A DNA stretch of 64,000 nucleotides. Origin: Planctomycetota bacterium (lineage in GTDB: Bacteria; Planctomycetota; Planctomycetia; Pirellulales; Pirellulaceae). The stretch spans positions 26,806-90,805 of the forward strand of contig JAPLNL010000092.1 in the NCBI GenBank assembly GCA_026692905.1, read 5' to 3'. The notes beneath the pieces were generated by a model. That model ran no database searches, was not told where the DNA came from, and worked only from the letters and a program-made list of their open reading frames with translations. The position numbers and the translations under genes are program-made. Shown here one piece after another: positions 1 through 64,000 of this stretch; position 1 is the stretch's first letter, and the number at the start of each line of letters is the position of its first letter.

Positions 1-1
1 C

Positions 2-133
2 CTAGAGGCGATGAAACCACCTACAATCCGAAAACCGACGCAGCCAACCCGCGGTTCGCAGCGTCGTCGCATCGAAGACAAAAAGAATGTCGCCCAAAAG
101 AAACAAAACCGCTCGACCAATAATTGGGATTAA
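2..133 (+). CDS. C-terminal tail of an ArfB-like peptidyl-tRNA hydrolase (partial)
   Basis: The window opens inside a reading frame that ends at TAA 131-133. The visible 43 residues are strongly basic and contain RKPTQPTRGSQRRRIEDKK. This matches the layout of the tail of ArfB/YaeJ-type ribosome-rescue factors, where a PTR(P/T)TRGS-RR-x-KK tail enters the empty mRNA channel of a stalled ribosome. The GGQ catalytic domain would lie upstream, outside the window, so the call rests on the tail alone. The helicase gene begins 72 bases downstream on the same strand. An alternative is another basic-tailed RNA-binding protein. Confidence 0.6.
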   Translation, partial: LEAMKPPTIRKPTQPTRGSQRRRIEDKKNVAQKKQNRSTNNWD

Positions 134-205
134 TGATCTGTCTGATCTGTCCGATCTGTCCAAGGGATTACCTTAAATTGAGGTTGGTGCGTACAATGCC
201 AACCC

Positions 206-2707
206 ATGAAACAAGACATAAACACTCCACCCGTCGATCGCGATTCACTCGCTTCCGAGTATCTCGATCGACTTCTCTATCCGCCGTACCCTGTCCAAGA
301 GGAGGCGTTGCTAACTTGGTTTGCTTGCGAGCAAGGGATGCTGGTCTGTGCTCCGACGGGGACTGGAAAAACTCTTATCGCCGAAGCGGCCATTTACGAA
401 GCGCTTCGGACTGGCAAGAAGTGCTATTACACCACGCCATTGATCGCCTTGACCGATCAAAAGCTCACCGAGATTCAAGAGACGGCGGTGCGGTGGGGCT
501 ATCCTGCTAGCAGCATTGGATTGGTAACTGGCAATCGCCGTGTGAACCCCGATGCACCCGTTCTCGTCGTGGTCGCAGAGATTCTGCTCAATCGATTGAT
601 GCAAGATCCGGAGTCCTTTGATTCGGTTTCCTCTGTTGTGATGGACGAGTTCCATTCGTTCAATGATCCGGAACGCGGAATCGTTTGGGAACTAAGCCTT
701 GGTATGCTGCCACGCCACACTCGCATCATGCTTCTATCGGCAACCATCGGCAACAGCGTCGAGTTTTGCAGTTGGCTGATGCGGGCACACGGTCGCAACA
801 TGGAATTGGTTCAAAGCACCGACAGGAAAGTCCCGCTTCAATTCGAATATGTCGACGACGCCTACCTCGATGAACATTTGGAGCGAATCGCAGAAGGTGA
901 CGAAGCCAAACGAAGAACTCCAGGCTTGGTCTTTTGTTTCAACCGCGATCAATGTTGGCAGCTCGCCGAAGTACTCAAGGGCAAGAAGCTGATCGACAAA
1001 GAACGGCAAGCGATCTTGACCAAACGCATCGAAGCCTACGACTTCACGCAGGGTGCCGGGACGAAGCTCAAGCAAGTGCTCATCCGAGGAATCGGCGTCC
1101 ACCATGCTGGCTTGATGCCGAAGTATCGCCGGATCGTAGAACAGCTCTTTCAAGAAAAACTCCTGAGTATTTGCGTATGCACTGAGACGCTTTCGGCTGG
1201 CATCAATCTTCCAGCTCGCAGCGTCATTTTGCCGAGCATCGTCAAAGGGCCATGGGGTAAAAAGAAAATTGTCGAGCCTAGTTCTGCTCAGCAGATTTTT
1301 GGTCGAGCAGGTCGACCTCAGTTCGATTCGCAGGGTTTCGTTTATGTTTTAGCGCACGAAGATGACGTCAAGTATCTACGATGGAAAGCTCAGTACGAGC
1401 AGATTCCAGAGGATACCAAAGACCCAGGGTTGCTTCGAGCTCGCAAGGCCCTCAAAAAGAAGATGCCGACCAAGCGAGCGGGAGAAACGTATTGGACTCG
1501 CGAACAGTTCGAAAAACTCAGGCTGGCGCCAGCGGCCAGACTCGCGAGCAAAGGACTCTTGCCGTGGCGCTTGTTGGCTTACATGCTTTTGAATTCGTCC
1601 GATGTGCAACCGCTAAGAGATTTGGTTGGACGTCGTTTGTTACCCTCAAATGAGATTCCACAGGCGCAGCGGGAGCTCAATCAGATGCTCGTTACCTTGT
1701 GGTCCGCTGGTTATATCGACCTATCGCCAAAGCCGACGCCGATTGCAAATGCACCTTCGAGCAAAGATGCAAATGGAAAGGAAAAGAGCAAAGCTGAGCC
1801 GGATCGTAAGCCCTGGATTGCGTTCTCGGTCGAGCCCGATGCGAACGCTGTGGACGCGAGCGAGGTTGTCGATGATGAGGAAGATGAAGTCGAAGCAGCC
1901 GTCTCGATTGACGGGGCCGAGATTCGTTACGAATTGGATACGTATCGCCCTGAGAAGGCTGTGCCAACCGAAAAGTTGGAGTTGCTTGTTCAACTGCGAA
2001 GCGTGAATCCGATTTTCGGGTTGTTCATGATCGACCTGTTGCAGCATGCCGACGAAGCCGAACGCATTCAGGCTCTGGAAAGCGTCTTGGAGTTGCCCGC
2101 CAACATCTCGAAACTGGTCGCTTGTCCGCCGCCTGATATTATCCCATTTGGTCCACTCGCAACGAATGTATTGCACCCGAAACTACTTGAACTCGGCTTG
2201 GCTGGCTCGTCTGAGCTGATGGGGCAGTGGGAGAAAAAAGAGGAGCCTGATCTTGAGAAGCTGGCATCGGAGACCGGTGGTACTTCGCGAACTTGGAATG
2301 ACAAATGGGAACCGCCGCCACCTCCCGCTTTGGCGTTGGCGGAGAAGATGCGGCGGCTCTTCAACCATGAATTTCCTCGCGTTCACGATTTGTATACACG
2401 TGGAGTTTGGGTGGTAGGTGAGTTGCTTGAATTCAATTGCGAATTCAATAAGTACATTTTGGCCAAGGGGTTTCAGAAGCAAGAGGGGCTCTTGTTCCGC
2501 CATGTGCTTCGATTCATTTTATTGGCCGAAGAGATCAGCCAAATCGCTCCCGAGAGCACGAACGAGGAAACTTGGGAAAAGCCTTGGGATGCGCTCATCG
2601 AACGATTGACCGAATGCTGTCGACAAGTGGATGCCGAGAGCACAGACAAACTGCTTCAGGACGATCGAGAGGCGACGGCTCTATTGCGTTCGGCGGCCAA
2701 GAAATAG
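206..2707 (+). CDS. Ski2-like DExH-box helicase
   Basis: An 833-residue superfamily 2 helicase. Visible motifs in order: Walker A APTGTGKT (about residues 49-56), a TTPLIALTDQK motif Ia, motif II DEFH (about 147-150), motif III LLSATIGN, GLVFCFNRDQ, motif V CTETLSAGINLPARS and motif VI QQIFGRAGRPQFD (about 363). The long, variable C-terminal half has an acidic stretch near residues 540-570. Motif spacing and the GINLPARSVI string fit the Ski2/Mtr4/Hel308 branch, so ATP-driven RNA or DNA unwinding is likely; the substrate cannot be read from sequence. The start ATG (MKQDINTPP) is the first in frame after the upstream stop. The 3' end overlaps the convergent nagB by 52 bases. Confidence 0.9.
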   Translation: MKQDINTPPVDRDSLASEYLDRLLYPPYPVQEEALLTWFACEQGMLVCAPTGTGKTLIAEAAIYEALRTGKKCYYTTPLIALTDQKLTEIQETAVRWGYPASSIGLVTGNRRVNPDAPVLVVVAEILLNRLMQDPESFDSVSSVVMDEFHSFNDPERGIVWELSLGMLPRHTRIMLLSATIGNSVEFCSWLMRAHGRNMELVQSTDRKVPLQFEYVDDAYLDEHLERIAEGDEAKRRTPGLVFCFNRDQCWQLAEVLKGKKLIDKERQAILTKRIEAYDFTQGAGTKLKQVLIRGIGVHHAGLMPKYRRIVEQLFQEKLLSICVCTETLSAGINLPARSVILPSIVKGPWGKKKIVEPSSAQQIFGRAGRPQFDSQGFVYVLAHEDDVKYLRWKAQYEQIPEDTKDPGLLRARKALKKKMPTKRAGETYWTREQFEKLRLAPAARLASKGLLPWRLLAYMLLNSSDVQPLRDLVGRRLLPSNEIPQAQRELNQMLVTLWSAGYIDLSPKPTPIANAPSSKDANGKEKSKAEPDRKPWIAFSVEPDANAVDASEVVDDEEDEVEAAVSIDGAEIRYELDTYRPEKAVPTEKLELLVQLRSVNPIFGLFMIDLLQHADEAERIQALESVLELPANISKLVACPPPDIIPFGPLATNVLHPKLLELGLAGSSELMGQWEKKEEPDLEKLASETGGTSRTWNDKWEPPPPPALALAEKMRRLFNHEFPRVHDLYTRGVWVVGELLEFNCEFNKYILAKGFQKQEGLLFRHVLRFILLAEEISQIAPESTNEETWEKPWDALIERLTECCRQVDAESTDKLLQDDREATALLRSAAKK

Positions 2708-3453
2708 TCGACGTTGGCTAAGCTGCTGGCCGCATCGCGATCGATGGCCAGCGTTACGTTGGGGTGCAATTGCAAAGCGCTAGCGGGGACTGACGCAGTG
2801 ATAGGCCCCTCGACGGTATCCCGAATCGCCTTTGCCTTGCCGGTGCCTGTTGCAAGCAAAAGGATCGTTTGGCCTTCGAGGATGGTTTGGATTCCCATGG
2901 TAAGTGCCGTGTGCGGAACATCTTGGATACTACCGAAATAGCGAGCGTTGTCTTGGCGTGTTCGTTCGGTCAGTGTTTTGACGCGGGTGCGTGAACCGAG
3001 TGAGGAACCGATTTCGTTGAATCCGATGTGGGCATCGGCGCCGATACCGAGAATCTGGAGATCGATACCGCCTGCCTGTTCGATTTGCAGCTCGAAGGCT
3101 TCAGCGCTCTTTTGCAGTTCGACATCGTGAGTGATCGGGACATGCGTCATCGCGAGATCAATGTCGATATGCTTGAAGAGATTTTCGAGCATGTAGTAAT
3201 GGTAGCTGCAAGGGCTATCTGGTGGGACGCCGATGTATTCGTCGAGGTTAAATGTTTCGACGTTGGCAAACGTAATTTCGCGACGAGCGTTACGAGCGAT
3301 CAGTTCACGATAGAGGCCGAGTGGTGTACCACCGGTTGCCAGTCCGAGTACGGCGCCAAAACCTTTTGCATTGCGTTCCTTGAGCAAGGTGCAGACTTCG
3401 TCTGCAGCGAATTGGGTTACGGATTCAGAGGATTCTAAAATGACAACTCGCAA
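2656..3453 (-). CDS. nagB: Glucosamine-6-phosphate deaminase
   Basis: 265 residues, the usual NagB length. The enzyme converts glucosamine 6-phosphate to fructose 6-phosphate plus ammonia, feeding amino-sugar carbon into glycolysis. Visible family features: the phosphate loop GLATGGTPLGLY, the ETFNLDEYIG segment with the catalytic Asp, GIGADAHIGFNEIGSS carrying the Asp-His-Glu set, and SRTRVKTLT. The usual GHIAFNEPGSS is slightly altered (Ala for Gly, Ile for Pro) but the catalytic residues remain. Its last 52 bases are antisense to the end of the helicase gene. No nagA is adjacent. Confidence 0.93.
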   Translation of the reverse strand: MRVVILESSESVTQFAADEVCTLLKERNAKGFGAVLGLATGGTPLGLYRELIARNARREITFANVETFNLDEYIGVPPDSPCSYHYYMLENLFKHIDIDLAMTHVPITHDVELQKSAEAFELQIEQAGGIDLQILGIGADAHIGFNEIGSSLGSRTRVKTLTERTRQDNARYFGSIQDVPHTALTMGIQTILEGQTILLLATGTGKAKAIRDTVEGPITASVPASALQLHPNVTLAIDRDAASSLANVDYFLAAERNRAVASRSS

Positions 3454-3499
3454 AGAAGCGTTTCCTGATAGAGGTGTAAGGAAAAAGCAGCAAAGTCTG

Positions 3500-3610
3500 C
3501 CTCCCTCTGGGAGGGGCGGCCAGAGGCCGGGGAGGGTGCGCTGACTTGTGCTATTGCACCTGGCACTTTACCCTCCCCTCGCTTCGCTCGACCCTCCCAG
3601 CGGGAGGGTG
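3500..3610. repeat. Dispersed inverted repeat, family C (copy 1)
   Basis: A 111-base element bounded by CTCCCTCTGGGAGGGG on the left and CTCCCAGCGGGAGGGTG on the right, with an internal CCTCCCCTCGCTTCGCTCGA segment. Each end is itself a small palindrome. Related copies lie at 53199-53312 and 57647-57772. It sits between nagB and the secreted-protein gene and has no coding capacity. Confidence 0.85.
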
Positions 3611-3666
3611 TCTAAACTCGAATGACGAGACGTTGACTATGGCACAATAGATGAGCCTACTACAAA

Positions 3667-4224
3667 TTACTTGTTCTTCAAGCCGTCGATCATCTTGATG
3701 AAGTCTTCACGCATCTTGGCGATCGTATCTTTGGGGCCAGTGGCTTTCACGAAGATCAAGGCACCATCTTTTTGTTCGAGAATCGCGCTGAGCATCTTGT
3801 AGTTCTCTTGCTTCTTCACCGGGGTATTTGGCCCTTTGGATTCTTTGAAGGTGCCTTCGATTTCGACGATGTGCGCTATCGTCTTGTCGACGTCCTTCTT
3901 CTCGACTTTTGTGTTTTCCTTGGTTGCACCTTCGAATTGGCCAATCCATCGTGCGATGTTGGGCTCGACGCCACCGCCAGCTGATGAAATAGTGATCCGA
4001 GCAGTTCCGTCACCTTCAGCTGGAAACCGGAACTCGTTGTCAATCATCATGCCTGGCGGAACAGTCTTCCATGATTCAGGTTTGGTGATGACAACTTTGC
4101 CGCGACCGATTTCCAGTACTTCGGCTTTCGCAGCCGCTTCCTTTTTTTCTGTTTTGTCTTGGCAGAGGGCGGGTTGAACGAATACGCAAAGGGTTGCAAG
4201 AGCCAGCAAATTTCGCCAATTCAT
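3667..4224 (-). CDS. Secreted protein of unknown function
   Basis: 185 residues starting with a clear signal peptide (MNWRNLLALATLCVFVQPAL, cleavage probably after ALC/Q). The mature part has an EIGRGKVVITKPESW segment and alternating beta-strand-like stretches, ending in a lysine-rich helix. No catalytic motif is visible. The pattern (a short strand-rich secreted domain with a KPxxW segment) resembles small conserved planctomycete exported proteins, but no function is assigned. It is a stand-alone gene flanked on both sides by inverted repeats (3500-3610 and 4284-4337). Confidence 0.8.
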   Translation of the reverse strand: MNWRNLLALATLCVFVQPALCQDKTEKKEAAAKAEVLEIGRGKVVITKPESWKTVPPGMMIDNEFRFPAEGDGTARITISSAGGGVEPNIARWIGQFEGATKENTKVEKKDVDKTIAHIVEIEGTFKESKGPNTPVKKQENYKMLSAILEQKDGALIFVKATGPKDTIAKMREDFIKMIDGLKNK

Positions 4225-4283
4225 CGATAGATCTCCAGTAGGATGTTGGTTTTGACGAGCGGCAGGATAAAAACTCTCGATCT

Positions 4284-4337
4284 GTAGCTGGATTCGCCAG
4301 TATTCAGCTTGTTGTGAATTCTGGCGAATCCAGCTAC
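4284..4337. repeat. Inverted repeat, family F (copy 1)
   Basis: Arms GTAGCTGGATTCGCCAG and CTGGCGAATCCAGCTAC pair perfectly over 17 bases, and the inner TATTCA/TGAATT extends the stem nearly to a short loop. It lies between the divergent secreted-protein gene and nadC. A relative with the same outer ends but a different core is at 27471-27524. Confidence 0.85.
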
Positions 4338-4526
4338 GGTAGTTTTCTTTCCGCCGTCCGCCCTAGGGGCTGTTTGATAGGGAAATATTGGGGAGAATCG
4401 AGGTTTCCAACTCGAAAACGGGCGAAGGCTCGGTTTCTCAAGTCTCCCGCTTCGATACACTATACGATTGCGACCGAATTGACCAGTATCGCATCCTCAC
4501 TTCAGGAACGTATTTCAGGGTTCAGC

Positions 4527-5453
4527 ATGCCGACCGACTACCGCTCACAAACGATTGATGCTGCGTTGCTAGACGATTTGTCACATCTGGTGCGGCTTGC
4601 GATTCGGGAGGATCTCGATCGAACAGGCGATCTCACGACCTTGGCTTTGGTCCCACAGGGAATACAGGGTTCTGCCGTGATTTTGCCTCGTGTGGCAGGT
4701 GTGGCTGCTGGTGTGGAGTTGATCGAAGCCATACTGCAGGAGTTGGATTCACCGATCACTTGGACTCAGCATTTGGGGGACGGCGAGCGATTCGAACCCA
4801 AGCAGCCGATTGCGACTCTGGCAGGAGAGACTCGCGATTTACTGACTTGCGAGCGAACCATTCTGAACTTTCTCGGTCGGCTCTTTGGAATCGCAACTTT
4901 GACGAGCCGATACGTTTCCGAGATCGAAGGAAGCAAGGCTCGTGTTTACGATACTCGCAAGACGACGCCGGGTTGGCGCCGACTAGAGAAGTATGCGGTT
5001 CGATGTGGCGGCGGTCGGAACCATCGTTTGGGTTTGTATGACGGCATCTTGATCAAGGACAATCATCTTGCATGCCGAGCCTCCAAGGATGGGCGGTTGC
5101 TCGATCCGGGAAAGGCCGTGGAGATCGCTAAAAGCTTTTTGGTTAGCGGTGCTTATCGATTTGAGGCTCCGCCTATGATTGAGATCGAGATCGATCGCGT
5201 TAGTCAATTGGAGTCCGCGTTGAAAGCGTTTCCAGACATTGTGTTGCTCGACAACATGAATTGCGATCTTTTGAAGGAATGCGTAGAGATACGGGACCGT
5301 ATGGCACCTTCGGTTGAATTGGAAGCTTCTGGCGGCGTCAACTTGGCCACCATTGGCAACATTGCGTTAACCGGTGTCGATCGAATCAGTGTGGGAGCCC
5401 TCACACATTCGGCCATCAATTTGGATTTAGGGCTTGATTGGATATTGAACTAA
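4527..5453 (+). CDS. nadC: Nicotinate-nucleotide pyrophosphorylase (quinolinate phosphoribosyltransferase)
   Basis: 308 residues from ATG 4527 (MPTDYRSQ); the frame stays open upstream but those codons run through the family F repeat and look non-coding. NadC makes nicotinate mononucleotide from quinolinate and PRPP in de novo NAD synthesis. Visible hallmarks: REDLDRTGDLTT near the N-terminus, ERTILNFLGRLFGIATLTSR, the DTRKTTPGWRRLEKYAV segment with PRPP/quinolinate-binding Arg and Lys, GGGRNHRLGLYDGILIKDNH, and a C-terminal EASGGVNLATIGNIALTGVD phosphate-binding strand. Its stop overlaps the start of the next gene (TAATG), so the two are translationally linked. Confidence 0.95.
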   Translation: MPTDYRSQTIDAALLDDLSHLVRLAIREDLDRTGDLTTLALVPQGIQGSAVILPRVAGVAAGVELIEAILQELDSPITWTQHLGDGERFEPKQPIATLAGETRDLLTCERTILNFLGRLFGIATLTSRYVSEIEGSKARVYDTRKTTPGWRRLEKYAVRCGGGRNHRLGLYDGILIKDNHLACRASKDGRLLDPGKAVEIAKSFLVSGAYRFEAPPMIEIEIDRVSQLESALKAFPDIVLLDNMNCDLLKECVEIRDRMAPSVELEASGGVNLATIGNIALTGVDRISVGALTHSAINLDLGLDWILN

Positions 5454-6334
5454 TGGCGAAACACAACTTTGAGGCAAAGAAATTTCGAGTCAAAGAGGGA
5501 GAGTCCATCAAGCTCAGCAAGATCTCGACCAGGGCGGGCAATGAACTTGTCAAGAAAGCGGATGGCATCGAGGCGTTGAAGGACGACAACACAGCATTGC
5601 AGGAGGCCCAAAATCGTTTGTTTGCTGGCGGGCAACGATCTTTGCTCGTGATCTTGCAGGGGATGGATGCATCCGGAAAAGACGGAACGGTCAGTCATGT
5701 GATCAACGGCGTCAATCCGCAAGGAGTTCGGATCTACAGTTTTCGTGCTCCAAATACGGAAGAAGTTCAGCACCATTTTCTGTGGCGCCCGATGCGATTT
5801 TTGCCTTCACGCGGCATGATCTCGATCTTCAATCGATCTTATTACGAAGAGGTCATGGTGGTGCGCGTCCACCCGGAGTTTCTTGGCCCGCAAAATTTGC
5901 CTCCGTTCAAAAAGCCGATGGATCTTTGGAAGCAACGCTACGAGGAGATTCGGGTTTTTGAGCAAACGCTGGTTCACAGTGGAACGAGCGTACTCAAGTT
6001 CTACTTGCATGTTTCTAGAGAGGTACAAAAGACGAGACTGCTTGAGCGGCTAACGCAGCCGGAAAAGCGATGGAAGTTCAACGAGCGGGACTTAGAAGAG
6101 CGCAAGCTTTGGGAAAAGTACGAAGAAGCCATCGAAGATGCGTTGCCAGCCACGAGCAGGAAATCGACTCCTTGGTACATTATACCAGCGGACGACAAAT
6201 GGTATGCTCGAGCTGCGGTGGCTGACATCATCGCAGGTCATTTGGAGTCGCTCGATTTGCAGTATCCGAAAGTCTCTCCGGAAGACGAGGCTAAATTCGC
6301 ATTGCTTGCAAAGCAGCTACAAGAGCAGGAATAG
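5453..6334 (+). CDS. PPK2-family polyphosphate:nucleotide phosphotransferase
   Basis: 293 residues from ATG 5453, which shares its A with the nadC stop. PPK2 enzymes move phosphate between polyphosphate and AMP, ADP or other nucleotides. Visible: Walker A GMDASGKDGT near residue 70, the FNRSYYEEVMVVRVHPEFL segment (Walker B region typical of the polyphosphate-nucleotide phosphotransferase subgroup), and RWKFNERDLEERKLWEKY, a lid-like charged helix. Which nucleotide is preferred cannot be read by eye. Coupling to nadC may link nucleotide supply with NAD synthesis (inference). Confidence 0.93.
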   Translation: MAKHNFEAKKFRVKEGESIKLSKISTRAGNELVKKADGIEALKDDNTALQEAQNRLFAGGQRSLLVILQGMDASGKDGTVSHVINGVNPQGVRIYSFRAPNTEEVQHHFLWRPMRFLPSRGMISIFNRSYYEEVMVVRVHPEFLGPQNLPPFKKPMDLWKQRYEEIRVFEQTLVHSGTSVLKFYLHVSREVQKTRLLERLTQPEKRWKFNERDLEERKLWEKYEEAIEDALPATSRKSTPWYIIPADDKWYARAAVADIIAGHLESLDLQYPKVSPEDEAKFALLAKQLQEQE

Positions 6335-6438
6335 ATAAAAATCGGTATGATTCAGTGCGTCCTCGCTGAGGTTTTATTGGCCGTTGGACGCTAGGAGTCC
6401 GTCTTGCCTTGAGCCCAACAAAACACTTGAGGGAATTT

Positions 6439-6500
6439 GGGAGGGCGAGGCTCCTGCCGAGCCATTTAAGGATCAAGCTCGGCAGGAGCCTCGCCCTCCC
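6439..6500. repeat. 24-bp perfect inverted repeat, family B (copy 1)
   Basis: Arms at 6439-6462 and 6477-6500 are perfect reverse complements, with the core CGGCAGGAGCCTCGCCCTCC and a 14-base loop. It lies in the spacer between PPK2 and the giant propeller gene and could form a strong hairpin. Other copies are at 23562-23620, 23670-23730 and 34816-34919. Confidence 0.9.
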
Positions 6501-6595
6501 GATGAAATTGCAAGCAATTCCAAAAGAAAGCGAGACGGCCCCAATCGCAAACAAACATGTTACGTCGCAAGTTTCAAATCATTTGGACTGAAGAA

Positions 6596-9500
6596 ATGCA
6601 AAACCAACGGATGGGTTCCTCAATTCGATACCGAGCCGAGATCGTATTCGTTGCGTTCTTGGCTGTAATGGCGACCCAGTCAGGCCAATCGATTGGTCAA
6701 GTTGGCAGGCCACGTCCGCGGATGGCTCAGCTGAGCATGGAGGTAGCGTTGATGTCAGCCCCGCGCGAAGTCATGGTGCTCTTGGACGAAGCCGAGGAAG
6801 GCATCAAAAAAGAGCAATGGGGGGAAGCAACCTTTGCCTTAGGGATTTTGCTCGGGCTTGAGGAGTCACGCCAAGCGGACCTCACCGGCGCGGATTTCTT
6901 CATTCTCGATGAATACGTTCCGATCGGGCCGGGTGAGATTCCCAAAATACCTGGTCAGCAGGTGCCGGGGCAACTCGCTCCGGTTCAACCGCCAAAGCAA
7001 CCCGAGGCCAAGACGTTGAACGGTTCGAGGTCGACGGTTTTCAAACGCGTTTATGAGCTCATCGAATCGCTCCCAATTGAAGCGACCAAGATCGTGGATT
7101 TGCGGTACGGAACCCAGGCTGAGCAGTTGTTGGAAGATGCGATTTCTCATTCGGACTGGGAGCGGGTCGCTTCGGTTGCGAGTAAATATGGGTTTACAAG
7201 CGCTGGTCAAGATGCGAGCGTGATTCTGGGCCAGCACTGGCTTCGCAAAGGGGACGCACGACGGGCCTCGCGCTTGTTTAGCAAAGCGTTCCGACAAAGG
7301 AGTGCGGCGGAGAGGTATGGTCCTGAGCTTGGAATCCTCGCAGCCTCAACTCTTTACAGTGCTGGAATGGAGTCGGAGGCATTGAGTGTTTTTGAGTCGA
7401 CACGGACGCAATTCAAGCAAGGCGAGTTCAATTGGAAAGGAACGAAGGTCAGTTGGGATGGGCGGTCGTTGCTTTCGAAAACCGATTTTGACAAAATCGA
7501 ATTGTCCGGTCAGCAGTCCATCGAGCGGGTCATCAAACAGCCATACTATCAAAGTGGAATCGCAACTCGGAATGCAGACACCAATGCGGGGATTCCACTG
7601 CCTTTCTTGTCGTGGCATGCGGAGCTCCATGAGTCGGAACCTCACAAAGAGAATCTCGAACTAACGCTCAAACAAAAATTGCCAGATGGTCGATCGAGCC
7701 TTATTCCATCTAGGTACCCGATCAGTGTGGGACCGTGGATCATTACATCGACGTACGACCAGCGGATCGTTGCAATCGATGCGTTAACGGGAGTTCTGCG
7801 ATGGAAGTGTGACTACAGCGGGATGCCGATGGGCTTTGCTATGGATCGGTACCTTGGGCGTGATGGCCATTCCTATAACTTGCCAGCACCTGACTATCTT
7901 GCCAAGCGGGTTTGGGGAGAAACGCTGCTGGGAGGTATTTCGAGTGACGGGGAGCGAATCTACAACATTAGTGAAATGCCTGCGTTTGACATTGCGGAGA
8001 GTTTTGCGCTTGGTCCGAATGCTCGAGTTTCGAAACCCAAAGGAACGCCAAGTTACAACGTCTTGCAATGTTGGAGCGTGAGAGACGAAGGGCTTGCGAA
8101 ATGGGAAGTGGGGGGACAAAAAAGCACAACGGAACCAAAGCTTTCTGGTACGTTGTTTCTTGGTGCTCCGCTTCCACACGAAAACGAACTGCTTGTGCTT
8201 GGCGAGTTAAACAGCGATCTCTTTTTGCATAGCATCGAGCCGGAAACTGGCAAGCTGCGATGGCGACAACCGCTTACGACAAATTACGGCACCCTGGCCA
8301 ACGACCTATTGCGCAGAAGCACTGGTGCGGTCCCGGCTGTCGACGGTTCCATCGTCATCTGCCCAACCCTCTCGGGCTATTTGGTTGCGTATGACAAAGC
8401 TAGTCGCTCGATATTGTGGGCGTTCAAGTATCCGATTCGACCGGACCTATCCACATCCAACCAGGCGAGTGCCTTTGGTGGCCAAATGGATTTGGCTGAC
8501 TTGTCCCCACTGACGCCGAGGTCCGCCGACAATTCGGTCGTCATCAGCGACGGAGTTGTGCTTTTTGCCCCCGCCGACGGACTTGACGCATATGGTATCC
8601 AGATCGAAGACGGCAAGTTGCTTTGGAAGCTCAGTAATTCTAGCAATGCTCCAATACGCTACATTGCGGGAGCTTGGGACAATACTGCCGTAGTTGTGTG
8701 TCAGCAGTCGGTGGTGGCGGTAGATCTCAAGAGCGGCAAGAGCAAGTGGCCGAAGATCGATTTCCCTGAATCGCAACAAGTCATCGGCCGTGGCGTGCGA
8801 AAGCAGGGAACGTATTTGGTGCCGATTTCCGGTCAAAAGATATTGCAAATAGACTTGCTTAAGGGAACGTTGGCAGACTCCGTGCGCGTCGAGCAGCCGC
8901 TAGGGAACTTGATTTCGGTTGGCGATCGTTTGATATGCGCAACGCCGTTCGAGTTGGATTGTTATTCGGTCCGTGAAGCCTTTCAGACTCAGCTGAAAGA
9001 TGAGCTTCAACGCAATTCGACTTCGGTCTCGGGGCTTGCTCGCCAAAGCGAATTGGCGTTGGCCAAAGAGGACTTTGATGGTGCGTTAGATTACCTTGAG
9101 CAAGCTAGGAAGATTGATCCAAACAATTCGGATGTTATTCTTTTGATCAACAAGGCTGGGATGGCTGCTTTGACTGCGGACTTTGACAAATACGCCAGTC
9201 GTGTAGACCTATTGGGCAATCTTGTTGTTGATAGGGACAAAGCTCCTTATCTTCGGTTGCTCATCAAGGGATTTCAGAATCAGGGGCGAAACAAGGAGAC
9301 ATTGGCAACTTTGTTTGAAATGTCTCATTTGCGAACGTCTCAACGACAGGAACAAATGTCCGGGGTTGCAAATATTGAATTGTCCTCGCAATGGTCGATC
9401 CAAGAGGACCGATGGATTTCAACTGAGTTTCGCAATGTGATACCCAAACTGACCTCGAAGGAATTGGAGGACCTGAAGCCACAAATCGCGTTGGAAATAG

Positions 9501-11386
9501 AATCGATGCGGACCTTGCCGTCCCATGTGCGAAGGGTCAAACTTCAGCATTTTGATTCCATTCCCGAAACGGAGGCGATAAGACTGGAATCAGCCAAGAC
9601 ACTTGTTTTGCAAAGGGATTTATTGCAAGCGGAGCGGATGTTGGCTTCAGATCATTTGTTCGATGCGGCGAATTCCAGCGGCATGGATGCGTCTGCTCGC
9701 CGCGACATCTTGGCAAGTATTTACGTTCGCAACAAGCGTTACGACTTGGCTGCAAAATATGTCGATGAGGTACGATTCAGAGAACTTGTTCGTGATTTGA
9801 GTGGAGTGCCCAAGGACGGGTTGGTTTTGCCTAAGGCTCCAGCCGCGTTAACCACGCCAACCAAACTTCTCTCCGAGTGGCCAACGGGCAAAGTGAATGT
9901 GTCGGTTGAGCAAAGCGAAGACGTGCCGCTGAACCGGGCAAATCGAATGGACCCGACAACATCCTGTAAGTGGAAGACAAGAATTGGCGACGCACTTTCC
10001 GGTTGGGAGATCAAGTCGTCAGGAGTGAATGTTGTCTTTACGAATTCTTCGAGCGACATGACCTTTCAGGTTTACGTCGATGCAGGAAATCAAGACAAAT
10101 TTGTGGTTCCTACAGTTCATTCCGTCGACAGTATCGTTCTTCTCGAAGTCAACCGGCAAATCATTGCGGTTGATACCCTAGCCGGTTCGATGCGAGAGCA
10201 AGAGAGCGATTTATGGCGTCAGCAATTTGATTTGGAACTGCCCGAAATCGAAGGAACTCGGGGGCAACGAAGTTGGGGATTACCAAACAACAAAGGGTCA
10301 TTCAAGGTTGCGTCCGTTTCCCGGAGCGGCATTGTCGTCTTATCAGACGATGAGCTGATTTGCTGCGATCTTATCACGGGCGCGAAGATTTGGACAAGAA
10401 AAGGCTTTAAGGGGTGCAGCTTTGTTTCGGAGAGCGAAACGCTTTTGGTCCACGATCCGAAGAGTCGTTCCGTTCTTAAGCTGGATGTGCGTGACGGAGC
10501 AACCTTGAGCCAGATTCCGCTGGAGGGAGAAGGCGGCCCTGCAGTCGCTTCCATTGGACGCTACTGGTTGGTTAGCAGCGATGCGCCTAAACAGCTTGGG
10601 CTCAAACTGGTTGATTCAAACGACGGCAAAGTTGTATTTAGTGGTGAGTTTACGTCTTCTGCAAAAGTAGCTTTGGATGGGGAAGCAGGCGTAATCATTC
10701 TCAAGGAAGGTGGTGAATTGACTTACTGGAATTTAGTCGACAGAAAAGAATTTGTGCGCAAGATTGACATCGACTCGAAATTCAGGCAAGTTTCCGTTCA
10801 GCGTTTTGGCGAAACGATGTTGGTGATGCTCGTCGGAATGGAAAAAGAACCTGTGAAGCCGAAAATCAGTCCGGATGCGAGCGATCCCAATTTTGTTCCC
10901 GTCTCTGGTCGTGTTCATGCTCTGTCGGCCAAGGATGCTTCCGACGTTTGGCCGCAAAGTTCGTTTGTTTCCAACTTCTCGTTCCCGATCAATCAGATAA
11001 GGAATTCGCCCGCGGTGGTTTTTGTGCGAATGTTGAATTTCAGTCGTGTGGCAAATGCTGCCAGTATTGACTGCATGTCCATTGCGGTTGTGGATATTCG
11101 GAACGGTAGGGTGTTGTTTAGCAGTGATGAAATTCTTCCAGCGACTCGCGGTCTTCCTTTTGCACAGGAGATTTTGGCCGACGAAAACACGATGAAGATC
11201 GATTATTCGGGTGCGAGTGTGGAATTGAACTGGACGACAACTGCTGAATCAGAAGAGCCGGTTTTTGACTTTGGGAATTTTCAATACGCTGATTTGAAAA
11301 AGAGAATCGAAGCAAGAATCTTGGGCGCTAAGCCTGCTGCTGACTTGCAGCCACCTCCGTCGTTCGAGTCCGCACCTGATAAATGA
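6596..11386 (+). CDS. Very large secreted PQQ-propeller/TPR protein
   Basis: 1596 residues from ATG 6596; an upstream in-frame ATG at 6557 is possible. ATG 6596 or 6611 puts the hydrophobic signal segment (AEIVFVAFLAVMA) close to the N-terminus. Order of parts: a helical N-terminal region with TPR-like motifs (about 60-300), a first propeller with PQQ-like repeats such as DQRIVAIDALTGVLRWK (about 380-780), a TPR pair LAKEDFDGALDYLEQARKID (about 820-860), a helical stretch, and a second propeller (about 1155-1530) with motifs like LICCDLITGAKIWTR. No enzyme motif is visible; an extracytoplasmic scaffold or sensor is an inference. Its stop overlaps the start of the ABC1 kinase gene (ATGA). Confidence 0.88.
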   Translation: MQNQRMGSSIRYRAEIVFVAFLAVMATQSGQSIGQVGRPRPRMAQLSMEVALMSAPREVMVLLDEAEEGIKKEQWGEATFALGILLGLEESRQADLTGADFFILDEYVPIGPGEIPKIPGQQVPGQLAPVQPPKQPEAKTLNGSRSTVFKRVYELIESLPIEATKIVDLRYGTQAEQLLEDAISHSDWERVASVASKYGFTSAGQDASVILGQHWLRKGDARRASRLFSKAFRQRSAAERYGPELGILAASTLYSAGMESEALSVFESTRTQFKQGEFNWKGTKVSWDGRSLLSKTDFDKIELSGQQSIERVIKQPYYQSGIATRNADTNAGIPLPFLSWHAELHESEPHKENLELTLKQKLPDGRSSLIPSRYPISVGPWIITSTYDQRIVAIDALTGVLRWKCDYSGMPMGFAMDRYLGRDGHSYNLPAPDYLAKRVWGETLLGGISSDGERIYNISEMPAFDIAESFALGPNARVSKPKGTPSYNVLQCWSVRDEGLAKWEVGGQKSTTEPKLSGTLFLGAPLPHENELLVLGELNSDLFLHSIEPETGKLRWRQPLTTNYGTLANDLLRRSTGAVPAVDGSIVICPTLSGYLVAYDKASRSILWAFKYPIRPDLSTSNQASAFGGQMDLADLSPLTPRSADNSVVISDGVVLFAPADGLDAYGIQIEDGKLLWKLSNSSNAPIRYIAGAWDNTAVVVCQQSVVAVDLKSGKSKWPKIDFPESQQVIGRGVRKQGTYLVPISGQKILQIDLLKGTLADSVRVEQPLGNLISVGDRLICATPFELDCYSVREAFQTQLKDELQRNSTSVSGLARQSELALAKEDFDGALDYLEQARKIDPNNSDVILLINKAGMAALTADFDKYASRVDLLGNLVVDRDKAPYLRLLIKGFQNQGRNKETLATLFEMSHLRTSQRQEQMSGVANIELSSQWSIQEDRWISTEFRNVIPKLTSKELEDLKPQIALEIESMRTLPSHVRRVKLQHFDSIPETEAIRLESAKTLVLQRDLLQAERMLASDHLFDAANSSGMDASARRDILASIYVRNKRYDLAAKYVDEVRFRELVRDLSGVPKDGLVLPKAPAALTTPTKLLSEWPTGKVNVSVEQSEDVPLNRANRMDPTTSCKWKTRIGDALSGWEIKSSGVNVVFTNSSSDMTFQVYVDAGNQDKFVVPTVHSVDSIVLLEVNRQIIAVDTLAGSMREQESDLWRQQFDLELPEIEGTRGQRSWGLPNNKGSFKVASVSRSGIVVLSDDELICCDLITGAKIWTRKGFKGCSFVSESETLLVHDPKSRSVLKLDVRDGATLSQIPLEGEGGPAVASIGRYWLVSSDAPKQLGLKLVDSNDGKVVFSGEFTSSAKVALDGEAGVIILKEGGELTYWNLVDRKEFVRKIDIDSKFRQVSVQRFGETMLVMLVGMEKEPVKPKISPDASDPNFVPVSGRVHALSAKDASDVWPQSSFVSNFSFPINQIRNSPAVVFVRMLNFSRVANAASIDCMSIAVVDIRNGRVLFSSDEILPATRGLPFAQEILADENTMKIDYSGASVELNWTTTAESEEPVFDFGNFQYADLKKRIEARILGAKPAADLQPPPSFESAPDK

Positions 11387-13095
11387 GAATTAGCTCGCTT
11401 CCGCGTTATTACCGCAATCTTCGTCGGTGGCAAGAGATCATCGTTGTTTTGCGGCGTTACGGCCTGGCTGATTGGCTTAGCCATTTGCGAGTCGACTTTA
11501 TTCGCGATTGGTTAAAGGATGATCAAGGAGTTCCGCTCTCAAGCTACTCCAGAGAAGCCAGGGTAAGAATGGCTTTAACCGATCTTGGGCCTACTTTTAT
11601 TAAGCTTGGCCAAGTTCTATCGCTTAGGCCTGATTTGGTCGGTTCGGAACAAGCTGCTGAGTTGCAGCAATTGCAGTCGCAAGTTCCTGCGGATTCGTTT
11701 GCTAAGATCAAGATGGTTGTTGAAGCGGAGCTTAAAATTCCAATCGATCAGGCTTTTTTGGAGTTTTCCGAAAGCTGTATCGCTTCCGCTTCGATTGGGC
11801 AAGTGCATGCAGCAAGACTGATTGATGGAACGCAGGTCGTCGTCAAAGTCCAGCATGTCAACATTGAGGCCAAGGTACACGAAGATCTTGAGGTGCTTCG
11901 TGGATTGGCCATGCTAGCGGAACGAATTCCCGAATTTGCGGTCTGGCAACCACGAGGAATCGTGGAGCAACTTTCCCGATCGCTTAAGCGTGAGCTGAGT
12001 TTTTCGCGTGAGCTTTCCAATTTGCTCATGTTCCAGTCGACGCTTAAGGACTGTCAGGGAGTTGTTGTTCCTCACGCTTATCCCAAGCTTTCGACAGCGA
12101 GAGTACTCACGATGGAACGTGTGGAGGGAGAGTCCATTAACTGTCTTGGATCGTCCGATGCGCTCATTGGAGTCGATCGAAACTTGATTGCAAGACGTGT
12201 CTCTGAGCTTTACGTGCAATCCATCTTCATTCGTGGGCATTATCACGCAGATCCGCATCCCGGGAATATCTTGGTCCAAGAGGACGGAACGATCGCAATT
12301 CTAGATTTTGGAATGGTCGGTCGAATTGATGACTCGCTTCGCGGCACGATTGAAGAAATGCTATGGGCCGTTTTGCAGCAGGATTCGGCCCTTTTGACTT
12401 CTCTGATCAAGCGCGCGGGCAAGATTCCGGCATCGATCGACGACGCGCAATTGTCGAACGACGTGGCAGACTTGATCGCAACCTACGGGTCGCAACCGCT
12501 CGACTCATTGGACTTGAGTGGAGCGCTCAACGATGCGACAGACATCTTGCACCGTCATCGGATTACATTACCGAGTCAAATGGGAATCCTCATTAAGACT
12601 CTTGTCACGCTTGAGGGCACTCTTCGATTGACTTCGTCGAGTTTTAGCATTCTGCAAGCGATCCAGCCCATGATGGGGCAGCTGAGTCGATACCGATTTT
12701 CACCGCGTCGGCACGCGAGGCGGCTTAGACGAATGTATGTCGAGTTCGAGGGTTTAGTGGAACGCTTGCCCTCTCAGATCAGTTCTCTAATGGAGCTTGT
12801 TCAAGAAGGAAAGCTGGATGTTCAGTTATCCCACCGTGGGCTTAGTCCGTCCATCAATCGATTGGTGCTTGGATTGTTGACGAGTTCCCTTCTGCTTGGC
12901 TCTTCCATTTTGATGGCTTCAAAAGTTCCTCCGTTGCTTTTTATGGAAGGTGGGCCGCTTGGATTAAAGGACTTATCGCTCTTAGGGGTTGTTGGATTCG
13001 TCATCAGTACTTTAGTGGCATTCCGGATACTGTTGGCTATCAATAAGTCAGGACATCTTGACCCAACTGCGGATGAAAACGATTCGAACTTGTAA
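11383..13095 (+). CDS. ABC1/AarF/UbiB-family atypical kinase
   Basis: 570 residues overlapping the previous gene by four bases. The family has a protein-kinase-like fold and, in bacteria, supports isoprenoid-quinone (ubiquinone) synthesis or lipid homeostasis. Visible: LTDLGPTFIKLGQVLSLRPD (KxGQ motif), the alanine-rich nucleotide loop SASIGQVHAARL, VVKVQHVN with the ATP-binding Lys (near residue 153), HADPHPGNILV (near 288) and ILDFGMVGRID, the DFG-equivalent (near 306). Two C-terminal hydrophobic helices (about 485-515 and 525-555) suggest membrane anchoring. Quinone type and substrate are not readable here. Confidence 0.92.
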   Translation: MRISSLPRYYRNLRRWQEIIVVLRRYGLADWLSHLRVDFIRDWLKDDQGVPLSSYSREARVRMALTDLGPTFIKLGQVLSLRPDLVGSEQAAELQQLQSQVPADSFAKIKMVVEAELKIPIDQAFLEFSESCIASASIGQVHAARLIDGTQVVVKVQHVNIEAKVHEDLEVLRGLAMLAERIPEFAVWQPRGIVEQLSRSLKRELSFSRELSNLLMFQSTLKDCQGVVVPHAYPKLSTARVLTMERVEGESINCLGSSDALIGVDRNLIARRVSELYVQSIFIRGHYHADPHPGNILVQEDGTIAILDFGMVGRIDDSLRGTIEEMLWAVLQQDSALLTSLIKRAGKIPASIDDAQLSNDVADLIATYGSQPLDSLDLSGALNDATDILHRHRITLPSQMGILIKTLVTLEGTLRLTSSSFSILQAIQPMMGQLSRYRFSPRRHARRLRRMYVEFEGLVERLPSQISSLMELVQEGKLDVQLSHRGLSPSINRLVLGLLTSSLLLGSSILMASKVPPLLFMEGGPLGLKDLSLLGVVGFVISTLVAFRILLAINKSGHLDPTADENDSNL

Positions 13096-13251
13096 GCGAC
13101 GCAAGAGCGTTCGCTAAGGACCCATATCGCGATTAATAGACTCTTTCCATACGGCAGCGGATCCATTCACGACGATGTGAGTAGTCTTTTCCTGTGTTTT
13201 CGTCGAATCCGGACAGTTGACGCTCGCGATGTTCCGCTCATAAATTGGCAC

Positions 13252-13509
13252 TCAACCGTGATCGTAGTAACGACATTGTGTAAGTGGCTGAGGCGGATAT
13301 TTGGGCCAGTTCGATGGTGTTGAGTCAGATTGGCAAAGCATAAACACGGAACCCTTGCCGGAGACAATCGACCTGTGGCTGGTGCACTTCAAGCAAATGG
13401 AATTGGCCAAAAGCGGTTGCCTTGCGGCCAATGCGTCAGCAGCTTTGTCTTTCTCCGCTTGTTGGCTTTTCCATGCCGAGTTTTCGTCGTTGGTAGGCTG
13501 TGTGTTCAT
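13252..13509 (-). CDS. Small four-cysteine protein with KYPPQP motif
   Basis: 85 residues, starting 33 bases after the hrpB stop on the same strand, so probably co-transcribed. The C-terminal half holds CLKC, then GKGSVFMLC and KYPPQPLTQC, i.e. four cysteines in a C-x2-C ... C ... C order that could bind zinc or an iron centre. A short Cys protein ending in a KYPPQP-type motif is a pattern I associate with planctomycetes, but no function is known to me. Several overlapping frames on the plus strand are open here; this one is preferred because of the ordered Cys/aromatic/proline motif. Confidence 0.74.
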   Translation of the reverse strand: MNTQPTNDENSAWKSQQAEKDKAADALAARQPLLANSICLKCTSHRSIVSGKGSVFMLCQSDSTPSNWPKYPPQPLTQCRYYDHG

Positions 13510-13541
13510 GTTGAAGGGATTTGGTTCCGCAAAACTGCGAC

Positions 13542-16067
13542 TTATCTGCGTCCCGGTATCGCTGTGGTGGGATCGTCAGGCCAAGAATGCTTTGGATACC
13601 TTCGCTTGAGTTCTTTCTTGACAATCGGATAGCCGTTCGCCCAGAACGACGCTAAATCTTCGGTTATCTGCTGCGGCCTCATGTTGGGAGAAAGCAAGTG
13701 CAACAGCAAAGGGACTCGCCCTTTTGCGATACGTGGAGTTGCTTTCATGGAAAATACTTCTTGGATCTTGACCGCCATCGTGGGTGGTTTCCCCAAGGCA
13801 TATTGTATCTTAATCCAACTTCCGCTCGGAACTTGAATTTTGGCCGGGGCCTCCTTTTCGATTGCTTGCCATTGCTCGCTAGCAAAGCGAGATTGAATCC
13901 AATCGATCCAAGGAGCGGCCCGAAGTTCGGTCAATGAGCGACGATCTTGGCATAGTTCCTTGGCGACGTCCTGCAAAAAAGACTCTCCCAACTCCGGTAG
14001 TTCTAAATCCGGCAACCACAGGCGAAGGCAATTGACACGCTCCACTAACCCTTGAACACGATCGTCATCGATCGGAAACGCTTGTTCCCAGTTCTTCAAT
14101 GCTTCACGCCAAAGTATCTCGGCGCAGTGTTGCATGTCGGTGATGGCTGTCGGGGTTTCGTTTAACACCAGATCCAACCATTTTGTATGCCGCCTTGCGA
14201 CAACCTGCTTTTGACTGGGATGGAAAAACAACTCCTCACTCGACAGAACCTGCTCCTTGGGCAACCAATCCAAGTCGATACGACTTGCTTGTCGAACGGC
14301 GGCATCTCCTGCCCCTGCATCGATGTCGATACACAAAAAAAGCTCCGCCTCGGTAACTCCGCTCTGGTGGGATAACGCGACTCCTTTGCCGCCAACCATC
14401 AGACCATGCGGTTTGCCAACGCTCCTTCGCTTGGCCAATCGATCCGGATAACCAAACAGCATAGTCTTCATCAATACCTCAGGGGCATGTGATTGTTGAC
14501 GTTCGCGAAGAATGCTAGTCCCCTTGAGAACAGATGTGCACTGTTCTTGAAGTTGCTGTGCTGCATTGACAATCGATCGAACACCAGTCCGATGCAGTGT
14601 TCCAAATGGGCTCTCGCAATGGTGGCCGTCCAGGAAGTTCTCTAGTGCAACGAGTCGTTCAACGCAATCGCTATCCCATCGCTTGGCCGACCGAGTGGAA
14701 GCGGTCCGGCTTTGTTGAAACGGGTCTCGTTCCGAAAGCAATGCAGCCATCATGCAGGTGCGTTCATAGCATCCCGACTCAAAACCGGCGATGACCATGC
14801 GTGCCAGTCGCGGATGGGTAGGCAAGCGACTCATGGCCTTGCCGATCTCGGTGATCTTGTTCTTGGCGATGGCTCCAAGTTGTTCGAGCAGACTTCGAGC
14901 TCTGGCTACTGAGTCCGATCGTGGCTGCTCTAGCCATGGAAAATCATCGCTTTCTCCCTCGCCCCAGGCAAAAAGTTGCAATACCGCTGAAACGATGTCA
15001 ACGCGGCGAATCTCGGGTTCTAAAAAGGCTGATCTAGCTCGTTCCGATGCATCGCTCCACAACCGATAGCAGATGCCAGGTGCAACGCGACCTGCACGTC
15101 CAGCACGCTGAGCCGCAGAGGCTTGGCTGATGTTCTCCAAGGCCAAACGGTCCAATCCGACATCAGGGGAAAATCGCATCACTCTGGCCAGTCCACTGTC
15201 TACAACGATGCGAATGCCTTCTAGGGTGAGCGATGTCTCCGCCACGTTGGTGGACAAAATGATTCTGCGTTTAGTGCCTGGTTCAATCGCCCTGGCTTGG
15301 TCTTCAAGCGTCATACCGCCGAATAGTTGCATGACCTCACAGTCGCGACCCAGCCGAGTTTGCGAGAGGGCATCAAACGTTCGCTGGATTTCCCCCATTC
15401 CGGGCAAGAACGCGAGTACATCGCCATCATTCATTTCGGCTACGTCCCGAATCGCATCGACCATGCGATCGGAAAGACTATCTTCCGGTCTTGTTGGGCG
15501 ATACCGTATGGCGACAGGAAAATTCGGAGACTCGACTCGCACGATGGGCGCGCCATCCAATTGCGATTGGATCAAATGGGAATCGATCGTGGCGGACATG
15601 ATGACGATCTTTAAATCATCGCGCAACGCTTGTTGTACTCGCCTCAACATTCCCAGCAGCAAATCCGAATCGAGCGACCTCTCGTGAAACTCATCGAGCA
15701 AAACGATGCTCGTGTCCGAGAGCCCAGCGTCGTCCTGCAATTTCCTGAGCAAGACCCCCTCGGTCGCGACGATCAACTGCGTTTCACGCGAAACTTGAGA
15801 ATCAAAGCGAACTTGGTATCCGATTCGCTCTCCGATCCGACTGCCTTGCTCCCAAGCGATTCGTTCTCCGACCGATTTGGCAGCAATTCGCCTGGGCTGC
15901 AGTAGGTAGATTTTTTGCCCAGCAGCAAAGGGCAAATCCATAAGAGCCGGTGCCACTCGCGTGGTTTTGCCAGTTCCTGGAGGGGCTTCCACAATCGTGA
16001 TTGGATTGTCTCGGACGTATTGGCAAATCGAAGACAAATGTGCGTCGATGGGCAGCGGCTTAAGCAT
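13542..16067 (-). CDS. hrpB: ATP-dependent DEAH-box helicase HrpB
   Basis: 841 residues, the normal HrpB length. Motifs: Walker A PPGTGKTT (about 29-36), LLQPRRIAAKSVGERIA (Ia), LLDEFHERSLDSDLLLGMLRR (II, about 125), SATID (III), ILSTNVAETSLTLEGI (V) and QRAGRAGRVAPGICYRLW (VI). The C-terminus carries the HrpB-specific RPQQITEDLASFWANGYP and YPKHSWPDDP strings. Motif II is DEFH rather than DEAH, as is common in HrpB. Role: 3'-5' RNA helicase of poorly defined physiology. Its start overlaps the stop of the upstream sulfotransferase gene by eight bases. Confidence 0.95.
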   Translation of the reverse strand: MLKPLPIDAHLSSICQYVRDNPITIVEAPPGTGKTTRVAPALMDLPFAAGQKIYLLQPRRIAAKSVGERIAWEQGSRIGERIGYQVRFDSQVSRETQLIVATEGVLLRKLQDDAGLSDTSIVLLDEFHERSLDSDLLLGMLRRVQQALRDDLKIVIMSATIDSHLIQSQLDGAPIVRVESPNFPVAIRYRPTRPEDSLSDRMVDAIRDVAEMNDGDVLAFLPGMGEIQRTFDALSQTRLGRDCEVMQLFGGMTLEDQARAIEPGTKRRIILSTNVAETSLTLEGIRIVVDSGLARVMRFSPDVGLDRLALENISQASAAQRAGRAGRVAPGICYRLWSDASERARSAFLEPEIRRVDIVSAVLQLFAWGEGESDDFPWLEQPRSDSVARARSLLEQLGAIAKNKITEIGKAMSRLPTHPRLARMVIAGFESGCYERTCMMAALLSERDPFQQSRTASTRSAKRWDSDCVERLVALENFLDGHHCESPFGTLHRTGVRSIVNAAQQLQEQCTSVLKGTSILRERQQSHAPEVLMKTMLFGYPDRLAKRRSVGKPHGLMVGGKGVALSHQSGVTEAELFLCIDIDAGAGDAAVRQASRIDLDWLPKEQVLSSEELFFHPSQKQVVARRHTKWLDLVLNETPTAITDMQHCAEILWREALKNWEQAFPIDDDRVQGLVERVNCLRLWLPDLELPELGESFLQDVAKELCQDRRSLTELRAAPWIDWIQSRFASEQWQAIEKEAPAKIQVPSGSWIKIQYALGKPPTMAVKIQEVFSMKATPRIAKGRVPLLLHLLSPNMRPQQITEDLASFWANGYPIVKKELKRRYPKHSWPDDPTTAIPGRR

Positions 16068-17184
16068 ATCCGTACTTGGTCGCGTAGCTGTGCCATGCCG
16101 TCATGAACTCTGCTTCCTCTTCGGGCGTCGATCCAAAACGATTGGTTTTGTACTCTTTTTCCTGTTCTTTTCTATCTTTGAGTAACGGCTCAATTCGGTC
16201 AAAGCCACCGAGATCGAGTTGGTCGTAGATGCTTTTGCAAACCGCGACAGGATCCTTGGCCAAATCTTCGTAACGAACGTCGATCAACTGTTTTTCGCTC
16301 AAACCCACTCTATCCCGTTCGAACGAATCGTACATGGTGGTCAGCGACTTGAGGACAAACTCTTTGAGTTTGTGTTGGTATTCACCGACTTGAATGGACT
16401 GCACTTGATCCAGTGCGTTCCAAAGTTTCATGGTCGACGGAAACAGCTTGCGTGGGTCTCGAACGATATGCACGAACTTTGCGTCAGGGTACAGTGATTT
16501 GAGAATGCCGATTCTACCTGTATGCGGTGGGCTTTTCAAAATCAATGGCTTTTGGTTTTTGTAGGTCAGTGCCTTGAGGAACCAATCGAAGAGATACTTC
16601 CATCGCTCCAATTCCTTGGGGCTAAAGCCATCAGAGGCCAAAGTGCTTTGATAGGGATAGTCATGGCACGGAAAAACGAGTCGCAGATAGGGGGTTGGGG
16701 CACCGAGGTTCATCAGCGCAAACTCGTCCTCTTGAGGCAACGACCAGCCGGCTTTCATGTTGTCCATCGGTCTGCGGTTTGGGATAAGCCAATTTCCGTA
16801 CCGTGTAACCAAAGGCTCTGTTAGCAAAAAGTGAGCTGGAGCAAAACACTCAAAGGTCGTCGGCGACGCGAATCGGTCGTCAAAGCATAGGAGTTCGTGC
16901 AGCAGAGTCGTTCCGCTCCGCCAGTGTCCAAGGATAAACAAAGGTGGTCCAGTAAGCTTGGTCTGCGCTATCTTACGACCGAATAGCGTGTGATGTAACA
17001 GCCCCAAAAGATCGGAGAAAGGCATAAACGCCGTAACGCCCGATGCGATGTGCAAACGTGATGGCGATACCTTAAACGAGTTTTTCCATAACAAGGGTAG
17101 CCAAACTCGGGACGGCATGCCGTGCCAAAACCGCGGCGAGAGTGTTGGGTAGTGGATGGTTTGGGGCGATTCGATAGAAGCCAT
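16060..17184 (-). CDS. PAPS-dependent sulfotransferase family protein
   Basis: 374 residues. The 5'-phosphosulfate loop LFILGHWRSGTTLLHELL lies near residues 83-100 and the 3'-phosphate segment HIVRDPRKLFPSTMKLW near 234. These are the two signatures of the Sulfotransfer family that moves sulfate from PAPS to a hydroxyl or amino group of sugars, lipids or proteins. There is no signal peptide. It is the first gene of a probable minus-strand operon with hrpB and the small Cys protein, a combination without obvious functional logic. The acceptor cannot be predicted. Confidence 0.92.
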   Translation of the reverse strand: MASIESPQTIHYPTLSPRFWHGMPSRVWLPLLWKNSFKVSPSRLHIASGVTAFMPFSDLLGLLHHTLFGRKIAQTKLTGPPLFILGHWRSGTTLLHELLCFDDRFASPTTFECFAPAHFLLTEPLVTRYGNWLIPNRRPMDNMKAGWSLPQEDEFALMNLGAPTPYLRLVFPCHDYPYQSTLASDGFSPKELERWKYLFDWFLKALTYKNQKPLILKSPPHTGRIGILKSLYPDAKFVHIVRDPRKLFPSTMKLWNALDQVQSIQVGEYQHKLKEFVLKSLTTMYDSFERDRVGLSEKQLIDVRYEDLAKDPVAVCKSIYDQLDLGGFDRIEPLLKDRKEQEKEYKTNRFGSTPEEEAEFMTAWHSYATKYGYA

Positions 17185-17372
17185 TCGACGAAGTCGTTTT
17201 TTGTACTAATGCTGTTAAACAAAGGGTGCGAATCCAAATCCGTTTTGGGGCCCTTGATCGCGTACATTATCGCTTTGAAACTCAAAACGATATAGACATC
17301 GCATAGGAATCCTGAGTAGTTTCCCAAATTGTTCCCGGATTTTCTCAAGTTCTCGAGTTAGGGCAAAACTGG

Positions 17373-19448
17373 ATGGATTTTTGGACCAAGCTATTCCTGC
17401 GGCACCGACATGCCATCGTTCCAATTGGAATTATTGCTTGCCTAGTCGTCATTTTGGTCCCACTCCCACCTGCGTTGCTGGACGTGCTGTTGTCCGCAAA
17501 CATTGCGATCGCGGTCGTCATCCTCTTGACCACGATCTACATCGAATCTCCTCTCGAATTTAATATTTTCCCAGCGATGCTCGTAGCGACGACGCTTTCC
17601 AGGCTGGTCCTCAACTTGGCAACGACTCGACTGATTTTGACTCGGACGGGCACCGAAGGAATCGACGCGGCGGGCCATGTGATTCAAGCTTTTGGCGAAT
17701 TCGTGTCCGGGGACTCGCTCGAGGTCGGTATTGTTCTATTCATCATCATCTTTTTGATCAACTTCATCGTTATCACCAAGGGTGCGTCTCGAATCGGCGA
17801 AGTTGCCGCTCGATTTGCATTGGACGGAATGCCTGGTAGGCAAATGGCCATCGATGCCGACTTGACCGCAGGGGCAATCGATGAAAAAGAAGCCCAACGC
17901 CGTCGAGAAGAGGTTACCAAACAAGCGGACTTCTACGGTTCAATGGACGGTGCTAGCAAATTCGTCCGGGGTGACGCTATTGCTGGTATCGCCATTACGC
18001 TTCTCAATATCGTGGGCGGGCTCTACATGGGCTACATGTACTCGGGAATGACGCTCTCCCAAGCGGCAAACGTCTATACAAAACTCACGATCGGTGACGG
18101 TCTTGTTAGCCAAGTGCCAGCATTTTTGATTTCGTTGGCAGCCGCGTTGCTGACGACCCGTAGCACGCAGAAGTCCGACTTCTCAGGCGAATTCCTGCGT
18201 CAAATCTTTTCGCGACCTCAAGCCCTGATCATCTCGGGCGTATTCTTACTTTTGATGACTTTCACTCAATTGCCGGCGGTGCCGATGGTCACGATGGGTG
18301 GCGGGTGCATTGGGCTAGCGATCATCATGCAACGTCAGAAAAGAGAAGATGCCAAGGTCGTCGAAAAGAAGGGGAAGGATGCGGAGATAGCAAAAAAGGC
18401 GCCGCTTGAAAAGAAAGTCGAAGACTACCTCGAGGTCGATCCATTGCGGCTCGAATTGGGAGCCAAACTGATCGTTCTGGCGGATCCGAATCGCGGCGGC
18501 GACCTGATGAAACGGATCTCGACGGTGCGCGCTACGTTGGCAACCGAAATGGGAGTTCTGCTCCCAATGGTGCGAATCAAAGACCGAATGAGCTTGCCCG
18601 AGTATGGCTACGAGCTCGAGATGTCCGGCAACCGTATCGCCACGGGAATGCTTAGGCCAGATCGTTTGCTAGCCATTGACACAGGCTTGACCAAGGGCGC
18701 GATCATTGGGGACGAAACCACCGATCCAGCATTTGGGAAAAGAGCGGTTTGGATCGATCCGCGTAATCGCCAACAAGCAGAACTATATGGCTACCAAGTT
18801 GTCGAGTGCGGAGCTGTCCTGGCAACGCACGTTCAAGAGACGGCCAGGAAACATGCCGACGAATTGCTAACTCGCGAGGTCACGAAGCAACTCATCGACC
18901 AACTCAAGAAGACATCAGCGACCGTAGTGGACGAGTTGATCCCGGGGCAAATGAAGCTAGCCGACGTGCAACAAGTGCTTCAAAATCTGTTGCGAGAAGA
19001 TATTCCCATTCGGCAATTGAGCATTATCCTTGAAACGCTTGGCGACTACATCCATCGAATCAAGGACCCAATATGGTTGACGGAATATGTTCGGCACCGA
19101 TTGGCGAGAACCATTTCGCATCGCTATCGTGACAGCACAGGCGTATTGCGAGTGGTAACGCTCGACCCAGCCATGGAGGATAGAATTGCGGCTGGCACCG
19201 AGCAAACCGACCGAGGCGTATTCATCCGCATGTCACCAGACTCCATTTCCAAGACATGCGGTCGAATCGCCGACCAGGTACGAAAACTCGATCAACTCGG
19301 CAAGCCGCGGTGCATTGTTGTCAGTCCCAAGATTCGTGTCCCGCTTCGCCAAATAACTCAAGAAGCGTTACCGGACCTTCGGGTACTTAGTTACAACGAG
19401 ATTTCGCGTGATACCAGTGTTGAGTCCATTGCAATGGTCAGTGACTAA
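17373..19448 (+). CDS. flhA: Flagellar type III export gate protein FlhA
   Basis: 691 residues, the usual FlhA length. The N-terminal half has eight predicted membrane helices, starting with IVPIGIIACLVVILVPLPPA. The FHIPEP-family signature LVLNLATTRLILTRTG is present, then the conserved cytoplasmic loop GRQMAIDADLTAGAIDEKEAQ, and a soluble C-terminal domain that docks export chaperone-substrate complexes. FlhA forms the nonameric ring of the export gate. The flhF gene follows 27 bases downstream, which marks this as flagellar rather than virulence-type. No other export-gate genes (flhB, fliPQR) are in the window. Confidence 0.96.
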   Translation: MDFWTKLFLRHRHAIVPIGIIACLVVILVPLPPALLDVLLSANIAIAVVILLTTIYIESPLEFNIFPAMLVATTLSRLVLNLATTRLILTRTGTEGIDAAGHVIQAFGEFVSGDSLEVGIVLFIIIFLINFIVITKGASRIGEVAARFALDGMPGRQMAIDADLTAGAIDEKEAQRRREEVTKQADFYGSMDGASKFVRGDAIAGIAITLLNIVGGLYMGYMYSGMTLSQAANVYTKLTIGDGLVSQVPAFLISLAAALLTTRSTQKSDFSGEFLRQIFSRPQALIISGVFLLLMTFTQLPAVPMVTMGGGCIGLAIIMQRQKREDAKVVEKKGKDAEIAKKAPLEKKVEDYLEVDPLRLELGAKLIVLADPNRGGDLMKRISTVRATLATEMGVLLPMVRIKDRMSLPEYGYELEMSGNRIATGMLRPDRLLAIDTGLTKGAIIGDETTDPAFGKRAVWIDPRNRQQAELYGYQVVECGAVLATHVQETARKHADELLTREVTKQLIDQLKKTSATVVDELIPGQMKLADVQQVLQNLLREDIPIRQLSIILETLGDYIHRIKDPIWLTEYVRHRLARTISHRYRDSTGVLRVVTLDPAMEDRIAAGTEQTDRGVFIRMSPDSISKTCGRIADQVRKLDQLGKPRCIVVSPKIRVPLRQITQEALPDLRVLSYNEISRDTSVESIAMVSD

Positions 19449-19475
19449 ACGGTTCCTAGAGTCAGGAATTTTCTA

Positions 19476-20630
19476 ATGAACAAGCCCATCCGTATCAAAA
19501 CCTTCCGCTCGAAAACGCTTCAGGAGGCATTTCAAAAGATCAGAGCCGAGTTTGGCCCAGACGCATCGATTTTGGAAACGAAAACATCGAGGTCCGGGCT
19601 CTTTGGCCGCTCGCGAATCGAGGTCACTGCAAGTTCCCAAACCAATGCATTCGAGCTCGACACTACGGAATCGATTCAAAACGACACCCTCGCGCCGTCT
19701 GAAGATCATGATCGGCTGAAATCGCGAAGGGACGGCGAACCTGAAATCGAGGCTTTAGAACGCACTGATGATTCTACCGGCACGGAAGCCGAATTCTCAA
19801 GTTCACGCTTAACTCCAGAAGCGACCAGCGAATTTGCTGCCCCTGAGCGAGTGTTAGGGCAAGTGTATCAAGAGTTGCTTCATGCCGGCATCGATCCTGG
19901 TATAGTAGGGCAATGGATCGATACGGCTCGTGTGTTGGACAATGCCGCGGTAATGAAAGACGTTTGGACCTTGCGATCGGAATTGCTGGGCTGGATTCGC
20001 GATTTGGTCCATGCCGCTCCGCCATGGAACCTCGAAGACTCGCGTCAACAAGTGCTTGCATTTGTCGGTCCACCAGGGGCAGGAAAGAGCACAACTCTTG
20101 CAAAGATCGCCGCTTATTTGTCGATGGAGTTAGGTTTTTCTGTCGGCGTTCTGACAACGGACAACAAGCGACTCGGCTCCAATTTTCTATTGCACAACTA
20201 CGCGGACATACTGGGATGGAAATTTGAAGTCGCGGAAATGGAAGACCAAGTACCGTCTTGCATGTCCAATTTGTCCAGTTGCCGTTTTGTCCTGCTGGAC
20301 ACAGGTGGATGCTCACCGAACGAAGAAGAATCCTTGGAGCAACTGGGGCAAATTCTGGCGATGGTCAAGCCGAATGAAACGCATTTGGTTCTATCGAGCA
20401 CTTGCAATGTTCGAACGTTTTTGCGTTATGAGCGGGCGTTCGAGCCTTTGGCTCCGAATCGATTGGTTTTGACTCGGCTGGATGAATCGGGGGGCTTAGG
20501 CCCACTTTTTTCGTGTTTGCAAAGCAGTGGTCTTCCGGTCAGTTTTCTAGCGGATGGTCAGAAGATACCCGCCGATTTGATTCAAGCGACCGAGTTGCGA
20601 TTGGCTCAACGAGTCATGGACGTCGCTTAG
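19476..20630 (+). CDS. flhF: Flagellar biosynthesis SRP-like GTPase FlhF
   Basis: 384 residues. The N-terminal IKTFRSKTLQEAFQKIRAEF region is the typical FlhF B-domain start, followed by a polar linker. The NG domain has a P-loop GPPGAGKSTTLAKIA (about 199), LTTDNKRLGS and LLDTGG. The late LTRLDESGGLGPLFSCL and VSFLADGQKIPADL segments match SRP-GTPase G4/G5 positions. FlhF fixes the number and polar site of flagella. It probably forms an operon with flhA. The usual partner flhG is not downstream; an unrelated ParA is 40 kb away. Confidence 0.93.
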   Translation: MNKPIRIKTFRSKTLQEAFQKIRAEFGPDASILETKTSRSGLFGRSRIEVTASSQTNAFELDTTESIQNDTLAPSEDHDRLKSRRDGEPEIEALERTDDSTGTEAEFSSSRLTPEATSEFAAPERVLGQVYQELLHAGIDPGIVGQWIDTARVLDNAAVMKDVWTLRSELLGWIRDLVHAAPPWNLEDSRQQVLAFVGPPGAGKSTTLAKIAAYLSMELGFSVGVLTTDNKRLGSNFLLHNYADILGWKFEVAEMEDQVPSCMSNLSSCRFVLLDTGGCSPNEEESLEQLGQILAMVKPNETHLVLSSTCNVRTFLRYERAFEPLAPNRLVLTRLDESGGLGPLFSCLQSSGLPVSFLADGQKIPADLIQATELRLAQRVMDVA

Positions 20631-20677
20631 GCACGATGAATACAAGAGCCGTGAAGCGCAACGCTGTTTCGCATTTT

Positions 20678-20746
20678 GTAGCGAAACTCGTCAAGATTTT
20701 CGGTGGTTTACGCAATGCAGCCGAAAGTCTTGACGACTTTCGCTAC
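20678..20746. repeat. Inverted repeat, family E (copy 1)
   Basis: Left arm begins GTAGCGAAACTCGTCAAGA; right arm ends CTTGACGACTTTCGCTAC. The stem is imperfect (a few mismatches) with a central segment of about 20 bases. It lies just downstream of flhF. The sister copy is at 55977-56045 and a half-copy (GGTAGCGAAAGTCGTCAG) starts near 37408. The rest of the 20631-20948 spacer shows no gene. Confidence 0.85.
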
Positions 20747-20948
20747 AGAAAAGCCCAATTTACATTGAGCAGAATGCGAACCGGCCTCCAAGGTCGGAAT
20801 GACATGTTTGTGTCGATCGTAATGGCAAATTCATTGCAGCTTCTCTCGTAAATGAACTGGGAGTGCCGCCACTTCTCACCGCATGTTCTATTTTGATTAA
20901 ATAGACTCTTCCGTTGTTTTGCCTTCTCGTCATTCTACTCATCCTACA

Positions 20949-21911
20949 ATGCCTAAGATTTCAGCCGATTTTGCTACCGATTTTGCCCAAGAGACCGCCA
21001 CCCAAGTTCGTCGTGCCGCCTTTGTCTGCGCCCTGCAAACATATCGCCTTGGAGCTTTCGGGGAAGCGAGAAATCTCTGCCTCGAACTCGCAGAAAAATC
21101 GAGTGCCGATTCCGATTTCCAAAACCTATTCGCTTCGCAAAGACTTCTTGCCATGTTGAACCGTAATGCTTCCGTTATGGAACCCCATTCTAACGCCCGC
21201 ATTTCTGTCGTATGCGACACGGAGCTTTCATCTTCGGCATTGCGACAACGCAATTTGTTGGATGCAACCCGTCTTCGCCAAATGGGCGAAACGTCCGAGG
21301 CGGCAAAGAAAATGCGATCGGTGTGTTTGGGTTTAGGAGACTGGCGTAGTGTGGATGAGTATACCTCTTCGGCCTTTGTTGAGCTCGCTACCATGGCTCG
21401 CGAAGTGATGCTTGAGACGCCTCGCTGCCAAGAAACAACCTACAGCGAATACGAGCGACTCTATCGCTGGGCTTTGCGAAACGCCAAACGCATCGCTCAG
21501 CAATTTGAGCAGGAAAAGCCGCATACCTATCGTGAAGAAGCTTGGGAAACCGCTTTGTTTGGAGGTGGTGGTCATGCAGCTGGATTGACTCTTCGAAGCC
21601 TGATGTCCAGTCTGCTTCGAGCCCGTGCTTTGAGCTATGTGACAGAGGAGATTGCAACCTTTGCTGCATGGGATTCCATGTGCCATGACTATGAATTAGG
21701 CGTTCTTGAAATGCCCAGGCTTGAGCGAGCTCGCTACGATGAATTGCTCTGCCGAGCGCAAACTACGACATCAATCAATCCTCACGCTGTTTTGGCGGCG
21801 TCGAGCCCAACGATTGAAAGTGGTGATGGAGCGGACGAACTTGAAGCATCGTTGGAAGATGTCCTGACCGGGGTGAGCTGTGCGTTGGTTCTGGATTTTC
21901 AACCAATGTAA
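20949..21911 (+). CDS. Protein of unknown function, helical
   Basis: 320 residues from ATG 20949 (MPKISADFATDF); the frame can be extended ten codons to a TTG but ATG is preferred. The sequence is mostly helical and rich in Ala, Glu, Arg and Leu, with several helix-turn-helix-pair-like stretches (for instance CALQTYRLGAFGEARNLCLE) that recall degenerate TPR repeats, and a glycine cluster FGGGGHAAG near residue 203. No signal peptide, membrane segment or catalytic motif is visible. It is a single gene between repeat elements; no function is proposed. Confidence 0.7.
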   Translation: MPKISADFATDFAQETATQVRRAAFVCALQTYRLGAFGEARNLCLELAEKSSADSDFQNLFASQRLLAMLNRNASVMEPHSNARISVVCDTELSSSALRQRNLLDATRLRQMGETSEAAKKMRSVCLGLGDWRSVDEYTSSAFVELATMAREVMLETPRCQETTYSEYERLYRWALRNAKRIAQQFEQEKPHTYREEAWETALFGGGGHAAGLTLRSLMSSLLRARALSYVTEEIATFAAWDSMCHDYELGVLEMPRLERARYDELLCRAQTTTSINPHAVLAASSPTIESGDGADELEASLEDVLTGVSCALVLDFQPM

Positions 21912-21945
21912 GCTGACCAAATGAAGCGATACCGATGCGATTTTC

Positions 21946-22016
21946 TCCCCCCTCGCCCCGTTTCGGTGCAAAACCCCTCAACCCCAGCCCTCTCCCCTTA
22001 GAGGGGCGAGGGGAGC
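21946..22016. repeat. GC-rich inverted repeat, family D
   Basis: CTCCCCCCTCGCCCC (left) pairs with GGGGCGAGGGGAG (right) around a segment containing AACCCCAGCCCTCTCCCC. Only one copy is in the window. It sits tail-to-tail between two convergent genes, where it could act as a bidirectional terminator. Confidence 0.7.
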
Positions 22017-22035
22017 AAGGAAAACGATGTGTACA

Positions 22036-23115
22036 TCACCCTCCGCGGTGTCTTTCCAATCGTTGTGTCAGGTCTTTTAAAACTTCCTCCCAACGCTCGG
22101 CTGCTTTTTCGAAATCCGCCGGCGCCCAGCGCGATTCCTGCGACTCGGCTAGACGGGATTTGATTTTCGCGTCTGGCCACACGGGAAACTGAGCGCTATT
22201 TCCCATGGTCAGCCTGGATTCCACCTTTTCGCTGACCAAGTAGTCAGCCAGGAGTGAAGCGGCCGCTGGATTGGGTGCTTTCTGGAGTACGCTGATCGTA
22301 TTGGGAATGAAAAGAGTTCCGAAGCTATTTGCAGCTTGATCTGGGAAGACAATTTCGATTGGATTGCCAGAGTCCTTTTCAACGATGGCGTCGTCCGTAT
22401 CTGTCAGGCCCCAGTCAAGTTCGCCGCTGCTGACAGCCAATGCCACTTGTTTGTTGCCAGCTAACACAATTGCGTTTTCGATCCAAGCGTCCGACCATCG
22501 GTTCCAGTCCAGTGATCGCTCTTGGTTGAAATAGGCGGCGCTTGTGTTTCCTTGGCTAAGGATTTGTTTTTCGTGAGAAGCGATGACTGCCATGTGTGTT
22601 GCCGTGGTTCCATAGATGGGATTCGCCAGTCCACAGCGATGATGCCACTTCTCATCTGCGAGCTCAAGCACACTTTTGGGCCACATTGCAGGATCCGGGA
22701 GTTTCGTTTTGTTAATAATGAGCACACGGGCCCTAGCTGCGAAGCCAATCCAGGTTCCGTCTTTGGACTTGAACCCCTTCGGCCAATTGTCAGGGACTTT
22801 CCATCTTCGACTCAAAAGTAAGCCTTGTTTTTGGAGTCGAATCGTGTGAATGATCTCGTTGTTCCAAAATACATCGCATCGCGGACGCTCTTTCTCCTTT
22901 TGGATACGCGTTACCAGACCAAGAGTTTTGGAAGCTTCCACGTCAAATTGTCTCGCGATCTCGGTGCCCGGATTCGAACGTTCGAATGCATCGAGAATGG
23001 GAGTAACGTATTCGCGATCCGAAGCGGAATAGAGAACCACGGACTTCTCTCGCTGAGGGACGCAGCCAATAGCAAACAAAACATGTAATACGAGGGAAAT
23101 GGGTAGCCAACCCAT
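22036..23115 (-). CDS. Periplasmic substrate-binding lipoprotein, ferric-iron ABC transporter type
   Basis: 359 residues from ATG 23115 (MGWLPISLVLHVLFAIGC), which gives a short lipoprotein signal with lipobox FAIGC; an upstream in-frame ATG at 23196 would add 27 polar residues. The mature part begins VVLYSASDREYVTPILDAFE, characteristic of the class II iron-binding FbpA/AfuA/FutA family, followed by FDVEASKTLGLVTRIQKEKE and a region with WGLTDTDDAI. Role: captures a substrate, probably ferric iron, for import. No permease or ATPase gene is adjacent, so its transporter must be encoded elsewhere or it acts as a sensor. Confidence 0.89.
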   Translation of the reverse strand: MGWLPISLVLHVLFAIGCVPQREKSVVLYSASDREYVTPILDAFERSNPGTEIARQFDVEASKTLGLVTRIQKEKERPRCDVFWNNEIIHTIRLQKQGLLLSRRWKVPDNWPKGFKSKDGTWIGFAARARVLIINKTKLPDPAMWPKSVLELADEKWHHRCGLANPIYGTTATHMAVIASHEKQILSQGNTSAAYFNQERSLDWNRWSDAWIENAIVLAGNKQVALAVSSGELDWGLTDTDDAIVEKDSGNPIEIVFPDQAANSFGTLFIPNTISVLQKAPNPAAASLLADYLVSEKVESRLTMGNSAQFPVWPDAKIKSRLAESQESRWAPADFEKAAERWEEVLKDLTQRLERHRGG

Positions 23116-23561
23116 GCTAAGTCCATTCCACAACCGGCCGGCAGAATCGTAACAGTCGCTACAAAGTCTCAGATTAAGGTTGGATTTTGAAGACACGATG
23201 GCAATTTCCTACAGAAAGCTTTGCGGGTGAATCGCCGTCGACCTAGGCTAAATTGTAGGACGTTTCATCATCATTGCAGAGCGTCTTACATCTCCCTTCC
23301 CCCGTGGCGAGGTTAGCTCTCGTTGAGCTAATCTCGCCATTTTCGTTTGTATCCCGCGTTAAAGCAACCGTAACCGAATCACAGCTTTGCTAAACGAAAT
23401 TCGGCGTCCATGCCAAATGGCTACGCTGTCCCGCACTCGAAAAATGCAGTCGACATCGCATCCACCCTGCGTCCAGTGCAGGACATTTCGTTTAAGTTAC
23501 TTGGTCTGCAGGCTTTGTTCGAGGAACGGCACAAGCCGACCAGCGAGTTATTGCATTTTTC

Positions 23562-23620
23562 GGGAGGGCGAGGCTCCTGCTGAGTTGTAGACGCATATGG
23601 CTAGGCAGGAGCCTCGCCCC
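23562..23620. repeat. Inverted repeat, family B (copy 2, degraded)
   Basis: GGGAGGGCGAGGCTCCTGC on the left pairs with GGCAGGAGCCTCGCCCC on the right across a spacer of about 23 bases. The inner part of the stem has decayed relative to the copy at 6439-6500. Confidence 0.85.
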
Positions 23621-23669
23621 ACCCCTGTAAACATGTTTCCAACGAGTTTACCTAAGTCATTCATTGCTC

Positions 23670-23730
23670 GGGAGGGTGAGGCTCCTGCCGAACCTTTGCA
23701 CCGTTGGCTCGGCAGGAGCCTCGCCCTCCC
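23670..23730. repeat. Inverted repeat, family B (copy 3)
   Basis: GGGAGGGTGAGGCTCCTGCC (left) pairs with GGCAGGAGCCTCGCCCTCCC (right) with a single G-T type mismatch. It lies about 50 bases from copy 2, in the same orientation because the element is palindromic. Confidence 0.88.
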
Positions 23731-23772
23731 AAAGCAACACAGTCTCCCAAAGCAACACAGTCTCCCAAAGCA
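23726..23772. repeat. 18-bp tandem repeat at the edge of family B element
   Basis: CTCCCAAAGCAACACAGT occurs twice in tandem and a third copy is cut after 11 bases. The first five bases of the first unit are the terminal CTCCC of the family B element, so the tandem grew out of the element edge, consistent with replication slippage. Confidence 0.85.
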
Positions 23773-23816
23773 TAAAGTACGCCTACGGCTGACTGTTAAA
23801 CGACTGAATTGGCTAA

Positions 23817-24566
23817 CTAGGCTGCAGCTAACTGCAATTGGCCCGATTTAGCCAAGATACCTTCCATGAATTCTTCGAAAATGCGGATATCGAGAGCGCT
23901 TGCCGCTGCGGATTCAGGGTGGAACTGGCAGCCAACCACCAGCCAATCGTCGCTGTTGCTTTCGATTCCTTCAATTACGCCGTCTTGGCATCGAGCTGTG
24001 ACGCGGAAACAATCGGCAAGTCGGTCGATGGCCATATGATGGCGGCTGTTGACACGAATTTCACCTTCGCCGTACACGCGACCGAGGATGGAGTTGGACT
24101 CAACGACCAAAGAGTGTCTGTGATTTGGGTCGTGAGGGTCTTTGTGAGGGATCGCGGATGGCATATCGATCGGGAGGTGATAAAAGAGATTGCCCCCTTT
24201 GATGACATTGATCAGCTGGAGGCCAACGCCGATGGCCATAAGACTCATTTGACGATTGGCGATCTCTTGTGCCAAGCGTCGGTCAAATTCTTCCCGACGA
24301 GCTTCCATTGGGCGAACGGAGCTGTGGAGCATGTATCCGTCATTGCGAGGATCCAAATCGCCGCCACCGACCAATACAAATCCATCGAGTCGATCTAGCA
24401 ACTGTTCCAATTGGGCTGGATCAGATGTTGGGGGTACCAATACTGGAATTCCACCTGCATTGGCAATCGAATCAAAGTAACCTGCAGCGAGATAACAATA
24501 AGCTGGAGTACCTTGATTGGTAGCACGAAAGTCGCAGTTCAAACCAATAAGCGGCCGTTGGTTCAT
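23817..24566 (-). CDS. PuuD-like class I glutamine amidotransferase-fold protein lacking the catalytic Cys
   Basis: 249 residues, the length of gamma-glutamyl-GABA hydrolases (peptidase C26). Family landmarks: PLIGLNCDF at the N-terminus, YFDSIANAGGIPVLVPP, LDGFVLVGGGDLDP, RHHMAIDRLA and CQFHPES with the catalytic His and Glu. The nucleophile elbow is changed: family members such as E. coli PuuD have AICRGLQ, while this protein reads AIGVGLQLINV, so Cys is Gly and the next Arg is Val. Without the Cys it should not hydrolyse gamma-glutamyl bonds by the known mechanism; a binding or altered catalytic role is likely. Stand-alone gene. Confidence 0.88.
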   Translation of the reverse strand: MNQRPLIGLNCDFRATNQGTPAYCYLAAGYFDSIANAGGIPVLVPPTSDPAQLEQLLDRLDGFVLVGGGDLDPRNDGYMLHSSVRPMEARREEFDRRLAQEIANRQMSLMAIGVGLQLINVIKGGNLFYHLPIDMPSAIPHKDPHDPNHRHSLVVESNSILGRVYGEGEIRVNSRHHMAIDRLADCFRVTARCQDGVIEGIESNSDDWLVVGCQFHPESAAASALDIRIFEEFMEGILAKSGQLQLAAA

Positions 24567-25075
24567 AAGATAGGATCCTCCTAAATGAAAAGGTGACGTG
24601 TGTCGCTATGGACTGAGAGGACCGGTAGTTCCACGGAAGATGGAGTAGGCGATGCCGACTCGAATTCGCATTCGCGATTCAAACAACTTGAACCAGGAAT
24701 CCCTCCTGGATAAGATTGACTTGAATCGATAAGAAATCTAAACCACTCTGGGGTGACAAAGACCTTGAACGAATCCTTCGTTTGCAAGCTCGCTTGAGTC
24801 CAACTCCTTATCGTTCGACTTCGATCCCTCGATCTCGTGGATTAGTGACGGGTACTAATCCCCGGGGCGTTAAGCAGGAAATTAGTCGCAAATTACCCAG
24901 ATTGCAAACGCCTTACTACATTTAGTGTGTGTGTTAAATGCTAGCACGTAATTGTGTGCTAGCACTCAAGTTGATTGTGAAGAGAGAAAGCGCAAGAGGA
25001 CGGGCTTGACCCGCCAACGTCGCAAATGCTTGGCGTCCGACCATCGACCGCTGCCTTCGCGACCACAGAGCCCAA
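24567..25075. other. Intergenic region with a perfect short palindrome
   Basis: No convincing gene. At 24939-24964 TGCTAGCAC and GTGCTAGCA form a perfect 9-bp inverted repeat with an 8-base spacer, a layout compatible with an operator for a dimeric regulator. It is not a CIRCE element (those have TTAGCACTC-N9-GAGTGCTAA). A TTG-started frame on the minus strand (24581-24787) just upstream of the PuuD-like gene has no recognisable features. Confidence 0.5.
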
Positions 25076-25406
25076 TCACTAGCTTGCGCGTCGTGCTAGA
25101 CCAGTTTAGTTCACTAGCTTGCGCTTCGTGCTAGACCAGTTTAGATCACTGGCTTGCGCGTCGTGCTAGACCAGTTTAGTTCACTAGCTTGCGCGTCGTG
25201 CTAGACCAGTTTAGTTCACTAGCTTGCGCGTCGTGCTAGACCAGTTTAGTTCACTAGCTTGCGCGTCGTGCTAGACCAGTTTAGATCACGCTAGACCAGT
25301 TTAGATCACTGGCTTGCGCTTCGTGCTATACCAGTTTAGATCACTGGCTTGCGCTTCGTGCTATACCAGTTTAGTTCACTAGCTTGCGCGTCGTGCTAGA
25401 CCAGTT
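25076..25406. repeat. Tandem array of 35-bp units, family A
   Basis: Nine units of 35 bp (start points 25076, 25111, 25146, 25181, 25216, 25251, 25306, 25341, 25376) plus one unit shortened to 20 bp at 25286-25305. Each unit contains CTAGCTTGCGCGTCGTGCTA followed by GACCAGTTTAG. Variants (GCGC(G/T)TCG, ACT(A/G)GC, GCTA(G/T)ACC, final A or T) are shared between neighbouring units, showing local amplification. The last unit runs into the 3' end of pepF and supplies its stop codon. Spacers are not unique, so this is not a CRISPR array. Confidence 0.95.
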
Positions 25407-27210
25407 CATCGAGTTGTTTCACCAAATCGCCGAATTGAATCAGTGCGACTTCGACGGGCTCCGGCTTTGTCATGTCCACTCCAGCTCCCTTGAGCAAATC
25501 GAGTGGGTCTTTTGAGCAACCGCCCTTAAGAAAGCTCAGGTACGCATCCAGTTCTTCTTTGCCTCCCTCGAGCACACGTTTGGAGAGTGCAATCGCGGCG
25601 GACAAGCCGGTCGCATACTTGTAAACGTAAAAAGCCCTGTAAAAATGCGGGATCCGGAAGCATTCCAGCGACAGCTCTTCGTCGATGACGAACTCTGGGC
25701 CAAAGTAGGCGCGAAGCAGTTCTGCGTAAATCGCCTTGAAGCTGGCTACAGTGAGCGGTTCTCCATTTTCTGCCATGTCGTGCGTGATCTTCTCAAATTC
25801 TGCGAACATGGTTTGTCGCACGATTGTGGCTCGAATACTATCAATTTCGTGATTGAGGATGGCTGCCTTTTCTTCTTTGGTCTTGGCGTTTTTGACCATG
25901 TAATGAGCGAGCAATTGCTCATTAAAGGTGCTCGCTACCTCGGCGACGAAAATGGTGTAGTTGTAATACTGGAACGGTTGATTGGCGGCAGAATAGAAGC
26001 TGTGCATCGAATGCCCGGCTTCATGCGTCAATGTAAAGACGTCATTGAGTACGCTCGGTTTGAAATTCATCAGGATAAACGGATCGGCATCGTAGGTGCC
26101 GCAACTAAAGGCACCGCTCTGCTTGCCTTGATTGGGATAGCGATCGCTCCAGCGACCGCGAAGCCCCTTCTCAAGTGCTCGGCCGTATTCAGGCCCAAGC
26201 GGCTCTAATGACTTCAGGACGACCGAGACCGCCTCATCCCAGGTGTGATGCGATTGCTGCGCAGCCAACACCGGAACATAAGTGTCGTAATGGTGGATGT
26301 CAGCCAGCCCCATTTTGCGACGGCGCATGTCGAAGTAGCTGTGCACCTCTGGAAGCCGATTGCGAACCGCCGTGATCAAATTGTCATAGACGTTCAACGG
26401 AACATTGTCCGCGAACAACGAACTTTCTCTTGCGCTTTGATAATTCCTGGCCTTTGCATAATAGACGTCGCCATGAATGCTCCCGGCCAAGGTTGCCGAC
26501 AAGGTGTTTTCGTGGGCTTGGAACTGTTTGTAGTACTGGTGAAAGGCTCGTTTGCGAACATCTCGATCGGGGGACAACAGGAAGGAACTGAACGAAGCGT
26601 TGGTCAGTTCGATCGAGTCGCCGTTTTCGTTGACCAATTCGCCGAACTTGAGATCGGCGTCGTTGAGTTGGCGAAATGCCTTACTGGCCGTTTGGGCCAT
26701 TTCACCCTGCATGGCCAGCAGGTTCTCTTCGGGTTGGCTGAGAGTATGCTTTCGATACCGATTGATGCGTTCTAGGACCAGAGCGTATGGCTTCAGGCAC
26801 TCCTCGGTCATCATGGCGGCCATGCGTTCGGCTGGTATCGAGAGGATTTCAGGACGGATGAAGCTGGCCGCTTGGCCGGCTTTGGTGGCTAGGTTTTGAT
26901 AGCGAGCGACGAAACCTTGATAGTGACTATTCCCTTGATCTTCGGTTGTTTTGAGAAAAGCGTAGGTTCCTAGTCGCTCTCCTAGGCGGTCCAGTTTGAC
27001 ATCAAATGTCAAGCATTGAGCGAGCACTTCGGCGGATTCGCCAAGCCTGCCGGCGAACTGAGCAAAGCCCCCGATCTCCTTTTCGAATTCGGCCATCACC
27101 TCTAGCCAAGAAGCGTCTGTTTGGAACAGACTGGCCAAGTCCCACGTGTCACCCTCGGGGACTTCGGAGCGTTTTGGATTGGATTTGGCGGTTTGGCTCG
27201 ACGCGGTCAT
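25396..27210 (-). CDS. pepF: Oligoendopeptidase F, M3 family zinc metallopeptidase
   Basis: 604 residues from ATG 27210 (MTASSQTAKSNPKRSEVPEG), the standard PepF length; the open frame continues upstream into a repeat and is not likely coding. The enzyme cleaves short peptides (roughly 7-17 residues) in the cytoplasm. Visible: WDLASLF at the N-terminus as in PepF, LMNFKPSVLNDVFTLTHEAG with the zinc-binding HEAGH motif, and the downstream Glu region FNEQLLAHYM. C-terminal CSKDPLDLLKGAGVDM is typical. Family A repeats lie at both ends of the gene, and the final residues LDELV plus stop are read from the array at 25376-25406. Confidence 0.95.
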   Translation of the reverse strand: MTASSQTAKSNPKRSEVPEGDTWDLASLFQTDASWLEVMAEFEKEIGGFAQFAGRLGESAEVLAQCLTFDVKLDRLGERLGTYAFLKTTEDQGNSHYQGFVARYQNLATKAGQAASFIRPEILSIPAERMAAMMTEECLKPYALVLERINRYRKHTLSQPEENLLAMQGEMAQTASKAFRQLNDADLKFGELVNENGDSIELTNASFSSFLLSPDRDVRKRAFHQYYKQFQAHENTLSATLAGSIHGDVYYAKARNYQSARESSLFADNVPLNVYDNLITAVRNRLPEVHSYFDMRRRKMGLADIHHYDTYVPVLAAQQSHHTWDEAVSVVLKSLEPLGPEYGRALEKGLRGRWSDRYPNQGKQSGAFSCGTYDADPFILMNFKPSVLNDVFTLTHEAGHSMHSFYSAANQPFQYYNYTIFVAEVASTFNEQLLAHYMVKNAKTKEEKAAILNHEIDSIRATIVRQTMFAEFEKITHDMAENGEPLTVASFKAIYAELLRAYFGPEFVIDEELSLECFRIPHFYRAFYVYKYATGLSAAIALSKRVLEGGKEELDAYLSFLKGGCSKDPLDLLKGAGVDMTKPEPVEVALIQFGDLVKQLDELV

Positions 27211-27288
27211 GGCAATGGGTGGCTTTCGTTGGGAACTAGTTTGGCAGAATTCTCGTTGAACTGTTCGTTGTACGCGTACTCGCAGCCC

Positions 27289-27348
27289 TAGCACGACGCG
27301 CAAGCTAGTGAAATCAAGGGTGGATTCACTAGCTTGCGCGTCGTGCTA
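27289..27348. repeat. Perfect 24-bp inverted pair, family A
   Basis: Left arm 27289-27312 carries TAGCACGACGCGCAAGCTAG followed by TGAA; right arm 27325-27348 is its exact reverse complement; the loop is 12 bases. It lies about 80 bases upstream of the pepF start, the mirror position of the array at the other end of that gene. Confidence 0.92.
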
Positions 27349-27470
27349 AGTATTTGAACGACGGACTGTACCACTAGAGTACACGGATACGGTTTTTTTC
27401 GGCACCCCGAAATCCCTGTCAAAAATCGCGTAGAATCTGGGGAGAGACGAGCGGCGGAATGAAAATTACC

Positions 27471-27524
27471 GTAGCGGAATTCGTAAGAATTCCGAACTGG
27501 CTGAATTCTTACGAATCCAGCGAC
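27471..27524. repeat. Inverted repeat, family F-like (copy 2)
   Basis: GTAGCGGAATTCGTAAGAAT pairs with ATTCTTACGAATCCAGCGAC across a short centre. The outer ends resemble the element at 4284-4337 while the inner stem differs, so only the ends are shared. It sits immediately upstream of nth and may occupy its leader. Confidence 0.8.
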
Positions 27525-27537
27525 GAATGGAACCAAG

Positions 27538-28188
27538 ATGCGAAAATCGGAACGTGCCCAGATTGTTCAAGCCCGACTGGAAAGTCTTTACCCACATACG
27601 CCAATCCCTTTGGACCACAAGGATACATACACCCTTTTGGTGTCGGTACTCCTCAGCGCTCAGTGCACGGATAAAATGGTCAATCGTGTGACCCCTTCAC
27701 TCTGGGCTTTGGCTGACAATCCACATGACATGGCAAAGCAAACCGTTGAAAGTATTCGGGAAATCATCAAGCCCTGCGGACTGAGCCCTCAGAAGTCCAA
27801 AGCGATCAAGGAGTTGTCCGTGATTTTGGTTGAACAACACGCCGGCCATGTGCCCGAGTCCTTTGAGGAGCTTGAGTTACTGCCTGGCGTGGGACACAAA
27901 ACGGCGTCTGTCGTCATGAGTCAGGGCTTTGGCCATCCAGCCTTTCCCGTCGACACACATATCCATCGACTCGCTCAACGATGGGGGCTTACCAATGGCC
28001 GTTCGGTGGTGCAAACCGAAGCGGACCTGAAGAAGCTATTCGACGATTCGATCTGGAACAAACTCCATTTGCAGATCATTTTCTATGGCAGGGAGCACTG
28101 CACGGCTCGGGGTTGCGATGGAAACGTATGTGGCATCTGCACCGAACTTTTTCCAAACCGGAAGAAAGCCGTTTTGACGAAGAAATAG
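27538..28188 (+). CDS. nth: Endonuclease III (DNA glycosylase/AP lyase)
   Basis: 216 residues from ATG 27538. It removes oxidised pyrimidines in base-excision repair. Visible: the helix-hairpin-helix ELLPGVGHKTASVVM with the catalytic Lys, and PVDTHIHRLAQRWGL with the catalytic Asp. The C-terminal iron-sulfur loop is unusual: HCTARGCDGNVCGICTELFP gives Cys spacings of 4, 4 and 2 residues instead of the classical C-x6-C-x2-C-x5-C. The ComF gene starts eight bases after the stop. Confidence 0.95.
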   Translation: MRKSERAQIVQARLESLYPHTPIPLDHKDTYTLLVSVLLSAQCTDKMVNRVTPSLWALADNPHDMAKQTVESIREIIKPCGLSPQKSKAIKELSVILVEQHAGHVPESFEELELLPGVGHKTASVVMSQGFGHPAFPVDTHIHRLAQRWGLTNGRSVVQTEADLKKLFDDSIWNKLHLQIIFYGREHCTARGCDGNVCGICTELFPNRKKAVLTKK

Positions 28189-28196
28189 CATCGCCC

Positions 28197-29012
28197 ATGC
28201 AGAGTCAATCCATTCGGCCTCAGTCGCCTGAGTCCAAGCGTCCTAAACGTTGGTACCGACCTTTTGTCGACCTGGTGTATCCCCGCATTTGCGTACTATG
28301 CGCCAAGCCTATTGTCGACTTGGACCTGGAATCGCTTTGTGTCCATTGCGAATCGCAAATCACTCCGACTACGGTGAGTTGCCTGCGGTGCAGTGCTCCA
28401 TTGCCAGGTGCCGGCTTTACCAAGTCCGATGCGACTAAAAAGAAATGCTACTATTGCGAGCGACGCAAGTGGGCCTTTCGAAAAGCCTATTGCTATACGG
28501 CCTATTCGGGGGCTGCTGCTCGGGTCGCCAGAAAAATCAAGCAACCTTCGTGTGAGCCTCTGGCGATTGAATTGGGAAATCGCGTGGGGCTATGGCTGCG
28601 GACGCTGGAGCACTTCGATGCGAAGCAATACGACTTTGTGGTCCCGATTCCGCAGCATTGGATTCGACGAGTGATGGTTCGATACAATCAGGCCGAAGTC
28701 CTGGCCGAAAATGTGGCTCGCGAATTGGAAATTCCGGTGCGTCGCAACTGGTTGTATCGAACGCGTTTGACGGACAAGCAGGGAACAAAGACCATTGTCG
28801 AACGTCGGACGAGTGTAACGAATTCGTTTGGATGCAAGCGAGCCGGCGAGCTGAAATCGGCCAAAATTCTGATTGTGGATGATATCGTCACAAGCGGAGC
28901 AACGGCCCACGAAGCAGCGGCGGCTTTGCGAAAGTCAGGCGCTGCCCAAGTCGACATAGCAGCCTTTGCGCGTGGAGTCGGCAGTTTCAATCAAAAGATT
29001 GCTACGCATTGA
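28197..29012 (+). CDS. ComF-family phosphoribosyltransferase-like protein
   Basis: 271 residues from ATG 28197, eight bases behind nth. The N-terminal zinc-ribbon-like part has YPRICVLCAKP, LCVHC, LRCSAPL and CYYCERR pairs of cysteines. The C-terminal PRTase domain has VVPIPQHWIRRVMVRYNQAEVLA and the PRPP loop ILIVDDIVTSGATAHEAA. ComF proteins serve in DNA uptake in transformable bacteria and occur widely as a general PRTase-fold partner of DNA processing. Linkage to nth suggests a DNA-repair context here (inference). Confidence 0.9.
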   Translation: MQSQSIRPQSPESKRPKRWYRPFVDLVYPRICVLCAKPIVDLDLESLCVHCESQITPTTVSCLRCSAPLPGAGFTKSDATKKKCYYCERRKWAFRKAYCYTAYSGAAARVARKIKQPSCEPLAIELGNRVGLWLRTLEHFDAKQYDFVVPIPQHWIRRVMVRYNQAEVLAENVARELEIPVRRNWLYRTRLTDKQGTKTIVERRTSVTNSFGCKRAGELKSAKILIVDDIVTSGATAHEAAAALRKSGAAQVDIAAFARGVGSFNQKIATH

Positions 29013-29044
29013 AGGCTCAGGCGAGCTTTGGGTTCCAATATAAC

Positions 29045-29247
29045 TAGCACGACGCGCGAGCTAGTGAATTGGTTCGCGATTCACTATCACGACGCGCAAG
29101 CTAGTGAATTAGTTCGCGATTCACTAGCACGACGCGCAAGCTAGTGAATTAGTTCGCGATTCACTAGCACGACGCGCAAGCGATTCACCAGCACGACGCG
29201 CAAGCTAGTGAATTAGTTCGCGATTCACTAGCTTGCGCGTCGTGCTA
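29045..29247. repeat. Family A array with 40-bp period and inverted end
   Basis: Direct copies of TAGCACGACGCGCAAGCTAG plus TGAATTAGTTCGCGATTCAC repeat with a period of 40 bp; one unit is internally deleted (CAAGCGATTCACCAG). The last copy at the right end is inverted (CTAGCTTGCGCGTCGTGCTA), so the whole array can close on itself as a stem. The remainder of the spacer to 29457 shows no gene. Confidence 0.92.
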
Positions 29248-29457
29248 GGGTAGTTTTCATGATGGCGCATTACGTCACAGAAAACAGATCCGTCAAATCC
29301 AATTTGGCTGATGATAAGCATGTTGGCGAAAGAAACTGCGGAGCGACGGCGATCTCGATTTTTTGGTACGTTTTACCATCCCTTTCTGAAGGGACATGGA
29401 TGCGCGACGAGGGCACGTCGACGACCCAATACTCTTGAACACAATTCTTTGATTCAA

Positions 29458-29967
29458 TCAGGCTTTTGAGGTCAAGTACTCAACGGGAATCGGAATCCCT
29501 TTTAAAACCCCTTCGACGACGATGTTTCGTTTGACTATCCCCTGGAACCGGCAGACGATCAGACGGGGCTTGCGAACCTTTAGAAGCTCGCACATGACAA
29601 TGAGTCGATCCCCTGGTACAACGGGATCTCGGAAACGAACATCTTCAAGGCCGCCGAAGCCGACCATGGAATTGCCGAGCAATTCGTATTTATGGGAGCA
29701 GTAGCAGCATACTTGCGCTACCGCCTCGAGCATGACGATCCCGGGCATGAGCGGCATGCCTGGCATGTGGCCTCGCACCCAAAACTCTTGATCCGTGATG
29801 TCTTTGTAACCGACACACGCAACCCGAACCGGGTCCTCATAGACAATTGCCGTCAGCTGTTCCATTTCGAAACGCTGAGGATTGTATTTTCTTATTTGCT
29901 CGATGTCCGCGACAACGTTGTCGAAGTCGATCGTATCTGGATCGATGATGAAGTCTTTAGTGACCAC
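29458..29967 (-). CDS. FabZ/FabA-like beta-hydroxyacyl-ACP dehydratase (hotdog fold)
   Basis: 169 residues. The active-site helix reads FWVRGHMPGMPLMPGIVMLEAVAQ, keeping the catalytic His and Glu of FabZ. FGGLEDVRFRDPVVPGDRLIV matches the following strands. The start is GTG 29967, supported by a GGAG seven bases upstream. The enzyme removes water from 3-hydroxyacyl-ACP in fatty-acid elongation. The N-terminal 50 residues (DPDTIDFDNVVADIEQIRKYNPQRFEME) are a family-specific extension, so this may be a specialised paralogue rather than the housekeeping FabZ. The small basic protein gene lies 75 bases upstream on the same strand. Confidence 0.88.
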   Translation of the reverse strand: MVTKDFIIDPDTIDFDNVVADIEQIRKYNPQRFEMEQLTAIVYEDPVRVACVGYKDITDQEFWVRGHMPGMPLMPGIVMLEAVAQVCCYCSHKYELLGNSMVGFGGLEDVRFRDPVVPGDRLIVMCELLKVRKPRLIVCRFQGIVKRNIVVEGVLKGIPIPVEYLTSKA

Positions 29968-30042
29968 AGAAGGACTCCGATAAACCCCACTCGTGCGGTG
30001 ACGAGTGGCTCGCTAAAAGCTCTTTAAGGAAACAAACAAGCC

Positions 30043-30141
30043 TTAGGTGCGAACTTTTCTTCGCTTGGACTTTCGAGCCTTGCTATTGGCTGCACGCTGT
30101 CCGTGATTAGCCTTCTTTAGTTTCCGGTGAGGTTTTGTCAT
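30043..30141 (-). CDS. 32-residue highly basic protein
   Basis: MTKPHRKLKKANHGQRAANS followed by KARKSKRRKVRT and stop. Sixteen of 32 residues are Lys, Arg or His and none is acidic, as in small ribosome-associated proteins. An AGGA lies just upstream of the ATG at a good distance. It is too short for standard gene calling. The composition and the Lys/Arg spacing suggest RNA or ribosome binding, which is inference. It is read in the same direction as the FabZ-like gene 75 bases downstream. Confidence 0.65.
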   Translation of the reverse strand: MTKPHRKLKKANHGQRAANSKARKSKRRKVRT

Positions 30142-30370
30142 GATCCTGGGAGTTTTGAAAGGGTAAGGGCTGGGTTTCCCGAAACTGGAATTGCAACGGG
30201 ACGGTTAGAATACCAAGAAAGTCAGCCCGTGCAAAGGCAATTTTGACTTGCCGTATAGTGGCATGCAGGCATACTATACTCTTGAAACGGTAACTAACGC
30301 TACGAAGCCTATTCGTCTGGAACTGGATTCGTACTTCAATTTATTCGCACTTTGGTTTTGGAGTCAGAAG

Positions 30371-30700
30371 ATGGCAGTGATGGTATCAGAAGAGGCTGCT
30401 TTGGAACTCAAGCGAGCTCATTCCGAAAGCAATCTCACCGAGGACACATTTGTTCGAGTTGGTGTATTGGCCGGCGGTTGTGCAGGTTTTGAGTATTCTT
30501 TGAGCTTCGACGACAAGTTTGACGAGCAAAAAGACAGCCAATACGATCAACATGGCGTGAAAGTTGTCGTCGACAAAAAGAGCGCTCTGTTGCTCGACGG
30601 CGCCGTGATTGGCTGGCACAAGAGCTTGGAGCGACAAGGATTCACGTTTGAAAATCCCAACGCAACCAAGTCCTGCGGCTGCGGAAAATCGTTCCAGTAA
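30371..30700 (+). CDS. A-type iron-sulfur carrier (IscA/ErpA/HesB family)
   Basis: 109 residues from ATG 30371 (MAVMVSEEAALELKRAHSES); the open frame extends 41 codons further up but without family similarity. The three conserved cysteines are present: GGCAGFEYSL and the C-terminal SCGCGKSF. A-type carriers receive or deliver Fe-S clusters to apoproteins. A strong terminator follows at 30729-30760. No other isc or suf gene is near. Confidence 0.9.
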   Translation: MAVMVSEEAALELKRAHSESNLTEDTFVRVGVLAGGCAGFEYSLSFDDKFDEQKDSQYDQHGVKVVVDKKSALLLDGAVIGWHKSLERQGFTFENPNATKSCGCGKSFQ

Positions 30701-30728
30701 GAAAAGGTAAAAAGTCGGAAAGACGGTT

Positions 30729-30760
30729 AGGATTCAGCATTTGGCTGAATCCTTTTTTTT
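30729..30760 (+). terminator. Rho-independent terminator of the A-type carrier gene
   Basis: AGGATTCAG and CTGAATCCT form a 9-bp stem around CATTTGG, directly followed by a run of eight T. Confidence 0.9.
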
Positions 30761-30782
30761 TGACTTTTCGTTTTTGGATTTT

Positions 30783-30860
30783 TTTGCCACGAAAAATCAC
30801 AAAACGCACAAAAAAGTGCAGTTCTCGTTTTGTGGATTTTGTGTCTTTTTGTGGCGAAAA
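30783..30860. repeat. AT-rich imperfect inverted repeat
   Basis: TTTGCCACGAAAAATCACAA on the left and TTTTTGTGGCGAAAA on the right form a long imperfect hairpin; the open frame across it (30741-30977) is an artefact. Only one copy is in the window. Confidence 0.65.
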
Positions 30861-30957
30861 AATTGCGATGCTGGCTTAACGCACGTAGAACCAAACAAGA
30901 AGACAACCCCGATAGAGCTAGTGAAAGTCAAAACGATTCAAACTCGCTTTGATGCCC

Positions 30958-31055
30958 TAGCACGCCGCGCAAGCTAGTGAACTGGCCTTGACGCCTTAGC
31001 ACGACGCGCAAGCTAGTGAACTGGACAGTAAATTCACTAGCTTGCGCGTCGTGCT
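30958..31055. repeat. Family A element, two direct and one inverted copy
   Basis: TAGCACGCCGCGCAAGCTAG and TAGCACGACGCGCAAGCTAG, both followed by TGAACTGG, precede an inverted CTAGCTTGCGCGTCGTGCTA at 31036-31055. It lies just downstream of mscL. Confidence 0.92.
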
Positions 31056-31081
31056 AGATACTTGGGACCCTGCCGGTCGCT

Positions 31082-31579
31082 TTAGTCAGCGCGTCGCGGA
31101 GTACTCTTTGCCAACGAGTCGCGGATTTCTCGCAAGAGGACGACGTCTTCTGGGGTTGGTGCAGGAGCGGCCGGAGTTTCTTCCTTCTTCTTCTGAAGCG
31201 AATTCATCAGTCGGACCATCATGAAAATGGCGAACGCAACGATGAGGAAATCAAGCGTGGTTTGTAGGAACGGACCGTATTTCAATAGGTCGGGATCCGT
31301 TGATTCGATGATTGCTTTTCCTGCGCTATCCAGGACTGGAGCGCCGTTTTCCATCTTAGGAAGGTCAATTTTCGAGCCGAAAAGGTGCGAGTATTTGAGC
31401 GACAGGCTGTTGAAGTTGGCTCCTGACTTGGCCGTCAACAGGTTCAAAGGGGGCATTACAATGTCATTTACCAAAGAACTGACAATCTTTCCAAACGCTC
31501 CACCGATCACCACTCCAACCGCGAGGTCGATAACATTGCCCCGCATTGCGAACGCTTTAAACTCTTGTAGCAAACCCAT
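31082..31579 (-). CDS. mscL: Large-conductance mechanosensitive channel
   Basis: 165 residues. N-terminal amphipathic helix plus TM1: [20 protein letters not shown], then [23 protein letters not shown], the MscL signature. TM2 is [19 protein letters not shown] with the following [12 protein letters not shown]. It is about 30 residues longer than the E. coli protein, mainly in the periplasmic loop between the helices. MscL opens under membrane tension to release solutes on osmotic downshock. Single gene; family A repeat sits at its 3' side. Confidence 0.96.
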
Positions 31580-31741
31580 AACTTCTTCTCCAGACTCCTA
31601 AACGAAAATTGAATCACGACTATGAATGCGTGCCTTGAAGTTTGATAGCTTTGTTATGCCTACTTGCATAGCGGTGCCGTAACAAATTCGTCCAAAATCT
31701 ACCCAAACTACGAAGAGCCCCTAGCTACTCTTGTTACAACC

Positions 31742-31771
31742 CATAGGCTTTTTGTATGCAATAAGCCTATG
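31742..31771 (+). promoter_or_regulatory. Perfect hairpin overlapping a candidate start codon
   Basis: CATAGGCTT (31742-31750) and AAGCCTATG (31763-31771) are perfect reverse complements with a 12-base loop. The final ATG of the stem is the first candidate start codon of the TPR gene. In RNA this would hide the start region. Confidence 0.5.
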
Positions 31772-33640
31772 TTTATGAAGAAAAACACCCTGTGCCTGGC
31801 TGTTGCGTTTGTGTTGATAACCACATGCGTCGGTTTTCCACAACAGCCTCAATCCAACTCGCTCTTAGCCCTCTACCAGAGTGCTAGGAGAGCGTATACC
31901 GACCGCAATTTTCAAAAGTCCGCCGAGCAGTTTCACGCCGTCGCTGAGCAATGTCCTGGTACCGAACTAGCCATTCAATGCGAATATTTTGCTGTCATGT
32001 CAGAATGGGCCACGGACCCTTGCGATGGCTGTGCTAGCAAACTTTCCAGTTGGCTCGCCAAAGCAAAGAAGTTTCAAGACGAAGCAATTGCAACCGGGAG
32101 GTCCTTCGATGCCAAACAGCTCTTCAAATGGACGGACAACGCCGAACTCGTTCACGCCAAATGGGACCGGCAGAAACAACGCTTTGAACTCGCCGAACAA
32201 CGCCTGAAAAAGCACCTAGGATTTGGCAAAGTCAATGCGGTGGAGGGAGCGGAATCTACCAGTTCGAAAACGAATCCGATCGCGTGGATGGAACTCGGTT
32301 CGCTCATGCTCGAACAACGACAAGATTACGCTGGCGCTCGAACTTGCTTTGACAAGGCAGTGCAGGGCACGAAAGAATCCGAGTCGACCCACTGCCAAGC
32401 ACTAATGGGTTGTGCGGTAACCTGTTGGTATGACAAGCAATACGCTGAAGCTCGAGCGTTCCTCGACCGACTTTCCGATCAGAAGCTCGACGATGATCTC
32501 ACGCTTCAAAGTCAATTGCTCAAAGTTAAGGTCGCAAAAGCCCTCGGCGAAACCGTGGACGTGGTCGAAACGCTCTCGCCTTTGATTCGCATCGCCCTCG
32601 CTAGCAATCCACCAGCGGCGACTCTTTACGAGCTCGCTATGGCCCTCATTGAGTCGGGTGACAAATCGAATTCGAACGAGATTTTGTTGCAACTCGTTCA
32701 TCGTTTTCCCGAGAGTCCGATCTCGATTGAAGCCCGAGTGCGGCTTGCTCAAAACGCTACGGAGAAGAAAGCTTGGAAAGAAGCGGCTGATTGGTCCGGC
32801 CAAGCGCTGGACATGGGCTGCAACAAAGAGCTCCATCCCTATGCGTGCTGGATACGCGGGCAAGCGCGATTTGAACTTGGGGCGTTCGAAGACGCCAAAG
32901 CGGACTTGGAAGCGGCCGTTAGCAATCCGTCGGGAAATATCCAGCTTGACGTGAGCGTCCGATTCCAATTGGCGGAGACGCTTTATCATCTACAGCGCTG
33001 GCCCGAAGCCGACACGCAATGGAAATGGCTGATTCAACTCGCGGACGCAAGCGACGCTAATGATGCTAGCAACGAAGGCAACGCTAGCAAGCCAGAGTGG
33101 TACTCAGTGGTCCTACTTAGGACGGCAGAATTGCTAGCGTTGCGAAAAGAGTGGGATGATGCCGAAAAAATCGTTTTGAGGATTCGTAACGATTTTCCCA
33201 AATGTAACCGCGCCTGCGAAGTCGATTACCTTTTAGCTAGATGTTTGCTCTCTAAGGCCGACTTCGATGCTGCGCGACAAGCGCTTACGTCGATTACACA
33301 GCGAACACGGCCGACCTCCGACGAGTTGGCGGCACGTGGGCACTGGATGACTGGCGAAACGTACTTGATGCAACGCAGGTACTCAGATGCGTTGGCTGCA
33401 TACCGCGAAGTGTTGCAGTTGCCAAAACAAGAGTATTGGATATGCGCGTCCCTGATGCAAATTGCAGAATGCTGTGAAGCATTGCGAGATCCGCAAGGTT
33501 CCAAGGATGCGTACGAAACCATTATCAACAACTACAGTCAGAGTCCGTTTGTTTCGATCGCCAAGGAACGACTGGACAAAATCAAGTCGATTTCAGTCGC
33601 CAATCAACCACCAAACGTACCCTCAGGAACCAAGCGATGA
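31769..33640 (+). CDS. Secreted TPR protein of the ExbB/ExbD operon
   Basis: 623 residues from ATG 31769 (second ATG at 31775). A signal peptide (KKNTLCLAVAFVLITTCVGF) is followed almost entirely by tetratricopeptide-like repeats, for instance LLALYQSARRAYTDRNFQKS, DYAGARTCFDKAVQG, ELGAFEDAKADLEAAVSNPS and MQRRYSDALAAYREVLQLPK. It is probably a periplasmic scaffold, comparable in position to YbgF/CpoB or other TPR partners of Tol/Exb motors. Its stop overlaps the ExbB-like start by four bases (ATGA). An earlier in-frame start at 31664 would put the signal peptide 35 residues in and is unlikely. Confidence 0.88.
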   Translation: MFMKKNTLCLAVAFVLITTCVGFPQQPQSNSLLALYQSARRAYTDRNFQKSAEQFHAVAEQCPGTELAIQCEYFAVMSEWATDPCDGCASKLSSWLAKAKKFQDEAIATGRSFDAKQLFKWTDNAELVHAKWDRQKQRFELAEQRLKKHLGFGKVNAVEGAESTSSKTNPIAWMELGSLMLEQRQDYAGARTCFDKAVQGTKESESTHCQALMGCAVTCWYDKQYAEARAFLDRLSDQKLDDDLTLQSQLLKVKVAKALGETVDVVETLSPLIRIALASNPPAATLYELAMALIESGDKSNSNEILLQLVHRFPESPISIEARVRLAQNATEKKAWKEAADWSGQALDMGCNKELHPYACWIRGQARFELGAFEDAKADLEAAVSNPSGNIQLDVSVRFQLAETLYHLQRWPEADTQWKWLIQLADASDANDASNEGNASKPEWYSVVLLRTAELLALRKEWDDAEKIVLRIRNDFPKCNRACEVDYLLARCLLSKADFDAARQALTSITQRTRPTSDELAARGHWMTGETYLMQRRYSDALAAYREVLQLPKQEYWICASLMQIAECCEALRDPQGSKDAYETIINNYSQSPFVSIAKERLDKIKSISVANQPPNVPSGTKR

Positions 33641-34695
33641 TGATGCAACTTCACTCCATCGCGAAATACGAGAGGTGCAACGGGTTCCAAGTTGCCTCGG
33701 CAATCTTTGCCTGGGCCGTACTGACTTCTCAAATGAGTTTAGGGCAACCGCCCCAAATGCTCCCAGGCACGAGACAGGCACAGCCAAGCAACTCATCGCA
33801 AAACAATGTTCCGGGCGGAAACAATGGCGGGGCGCGACAATATAATGCATTGAGTCCGCAGTCGCCTCCGAGCGGGTTTTCGCAACCAAGCGGTCAACCA
33901 TCGAGCTTTGGACAGCCCAACGCAAGACTCGCTGCCAATAACTCCTCGAACCCATTGCCATCTGTCAACGCGGGGGCAGTCAGCCTTACCGAGGTGTCGG
34001 CCAAAGAGGCAACGATTCCAACTCGCAATCTGCTGCAGATGTTTCACGATGGCGGGTTGATGATGTATCCGATTGCGCTATGCTCGTTCGTACTGACCGT
34101 TTTTTCTTTTGAGCGTTTCATTTCCCTTCGGAGCGGTCGCGTTATTCCACGGCCGTTTGTTAAGCGTTTGATCGAACAACTTCAGCAGGGGCAGATCGAT
34201 CGCGAGGAAGCCTTGGAACTTTGCGAACGCAATCCAAGTCCTATCGCCGCTATCCTTTCCGCCGCGGTAAAAAAATACGGTCGACCTGCCGTCGAGGTCG
34301 AGCAAGCTGTTCTTGACGCGGGCGAGCGTGAGAGCAACCTATTGCGCCGCAACATGAGGTTGTTGAACGCGATTAGCAATGTCTCTCCACTGCTCGGATT
34401 GTTGGGCACGGTGCTTGGAATGATCCAAGCGTTCAATGACATTGCCAGTGCGCAAGCGATGGGCCGTCCCGATCTTTTGGCTGGCGGTATTAGCCAAGCG
34501 TTGCTGACAACGGCCGCGGGATTGCTCGTCGCCATCCCGGCCTACTTAATTTACATGTTTTTCCTCGGACGCACCGACAAACTCGTCATGGAGATGGACA
34601 GCTACGCTCAACAGTTGGTCGAAGTCGTCAGTGCCGAAGGCTTGCATGAAAACGACTCGACGCGAACTAGAACGCGAGCTCGTAAGGCAGCTTAA
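33637..34695 (+). CDS. ExbB/TolQ/MotA-family proton-channel protein with secreted N-terminal extension
   Basis: 352 residues. The N-terminus has a hydrophobic signal-like stretch and then about 100 residues rich in Gln, Asn, Pro, Ser and Gly. The ExbB core starts at LLQMFHDGGLMMYPIALCSF (TM1, about 128), followed by a cytoplasmic domain and NAISNVSPLLGLLGTVLGMI and ALLTTAAGLLVAIPAYLIYM (TM2 and TM3), the diagnostic region of the family. With ExbD it uses the proton gradient to energise envelope events. The long disordered extracytoplasmic extension is a variation of the basic fold. Confidence 0.92.
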   Translation: MMMQLHSIAKYERCNGFQVASAIFAWAVLTSQMSLGQPPQMLPGTRQAQPSNSSQNNVPGGNNGGARQYNALSPQSPPSGFSQPSGQPSSFGQPNARLAANNSSNPLPSVNAGAVSLTEVSAKEATIPTRNLLQMFHDGGLMMYPIALCSFVLTVFSFERFISLRSGRVIPRPFVKRLIEQLQQGQIDREEALELCERNPSPIAAILSAAVKKYGRPAVEVEQAVLDAGERESNLLRRNMRLLNAISNVSPLLGLLGTVLGMIQAFNDIASAQAMGRPDLLAGGISQALLTTAAGLLVAIPAYLIYMFFLGRTDKLVMEMDSYAQQLVEVVSAEGLHENDSTRTRTRARKAA

Positions 34696-34815
34696 GTGAA
34701 CTCCGATAAATCGAAATACCCGTAAATCAACCTGGCTTGCTCATGTTTTTCGCTCGACAGTAACGTAACTACAAAAAACGTGTATTCCTTCACTTTTCAA
34801 AGGGTTTTGTTATTC

Positions 34816-34919
34816 CGGAGGGTGAGGCTCCTGCCACTCCCAAACGGTTTTGTTATTCGGGAGGGTGAGGCTCCTGCCGAACCTTGGCGTCAGAAGCTCG
34901 GCAGGAGCCTCGCACTCCC
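34816..34919. repeat. Family B inverted repeat with a truncated duplicate
   Basis: A full hairpin (34858-34919; GGAGGGTGAGGCTCCTGCC and GGCAGGAGCCTCGCACTCCC) is preceded by a left-arm-only copy at 34816-34842 and a duplicated flank GGTTTTGTTATTC. This looks like a partial duplication of element plus flank. It interrupts the spacing between the ExbB and ExbD genes; the rest of 34696-35016 holds no gene. Confidence 0.88.
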
Positions 34920-35016
34920 AAACGGACTTGGGGGATTCGAAACTTCACCCTGACGACTAGCCGAAGCAACCTTCCGTAATTTCCAAGCCCCCATTCCAAT
35001 GACTTGAGAAAATTCG

Positions 35017-35445
35017 ATGCCACTCAAGCTCAATCAAGACGAACTTCCAACGATCAATCTGACCAGTATGATCGATGTGTTGTTTCTGTTGATTATTTTT
35101 TTCATGGTGGGGACTCGTTTTACAGAAGACGAATCCAACATCAAAATCAACTTGGCCAAAGTCGCGCCCAATGGCTCGATGATGCAAGGCCCGCCAAGCA
35201 AAATCGTTTATGTGGCGGCCGACGGTTCCATTCAGTTCGAGAACCAACGTGTTACCCCCGATCAACTTGCTGCCATACTCACGCAAGCAGTTAGAAACTA
35301 TCCAGACACCTCCGTCCAATTGAAGCCCGATGCCAAGGTGGAGTACCAGCCTCTGAGCGCGGCGTTGATCGCCATTCAGCAATCGGGAGCTCGCTTTCAT
35401 GGACTTGGAAATGCAACTTACCAAATGCCGACTACTCGTCGTTAG
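35017..35445 (+). CDS. ExbD/TolR-family protein
   Basis: 142 residues. MPLKLNQDELPTINLTSMID leads into the single membrane helix VLFLLIIFFMVGTRF; the Asp in SMIDVLFLL is the conserved proton-carrying residue of ExbD/TolR. The periplasmic part ends with QLKPDAKVEYQPLSAALIA, as in ExbD domains. It is the stator partner of the ExbB-like protein. The toroid gene starts three bases after its stop. Confidence 0.93.
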   Translation: MPLKLNQDELPTINLTSMIDVLFLLIIFFMVGTRFTEDESNIKINLAKVAPNGSMMQGPPSKIVYVAADGSIQFENQRVTPDQLAAILTQAVRNYPDTSVQLKPDAKVEYQPLSAALIAIQQSGARFHGLGNATYQMPTTRR

Positions 35446-35448
35446 GTC

Positions 35449-37368
35449 ATGATGACAACGTTATGGGTACCATCGATAGCCGCAATCGGAGACCTCAGTA
35501 GCGGTCGTATCTGGGCGATCGTTTTGGGCGGATTGCTAGCCGTTGTCGCTGTCACGCTTTTGATCGCCTCGTGGACAAAATGGGGGCAAACCAAGTCGTT
35601 AACCAAATGCATTGCGTTGGCATTTCTTGCGCACATTTGGCTCCTCATGTACGCTTATGGAACCCGAATCGTAACGCCTGGCTTCGGAGGTGGTTCGCAG
35701 GGTGGGACTAGAACGGAAGCGGTGGCTTTTACTGCTCCTCTGTTGATGATGGAAGAGATACCAACGCCAGAAGATAACGCAACCAAGGATGTGGCGAGGG
35801 AAGACGATGGCGAGAAGGAATCGACGCCAGCTCCGTGGGAGGCACCGCTTCAACGCGAAGAAGTGTCAAACAAAACGCCGATCGACAACCCTACTCGAGA
35901 AACGTTGAAGCTGCCAGAGTCGATGGCTGAGTTTCCGAAGGAGATTCCGATGCCGAAGCCTGAGAGCTTCGAGCCAGAGCTGCCGCCGATGGAGTCGATC
36001 GAGCAAATTGCTGTTCTCGCAGCAACGTCTGCGCCTGCATCAGCTGTTCCATCCGCTGTGCCGCCAAACGCATCTGTTCTTGCCGTGGTTCCGAACCGTT
36101 TGCCCGTTAAGCCATCTGCACCTCAGAAACGAATCGTGGATCAACAGCCGGTGCCCAACAACTATCAGATGCGTTTGTCTCCGATGCGACAGCAGTTTGC
36201 GATGCAGAATGGAGGCGACGTCAATACCGAGGCTGCGGTCGAGCGCGCGTTGGCTTGGTTGGCTCGCGCGCAGGGACCGGATGGTGGTTGGAATGCGGCT
36301 GAGCACGAAGCGGGTCGCGAAGCTCCTGTCAGCCTTGGTCGCAATGATATTGAGAACCGTCACAACGCTGGACTCAAGGCCAATACCGCAATGACGGGAC
36401 TAGCGTTGCTCGCTTTTCTAGGAGCGGGGCACACCCATACCGACGGCAAGTACAAAGACGTTGTAGCGAATGGTCTGCGGTATCTTCGATCTCAACAGCA
36501 GTTCTCGGGAGATCTTGCAGGTAGAGACCAAGTTGGCCACGAGCCGACGGTTCGATTCGCCAGAATGTACAGTCACGGCATGGCCTCGTTGGCAGCGACG
36601 GAGGCCTATGGAATGACGGGCGATCCTGCATTGTTGGACACCGTCCGGAATTCCTGCAAGTACACCATCGGCAACATGAATAGCCGAACCGGAGGCTGGA
36701 GATACGAATACAACAACGACGATCCAGGTGACCTAAGCCAATTTGGATGGCAAGCCATGTTGCTCTGCAGTGCGGAGAATCATCGAACGATTGTGCTTCC
36801 GCCAGAGACCCGATTGCTGATGCAAAGATTCCTCGATTCGGTAAGCACTGGCCGATTTGGTGGGCTGGCTGTGTACCGACCAAAGTCTGGCCAGATGGCA
36901 CCTCCGGAACAAGCGACTCCAGCTATGACAGCCGAAGCGATCGCATCTCGACTCTTGCTGGGCTTCCCGCTTTCGCAACAAGCAGCAGATGAGGGACAGC
37001 GAATGATGCTGAGCAACTTGCCCGGTACGAGCGAAGAGAACCTCTACTACTGGTACTATGCGACGCTTGCTATGTATCAATTGCGAGGCGATGTTGAGAA
37101 TGCCACAAATAGCAATACGGTCTTTAGGTCAAATAAGGAAGTGGCCTGGGAGCGATGGAACGAATCGCTTAAGCAACAGCTCTGCGTCACCCAAGTGCCT
37201 CGCGGGCCACTCGAGGGCTCGTGGAACCCAACTTGCGTATGGGGCAGACATGGTGGTCGCGTGTACTCAACAGCCGTCGCCTGCATGTGTTTGGAAGTTT
37301 ACTACCGTTACTTGCCGATGTACAAAGCCGACCAGTTCGCGAATCAATGGCAGCCCGCTCGGCGATAG
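35449..37368 (+). CDS. Membrane-anchored terpenoid-cyclase-fold (prenyltransferase/squalene-oxidase repeat) protein
   Basis: 639 residues. Two membrane helices (IWAIVLGGLLAVVAVTLLIA and CIALAFLAHIWLLMYAYG, about 21-70) are followed by a long Pro/Glu-rich linker (about 95-230), much like TonB or TolA, and then an alpha/alpha toroid: VERALAWLARAQGPDGGWNA, VVANGLRYLRSQQ, NSRTGGWRYEYNNDD and GSWNPTCVWGRHGGRVYSTA (about 258-620). The toroid is the fold of squalene cyclases and protein prenyltransferases, but the DxDD cyclase motif is not seen, so a binding role is more likely. Position after ExbB/ExbD suggests it is the element moved or energised by them (inference). Confidence 0.86.
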   Translation: MMTTLWVPSIAAIGDLSSGRIWAIVLGGLLAVVAVTLLIASWTKWGQTKSLTKCIALAFLAHIWLLMYAYGTRIVTPGFGGGSQGGTRTEAVAFTAPLLMMEEIPTPEDNATKDVAREDDGEKESTPAPWEAPLQREEVSNKTPIDNPTRETLKLPESMAEFPKEIPMPKPESFEPELPPMESIEQIAVLAATSAPASAVPSAVPPNASVLAVVPNRLPVKPSAPQKRIVDQQPVPNNYQMRLSPMRQQFAMQNGGDVNTEAAVERALAWLARAQGPDGGWNAAEHEAGREAPVSLGRNDIENRHNAGLKANTAMTGLALLAFLGAGHTHTDGKYKDVVANGLRYLRSQQQFSGDLAGRDQVGHEPTVRFARMYSHGMASLAATEAYGMTGDPALLDTVRNSCKYTIGNMNSRTGGWRYEYNNDDPGDLSQFGWQAMLLCSAENHRTIVLPPETRLLMQRFLDSVSTGRFGGLAVYRPKSGQMAPPEQATPAMTAEAIASRLLLGFPLSQQAADEGQRMMLSNLPGTSEENLYYWYYATLAMYQLRGDVENATNSNTVFRSNKEVAWERWNESLKQQLCVTQVPRGPLEGSWNPTCVWGRHGGRVYSTAVACMCLEVYYRYLPMYKADQFANQWQPARR

Positions 37369-37556
37369 TACGCCATGAAGCATCTTGGGCTGCCAAAAAC
37401 AGCGGCTTGGGTAGCGAAAGTCGTCAGCCCCGTGGGCGTTTGCAAACAGCGTCTCGACGATTCTGCATTCGGCAACTAAGATAGAGCTCGAATCGTACAG
37501 AGTGCTGCCATTTTGCTGCACCGACCGAAACGACCGCAAGAACAAAGATCTTTGAA

Positions 37557-40173
37557 ATGAAAAACGAATCCTCCTCCGCGAGGCTGGCGCCCGAGCTGCT
37601 AGCCCCGGCAGGAAACTGGGAATGTATCCACGCAGCGATCGAAAACGGGGCCGATGCTGTCTACTTCGGACTTGATGCTGGCTTTAACGCGCGTGCTCGA
37701 GCGGTCAACTTCTCACTCGAAGATTTGCCAAGTCTCATGCAGCTGCTTCACCGACGCGGCTTGGTCGGTTTCGTCACTCTCAACACCCTCATTTTTACTG
37801 ACGAACTGGCTCAGTTCGAAAAGCACGTAGCCGAGTTGGCTTCGGCTGGTGTTGATGCCGTGCTAGTACAGGACTTGGGCGCAGTCCGACTCATTCATGA
37901 AATATGCCCTGAATTGAGTGTGCATGCCAGCACTCAGATGACCATGTCTTCGGCGGAAACCATTCGAGCCATTGAGTCCCTGAACGTAGACCGCGTCGTC
38001 CTTGCTCGAGAGCTCTCGATTGCGGAAATTCGCAAGATCACGGCGGCAACGAATATGCCGGTCGAGACATTTGTTCACGGTGCGTTGTGTGTCTCGTACA
38101 GCGGCCAATGCTTGACCAGTGAATCCTTGGGGGGCCGCAGTGCCAATCGTGGCCAATGCGCACAAGCCTGCCGATTGAACTACGACCTTCTCTGCGATGG
38201 CGAACATCGGGAGCTAGGGGACAATCGCTACCTATTGTCGCCGCAAGACTTGGCCGGATATGCTCACATTCCCGATTTGATTGACGCGGGGGTTTGCTCT
38301 CTCAAGATCGAAGGCCGACTCAAGACACCAGAGTACGTCGCCAATATCGTTGGTCATTATCGCAAAGCTATCGATGCAGCTATGGCGGGCAACGAGGTCC
38401 GTTGGTCGAATCAGGACAAGCGTGAAATGGAGATGAGTTTCTCACGCGGCTTCACACCAGGTTGGCTCGAAGGCTGCGATCACAAACGACTTGTGCCCGG
38501 CATCACGAGCGCCAAACAGGGCGTTCGCGTCGGCAAGGTGATCGCGATCAAAGGGGAGAAATTGGTGGTTGACCTCGAAGCCCCATTGATCAAAGGGGAC
38601 GGGGTTGTGCTGCAAGGAGATCGTATCTCGGGAACAGAAATCGGCGGACGCATTTTTCAGGTGTTTGTCAACGGTAAGGCCACCGACTTGCCCAGCCAGG
38701 GACGAGTCGAATTGGCTTTTCAAAATGGTCTCTTTCGAAATGTTGAAATCAAATCGGGGCAAACGATCTGGCAAACCGATTCTCCTCAATTGAGTAAACG
38801 CTTACGAGCAAGTTTTGCGTCCGAACAGTTTTTGCGAAAGCTCTCGATCGAACTCGCGATGAATGTCCGAACAGTTTTTGCGAAAGCTCTCGATCGAACT
38901 CGCGATGAATATCTCCGTGGGAGTGCCGATCGCGGCTCAGGTGAGTTGGCTGAACACTACCGGTGTAACACAAACGCTGGAGCTAACGACGGAGCATGTG
39001 CCAGCAGAGGCCAGAAAGCACTCGATTACCGAGGCCGAATTGCGGCAGCAAATGTCTCGGCTTGGCAATACTCCTTACGAGTTAACGTCACTAAAAGCAT
39101 TGATTACCGGAAACCCGATGGTTCCGCTAAGCGTATTGGGGGAATTGCGAAAGCAGATGGTGAGTGAACTGGATCGGTTGCGCACGGCCCTACCACTTCG
39201 CACTATATTGGATGCAGGTGTCGCAAAACGTATGGTGGGGAGGCTCGACGATAGGCCGAACCAAATAGTAGCGGGATTGGCGGAGGATTCAGCAGACGAG
39301 TTGGCGGTTGCGGAGCGACTGCACGTGTTGGTTCGCACCATGGAGCAGTTGCGACAGGTTTTGGGTGAGGGCCAAAAGACAGTTTATGTCGAGTTTCAAG
39401 ATATACGCGAATACCGAGAGGCGGTAGCCGCGGCGCGTGAAGCCAACGCAGCGATTTACCTTGCGACGCTTCGGATCCAAAAGCCCGGCGAGCAGGGGCT
39501 TTTTAAAGCGATTGCCAAGCATGATGCTGATGGTTGGCTGGTTCGCAATTTGGCTGCATTGGATTTTGCGATTGAGAATCAAATTCCTGCGATCGGCGAT
39601 TTTTCACTGAACGTAACCAATCCATTGACAGCCGAATGGTTGATGTCGAGAGGGCTAAAGCGAATCACGGCTTCGTATGATTTGAACCGCGATCAGTTGA
39701 ATGAGTTGGTTCAAGGGATGCCTGCTTCCTGGCTAGAAGTGGTGATTCATCAGCACATGCCGATGTTTCATATGGAGCATTGTGTTTTTTGCACTGTGCT
39801 TTCGCCCGGCACGAACAAGTCGAACTGCGGCCGCCCATGCGATCGACACGAGGTTAAATTGCGAGACCGTCTTGGAGTGGAGCACGTTTTGCACGCCGAT
39901 ATCGGTTGCAGAAACACACTTTACAATGGTCATGCTCAGAGCGGTGCCGAGGCAACGCCAAAGCTACTGCGCATGGGAATTGAGCATTTTCGAATTGAGC
40001 TTTTGCGCGACGCGCCGGCCAATGAGACATCGCGGTTGCTTGGTCTTTACAGGGACCTATTGGCTGGACGAATAGATGGTCCAACGGTTTGGAAATCGCT
40101 GAAGGCCGAGAATCGCGTGGGGGTTACACGCGGGACTCTCGAGCACCCACGGAATCCCCTGGCAATTCTCTGA
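37557..40173 (+). pseudogene. U32 family peptidase / RNA hydroxylase (RlhA-like), frameshifted by a 46-bp duplication
   Basis: Two overlapping frames, 37557-39167 and 38863-40173, are halves of one U32 protein. The first half has APAGNWECIHAAIENGADAV, a typical U32 start, and the signature HGALCVSYSGQCL with GGRSANRGQCAQACR. The second half has the C-terminal HQHMPMFHMEHCVFCTVLSP and CGRPCDRHEV cluster. At 38819-38910 a 46-bp segment is present twice in tandem, shifting the frame by one. Removing one copy would restore a continuous frame of 856 residues. U32 relatives in E. coli (RlhA, TrhP) act in rRNA or tRNA hydroxylation. ATG 38863, made by the duplication, could start the second half on its own, but no ribosome-binding site is evident. 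A sequencing or assembly error cannot be excluded. Confidence 0.9.
38819..38910 (+). repeat. 46-bp perfect tandem duplication inside the U32 gene
   Basis: Unit 1 is 38819-38864 and unit 2 is 38865-38910, identical over 46 bases, starting GTCCGAACAGTTTTTGCGAA and ending CTCGCGATGAAT. 46 is not a multiple of three, hence the frameshift. Confidence 0.96.
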
Positions 40174-40179
40174 AGTCGG

Positions 40180-41340
40180 TTATCCAACGCTGGTTACAGC
40201 CCGTCGCCTGCGTTGAGATTCCGTTCTCCTCTTGGAACTACGAACAGGGCGTTGCTCATCGGTTGAATCGGGAACGGTAGCGACCTCTTGAATCAAGATT
40301 CCGTGCCATCCACTAGCGTAGGTTTCAAAACCTGCGGATTTGGCTTGGCCGATGTAACAGTTTGTCCCGCCGACCTCAGCAACGACATGTCCCGCTTTGC
40401 TTGCGAAAAGTCTGCTGCGGCCCCCGAAATCGATTGCATCGTTCTGCATTCGTCCCTCAGAGTCAGCAAGTATGTGGCCGGTCGAATCTACGATGCAGAT
40501 ACGGGTTGTGCGTTTTTCTTCATCGCTCAATGCAACATTGCGAACGATATCGCTTGCAAAAGTTTCCCAGTTGAAAACGATACCAAGAACACCTAGCACT
40601 CGACCGTCGACAAGACCATTTTCGCGAATCGCGGCGGAAAAGACCACGGACGGGCGATTGTTAACAAAACTGGAATTGTGAACGGAATGAAACCCATATT
40701 CTCGTCCTGTTCGCGTCTGCATCGCGGTTTGGAACCAGGTGGTGCCAGAGGCCTCGGTCCCAACAGATCGAAATAGATCGGGGCGGCCATTTGCGACGAC
40801 TTGTCCGGCGGTATTGCAAACCAGCAAGTCCGAATAAACGGTGTAGGACTCGAGGATTGTTCGAAGGCGTTGTGAAGTATGTTCCACTGATTTAGCGGAT
40901 TTTTGAGCGAGTGCATTGACGACACTGGCGTCAGTAGCCCACCATCGAACGTCGCAAGAACGCTCGTACAAGCAACGGTCGACCAAGTCGATGTTCATGC
41001 GTGCTAAGTCGCTAAGTCGCACACCTTTGAAGGAAGCGGACATCGACTCGCTAATCTTGGCAATGCGCGTCAGGGTTTTCCTGGAGCGTCTCTTTAGATT
41101 GGCTACGACCGTTGTTGAGGTGTTGGACAATCCCGCGATTTCCATTGCTACAATGTTGAACGCCTTTCCGGCATCTCCGGCTCGGGCTGCTTCTATTCGG
41201 GCATTGAGAGCAAGCACCCGAATTTGATCATTGACACGATCGATTGCCGAGATCGTTTTATCCATCACCGAGTCGAGCGTATTGGTTAGACTTGCGACGA
41301 CTTCTGGACTGAATTGTTCGTTGTTGTTGTCATTGTACAT
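40180..41340 (-). CDS. Soluble chemoreceptor-like protein: MCP signalling segment followed by a Cache-like sensor
   Basis: 386 residues from ATG 41340 (MYNDNNNEQFSPEV). The N-terminal part contains DRVNDQIRVLALNARIEAAR and AGDAGKAFNIVAMEIAGLS, the protein-interaction tip of methyl-accepting chemotaxis proteins. The C-terminal part has a CNTAGQVVANG strand pair, GTTWFQTAMQTRTGREYGFH and DSTGHILADSEGR, typical of Cache/PAS-like ligand domains. No membrane helix, HAMP domain or signal peptide is seen, so the sensor would be cytoplasmic and the domain order is the reverse of classical receptors. It diverges from the cheA gene, separated by a 334-base promoter region. Its stop lies six bases from the convergent U32 gene. 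Confidence 0.85.
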   Translation of the reverse strand: MYNDNNNEQFSPEVVASLTNTLDSVMDKTISAIDRVNDQIRVLALNARIEAARAGDAGKAFNIVAMEIAGLSNTSTTVVANLKRRSRKTLTRIAKISESMSASFKGVRLSDLARMNIDLVDRCLYERSCDVRWWATDASVVNALAQKSAKSVEHTSQRLRTILESYTVYSDLLVCNTAGQVVANGRPDLFRSVGTEASGTTWFQTAMQTRTGREYGFHSVHNSSFVNNRPSVVFSAAIRENGLVDGRVLGVLGIVFNWETFASDIVRNVALSDEEKRTTRICIVDSTGHILADSEGRMQNDAIDFGGRSRLFASKAGHVVAEVGGTNCYIGQAKSAGFETYASGWHGILIQEVATVPDSTDEQRPVRSSKRRTESQRRRRAVTSVG

Positions 41341-41674
41341 GTTTGGCACGCTTTCAATTGTGGTTCGTTGCGAAAGGGGAATCGCAATAGTCGGGCATGG
41401 CAATATTGCAAAATGCTGCAGTCGTGCCAGACGACGTAGAACTTTGCCTACAAGTTGTGATTGTCAAGTTTTTCACGGTTGATTTGTTTGGCCTTTCTCT
41501 GAGCGCGTCATAACCCCTCCGCATTTAAAAAATAACACCTAGTTTTTCTTGGGATTCGTCCATTCAACCCATACAGTGCGCACACTTTACGGATTCTTTT
41601 GTTTTTCAATACCCAGAAGCCCCCTCCGTTCATGCCATCGCGTTGAGGGGATTTCTATCCAAGAGCAATTTGAA

Positions 41675-44470
41675 ATGAGTGACACCCCAAACGCTTACGT
41701 CAAACAAGACGAAGAAGACGCGGAAATTTTTGCTGAGTTCATAGCCGAGTCGCTCGCAAACTTGGCGTTGGTCGACCAAAATCTCTTGCTTCTGGAACAA
41801 GGTCCGAATCAAGAGTCAGTGAATGAGCTGTTTCGAGGAGTGCATTCTATCAAGGGCTCTGCTGGCTTCTTGAAGCTGGATTCTGTCCAAAAGCTTGCTC
41901 ATGAATTCGAGACTATTTTTGACCAAATACGTCACAATCGGATTCAATTGAACTCGGAAGGCATCGATGTCATGCTCCGAGTCAACGATGTTCTTCGAAG
42001 CCTTTTAGAAACGCCAACAACGCAGATGGACATTCAGCCATCGATTCAAGAACTAAAACGCTGGGAACTCGCTCAGTCAAGCAGCGGAACGCTTGAGCCA
42101 CGCGAGTGCATGACGCCAAATTTAGAAACCGATGTCACTGATCGGGTTGACATGACAATCAACGAATTGGAGCTTTCTGCAACACAGTCCAATGCGCCGC
42201 GTTTGTCTCAGCCTCACAAGTCTGAAAGTGTGAATCCCGCTGCCTCAAAAACAGAGCTCGCCGGCCAACGATCCATTGAAGCTCCCATTGCAAGTCCGAA
42301 AAGCGGCAATGCACACGACACTTCCATTCGCGTTCCAGTTGCCGTTCTCGAGGAGCTTGTAACCCTTGCGGGCGAGTTGGTTCTCTCGAGAAATCAGCTT
42401 CTGAGAATGATCGACTCTTCAAAGCTGAAGGGTTTCCTTGGAATCGGTGCACGCATCGATCAGGTGACGACTGCCATGCAGGATTCCATCATGAGCGCTA
42501 GAATGCAGCAGGTCTCACTACTGTTCAACCGATTCCCAAGATTGATTCGCGATCTCAACCAAAAGCTTGGCAAACGATGCCGCTTGCTAATAGAGGGAGG
42601 CGACGTCGAGCTTGACAAGACCATTCTTGAGGCGTTGGCAGACCCGCTAACTCACTTGCTTCGTAATTCGCTCGACCACGGAATTGAATTGCCAGAAAAG
42701 CGAGTGAGCGTTGGCAAGAACGCAGAAGGGACTTTGCAACTCAAGGCATTTCATGAGGGAGGGAAAGTAAGGATTATCATTGAAGATGATGGAGCTGGCG
42801 TAAATCGGGATCGTGTGCTTCAAAAAGCAGTTGAACGCGGGCTTGTCCATGCGGATATGGCACACCGAATCTCCGATCGCGAAATCGTGAACTTGATCTT
42901 TAAGCCAGGATTTTCAACTGCGGAAGTCGTTAGCGATGTTAGCGGTCGCGGCGTTGGTATGGACGTTGTTCGAACCAACATTGAAAGAATTGGTGGAACG
43001 GTCGACGTAGAAAGCGATATGGGTAAAGGAGCTCGTGTCCATATCACCCTCCCGCTAACTCTCGCCATTATTCCTTCCTGGATCGTGCAGCAAGACGATT
43101 TTCGGTTTGCAATTCCAGAAGCAGCTGTCATTGAGTTCATTAGCCTGACCCCATCGGATATTGCAGGACGACTCGAGTCCGTCAATGACTGCGAGACCAT
43201 TCGCTGGCGCGGGGGGTTGCTACCGCTAGTGCGTCTTCGAGAATGTTTGCCGGGCCCTTGTCGGACCTCGAAGCGTCGTCAAAAGATAAACAAAGTCGTC
43301 GTGATCGAGACTGGGATTTTTCAATTTGGATTAGCCGTAGAACAGGTCTGTGATCCTGAGCATGTTGTGGTAAAGCCAGTTGGAGAACATCTAGGTCAGT
43401 GTGGCTATCTAGAGGGAGTTGCGGTGCTAGGTGATGGGAATGTTGCATTCATTCTAGGCATGCAGGGAGTCGCAGAGAAAGCGAAGCTCGGCGTCAAGGT
43501 TGAGCCAGTACCGGATGAAACAGTCAAGATTGATGTTTCTCGAAGCGAATCACAAGCTGCTGTCATTATTCGGCGTGCCGACGGCAATACTGCGGCCATA
43601 CCTCGCATGGTGCTTCAACGTATAGAACGCGTAGACCCGGACCGCATTCAAAAAACAAACGGCACGTTGATCATGCCTTATCGCGATCAACAACTGCATG
43701 TCATCGAGCTTGATTCCGGAATTTTGAACCATGTTCGAGAGCAGCATCGCGACCATTGCTATGTAGTCGTCTTTAACATTAGGGAAACGGAGATTGGTCT
43801 CTTGGTTTCTGAGATTCTCGATATTCGTGATATCTCAACTACCGTCTCAATGAACGAATCGGTTCACCGCGCTGTTTGCGGGACCGTTCTTGTCGACGAC
43901 GACGTGGTCGAACTCTTGGATGTTTATGCATTTGCAGATACCATCTTAAATAAGAGACTCAAATCAAGCCAAATGGTTGAGTCATCGACAAGGGTAGGCA
44001 CTGGCATAGCCCTACCCGAGGTTCAAACAATCGACCTCAGCGATTCCGCTGTGGACTGGTCCAGATTTACGGTATTGCTTGCCGAAGATACCCCGTTTTT
44101 TCGAAATCAAGTTCGGAAGTTTTTAGAACTTAGTCGCTTCCAAGTGCGTATAGCGGACGACGGAGGACAGGCTTGGGAGTTTCTTTCTAATCCGAGCAAC
44201 AAAGTCGATTTGCTTTTGACCGACATCGAAATGCCGGTTATGGATGGCTTTGAACTGGCATTGAAGGTGCGATCGACTCCTCGATTACAAGACATGCCGA
44301 TCGTAGCGATCACAAGTTTGCACACGGGCGCCGCCCAACGTCGAGGGCGAGACGTCGGCATCGATGACTGGCAAATCAAATTGGATCGCGACAATCTCAC
44401 CAATTCCATTCGCCGGCAACTCATCACCGGTAAACGGCAGCCCATGAATTATGTTATGGAGACAAAATGA
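41675..44470 (+). CDS. cheA: Hybrid chemotaxis histidine kinase CheA with two CheW-like domains and a receiver
   Basis: 931 residues from ATG 41675 (MSDTPNAYVKQDEE). Domains: HPt with the phosphorylated His in FRGVHSIKGSAGF (His about 57); an Asn/Ser-rich linker; dimerisation helix VAVLEELVTLAGELVLSRNQ (about 220); HATPase with HLLRNSLDHGIELP (N box), IEDDGAGVNRD (G1) and GRGVGMDVVRTNIERIGG (G2); a first CheW-like domain (about 470-610); a second one (about 622-758, from SQAAVIIRRADGNTAAIPRM); and a C-terminal receiver (about 798-918) with LLLTDIEMPVMDGFE. In the receiver the conserved Lys is followed by Leu (IKLDRDNL), not the usual Pro. The cheW gene overlaps the end by four bases. Confidence 0.94.
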   Translation: MSDTPNAYVKQDEEDAEIFAEFIAESLANLALVDQNLLLLEQGPNQESVNELFRGVHSIKGSAGFLKLDSVQKLAHEFETIFDQIRHNRIQLNSEGIDVMLRVNDVLRSLLETPTTQMDIQPSIQELKRWELAQSSSGTLEPRECMTPNLETDVTDRVDMTINELELSATQSNAPRLSQPHKSESVNPAASKTELAGQRSIEAPIASPKSGNAHDTSIRVPVAVLEELVTLAGELVLSRNQLLRMIDSSKLKGFLGIGARIDQVTTAMQDSIMSARMQQVSLLFNRFPRLIRDLNQKLGKRCRLLIEGGDVELDKTILEALADPLTHLLRNSLDHGIELPEKRVSVGKNAEGTLQLKAFHEGGKVRIIIEDDGAGVNRDRVLQKAVERGLVHADMAHRISDREIVNLIFKPGFSTAEVVSDVSGRGVGMDVVRTNIERIGGTVDVESDMGKGARVHITLPLTLAIIPSWIVQQDDFRFAIPEAAVIEFISLTPSDIAGRLESVNDCETIRWRGGLLPLVRLRECLPGPCRTSKRRQKINKVVVIETGIFQFGLAVEQVCDPEHVVVKPVGEHLGQCGYLEGVAVLGDGNVAFILGMQGVAEKAKLGVKVEPVPDETVKIDVSRSESQAAVIIRRADGNTAAIPRMVLQRIERVDPDRIQKTNGTLIMPYRDQQLHVIELDSGILNHVREQHRDHCYVVVFNIRETEIGLLVSEILDIRDISTTVSMNESVHRAVCGTVLVDDDVVELLDVYAFADTILNKRLKSSQMVESSTRVGTGIALPEVQTIDLSDSAVDWSRFTVLLAEDTPFFRNQVRKFLELSRFQVRIADDGGQAWEFLSNPSNKVDLLLTDIEMPVMDGFELALKVRSTPRLQDMPIVAITSLHTGAAQRRGRDVGIDDWQIKLDRDNLTNSIRRQLITGKRQPMNYVMETK

Positions 44471-44922
44471 ACAAGCCATCCAAACCGCACGAATTAATGA
44501 CATTTGAGATTGCCGAATACGTATTTGGAATCGACATCAATGATATTCAAGAGATCAATTGCCATGCAGTGTTGAGCCGAGTTCCAGTCGCTTACGATGC
44601 TGTTGCTGGTGTGATCAATCTCAGAGGAGAGGTGCTAACCGTTTTGGCACTAGGAAGAATGTTGGGAATCAAGTCTCCCCCACCAAACGGTGAAAGAGCA
44701 AGCTACGTCGTAGTGAAGTCGACGAGCGGTAGAGTGGCGATTGCCGTGGACAAGCTCAAGGACGTAGAAACGATCCCAGCCAAAGATCTAGAGCATCTTC
44801 CTTCCAATTTTCGGCTTTCCAATCAGCATGTGTTCCGTGGGCTAGTCCAGCGGCAATCGGGCATCTTGCTTGTTCTCGACTCTTCGAGAACTGCCGAATT
44901 AGGCATTGTCCAGACCGTCTGA
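44467..44922 (+). CDS. cheW: Chemotaxis coupling protein CheW
   Basis: 151 residues in an ATGA overlap with cheA. ELMTFEIAEYVFGIDINDIQ, the RVPVAYDAVAGVINLRGEVL segment (the CheW hallmark NLRGxxxP-type loop, here NLRGEVLTV) and VAIAVDKLKDVETIPAKDLE are visible. CheW couples receptors to the kinase. It probably serves the soluble receptor divergently encoded at 40180-41340, but no CheR or CheB gene is present. Confidence 0.92.
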   Translation: MNKPSKPHELMTFEIAEYVFGIDINDIQEINCHAVLSRVPVAYDAVAGVINLRGEVLTVLALGRMLGIKSPPPNGERASYVVVKSTSGRVAIAVDKLKDVETIPAKDLEHLPSNFRLSNQHVFRGLVQRQSGILLVLDSSRTAELGIVQTV

Positions 44923-44972
44923 TCTCGTGCTCGACAAATCGGCACTCTTGAGGAGTGCTGCGGGGTCCATTC

Positions 44973-45030
44973 GCACGACGCCCAAGGTAGTGAACCATAT
45001 ATCCATTTCACTAGCTTGCGCGTCGTGCTA
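44973..45030. repeat. Family A inverted pair, decayed left arm
   Basis: GCACGACGCCCAAGGTAGTG pairs imperfectly with CACTAGCTTGCGCGTCGTGC, loop about 17 bases. It lies tail-to-tail between cheW and cheY and may act as a bidirectional terminator. Confidence 0.88.
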
Positions 45031-45048
45031 AGCAATTCGGCTCGGGAG

Positions 45049-45408
45049 CTAAGCCTTAACGTACTGTTCTAGCTTTTCTCGCAAGACATCGTTCGTAAAG
45101 GGCTTATTGAGATAATCGGTGACCCCAGCAGCAGAAGCTTCGTCAAAATGAACGTTCTGCGATTGTGTCGTTACCATTACGATCGGTATGGTCGCCCCTG
45201 ACGCCCTCAGGTCCTTTACCATTTCGATCCCATCTTTCTTGGGCATGATCCAATCGGTAATGATCATATCGAACCGGTCCGCATTGTACTTACTGATTGC
45301 TTCAATTCCGTCGCTTGCTTCTGACACTTCGGTAACTCCACAAGCAGTGAGCGAGCGAATAACGACTTTGCGCATGGCATTAGAATCATCGACAACGAGC
45401 ACTTTCAT
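45049..45408 (-). CDS. cheY: CheY-like single-domain response regulator
   Basis: 119 residues from ATG 45408 with GAGGGT upstream; the frame continues 21 codons further up without similarity. KVLVVDDSNAMRKVVIRSLT holds the acidic pair, MIITDWIMPKKDGIEMVKDL the phosphorylated Asp, VMVTTQ the Thr position and TDYLNKPFTNDVLREKLEQY the conserved Lys-Pro. It is likely the output of the adjacent kinase, acting on the flagellar switch. Transcribed convergently to cheW. Confidence 0.92.
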   Translation of the reverse strand: MKVLVVDDSNAMRKVVIRSLTACGVTEVSEASDGIEAISKYNADRFDMIITDWIMPKKDGIEMVKDLRASGATIPIVMVTTQSQNVHFDEASAAGVTDYLNKPFTNDVLREKLEQYVKA

Positions 45409-45921
45409 TTTGACCCTCAGGACATAAGTTTTAGTTGGATCCTCTTCTCGCCACTTTTGGGCGATCGCCATCGATGCTGATGGCCGAGCGTTTGATTAGC
45501 TAAAGGTACTCTTGGTTATGCCGTCGGCTCATGATGCAGCAATTGCAACTTACTAGGAGATTTCTCATCAATAGTGTTGCGTTTGAAACGCATATTCCAA
45601 TTGCACCGTTTGAGCCGCTTTTGCAATTTTCTCGTTGCCGCAGGAGACGCTTTTTGCTCAGGTTGGTGAAAAATAGAGACGTAACGAACCAAAAAAGTCC
45701 CAAGCGAGAGAGTTGAACAATTGTCGCCATGGTTCATGAGCAGAAACAATTGAGGCAATTGTTTGGCACTCGCAAAATGAAAGAACGGCTGGTATCCTGG
45801 GATACCAACCGTTCTTTGTTATTTTTGGCGACTGGGAACTAACTAGAATCGCATCGCAACTCGGAGAGACAGATTCCGCGTTGCGAAGACTCCAGTTCGT
45901 CGTGTCGATCGTTTTGACTAA
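45409..45921. other. Intergenic region between cheY and the YTV gene
   Basis: Contains the cheY leader and the terminator at 45781-45816. The open frames at 45500-45758 have no recognisable features. Nothing else is seen. Confidence 0.6.
45781..45816. terminator. Long perfect-but-one hairpin, probable terminator of the YTV gene
   Basis: AAGAACGGCTGGTATCC and GGATACCAACCGTTCTT form a 17-bp stem with one mismatch and a two-base turn; T-rich sequence lies on both strands beyond it. It lies about 105 bases past the stop of the minus-strand YTV gene. Confidence 0.75.
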
Positions 45922-47595
45922 TTAGCAACCGCAAGCTGGTGCTGCACTGCATCCACAATCAGAAGCTGTTGCACAGCCGCTATTGCATCCGCCATGGCAT
46001 CGCAAGCCACGGAGCAAGCCACGGAGACGGCCGTTGAACAGGCCGTTGCCCGAACCGATTCCGCTGCTGGTTGTTCCGCATGCATTGCATCCGCTGCTTA
46101 CACCGCTACCGCAGGATACTGTTACTGGGACTTCTTCGCAGATAGTCTTAGCAACACACTTGGTGTAGGTGTAAGGAACTTGAACTTGTACGCACTTAGC
46201 AACTTTGACTGTTGTGCAGTAAGGGACTGCTTTGCAAACGGTGTAAGGTACTAGTTTGGTGCGGCATTCCTTGACCATTTTGCAGGTCGTGTAGGTGTAA
46301 GGAACGCTCTTTTGTTCGCATACCATGCTGCAAGTTGTGTAGCAGACGTCTTTGACTTTTTGCTCGCAAACCATTCGGCATGTCTTGTAGCAAACAGTCT
46401 TTTGACGGCACTCTGGAACCATACGGCAAGTTGTGTAGGTGCAAACCTTGGTCTTTGGCTCGCAAACGATTGTGCATGTCTTGTAGCATACAGTCTTGGT
46501 GCGGCATTCTGGAACCATTTTGCAAGTTGTGTAGGTTACAGTCTTGCTTCGGCACTCTGGAACCAATTTGCAAACATTGTGAGTGACCGTCTTGGTGCGG
46601 CACTCAGGAACGCATTTGGTTACAGTGTAAGGAACCACTTTAGTCAAGCACTCAGTTTCGTACTTTACGCAGTTGATTTCTTTGGTTTCGCAGGATGGAA
46701 CCCAAACCTTCTTGCAAACTGTCTTTGGTGGGCACTGAACGCACTCTACTCGGCAAGCGCCAGGGCAGTAAACGTTCTTGCAGGTCGATGGATCAAATGT
46801 CCAAGTGCCTGGCTCACGAACAGTCTTTCGAACGATTGGTCCTGGAACTTCTTCCGAAGTCGTTTGCCAGCTACCGCCGTTGACAGTGATTGTCTTGGTG
46901 TAGTTGACAGGTTTGGTGACTGTGTAGTTGACAGTTCGTTCTTTGGTTTCAGTAACTGGAACCATAACCGTGTAGTTGATGACTTGCTCACGGGCTTCCA
47001 TGACTCGGTTCATCACTGTGTAGTTGACAACCTTTTCGTGCGTTTCACGAACAGGAGTCATCACGGTGTAGTTCACTTCCTTGGAGTGTGTTTCGTACAC
47101 AGGTCGTTTGACTGTGTAGTTAATCACCTTCTCATGGGTTTCGCGAACTGGAACGGAAACGGTGTAGTTGATGACCTTGCTGTGTGTTTCGTACACTGGG
47201 CGCGATACGTTGTAGGTAACTTGCTTTGTGTGCGTTTCGTAGACAGGTCGTTTTACAGTGTAGTTGCGAACACCGGTGTGTGTTTCGCGAACTGGAACGT
47301 TGACCGAGTAGGAAACTTCCTTTTGGAGAGTTTCTCGCTCGTATCGCACGCTGTTTACCGTCTTGTCTTCGTATACGACTTGGTTAACGGTTTTCGTACC
47401 GGTAACTGTTTCTGGTTCGTAGACGGTCTTCTTGACGGTTTTCATCACGGTGTATGTCGAAGGACCACAGGAGTCAACAACATTACATCCGCAGTTTTCG
47501 TAGCTGATCGCGCCGTTATAAGCAGCTTGAACAGCACCAGCATTGAATGCAGCCATCATCGCTGCAATCGCTGGAAGAGCCAATAACTTCTTCAT
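45922..47595 (-). CDS. Secreted YTV-repeat cysteine-rich protein
   Basis: 557 residues from ATG 47595; GGGAG lies seven bases upstream, which favours it over ATG 47601. The signal peptide is KKLLALPAIAAMMAAFNAGA. Almost the whole mature protein is built on a 16-residue period. The first half has units such as KRPVYETHTKQVTYNV and SVPVRETHEKVINYTV. The second half has CKMVPECRTKTVCYKT and CRMVCEQKVKDVCYTT, where Cys takes fixed positions. By hand count about 47 cysteines are present. The YTV domain is known from planctomycetes, and such proteins are thought to be envelope components. Disulfide-linked structural sheets would fit the repeat (inference). Terminator at 45781-45816. Confidence 0.92.
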   Translation of the reverse strand: MKKLLALPAIAAMMAAFNAGAVQAAYNGAISYENCGCNVVDSCGPSTYTVMKTVKKTVYEPETVTGTKTVNQVVYEDKTVNSVRYERETLQKEVSYSVNVPVRETHTGVRNYTVKRPVYETHTKQVTYNVSRPVYETHSKVINYTVSVPVRETHEKVINYTVKRPVYETHSKEVNYTVMTPVRETHEKVVNYTVMNRVMEAREQVINYTVMVPVTETKERTVNYTVTKPVNYTKTITVNGGSWQTTSEEVPGPIVRKTVREPGTWTFDPSTCKNVYCPGACRVECVQCPPKTVCKKVWVPSCETKEINCVKYETECLTKVVPYTVTKCVPECRTKTVTHNVCKLVPECRSKTVTYTTCKMVPECRTKTVCYKTCTIVCEPKTKVCTYTTCRMVPECRQKTVCYKTCRMVCEQKVKDVCYTTCSMVCEQKSVPYTYTTCKMVKECRTKLVPYTVCKAVPYCTTVKVAKCVQVQVPYTYTKCVAKTICEEVPVTVSCGSGVSSGCNACGTTSSGIGSGNGLFNGRLRGLLRGLRCHGGCNSGCATASDCGCSAAPACGC

Positions 47596-48178
47596 TCTCA
47601 TTCTCCCTTGAACGTTTGCAAAACCACGCAGGACACTAGTATCAGACGGGACGATGCTTTGCGGCTCGCCACTCCGTTGTTGTTCGTTCTGTAGTTTCGA
47701 TTGCCCAAAGAGTCCGGCTGCTCCGCAAAGGGCTGCCAACAAATATGCTCTGGTCGATCCCGTCCATGGACGCCCTCGCATCGCGGTCTTCTCTCACGTC
47801 TAGTTGCGGCTCTACGTGACGGAAGTTTTGCGTGCTCGGAGCGACTCGTCCGCTTGAACTCTTTTCGAGGGCGTTCTTGACGAGACCGGAGCAACCAGCC
47901 CCTGGGTGGAACTGGACTCTTCGTGCTGGGAAACTACTTCCCGACAGGCGATTTAGATCGACTGGTCAAGAATCATGGACCAGGAAAAATGAACAGGTAG
48001 GGTAATTTAGACGACGTATGCCACAATGCCCTACAATCACTAATGACTTTAACGATTAGTGCAGTCGGAAGCGTTTCGTTCAAGTCAAAAATGATGTGGC
48101 GCTTGCTCGGAGTGCAAACGAAAACAGGGGACCTATGGGTCCCCTGTTTGTCAAAATTCTCGATTGCGCCGCGGCTGC
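47596..48178. other. Intergenic region upstream of the YTV gene
   Basis: Holds the YTV leader with its ribosome-binding site, an AT-rich stretch with an imperfect CACTAAT/ATTAGTG palindrome near 48037-48061 (possible operator or promoter region) and the flgM terminator. A long minus-strand frame (47598-47894) has extreme Arg content and no known features, so it is not called. Confidence 0.55.
48122..48149 (-). terminator. Hairpin terminator downstream of the FlgM-like gene
   Basis: AAACAGGGGACC and GGTCCCCTGTTT form a perfect 12-bp stem with a four-base loop about 30 bases after the stop of the minus-strand gene; a short T-run follows on that strand. Confidence 0.82.
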
Positions 48179-48469
48179 TTAACCAAGCTGATTGAGTAGT
48201 TTGTCGAACGCAATCGAAAGTTTCTCATCGGTATCGTAGTTCCCTTGAGCGATTGCCTCTCGCAAGCTTGCTACTTTGTCGGCGCGGAAGACTTCTCCGG
48301 ACGACTGTGCGCTGGAAACGCCGAGCGCTTCAGGGGATAAATCAAGCTGATCGACAGGGTTTGTCAATTCAGGTGCTTTCGCCGCGGTGGATGCTGCAGG
48401 AGCATTGCTCCGTCCAGCCGATTTTGCAGCGTCAACTCCAGCGAGCGAAAAATTTCCAGAAATTTGCAT
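48179..48469 (-). CDS. flgM: FlgM-like anti-sigma-28 factor
   Basis: 96 residues, the usual FlgM length. The N-terminal half is polar and disordered-looking. The C-terminal half, RADKVASLREAIAQGNYDTD followed by EKLSIAFDKLLNQLG, matches the sigma-28-binding FlgM pattern (KVxxLRxAIxxGxYxxD). FlgM holds the flagellar sigma factor until the hook is finished and is then exported. A GGGAAG lies upstream of ATG 48469. No fliA or flg gene is adjacent, consistent with scattered flagellar genes here (flhA and flhF are 28 kb away). Confidence 0.86.
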   Translation of the reverse strand: MQISGNFSLAGVDAAKSAGRSNAPAASTAAKAPELTNPVDQLDLSPEALGVSSAQSSGEVFRADKVASLREAIAQGNYDTDEKLSIAFDKLLNQLG

Positions 48470-49502
48470 TTGTGTCTTCTTCCCTGTTTGATAAGGACTC
48501 TTAGCCCGATCGAATGATCGAGATTACATGGACTGCTACCGTGCTGACAAGACGAGAATCTCATTCTCGTGCCCGATCCCTTTTTCCAACGCAGTCCGTG
48601 TCGCAGATAAGACCATCCGAATCCATCAGGTCAAAGCGACTTTGCGAAGACGCTGCTTTCGAGCGAAAGCATACCTGTTTATCGGACGACCTATCCAACC
48701 AGACCAGCGAATCCTATCCCCTTACTTGTGTGATGAATAGCCAAGCCGCATTGTCTAGATCGATTTTGCGGTTTAACGAAACGTGACTGTTTTCTACGGT
48801 TGCCATCTTGCAACCCTTTGTACCTCAAAGCAACAAACATGCCAAAGCAGTTTTGCCTCTTGGTAATCGCCCAACAATCGATTTATATCCCCCAGCATAC
48901 CAAAAGAGCAAGTCAAAACGCGACATAACGAATTGCCATCATTCATGCGACGTAAAGTTTTTGTCGGTCTTACAACAGACCTGCACGTTTTTTCAAGCAA
49001 GTTCAAAATCCGTATTCAAAAAGTCGGAATCGCGATTGACCCGAAGGGATGGTCGGGTCTATCTTACCGCCGTCGCAGTGATCAACCGCGACCGACAAGC
49101 GATTCCTGTCGCTTCGAAAAGAAGTCCGATCTTTCAAAACAAAAAAACAAGTCCACTGCGTTGGATTGGCGTTTTGGTTGGGAGCGATGCTTTGCAACTG
49201 AAATGTGAATCACGTTCAGGCATTAGCACACGGATGTGCAACTGCCAAGCGATAGACAAGGTGGATTCATGCGGGTGATGCACACGGATGTTGTTATTGC
49301 CCGCTCGAAACCATGCTCCCGGAAATGTAGCTCTTGTCCTCAGCCCCCCTAGGACTCGTTCACTTCCGGGAGCTTTTTTTTTGCACGTAGCAAACAATTA
49401 ATTCTTTGACCGAGTTCCAGGACGGAGCCTCGGAAAGAGCATCAATCGTGAACCAGTTCGTGTACCGACTTCAGCCGGTTGAAGCTGGTTGACCAACTAT
49501 TC
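48470..49502. other. One-kilobase gene-free region with RNA-like hairpins
   Basis: No frame here has credible protein features. Signals seen: ACGAGAAT-CTC-ATTCTCGT at 48550-48568 (perfect 8-bp stem) and a strong terminator-like structure at 49315-49381. The region between 48780 and 49310 may be transcribed as an untranslated RNA ending at that terminator. Confidence 0.55.
49315..49381 (+). terminator. Structured terminator, possible 3' end of a small RNA
   Basis: GCTCCCGGAA and TTCCGGGAGC form a perfect 10-bp outer stem, with an inner GTCCT/AGGAC stem closing a C-rich loop, followed by a run of eight T. No gene ends just upstream on this strand, so it may end a non-coding transcript. Confidence 0.75.
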
Positions 49503-50600
49503 CTATTCGGAATTCCCATCGTCTTTGTCATGCTCTATTCCGTCCATCGCAACCGATGCAACGATTCGCTCGAGATACTCTTCAAGAATAGCTGTCCCGG
49601 TTCGAATCGTTAGTTCAACATCTAGGCTCCAGAGTTCGTATTGTCCGATTCGCATCGAATCAATCTTTGCTAAGTCTTTTCCAGAGCAAAGTATCGCGTC
49701 GCACGTTACATCGCATTCGCTTGCTTGTTTACCTAATAGTTGGATATCCTGAGCTGAGTAATTGTGGTGGTCAGGAAAAGCAGTGCTTCCAACCACATTC
49801 GCTCCACATGCACGCAATGTTTGCATGAAGCCCTGGGGATTTCCTAAACCGCAAGTTCCCAGCACGTTCTTACCGCAAAGCCATTGGATATCCCGCGTTT
49901 CTCCGTTGGCATTCCGAAGTCGGACCGGCTTGTGTTCAGACTCCAACCAAGCGGCTTTTGGATTATAGCGTTGAACGCGGGTTCGGATTTCCGCTAGCTG
50001 CTGCGGCTCAACTTGATCCGCGCGCGTTGCCATGACAATGTCTGCACGTCGCAGCGATCGGAGTGGTTCACGCAAGAGTCCTCGAGGCAACAAATACCCA
50101 AAACCGAAGGGTTCCCTCGCGTCTAAGAGAACAATTTCTAGATCACGATGGATTTTCCGATGTTGGAAGCCGTCATCCAGCAAAAGCATTTGCATCCCGA
50201 GCTCTTCGGTCGCGATTTGCGCTGATGCAAGCCGATCGGGCTTTTGCAAGTGGGGAACGTCGGGCAGCAAAACTTCTAGTTCTTTGGCCTCATCGTTTCG
50301 TCCATCTATGCCTGCTCCAAATCCGCGGGACAGGATTCCAACGCGTATGTTTCGATCGCGAAACCATCTTGCCAACATTGCAACTGCGGGCGTCTTGCCT
50401 GTACCACCTGCGGTTAGATTTCCGACCGATACGACAGGAACAGTGGTCTTTCCCACTTTTTTCCAGTTCCGATCGTACGCAAGATTTCGCCCCCAAATCA
50501 CCGCGGAATAGGGTTGGCTCAAACACCACAAACCGGCTCGCATCACGATCGAGCTCAACGAGTTGGAGCGGCCTGACAATAGTTCTTCTACACGTCGCAT
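49503..50600 (-). CDS. lpxK: Tetraacyldisaccharide 4'-kinase
   Basis: 365 residues. LpxK phosphorylates the disaccharide-1-phosphate precursor of lipid A at the inner membrane. Visible: an N-terminal helix (GLWCLSQPYSAVIWGRNLAY), VPVVSVGNLTAGGTGKTPAV with the Walker A, VGILSRGFGAG, LLLDDGFQHRKIHRDLEIVL (the catalytic Asp-His pair region) and LLPRGLLREPLRSLRRADIV. Presence implies lipid A synthesis and hence an outer membrane. Single gene, divergent from the 50894 gene. Confidence 0.95.
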   Translation of the reverse strand: MRRVEELLSGRSNSLSSIVMRAGLWCLSQPYSAVIWGRNLAYDRNWKKVGKTTVPVVSVGNLTAGGTGKTPAVAMLARWFRDRNIRVGILSRGFGAGIDGRNDEAKELEVLLPDVPHLQKPDRLASAQIATEELGMQMLLLDDGFQHRKIHRDLEIVLLDAREPFGFGYLLPRGLLREPLRSLRRADIVMATRADQVEPQQLAEIRTRVQRYNPKAAWLESEHKPVRLRNANGETRDIQWLCGKNVLGTCGLGNPQGFMQTLRACGANVVGSTAFPDHHNYSAQDIQLLGKQASECDVTCDAILCSGKDLAKIDSMRIGQYELWSLDVELTIRTGTAILEEYLERIVASVAMDGIEHDKDDGNSE

Positions 50601-50893
50601 GCGCCGATAGTCGTAACTGGAAGTGTGAATTCACGGAAGGAGTCGTTCTTTTCCGGACGCTGAAGCGCTTATCATACGCGATTCTAAGCCTCGAAACATC
50701 GGCCCCCAGCCTGCGTCCTCCTTTTTTTAGGGAACCATGCCCGTCTGTGAGGAATTTTTGTCATGTTCCTCGCTGACGTGTCGGGTTACCTGGGAATGCT
50801 CTAGCATTCATCTTGCCGGAATTCTAACCTTCAAATTCATTGGCTTTTAGCCGTCAATTCACAGACTCGCACTCCTTCCCCTGAGATCGAACG

Positions 50894-51307
50894 ATGGACA
50901 TAACTAGCTATTGGAAGAGAACGACCTTGCTTGGATGTTGCCTAGGCTTTTTGGTGTTTCTTTCGACGCAAACGACTCCTAGCTGGAGCCAGGGTGACGG
51001 AAACGGACTCGCCCAACCATCCGCTCTGTCAATCCATCAGCAAATGATGACGGCAAACCGCGCAATTGCACCCGCTCAAGTTGCGTCAGCCGGAAATTCC
51101 ATGATGGCTAGCGTAATTCTTTCCAGCGGAATTCAGCAATTGGCCGTCCTCGACCATACCAAATCCTCCATCGCCGTTTATCATATCGAGCCCAATACCG
51201 GCGATATTCAACTCAAAAGTGTTCGCCGAATTGACGCCGATTTTGCGCTCGAAGAATTCAATTTGAGCGAACCGACCCCTAGCACGATTCGCAAGAATGT
51301 TCGATAG
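50894..51307 (+). CDS. Small secreted protein of unknown function
   Basis: 137 residues with a signal peptide (about residues 1-32, LLGCCLGFLVFLS). The C-terminal half has QLAVLDHTKSSIAVYHIEPN, TGDIQLKSVRRIDADFALEE and FNLSEPTP. This is a recurring pattern in small planctomycete secreted proteins I recognise but cannot name. Its 3' end overlaps the thioesterase start by 11 bases in another frame, so the two are probably co-transcribed. Confidence 0.76.
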   Translation: MDITSYWKRTTLLGCCLGFLVFLSTQTTPSWSQGDGNGLAQPSALSIHQQMMTANRAIAPAQVASAGNSMMASVILSSGIQQLAVLDHTKSSIAVYHIEPNTGDIQLKSVRRIDADFALEEFNLSEPTPSTIRKNVR

Positions 51308-51701
51308 ATTCGACGAAGCTCCGATTTCCAAACTGATTGGATTCAACGTACTCCCTGCCACCGAGGAAGACAAAGAATTAGGGAAAGCCCTTGTCGAACT
51401 TGAAATCGATGAGAGACTGAACAACCCAATGGGAAGGGTTCACGGAGGCGTGCTAGCGGCACTCTCGGATGCCGCCATGGGGATCGCGTTTGGTCGAACT
51501 CTGGATCCAGGTCAGGATTTTTCCACGATCGACCTACACATCCATTTTATGCGTCCAGTGCGTGGCAAGAAATTAGTCGCTCGCGGCGAAATGATTCAGC
51601 GCGGTCTGCGAATTGGATACGTTCGATGTGTCGTGACCGACGACCGTGGCAAAGAAATTGCAAGCAGCTCATGCAGCTGTACAGTTTTGGACAAAATGTA
51701 G
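51297..51701 (+). CDS. PaaI-type hotdog thioesterase
   Basis: 134 residues. NPMGRVHGGVLAALSDAAMG is the active-site helix of PaaI/YbgC-like acyl-CoA thioesterases (HGG plus following Asp), and STIDLHIHFMRPVRGKKLVA the substrate-groove strands. It hydrolyses a CoA thioester; the acyl group cannot be predicted. Overlaps the preceding secreted-protein gene. Confidence 0.91.
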   Translation: MFDRFDEAPISKLIGFNVLPATEEDKELGKALVELEIDERLNNPMGRVHGGVLAALSDAAMGIAFGRTLDPGQDFSTIDLHIHFMRPVRGKKLVARGEMIQRGLRIGYVRCVVTDDRGKEIASSSCSCTVLDKM

Positions 51702-51822
51702 GTTCCCTACCGAAATTCTGGCTTTCCGCACCTCAGCGAACTTGGGACTCGTGCCCAATGTTTGCAGCATGCTTGGCGTGCTAAAAAATCTTCGCCGGCT
51801 ACATCGCCTGCGACACAGCCGC

Positions 51823-53163
51823 TTACTCGCTTAGCTTTCTCTGCAAAACCTCAACCGCTTTTTCCAACTGTGGATCTTCTTTCAAAGTCGGGTCGAAATT
51901 CTCTTGGCCCCCAACTTCCGTAGGCGTTTCTGCATTCGAAACCGAAGCATCGCGTGGCCGACCCAGTCCATTTTCCATTGGGTCGGCTCTTTTTCGCATG
52001 CGTTCGATGGCTTTCATCGATGCTTCTTCGCTCAATTTGACTTCGCATCCTTCGTCGGGTGAGACCCCCCAAACATCTTCGGGTTTGGCCAACTTTTCTC
52101 GATGAATGAGTCTACCACTCGGTGGGTAGTAATAGGCTGTCGTCATTCGCATCGCAGCCATTCCACCGTCGAGTGGAATGACATTTTGAACACTGCCTTT
52201 GCCGAAGGAGCGATTGCCAACAACGGTGGCACGACACCGATCTTGCAAACAACCGGCCACCACTTCGCTTGCACTTGCAGAATGTTCGTTGATCATGACA
52301 ACGATCGGAACCGTGCTCGCAATCACGGTTCCCGGCGTGGCGACATAACGCTGATCTATTCGATTGTCCCGTCCTCGAGTGCTAACAATATCGCCGTCAT
52401 CCAAGAACAGATCGCAGATATCCTTGGCCGAGACCAGCAGCCCCCCTGTGTTGTCTCGCAAGTCGATGATGATACCCTTACATTTGCCGCGAACCAACGT
52501 AAGTCCGGCCTTCAATTCGTCGGTGGTCTTTTCGCCAAATAAGTCCAGACGCAGGTAAGCGATCTGGGGATCGGCCTCCATCGAAAAGTCCCAAGAACCG
52601 TCCATTTTTCGTCGATCACCCAAAACAGATTCTACCTCGATCTTCGCCCGAACGATCTTCAATTCCTTCGGTTCAGGCTCACCGACTCGTTCGATCTTGA
52701 GCGAAACCGAAGTCCCCTCTTTTCCGCGAAGTTTTTGCGAAACCGCCTCGACCTGGGATTTCTCTGAATCCACTCCATCGATTTCCAAAATGACATCGCC
52801 AGGTTGAAGACCAGCTTTGTAGGCTGGAGAATTGAATAAAGCGGTCACGATGGTCAATCGCTCTCGACGTGGTGGCCCGTCGAGACTAACTCCCAATCCG
52901 CCAAACTCCTGGTCAAACACGGCCTGGAATGGTTTCAGTGACTCGCTGGGGATGTAGCTCGAGTACGGATCTAAAGAATCAATCATTCCCTTCATCGCAG
53001 CTTCGTACAGTTTCTTCTTGTCCGGCTTCCTGACATATTCTCGGTCGATGATCTCCATCGCAAAGCCGAGATCGCCAAGGTTTCGAATGCGCTGCGCGTT
53101 GCCGTAGCAAAACAGGCATACGATGAACAGAATCATCAAAAGTCGAAGGTTTTTCGCAGTCAA
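51823..53163 (-). CDS. Carboxy-terminal processing protease (S41, CtpA-like)
   Basis: 446 residues. A signal/anchor helix LRLLMILFIVCLFCYG is followed by a PDZ domain (GGLGVSLDGPPRRERLTIVT, AGLQPGDVILEIDGVDSEKS) and the protease core: GIIIDLRDNTGGLLVSAKDI, then INEHSASASEVVAGCLQD with the catalytic Ser and VVGNRSFGKGSVQNVIPL with the catalytic Lys. It acts in the periplasm, trimming or degrading proteins at their C-termini. Single gene flanked by a family C repeat at its 5' side. Confidence 0.94.
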   Translation of the reverse strand: MTAKNLRLLMILFIVCLFCYGNAQRIRNLGDLGFAMEIIDREYVRKPDKKKLYEAAMKGMIDSLDPYSSYIPSESLKPFQAVFDQEFGGLGVSLDGPPRRERLTIVTALFNSPAYKAGLQPGDVILEIDGVDSEKSQVEAVSQKLRGKEGTSVSLKIERVGEPEPKELKIVRAKIEVESVLGDRRKMDGSWDFSMEADPQIAYLRLDLFGEKTTDELKAGLTLVRGKCKGIIIDLRDNTGGLLVSAKDICDLFLDDGDIVSTRGRDNRIDQRYVATPGTVIASTVPIVVMINEHSASASEVVAGCLQDRCRATVVGNRSFGKGSVQNVIPLDGGMAAMRMTTAYYYPPSGRLIHREKLAKPEDVWGVSPDEGCEVKLSEEASMKAIERMRKRADPMENGLGRPRDASVSNAETPTEVGGQENFDPTLKEDPQLEKAVEVLQRKLSE

Positions 53164-53198
53164 GTTGTTCGCCTAACGTCATTAAGAAGTGGGATAGG

Positions 53199-53312
53199 CA
53201 CCCTCCCTCTGGGAGGGGCGGCCAGAGGCCAGGGAAGGCGAAGTGACCTGTGCAATTGCTTCTGGCAATTCACCCTCCCCTCGCTACGCTCGACCCTCCC
53301 AGAGGGAGGGTG
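53199..53312. repeat. Dispersed inverted repeat, family C (copy 2)
   Basis: Bounded by CACCCTCCCTCTGGGAGGGG and CTCCCAGAGGGAGGGTG with the internal CCTCCCCTCGCTACGCTCGA. It closely matches 3500-3610, including the GCGGCCAGAGGCC segment after the left end. Confidence 0.9.
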
Positions 53313-53428
53313 ACTACTGACCGAGGGGCAAATTCCATTGAAAACCGTATTCTACAGGAGTTCGGGGGAAACGTAGCAGGTACAATTGAAGTTGTCCCAC
53401 CCATTTCACGTACTTCCACGCGAATCTT

Positions 53429-55951
53429 ATGCCTGCCTACCATGTTTTGACCGCCATCCTGGTCATTTCCAGTCTTTTCGTATGCCGACGCGCTTTGTCG
53501 GACCATCCGCAGACAGAGCCTGGTCATTCCGTCCACGCAGAAGCGTTTAACGATGGGCCGAGGCAAGCCGCCTATTTGATGAGCGGAATGGGCAACGTTC
53601 ATTGGGAGATTTCCACCAAGAACCCAATGGCTCAACGCTTCTTCGATCAGGGAATTATTCAACTTCACGGGTTCTGGTATTTCGAAGCCGAACGTTCATT
53701 CCGTCAAGCGGCTGCGTTCGATCCTGATTGTGCCATGCTTTACTGGGGCATGGCTCGCGCAAACATTGAGAATCCATGGCGTTCCAAGGGCTTCAGCGAA
53801 CAAGCGATGAAGAAAATCGCCAATGCGCCGGACAAAGAAAAACGCCTTGTCGAAGCGTGGAACAATCGCGTCAAGGATACCAAAGCGGAACCTGTTGCCG
53901 ACGAAGATGGAAAGGCCAACACGACAACCGAAAAGAAAGCCGCTACCAAAGCAAAGAAACGCGAAAACGAGGAGGAAAGAAAAGATAAAAAAGAACGCCT
54001 CAAACGGTACGCTCAAGACTTGGAGGCAATTGCTTGCGATTATCCGGATGATATTGAAATCAAAGCCATGCTGGTTTTGCAGTATTGGCAAAACAATGGC
54101 TCTGGCATCGAAATCCAAAGTCACTTTGCGATCAACTCGATCTTATCGGATATCTTTCACGCCAACCCAAGACACCCAGCGCACCACTTCCGTATCCACC
54201 TTTGGGATTACCGGAAAGAAAAGCTAGCAATCGATGCTGCGGCCAAATGCGGTCCTAGCGCACCGGGCATCGCTCACATGTGGCACATGCCAGGGCATAC
54301 TTATTCGCGGCTTCATCGCTACGCCGATGCCGCTTGGCAACAAGAAGCCTCGGCCCGCGTGGACCACGCCCACATGATTCGCGACCAGGTTATGCCGGAC
54401 CAAATCCACAACTATGCTCACAACAACGAATGGCTCATTCGCGATTTGATGTTGATCGGGCGTGTCAAGGAAGCAGTCGATCTCGCCAAAAACATGATCG
54501 AATTGCCCCGTCACCCGAAGTTCAACGTTTTGTCCGGCCGAGGCAGCGCTTCCCTCGGACGAGAACGACTTTTGGGTGTTTTGTCGACCTACCGTCTATG
54601 GCCGGAGCTTATCGAGCTCTCGAATTCCGCGTACTTGGAGCCAACCGAAGACGAATTGAAACAGGACGAACGAAAAGCTTGGATGGCAATCGCTTACTCT
54701 CAAGTCGATGACAAACCTCGGCTGCTGAAAATGCAAGGCGAATTCGCCAGCTTGCTCGAAACATTGCAAGCCAAGGCTAGTGAAGGGCGCGATAGCTTGG
54801 AATTGTTGGCTGAAAAAGAGGACAAAGACAAAAAAGAAGAAAAGGACAAAAAGAAGGGGGCTGCTAGACCTCCGAAATTGCTTGAACCATACGAACTGAG
54901 TCCGGACCCGTTCGGCGAGGAGAATGATCCAAGTTTACCCAAGATGCCGAGCAAGGACATCGATGATTCCAAAGCGAAAGATTGGTCGGACGAGCGGAAG
55001 GAAAAAGCGAGTGATCAAGCGGAACTCGAGTATCGAATTGCCAAGCTCAAGCAGCTTCAGTTCGCGTTGGAAGCCTACGTTGCCGCAAGCCAAGGTCACT
55101 ATCGAAAGGCGCTCGACCTTTCTCATCAATGCCGCCCCATCATCAACTCAATGACGCGCATCGAGTGGCTTTCCCAAGCCGGCTACCCGAAGAAAGCTCT
55201 CGATCGCATTAAGAAGCGTATCGAGGAGGGGCCGGGAGAATTGCTACCGATGGCTATCGGGGTTTGGATCGCAGCCCAAAACAATCGCGATGACGAAGAA
55301 GTTAGAACGCTAGCTAAGCAATGGTTGTTGGCATTGTCACCCATCGCAGCTTCGGCGGATTCGGCATTACCTATGCTCGAGCGAGTTCTTCCGGCGGTCG
55401 ATTGGATTGGCGAAAAAGGAAAGTGGCGCGTGCCTGGTCCAGCTCCAACCGACGTTGGCGATCGTCCGACGCTTGATTCGCTGGGGCCTTTTCGATGGAC
55501 CCCATCTTTGGCACCGGTTTGGTCTGCTACCGATTCAGACGGGGAAACTCGATCGACAAAGCAGTTTGGCAAACGTCCGCTGGTTATGATTTTTTACCTT
55601 GGCTTTGGTTGCCTCCATTGCGCCGAACAGCTCAAAGAGTTTTCTCCGATGGTTGAGCAATTTCAAACAGCCGGTATCGATGTCGCGGCCATGAGCACTG
55701 AGACTTTGCCCCAACTTCAGGCGGGGTTGCGGAAGTACAGTGGAGAAATGCGAATTCCTTTGATGGCGAACCCGGAAGGGGACATATTCAAAGCGTTTCG
55801 CTGCTTCGACGATTTCGAAGGAGTTCCGCTGCATGGAACTTTCTTGATCGATAGCAACGGCAGAATTCGCTGGCAAGATATCGGCCACAAGCCGTTCATG
55901 GATCCAAAATTCCTTCTCGAGGAATCAACTCGACTCCTTCGTCTTCCTTAA
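53429..55951 (+). CDS. Secreted TPR protein with C-terminal AhpC/TSA-type redoxin domain
   Basis: 840 residues with an N-terminal hydrophobic signal (HVLTAILVISSLFVC). The first 690 residues are helical and TPR-like: FFDQGIIQLHGFWYFEAERS and FRQAAAFDPDCAMLYWGMAR resemble repeat pairs. They also include HMWHMPGHTYSRLHRYADAA and HNYAHNNEWLIRD, conserved His-rich stretches that may bind metal. Lys/Glu-rich segments lie near 145-190 and 460-490. The C-terminus (about 700-840) is a redoxin: MIFYLGFGCLHCAEQLKEFS with a CxxC pair, and GTFLIDSNGRIRWQDIG. A fusion of TPRs with peroxiredoxin-like thiol chemistry; substrate unknown. Confidence 0.88.
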   Translation: MPAYHVLTAILVISSLFVCRRALSDHPQTEPGHSVHAEAFNDGPRQAAYLMSGMGNVHWEISTKNPMAQRFFDQGIIQLHGFWYFEAERSFRQAAAFDPDCAMLYWGMARANIENPWRSKGFSEQAMKKIANAPDKEKRLVEAWNNRVKDTKAEPVADEDGKANTTTEKKAATKAKKRENEEERKDKKERLKRYAQDLEAIACDYPDDIEIKAMLVLQYWQNNGSGIEIQSHFAINSILSDIFHANPRHPAHHFRIHLWDYRKEKLAIDAAAKCGPSAPGIAHMWHMPGHTYSRLHRYADAAWQQEASARVDHAHMIRDQVMPDQIHNYAHNNEWLIRDLMLIGRVKEAVDLAKNMIELPRHPKFNVLSGRGSASLGRERLLGVLSTYRLWPELIELSNSAYLEPTEDELKQDERKAWMAIAYSQVDDKPRLLKMQGEFASLLETLQAKASEGRDSLELLAEKEDKDKKEEKDKKKGAARPPKLLEPYELSPDPFGEENDPSLPKMPSKDIDDSKAKDWSDERKEKASDQAELEYRIAKLKQLQFALEAYVAASQGHYRKALDLSHQCRPIINSMTRIEWLSQAGYPKKALDRIKKRIEEGPGELLPMAIGVWIAAQNNRDDEEVRTLAKQWLLALSPIAASADSALPMLERVLPAVDWIGEKGKWRVPGPAPTDVGDRPTLDSLGPFRWTPSLAPVWSATDSDGETRSTKQFGKRPLVMIFYLGFGCLHCAEQLKEFSPMVEQFQTAGIDVAAMSTETLPQLQAGLRKYSGEMRIPLMANPEGDIFKAFRCFDDFEGVPLHGTFLIDSNGRIRWQDIGHKPFMDPKFLLEESTRLLRLP

Positions 55952-55976
55952 CGCTGACACTCTATGTCCTCGACCG

Positions 55977-56045
55977 GTAGCGAAACTCGTCAAGAGTTTC
56001 GGCGGTTGTCGCAATTTCACCGAAAGTCTTGACGACTTTCGCTAC
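55977..56045. repeat. Inverted repeat, family E (copy 2)
   Basis: GTAGCGAAACTCGTCAAGAG (left) pairs with CTTGACGACTTTCGCTAC (right), as at 20678-20746. It lies just after the redoxin-fusion gene. Confidence 0.87.
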
Positions 56046-56173
56046 ACTTTCCAGCTTGCCGCTGCTGGCGCTTGGGAACCAGCGTTGGTGAGTGTATATT
56101 TGTGTTTTGAATGCTTCAGCCTGTCCTTCGGAGCGTTTTGAACACCTTTTTTAACCATTACCGGGCGTTTTCG

Positions 56174-57631
56174 ATGTCGGAATCCACTGTTGCCACCTCG
56201 CTCCCAGCCATTACTAAGCAACTCTACATTGAGACCGTTGGCTGCCAGATGAATGTCCTCGACAGTGAAATGGTCGTGGCAGCGCTGCGGAAATCCGGAT
56301 ACGGCATAACCAAGAAGGCGGAGGATGCCGACGCCATCCTCTTCAACACTTGCTCGGTCCGCGAGCACGCCGAAGAAAAAGCCTACAATAATCTCTTCCA
56401 CCTAAAGCAGCTAAAGCTAGCAAATCCGGAGAAGATCATCGGTGTCATGGGTTGCATGGCTCAGAAGGATCAGAAAGCAATCTTTGACCGCGTACCCTTC
56501 GTGGACTTGGTCGTGGGCCCAGGGCAACTTCATCGTATTCCTGAACTGATAGCCAACGCACAAGCGGGCGAAAAACAGCAACTCGCGGTTAGCCTTTCTC
56601 GACGCGATGGCACAGTAGAGGACATCAAGCGGTCGCATGAAACCTTCGACCCATTGCGCGATCCGGAAATGAGACCCACTCCTTTCCAAGCCTACCTTCG
56701 CATTCAAATTGGCTGCGACAAGTTTTGTACGTACTGCATTGTTCCAATGACACGTGGGCCCGAACAAGGGCGTGCGCCAGATCAAATCATCGCAGAAGCG
56801 AGAGTGCTTGCTGATCAGGGGTGCAAGGAAATTGTACTACTTGGTCAAACGGTGAATTCCTATCGCTACATCCAAGGGGACAAAACGACTCGACTCTCTG
56901 ACCTGCTTCGTTCGCTGCATACTATCGACGGGATCGAACGCATCAAGTTTGTAACGAACTATCCAAAGGACATGACTCGGGAACTTTTGGAAACAGTTCG
57001 TGATTTGCCCAAGTGCTCGCCTTATTTACACGTCCCAGCACAAAGTGGGAGCGACAATGTTCTCAAACGCATGAAGCGAGGTTATACAACCGCAGACTAC
57101 TACGCGATGATGGACCGGATCAACGAGATCATTCCAAACGCAGCTGTCTCGAGCGACTTCATCGTGGGCTTCTGCGGCGAAACGGAGGAAGAGTTTCAGA
57201 TGACCGTGGACCTCGTTCGCCGCTGCCGATTCAAAAACAGCTTTATTTTCCAGTACAGTGTTCGACCCGGAACCAAGGGTGCCGAAATTTACGAAGATGA
57301 TATTCCTGACGATGTAAAGCACCGTCGTAATCAAGAGCTCCTCGAGGTTCAAAATCAAATCTGCCTAGAGGAGAACATGAAGTTTCTCGGTAAGACGGTT
57401 CCTATCTTGGTCGAGGGGCCGAGCAAATGGTCGGTTCGAAAAGAACAGACGGGCGATTTGCGACAAATGACTGGCCGAACGCATTGCGATCGAATCGTGG
57501 TATGGGAAGGGAATGTTCGGCAAGCCGGACAGATCTTGCCGGTTCATATCGATGACGTTTTTGCCTTCACGATGTTCGGAACGGTAGAGACAAAAGAGAT
57601 CGTCCCTGAACTAGTGCAGATGCGCCTCTAG
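56174..57631 (+). CDS. miaB: tRNA-2-methylthio-N6-isopentenyladenosine synthase
   Basis: 485 residues from ATG 56174 (MSESTVATSLPAITKQLYIE); an ATG at 56111 is also possible. MiaB adds the 2-methylthio group to i6A37 of tRNAs using two 4Fe-4S clusters and SAM. Visible: ETVGCQMNVLDSEMVV with the first auxiliary-cluster Cys, LFNTCSVREHAEEKAYN, GVMGCMAQ, the radical-SAM QIGCDKFCTYCIVPMTRGPE (CxxxCxxC), VPAQSGSDNVLKRMKRGYT and a C-terminal TRAM-type domain. Single gene. Confidence 0.95.
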   Translation: MSESTVATSLPAITKQLYIETVGCQMNVLDSEMVVAALRKSGYGITKKAEDADAILFNTCSVREHAEEKAYNNLFHLKQLKLANPEKIIGVMGCMAQKDQKAIFDRVPFVDLVVGPGQLHRIPELIANAQAGEKQQLAVSLSRRDGTVEDIKRSHETFDPLRDPEMRPTPFQAYLRIQIGCDKFCTYCIVPMTRGPEQGRAPDQIIAEARVLADQGCKEIVLLGQTVNSYRYIQGDKTTRLSDLLRSLHTIDGIERIKFVTNYPKDMTRELLETVRDLPKCSPYLHVPAQSGSDNVLKRMKRGYTTADYYAMMDRINEIIPNAAVSSDFIVGFCGETEEEFQMTVDLVRRCRFKNSFIFQYSVRPGTKGAEIYEDDIPDDVKHRRNQELLEVQNQICLEENMKFLGKTVPILVEGPSKWSVRKEQTGDLRQMTGRTHCDRIVVWEGNVRQAGQILPVHIDDVFAFTMFGTVETKEIVPELVQMRL

Positions 57632-57646
57632 CTAGCAATGGCGAGT

Positions 57647-57772
57647 CACCCTCCCTCCGGGAGGCTCCTGAAGGGTCGAGCGTAACGAGGGGAGGTTGAA
57701 GTGCGAACGCGGACTTCACCGACACTTCACCCTCCCCGGGCCGAAGGCCCGACCCTCCCCGAGGGAGGGTGA
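57647..57772. repeat. Dispersed inverted repeat, family C (copy 3)
   Basis: Bounded by CACCCTCCCTCCGGGAGG and CTCCCCGAGGGAGGGTG; the middle differs from the other copies and contains GGGCCGAAGGCCC. Its right end overlaps the 3' end of the propeller gene at 57727-60063 and supplies its last codons. Confidence 0.9.
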
Positions 57773-60063
57773 CTTAAATGGGCCTCTTCGTTCGGCGTCA
57801 CGATCACGTTATCGATAAAGAACTCGGACACGGATGACTTGCCAAATAGACCTGGGCTACCGATCGTGTTCGGCAAAAGATCCTCAGCCTCGATGGTCCA
57901 TGCCTCGGGTTCGGCTTCCGCTGTCTTCCAGATCTTGCCCTTGAGGATGGCTTTGCCATCCTTGTTCTCGCTTCGGAATTTCAACGTGTACCAAGTCTTG
58001 GCTTGCCACTCAAAGGGAATCGTTTTGGCGAAGCGTTGTTCGAGCAGAGAAGCCCAGGAGCGAATCTGGAGTTTCTGCGAGCCTTCGAGCGACAGAGTGT
58101 AGCGCTGGTTGACCACACCCATATCCGGCAGATTCTCAGTAGGAACGGTATCCTTCTCACCACTTGCATAAACCTCAGCGCTAATGGTGTAGTCATGTTC
58201 GCTTGGCTTTCCCAGGAACGCTTGGCTGCGTGTTCCCTTTGGGATTGTGCTTATCTTGACCAGCCCATTGCCTCCAGTGGGTAGTTCAATCGGCTTGTGT
58301 CGATAGGCAGCACCTATCCAGAATAGAGGCACCTTCTTGTCTTCAAAGTCATATTTCCAAGGTAGCGATGGAATAACTCGGGCTCGAGCAATGCTCTTCA
58401 GTTCTCCGGAGGTGGCAGTCAGGATAAGCCCAGCACCGGTCGAATCGGCGGGTGCTGCGTAGGTCATATCATTGACTTCTCCGCCTCCCTCGACAACGAT
58501 TTTTGCGTCCGTCAGGTTCTTGAGATAACGTCCCGCCGCATTGTAAGCCCGAACCTGCAATTTGGCCTTCTGACCGGGCGAAAGCAACATTTCGACAGGG
58601 CAGACTTGGATATGGGCGATGGTTTTATCGTCCGTTGTAGCCTCGACTGCCATCTTGGGCATGGGGTCGGCAGTGACTTTGGCTTCCTTTGCACCGATGC
58701 AATAAAGCGCCTTGTTGGTTGGCAAATACAGTCTGCCATTTGCGATCGCAAACGAGCCGAAAACCTCTCCGTCCTTGAGCCGTGTGTTGCCCAATACTTC
58801 GATCCCGCTTTCCGTCGGCTTGAGCGTGTAGATCTTGCCACTGTTTTCGCCAATGTAGATTTTGCCTTCGGAGACAACGGGGGAACCGAACATAATGTTC
58901 CCAAGTTTCTTCTCGACTTCGATCGCACCGGTTTTGGCATTGATTCCGTAAACAATACCGCTGTCTTCTGTGAAGTAGACACGTTCGCCAATCTTGACCG
59001 GCGAGCTACGTCCTATTGCTTTGCCAGGTACCTTCCAAAGAAGTTTGCTCTCTGGAATATCGCCAGTCGTATTCCCATCGAAAGCGAAGATTCCACCGAG
59101 GGTCGTTCGGTCTGTTTCGTTTTGTTCCCCGTGGGCACAATAGACTATCCCATCCTCCACGATCGGTGACGAGTTAAGTCCGCGGGGGGATGCCTGATAT
59201 TTCCAAATCACTTTCCCTGTTCGAGGTTGCAAAGCGTAAACCGCTCCGTCAGCCGCTCCAAAAACCATAGCCGCTTGTCCATTGAGAACGGTGTAGATGG
59301 GGGTGCTGTAAGTGGTATCTTCAGGGCGAGGACGAGTGGTCATGGTCCAGACGGGTGCTCCAGTAACCTTGTCCACGGCTATGATCCGGTGGGCGGGAAC
59401 TGCAGTATCTCCCCAGCCTGTCGTAACACCTGAGATAATCATCAGGTCTTCGAAGATGGTTGGGAAGTTTGTGCGCCCACCGTACGTGGAAAGCATCCCA
59501 TATTGCTCGAGCATGGACTTTTCCCAGACAATTTTCCCGGTCTTGCCTTCCATGCATTGCAGCGTGCATCCAGCGCCGAGCATATAGACATTGTCCGTTT
59601 CTGGGTCGCCGATGAGACTTGCCCACCCAATTCGCTCGGACGGGAAGTCCGACAAGAAAACGTTGTGGATGCTTTCCCAGATCAACTCCCCGGATTCAGC
59701 ATCCACGCAAACCGTCTTTTCCGCCTCTTTCGTGGTTTCTGGCTCGGAACGGCAGATGGTATACAATCTGCCGTTCATCACGATGGGTGTCGCGCGAGTA
59801 GCGAAGGCTTCCTTTCGCCAAAGCTGGTTTTCGCCATTAACCTTGAACGTGTCGGGAAGTCCCTTTTCGAGGGAATGGCCATTCTGAAGTGGGCCTCGCC
59901 AGTGGACCCAATCGGTTAGCTTTCCTTTGTTCCCCGTAGAACTTGCGTCCTTGGCATCATCGGCATAGCCAATTCCGCTCGCGAGAAACAAAGAAGCGAC
60001 GATCGCGTTGGAACCTAGAAACAATTGGCGTAGTCGCCGTACGGTTTTGGGTGGAACAGTCAT
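57727..60063 (-). CDS. Secreted PQQ-like beta-propeller protein
   Basis: 778 residues from ATG 60063 (MTVPPKTVRRLRQLFLGSN); upstream codons are not family-like. A hydrophobic signal segment (NAIVASLFLASGIGYA) is followed by DWVHWRGPLQNGHSLEKGLP, a typical planctomycete PQQ-propeller start. Propeller blades carry motifs such as TVCVDAESGELIWESI and VYALQPRTGKVIWKYQ (about 60-480). A C-terminal sandwich-like region with FFIDNVIVTP ends the natural domain. The last residues, SHPPSGRVGPSARGG, are encoded by the right end of the family C repeat, including the stop. Function is unknown; lack of PQQ dehydrogenase residues was not assessed. Confidence 0.9.
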   Translation of the reverse strand: MTVPPKTVRRLRQLFLGSNAIVASLFLASGIGYADDAKDASSTGNKGKLTDWVHWRGPLQNGHSLEKGLPDTFKVNGENQLWRKEAFATRATPIVMNGRLYTICRSEPETTKEAEKTVCVDAESGELIWESIHNVFLSDFPSERIGWASLIGDPETDNVYMLGAGCTLQCMEGKTGKIVWEKSMLEQYGMLSTYGGRTNFPTIFEDLMIISGVTTGWGDTAVPAHRIIAVDKVTGAPVWTMTTRPRPEDTTYSTPIYTVLNGQAAMVFGAADGAVYALQPRTGKVIWKYQASPRGLNSSPIVEDGIVYCAHGEQNETDRTTLGGIFAFDGNTTGDIPESKLLWKVPGKAIGRSSPVKIGERVYFTEDSGIVYGINAKTGAIEVEKKLGNIMFGSPVVSEGKIYIGENSGKIYTLKPTESGIEVLGNTRLKDGEVFGSFAIANGRLYLPTNKALYCIGAKEAKVTADPMPKMAVEATTDDKTIAHIQVCPVEMLLSPGQKAKLQVRAYNAAGRYLKNLTDAKIVVEGGGEVNDMTYAAPADSTGAGLILTATSGELKSIARARVIPSLPWKYDFEDKKVPLFWIGAAYRHKPIELPTGGNGLVKISTIPKGTRSQAFLGKPSEHDYTISAEVYASGEKDTVPTENLPDMGVVNQRYTLSLEGSQKLQIRSWASLLEQRFAKTIPFEWQAKTWYTLKFRSENKDGKAILKGKIWKTAEAEPEAWTIEAEDLLPNTIGSPGLFGKSSVSEFFIDNVIVTPNEEAHLSHPPSGRVGPSARGG

Positions 60064-60306
60064 TGCAGCTATTTTGTTTTGAGGGTGGGATACTACGGTG
60101 CGGTAATTCAATATACCAAAAAACCGATCCACGTAGAACAGGCCGCGCGTCGTTCGTGTACTTCGTGGTTCCACCCAATCCAACTAAATTTTCTTGCCCA
60201 ATCGATTGTGAAACGTGGAACTGCTATTTGCGCCACGATCCGAAATTTCGTATTGTCGAACCTGAATCCCCCAAATTAACATTTCCATCACATATCGAAC
60301 TTTCAA

Positions 60307-61053
60307 ATGGCTCGCGTTTTTTGCATAGCAAATCAGAAGGGTGGCGTTGGCAAGACCACGACGGCAATCAATCTGGCATCCGCTATGGCAAAGTCCTCGA
60401 ACCGTACACTCGTGGTCGACCTGGATCCGCAATGCAATGCCACTAGCGGTCTTGGCCATGAACCTGCCGAACGGCACCCGCTTTTAATTGATTCCCCGAT
60501 CCGGGAGAGTATCCTGGAAACATCTCAGCAGAATCTCTTTCTCATGCCTGGCTGTCGCTCCTTCCAGGACGTAGACAAATTGGAAAATGGCGAACTCTCC
60601 CAAGGAGACTTGCTCAAACAACATTTGGAAGCGGGTATGGGCGGGTTCGACACGGTTTTCATCGATTGTCCACCGTCGCTCGGGGAACTAACGCAAGCCG
60701 CTCTTGCGTCAAGCACCGAAGTCCTCATGCCAATCCAATGCGAATTCTACGCAATGGAAGGTTTGACGCAAATGATCCACGTCATTCGCGACGTGATGCA
60801 GAAACACCCAGGTAGGTTAACCTTCGGCGGAATCCTGCTGACGATGTACGACCCTCGATTTGAACTGACACACGAAGTGGACAACGAAGTCAGGGAGTTT
60901 TTCGGAGATATTGTTTTTGATACCGTAATCCCGCGCGATATCGCGATCAGCGAGGCGCCCAGCTATGGGCAAAGCGTCTTGGCCTATTCGCCGCGTTCTC
61001 GTGGGGCACGGGCATACATTGAACTTTGCATGGAGGTATTGGAACGTGACTAA
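60307..61053 (+). CDS. parA: Chromosome-partitioning ATPase ParA
   Basis: 248 residues. The deviant Walker A is IANQKGGVGKTTTAINLASA near residue 7, followed by TLVVDLDPQCNATSGLG and FIDCPPSLGELTQAAL, all typical of ParA/Soj. ParA uses ATP-dependent DNA binding to move ParB-parS complexes apart. parB starts inside its 3' end (8-base overlap). A 243-base region separates it from the divergent propeller gene. Confidence 0.94.
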   Translation: MARVFCIANQKGGVGKTTTAINLASAMAKSSNRTLVVDLDPQCNATSGLGHEPAERHPLLIDSPIRESILETSQQNLFLMPGCRSFQDVDKLENGELSQGDLLKQHLEAGMGGFDTVFIDCPPSLGELTQAALASSTEVLMPIQCEFYAMEGLTQMIHVIRDVMQKHPGRLTFGGILLTMYDPRFELTHEVDNEVREFFGDIVFDTVIPRDIAISEAPSYGQSVLAYSPRSRGARAYIELCMEVLERD

Positions 61054-62158
61054 AGATAGACGACTCGGACGTGGTTTGGCCGCACTTCTCGGAACTCAAG
61101 TGGAGGACGGGGCAGCCCCAAATCAGCAACCTCTTGGGTCAGCTGCCGAGATGACCAGCGGTATCGCAATGCCCTCACCAGAACCCATGCCAAGTCGCGA
61201 TAATGCGGCAATTCGAAATGAAGCCATACGCTCTCTGGCAAAAGACGCGCATGCTAGGGTGACCCCAAATCGGTCTGGGATCTCCCCGATCACTATCCCC
61301 ATGGCTCCCGTTGAATCGTCGAATTCGGCGACGCATACGACACTCGAGATTGAAACCAGCCTGATTGACGCTAATCCGTTTCAGCCACGCCGCCAATTCA
61401 ATCCCTCCGAGCTCGAATCGCTGGCCGAATCCCTCAAAGAGCACAAACAGCTCCAGCCGATCCTAGTGCGCCGTGTTGGCCAACGTTACCAACTCATCAG
61501 CGGTGAGCGTCGTTTGCGAGCAACTGTACTGGCTGGGTTGCCAACCATCCGCGCTGAAGTTCGACAAGCGGACGACCGTCTGGTCGCCGAGCTTGCCATC
61601 ATCGAAAATCTGCAACGCAAGGACCTCAACGCGATTGAAAAAGCGCTATCGTTCAAGCGATACATTACGGAGCACAAGTGCACGCAAGACGAACTGGCAC
61701 AGCGGCTCAAGATCGATCGAAGCACCATCGCCAACATGATGCGACTGTTGGAACTACCCGACGCCATCACCGATGCAGTTCAACGAGACGAAGTGTCTGC
61801 TGGTCATGCCAAGGCATTACTGAGTTTGGGTAGCATCAAAGAGCAGGTTAGCTTCCTCAAAAAGATTCGCGAAGAGGGCTGGAGCGTTCGCGAAACCGAA
61901 GCCCGAGTTGCAGAAGCTATTGCCGCAGCAGCCGATTCTGACGACGGAGTCTTGGGTGTCATCCCTCGCCGAAAGGCTTCGAAGTCGGACCAACTCGCCT
62001 CGCTGGAAAACGACATCAAGATGTTTCTGGGAACACGCGTTGATATCAGCCAAACCAGCCGAGGACGTGGACGCATCACCATCCACTTCACCAGCATCGA
62101 AGAATTCGATCGTCTCAAGCAAGTGCTATCCAACGAACCAAAGCGTAAGGCCGCGTAA
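61046..62158 (+). CDS. parB: Chromosome-partitioning protein ParB
   Basis: 370 residues from GTG 61046 (TKDRRLGRGLAALLG), with GGAGG nine bases upstream; the frame is open further up but overlaps parA. Features: GRGLAALLG N-terminal motif, an Asn/Ser-rich linker, LIDANPFQPRRQFNPSELES, the nucleotide-box region LISGERRLRATVLAGL (ParB CTPase fold), the HTH TQDELAQRLKIDRSTIANMM and a C-terminal dimerisation region. A small membrane protein gene follows nine bases after the stop. Confidence 0.95.
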   Translation: MTKDRRLGRGLAALLGTQVEDGAAPNQQPLGSAAEMTSGIAMPSPEPMPSRDNAAIRNEAIRSLAKDAHARVTPNRSGISPITIPMAPVESSNSATHTTLEIETSLIDANPFQPRRQFNPSELESLAESLKEHKQLQPILVRRVGQRYQLISGERRLRATVLAGLPTIRAEVRQADDRLVAELAIIENLQRKDLNAIEKALSFKRYITEHKCTQDELAQRLKIDRSTIANMMRLLELPDAITDAVQRDEVSAGHAKALLSLGSIKEQVSFLKKIREEGWSVRETEARVAEAIAAAADSDDGVLGVIPRRKASKSDQLASLENDIKMFLGTRVDISQTSRGRGRITIHFTSIEEFDRLKQVLSNEPKRKAA

Positions 62159-62167
62159 TCGAATTCG

Positions 62168-62461
62168 ATGATCAGCGAACTTCAACTGCGATGGGCTTTG
62201 TGGGCTATCGTCGTTTTTATCTCACTGCGATGCCTCCTTTCGATGTCGATCTTGCTTCGAGATCGATTGCAAGACCTATTGGTGGCTCACGTCAAACGAG
62301 CCCAGATCGAGGCCCAGAAGAAGCGACGTATCTTCGAGCTGCGAGAAAAGATTCGGGCCAAGAAAGCCAATGCGGCTGCTGAGGCAGCCATAGCCGCCGA
62401 GACAGTTGCCCTCGACAAAAAGGACATCGAAAGAAACAGTGCCGAGAAAAAGGCAGCATAG
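62168..62461 (+). CDS. Small single-helix membrane protein after parB
   Basis: 97 residues. One hydrophobic helix, RWALWAIVVFISLRCLLSMS (about 8-27), is followed by a highly charged, Lys/Ala-rich coiled-coil-like tail (VKRAQIEAQKKRRIFELREK). Nine bases after parB, so probably in the same operon. No family is recognised; a membrane tether for the segregation apparatus is a guess. Confidence 0.75.
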   Translation: MISELQLRWALWAIVVFISLRCLLSMSILLRDRLQDLLVAHVKRAQIEAQKKRRIFELREKIRAKKANAAAEAAIAAETVALDKKDIERNSAEKKAA

Positions 62462-62585
62462 CCACTTTGATACCGCTGGCAAATTCTAAGTAGTAGGCAT
62501 ATTCTATGTGCTCACCAGGAATCCTTTTCGATTCACTCCAGATGACCTCACGACAGAGTGTGGCTACTACGTTGGGTGGCTGTGT

Positions 62586-63833
62586 CTATTGTAACTCTTC
62601 GATCAGGTCAACTGCTTGATTCACTCCACGCGACGGTACGATTCTCTTTGCGATGCCCCTACAGTTTTCTGAAATCTTTTCGGACTCAAGCAACTTCTTG
62701 AGTTTGCTAGCTAACGTATTCGCGGTGAACTGTTTCGGTTTTAGGAAATCCCCGATACCTTGTTCCACGATTCTCATTGCGTTGTCAAATTGATCATGTG
62801 CTTGTGGGCGAATCAACTGCGGAACCCCCGCAGCCATCGCTTGTGAGGCTGACCCGATTCCACCATGATGAACGAAGGCCGAGCATCGCGGCAGCAGAAG
62901 ACTTAGCGGTGCAAATGGAACATGCAATATCGAACTGGGCAAATCAGGTGGGAGCTGCTTTGGGAATCGCGTCAAGAATAGGGCACGTCTGTCCAACTTC
63001 TTACACGCATTGACCGCTACCTCGAAGAAGTCATTTCCAAAAATATTGGCCGAGCCAGGTGTGAATGCGATCGGTGCAGACCCTTGATTGAGAAATGGCT
63101 CTAGAATCTCGCCGAGCCCGTCCGCAAAAGCAATCTGACCATGTTCGCGTTCATCCCAAAGTGGAAAGTCCACTTGTGCATTTGGACCAGGCCAATCTGG
63201 TTGACTCGGGCAGAACCAATCAGGAAAAAGACAGAGGAGTAGCTTCTTGGAATGCCACCAGTCCATGACATGCTTTATCGGCGGCAAAGCAATTTCGCGA
63301 CGAATCGAGTTGAGCGAGGGCAGCACGACAGGATCGATCACCAGTCGTTGAGCCATTTTGTACATGTGATGTTGAAGCCATTTTGGGCCAAACAGCCCTG
63401 GCATTCGCGGAGGTTGGATTCGGCTCCACAGCATGACTGGCTGCAAGTGTATCGATAGGACCTTGGCTCCTATTTTATCTTGTGCGTTGAGAGCTCCCAA
63501 CCCAAAGCAGTTGCACAAAACGGTCGTTGGCCTTTTCGATGTTTCGGCCGACACGATGTCGAATTGTGGCCGAACCGTCGGTTCGATCATGTTGCGGTAG
63601 AGATAGGGAAAGGATCGAAAGGGATGCCAAAGATCTGGGTTGTTAATGCCCTCGTGGAAGGCAGAGCTGTCACCAATTTCAATGAAATCGAGACCGAATT
63701 TGGCCGCAAGACCTGAAAAATACCCGTTCGTGGCCAGCGTTACGGCGTGACCGCGTCTCTTCAATTCGAGGGCCAGACCAACAAATGGGTGAACATCCCC
63801 GGCACTCCCAAGCGGCATTACCAAATAGTGCAT
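62586..63833 (-). CDS. UGT/GT1-family glycosyltransferase
   Basis: 415 residues. MHYLVMPLGSAGDVHPFVGL is the N-terminal Rossmann motif of GT-B enzymes of the UDP-glycosyltransferase (GT1/GT28-like) group. The C-terminal nucleotide-sugar signature is SAFVHHGGIGSASQAMAAGV PQ with the following DQFDNA. ITFTPGSAN-type strand (IAFTPGSANIF) lies in between. It likely transfers a sugar from a nucleotide donor to a lipid or small molecule; the acceptor is unknown. Single gene at the end of the window. Confidence 0.91.
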   Translation of the reverse strand: MHYLVMPLGSAGDVHPFVGLALELKRRGHAVTLATNGYFSGLAAKFGLDFIEIGDSSAFHEGINNPDLWHPFRSFPYLYRNMIEPTVRPQFDIVSAETSKRPTTVLCNCFGLGALNAQDKIGAKVLSIHLQPVMLWSRIQPPRMPGLFGPKWLQHHMYKMAQRLVIDPVVLPSLNSIRREIALPPIKHVMDWWHSKKLLLCLFPDWFCPSQPDWPGPNAQVDFPLWDEREHGQIAFADGLGEILEPFLNQGSAPIAFTPGSANIFGNDFFEVAVNACKKLDRRALFLTRFPKQLPPDLPSSILHVPFAPLSLLLPRCSAFVHHGGIGSASQAMAAGVPQLIRPQAHDQFDNAMRIVEQGIGDFLKPKQFTANTLASKLKKLLESEKISENCRGIAKRIVPSRGVNQAVDLIEELQ

Positions 63834-63913
63834 GGATTACTGGCGTTATTTAGAGAAAAGGCGAATCTATCAATCGTCGCAACATTGTAATGGCGAGAGG
63901 CAGGATTCAATAT

Positions 63914-64000
63914 ACCTAGCACGACATACCTAGCACGACATACCTAGCACGACATACCTAGCACGACATACCTAGCACGACATACCTAGCACGACATACC
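63914..64000. repeat. 14-bp tandem array, family A core (continues past the window)
   Basis: ACCTAGCACGACAT repeats six times and a partial seventh runs into the window end. The unit contains TAGCACGAC, the outer part of the family A arm, so this appears to be a shortened relative of the arrays at 25076 and 29045. Confidence 0.93.

What the first reader, a model, noticed from the sequence alone, without database searches (positions are those of the whole stretch)
31742..37368. ExbB/ExbD operon with a TPR scaffold and a TonB-like anchored terpenoid-cyclase-fold protein
Four genes in one direction (TPR, ExbB-like, ExbD-like, toroid), the outer pairs overlapping or three bases apart. The last protein has two membrane helices, a Pro/Glu-rich linker like TonB or TolA, and an alpha/alpha toroid domain in place of the usual TonB C-terminal domain. 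The ExbB protein also has a long disordered extracytoplasmic extension. Established: ExbB/ExbD convert proton flow into envelope work through a spanning partner. Inference: here the toroid protein is the energised partner, giving a motor with a new effector domain; its ligand (lipid, glycan or peptide) is unknown.
Basis: partly seen in the sequence, partly recalled or inferred. Interest (0 to 1): 0.72.

Follow-up and report, generated by a model that had tools for sequence, protein, structure and literature searches.

The report
Proton-driven toroid force transducer operon
Many Planctomycetota bacteria carry a conserved gene cluster in which the genes of a predicted proton-driven membrane motor sit next to a gene for an anchored protein that keeps the motor-contact histidine of TonB and TolA but ends in a predicted terpene-cyclase-like ring, and this ring protein would likely carry the motor's force to a still unknown partner in the cell envelope.

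Summary
TPR, ExbB/TolQ-like, ExbD/TolR-like and toroid genes lie in one direction, and the set is conserved: of 80 named loci, 65 have enough upstream sequence, and all 65 have both motor genes upstream on the same strand (56 also the TPR gene).

A Tol-like role is more likely than TonB-like import: YbgF/CpoB-like TPR protein; TolA and TolB undetected in 31 family genomes; toroids in genomes without detected TonB receptors; relatives, some Phycisphaerales, fuse the toroid protein to a PD40 propeller.

Closest known: vWA force transducers (PMC12204202), with a different effector domain. Energisation, partner and ligand are untested at the bench.

The parts
31775..33640 (+). TPR protein with signal-peptide-like start (in-frame ATG at 31775 or 31769; open frame from 31664); CpoB/YbgF-like
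   Evidence: Pfam TPR families; NCBIfam TIGR02795 tol_pal_ybgF 93.7 bits, cut-off 90.1; start codon read
33637..34695 (+). ExbB/TolQ-like proton-channel subunit with a signal-peptide-like start and a long low-complexity N-terminal extension (about residues 1-138)
   Evidence: MotA_ExbB 103.8 bits at residues 201-321; TolQ model 87 bits, ExbB 60, both below their curated cut-offs; S150, T258, T292 and P301 match E. coli ExbB S34, T148, T181 and P190
34795..34930 (.). Dispersed palindromic repeat (REP/MITE-like) between exbB and exbD
   Evidence: 84 matches in the own genome, many places matched on both strands
35017..35445 (+). ExbD/TolR-like subunit; Asp20 aligns with Asp25 of E. coli ExbD
   Evidence: ExbD 83.6 bits; alignment to ExbD chains; D in 49 of 49 aligned rows
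35449..37368 (+). Toroid protein (639 aa): TonB/TolA-like membrane anchor, linker, terpene-cyclase-fold domain
35500..35577 (+). Toroid protein TM helix 1 (residues 18-43)
   Evidence: AF2 secondary structure, hydropathy of relatives
35593..35661 (+). Toroid protein TM helix 2 (residues 49-71) with the A58-x3-H62 motif (S-x3-H in most relatives)
   Evidence: H in 56 of 57 ungapped rows, S 53 and A 4 at His-4; 118 of 122 TM-bearing toroid proteins against 8 of 187 control ORFs
35662..36186 (+). Pro/Glu-rich linker (residues 72-246), predicted disordered
   Evidence: mostly pLDDT under 50; sequence
36187..37350 (+). alpha/alpha toroid domain (residues 247-634), cyclase fold without DxDD; invariant D428 within DPGD
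   Evidence: AF2, Foldseek and VIA-align, conservation

Best explanation
The toroid protein is most likely the energised partner of its own TolQR/ExbBD-type proton motor: a TonB/TolA-like force transducer in which the usual C-terminal domain is replaced by a predicted terpene-cyclase-fold toroid that lacks the cyclase catalytic motif. In the proposed mechanism, protons pass through the ExbB-like ring and the ExbD-like dimer (Asp20). The toroid protein's second helix docks on the outside of the ring through His62, as TonB His20 and TolA His22 do. In many relatives a D-box-like strand then engages the ExbD dimer. The linker crosses the periplasm, and the toroid binds and pulls on a partner. I commit to a Tol-like role, keeping outer membrane, cell wall and inner membrane together, with the CpoB-like TPR protein as periplasmic coordinator and a propeller protein as a possible client. 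Shown by calls: the gene order and its conservation, the motif, the absence of DxDDTA, the propeller fusion in relatives. Predicted: the folds. Inferred: docking, force, Tol-like role, ligand.
Confidence: 0.6

Rival explanations
1. TonB-like import: the motor drives the toroid protein to open outer-membrane receptors or to hand over a lipid or glycan ligand held in the toroid pocket.
For: The D-box-like stretches in relatives resemble TonB ISVTMVT in pattern and spacing. The family is multi-copy (8 matches in the own genome), as TonB often is (recalled). Toroid residues R418, Y419, D428, Y476, Y533, Y536 and R604 are 96-100% conserved. 23 of 31 family genomes have a TonB-dependent receptor barrel.
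Against: 8 of 31 family genomes have no detected receptor barrel, yet all 31 have a toroid homologue, and the 7 of those 8 whose locus was fetched have ExbB and ExbD upstream of the toroid gene. 17 of 31 genomes have ordinary TonB_C proteins for that job. No neighbour outside the operon is shared by more than 11 of 133 loci (these clusters were not annotated).
Confidence: 0.21
2. Anchored enzyme: the toroid is a membrane-tethered enzyme (glycan- or lipid-acting) that the motor positions or gates, rather than a mechanical gripper.
For: alpha/alpha toroids similar in fold include GH76 mannanases and sugar epimerases. Charged and aromatic residues are nearly invariant across 138 sequences. Pec_lyase (PF09492) matches occur in relatives, two over the cut-off (L125, L101), the rest below.
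Against: No class II cyclase DxDDTA. Invariant residues alone do not show catalysis, and no known catalytic set was identified. An enzyme does not explain the conserved motor-contact histidine.
Confidence: 0.14
3. Genomic neighbourhood only: the toroid protein and the motor are co-transcribed but act separately.
For: Orphan toroid paralogues exist without motor genes next door (6 of 7 in the own genome), and f4 loci keep only ExbD.
Against: The orphans keep S-x3-H too (114 of 120 homologues of one of them), which suggests use of an unlinked motor (8 MotA_ExbB loci in the genome). The motor-linked toroids form one clade (27 tips, support 0.93).
Confidence: 0.05

Closest known systems
vWA force transducers of the PVC group (Mol Biol Evol 2025, PMC12204202; section 8 read in full)
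   Different: Effector is a vWA fold and the PVC loci have a pair of tolR genes; here the effector is a predicted terpene-cyclase toroid and there is one exbD/tolR gene. A term search of that paper's main text found no 'toroid', 'squalene', 'prenyltransferase' or 'cyclase'.
TolA-TolQR with TolB, Pal and CpoB (Tol-Pal)
   Same: TolQ-like and TolR-like motor, [S/A]-x3-H anchor, CpoB/YbgF-like TPR protein; a PD40 propeller, TolB's best Foldseek look-alike, fused in relatives.
   Different: No TolA C-terminal domain; no TolB_N or TolA family match in 31 family genomes; no pal gene in the four-gene set.
TonB-ExbBD
   Same: ExbD Asp25 and ExbB Thr148/Thr181/Pro190 equivalents, motor-contact His, D-box-like strand in many relatives.
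   Different: No TonB_C domain; helix 2 follows an extra helix 1; effector is a toroid of about 390 residues.
Squalene-hopene cyclase (class II terpene cyclase)
   Different: One toroid domain behind a membrane anchor and linker; the DxDD position reads DPGD, with Gly at the catalytic-acid position in 130 of 136 rows (position by my sequence reading, not by structural superposition).
PorE of Bacteroidetes (PMC12204202 section 10, read in full)
   Same: The PD40 propeller of two fusions scanned scores best with the PorE and CHU_0125 OmpA-like NCBIfam models, and part of the fusions also carry a carboxypeptidase-regulatory domain.
   Different: Those matches are far below the models' cut-offs; no OmpA/Pal domain in the six fusions scanned with Pfam; the toroid is absent from PorE as described.

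Membership tests
TonB/TolA-type force transducer (functional class) | TM helix with Ser-x3-His motor-contact motif | tested here: met
   [S/A]-x3-H in 118 of 122 TM-bearing toroid proteins; the window protein has Ala-x3-His
TonB/TolA-type force transducer (functional class) | Leu and second Ser of SHLS | tested here: not met
   Columns at His+7 and His+11 are mostly Ala and Arg/Gln/Lys; PMC12215075 says these are less conserved in Ton too
TonB/TolA-type force transducer (functional class) | D-box/motor-box strand after the helix | tested here: inconclusive
   45 of 119 against 9.4 shuffled; 82 of 115 propeller-toroid proteins with a relaxed pattern against 17.4 shuffled, but 10 of 116 against 12.1 with the strict one; window protein none by the strict pattern
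TonB/TolA-type force transducer (functional class) | physical coupling to ExbB/ExbD or TolQ/TolR | not testable with these tools
   single-chain structure prediction only; synteny is indirect
TonB family proper | TonB_C domain (PF03544) | tested here: not met
   not found in the toroid protein; no PF03544 match in the own genome
TolA family proper | TolA C-terminal domain (PF06519) | tested here: not met
   not found in the toroid protein; 0 of 31 family genomes, but the model rings in 1 of 14 control genomes only
vWA force transducers | vWA domain | tested here: not met
   no vWA in Pfam or NCBIfam scans of the window protein; predicted toroid fold
Class II terpene cyclase | DxDD catalytic motif | tested here: not met
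   0 DxDDTA in 141 and 360 proteins; a bare DxDD occurs in 7 and 95 of them, in the examples printed at other, non-aligned places; G427 in 130 of 136 rows at the position I read as the catalytic acid
Class II terpene cyclase | alpha/alpha toroid fold | tested here: met
ExbB/TolQ and ExbD/TolR motor | pore Thr residues and membrane Asp | tested here: met
   T148 and T181 equivalents in 40 of 40 and 39 of 40 rows; D25 equivalent in 49 of 49; window residues confirmed against solved chains
Tol-Pal system | pal and tolB genes with the motor | tested here: not met
   no TolB_N in 31 genomes; OmpA domain in 30 of 31 but not shown to be Pal or linked

The most novel reading that the evidence does not exclude
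Planctomycetota run a Tol-like trans-envelope machine of their own, rebuilt around a ring: a TolQR-type proton motor pulls a family of TonB/TolA-like anchors whose gripping domain is an inactivated terpene-cyclase toroid. In one branch (with Phycisphaerales members) anchor, toroid and a TolB-like propeller are one polypeptide. The orphan toroid anchors in the same genomes are alternative effectors for shared motors, so one motor type serves several exchangeable toroid grippers.
Probability: 0.37. Interest if true: 0.82.

Novelty: new variant of a known kind. Interest (0 to 1): 0.72.

Why it matters
If this reading is right, a widespread, multi-copy planctomycete family, whose named members are annotated mostly as hypothetical or 'prenyltransferase/squalene oxidase repeat-containing' proteins, is a set of proton-driven force transducers. 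It would also show that the TonB/TolA anchor is a module to which unrelated domains (TonB_C, vWA, toroid) have been attached. That predicts a single-residue test (the helix-2 histidine) and offers a terpene-cyclase fold reused as a mechanical effector. How Planctomycetota hold and energise their envelope is still an open question (my judgement).

Tried and rejected
Tried without result: a terpene-cyclase enzyme reading (no DxDDTA). A canonical TonB or TolA reading (no domain match). Conserved genes outside the operon: the largest cluster of further neighbours covered 11 of 133 loci, so no partner gene was found. Sequence search of a propeller-toroid protein against solved structures: no match at E 0.01. 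Promoter and terminator scans: no more sites than in shuffles. D-box patterns: three were tried, a first loose one (53 of 119 against 4 of 357 other windows), the strict one and a relaxed one chosen after the strict result. VIA-align on the propeller-toroid model: rows for the propeller region were glycosidase propellers and no TolB was among the 50 shown. Planctopirus essential-gene paper (PMC10632474): its main text holds none of six terms on this system. Cross-phylum spread was not settled: the one genome-contig scan kept 80 of 402 relatives; 79 titles name Planctomycetota groups and one says 'bacterium'.

Literature: ten searches, of which I saw the listings (titles, starts of abstracts). 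Read further: PMC12204202 (passages, sections 8 and 10), PMC12215075, PMC12505986, PMC10907165 and PMC2754498 (passages). In these I saw no link of a toroid or squalene-cyclase-like protein to ExbBD or TolQR. Only the open PMC library was searched.

Own caution: four propeller-toroid tips fell at the base of the tree, perhaps because my domain cut took the wrong stretch.
Full report
1. What is there. The window lies in a Planctomycetota genome (G000:C92, 96% complete); the closest full-length named relatives are Pirellula-type MAGs. Four + strand genes follow each other: TPR (open frame 31664-33640), ExbB/TolQ-like (33637-34695), ExbD/TolR-like (35017-35445) and toroid (35449-37368). TPR and ExbB overlap by 4 bases, and ExbD and toroid are 3 bases apart. 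The 321-base gap between ExbB and ExbD holds a palindromic repeat with 84 matches in the genome; in 110 loci the median gap is 35 bases, and 4 exceed 321.

2. Conservation. Toroid homologues occur in 60 of 60 genomes drawn from the family and in 242 of 292 from the phylum, usually as several copies (8 matches in the own genome). I fetched 53 unnamed loci (52 best hits of their genomes and one second copy, L125) and 80 named loci. At least 11 contigs are in both sets. With profile hits over 25 bits, same strand and within 6 kb, the named set gave 56 TPR+ExbB+ExbD and 9 ExbB+ExbD, with 15 too short upstream: 65 of 65 testable loci have the motor (median ExbD-toroid gap 6 bases). The unnamed set gave 29 TPR+ExbB+ExbD, 9 ExbB+ExbD (in 2 of them the ExbB is about 4 kb away beside another ExbD), 1 TPR+ExbB, 11 ExbD only (10 of family f4 and L125), 1 none and 2 too short. 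Of seven own-genome paralogues, six have no motor gene and one has ExbD. The named set was chosen by similarity to the window protein, so it describes orthologues, not all toroids.

3. The anchor. In an alignment made without selecting for His, column 62 is His in 56 of 57 ungapped rows, and four residues earlier stands Ser (53) or Ala (4). Across the fetched loci 122 of 131 distinct toroid proteins (fragments included) have a predicted TM helix, and 118 of these 122 have an intramembrane [S/A]-x3-H. Of the four others, L084 and L094 show the motif by eye and missed my hydropathy threshold; L219 was not looked at; L072 has none. Controls: 8 of 187 TM-bearing other ORFs, 1 of 101 ExbB, 0 of 115 ExbD, 0 of 72 TPR. 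Homologues of an orphan paralogue have it in 114 of 120, and homologues of a propeller-toroid protein in 115 of 120, all as S-x3-H. Homologues close to the window protein have A-x3-H in 107 of 120 (the rest include fragments). In E. coli TonB and TolA, Ser16-His20 and Ser18-His22 contact ExbB Ser34/Trp38 and TolQ Ser28/Trp32, and the His is essential (PMC12215075, passages). The ExbB-like proteins here keep the Ser34 equivalent in 38 of 39 ungapped rows but not the Trp. They keep T148 (40 of 40), T181 (39 of 40) and P190 (39 of 40) equivalents; E176 is Gln in 28 of 40. The ExbD-like proteins keep Asp25 in 49 of 49. Basic residues between the two helices would put helix 2 in the TonB orientation; this is inference.

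4. D-box. [quoted passage not shown] Its five-residue core occurs 18-43 residues after the His in 45 of 119 toroid proteins, against 9.4 on shuffling (maximum 22 in 500 shuffles) and 16 of 476 other linker windows. The commonest offset is 25. The full seven-residue pattern occurs in 18 of 119, against 1.7. In database homologues the core pattern, counted, is above shuffling for close homologues (31 of 107 against 10.2), less so for orphan homologues (32 of 114 against 21.6), and not for propeller-toroid proteins (10 of 116 against 12.1). With Ala allowed as a hydrophilic position, a choice made after seeing this, they are 53 of 107 against 12.3, 42 of 114 against 26.5, and 82 of 115 against 17.4. 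The sequences are related, so these are not independent events. The window protein has no match by the strict pattern.

7. Family history. In a 45-tip tree the motor-linked toroids, including four propeller fusions, form a clade of 27 tips (support 0.93); the orphan paralogues and their kin form another of 12 (0.97). Four further propeller tips fall at the base, possibly from my domain cut.

8. Novelty. PMC12204202 proposes vWA-tipped force transducers with a TPR gene, tolQ and tolR in PVC bacteria; a term search finds no toroid in it. Ten searches of the open library listed nothing that I could tell links a toroid to such a motor. I therefore call this a new variant of a recently proposed kind: same motor and anchor, new effector fold.

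9. What is shown and what is not. Shown: genes, order, conservation, motif, lack of DxDDTA, fusion architecture in relatives. Predicted: folds, topology. Inferred: docking, force transfer, Tol-like role, shared motors for orphan toroids. I know of no bench test.

Noticed in passing
window 37557-40173 (repeat 38819-38910): A U32-peptidase-like gene (my reading) is split into two overlapping frames by an exact 46-base tandem duplication (46 is not a multiple of 3); real frameshift, slippage site or assembly error.
   Followed up: partly
window 34795-34930: A REP/MITE-like palindromic repeat of roughly 70 bases, with 84 matches in the genome, sits between exbB and exbD and widens a gap that is usually short in relatives.
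   Followed up: partly
L069 3818-12477: A second locus: ExbD-like, 935-aa toroid protein with S-x3-H, then a divergent 503-aa MotA/ExbB protein and a 703-aa protein with an N-terminal hydrophobic stretch; possibly a second toroid motor.
   Followed up: partly
L119, L120 and P0241-P0360: Propeller-toroid fusions of about 800-1870 aa, with TPR-ExbB-ExbD upstream in the two loci read; a large family with Phycisphaerales members.
   Followed up: partly
L071, L072: Toroid paralogues without the membrane motif, perhaps secreted; possible free partners or enzymes.
   Followed up: no
L102, L104, L108-L111, L113-L115, L117: In family f4 the toroid gene keeps ExbD but no recognisable ExbB next door.
   Followed up: no
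window 30941-31024: A 39-base tandem repeat, 2.2 copies, just 3' of an MscL-like gene (my reading) on the minus strand.
   Followed up: no
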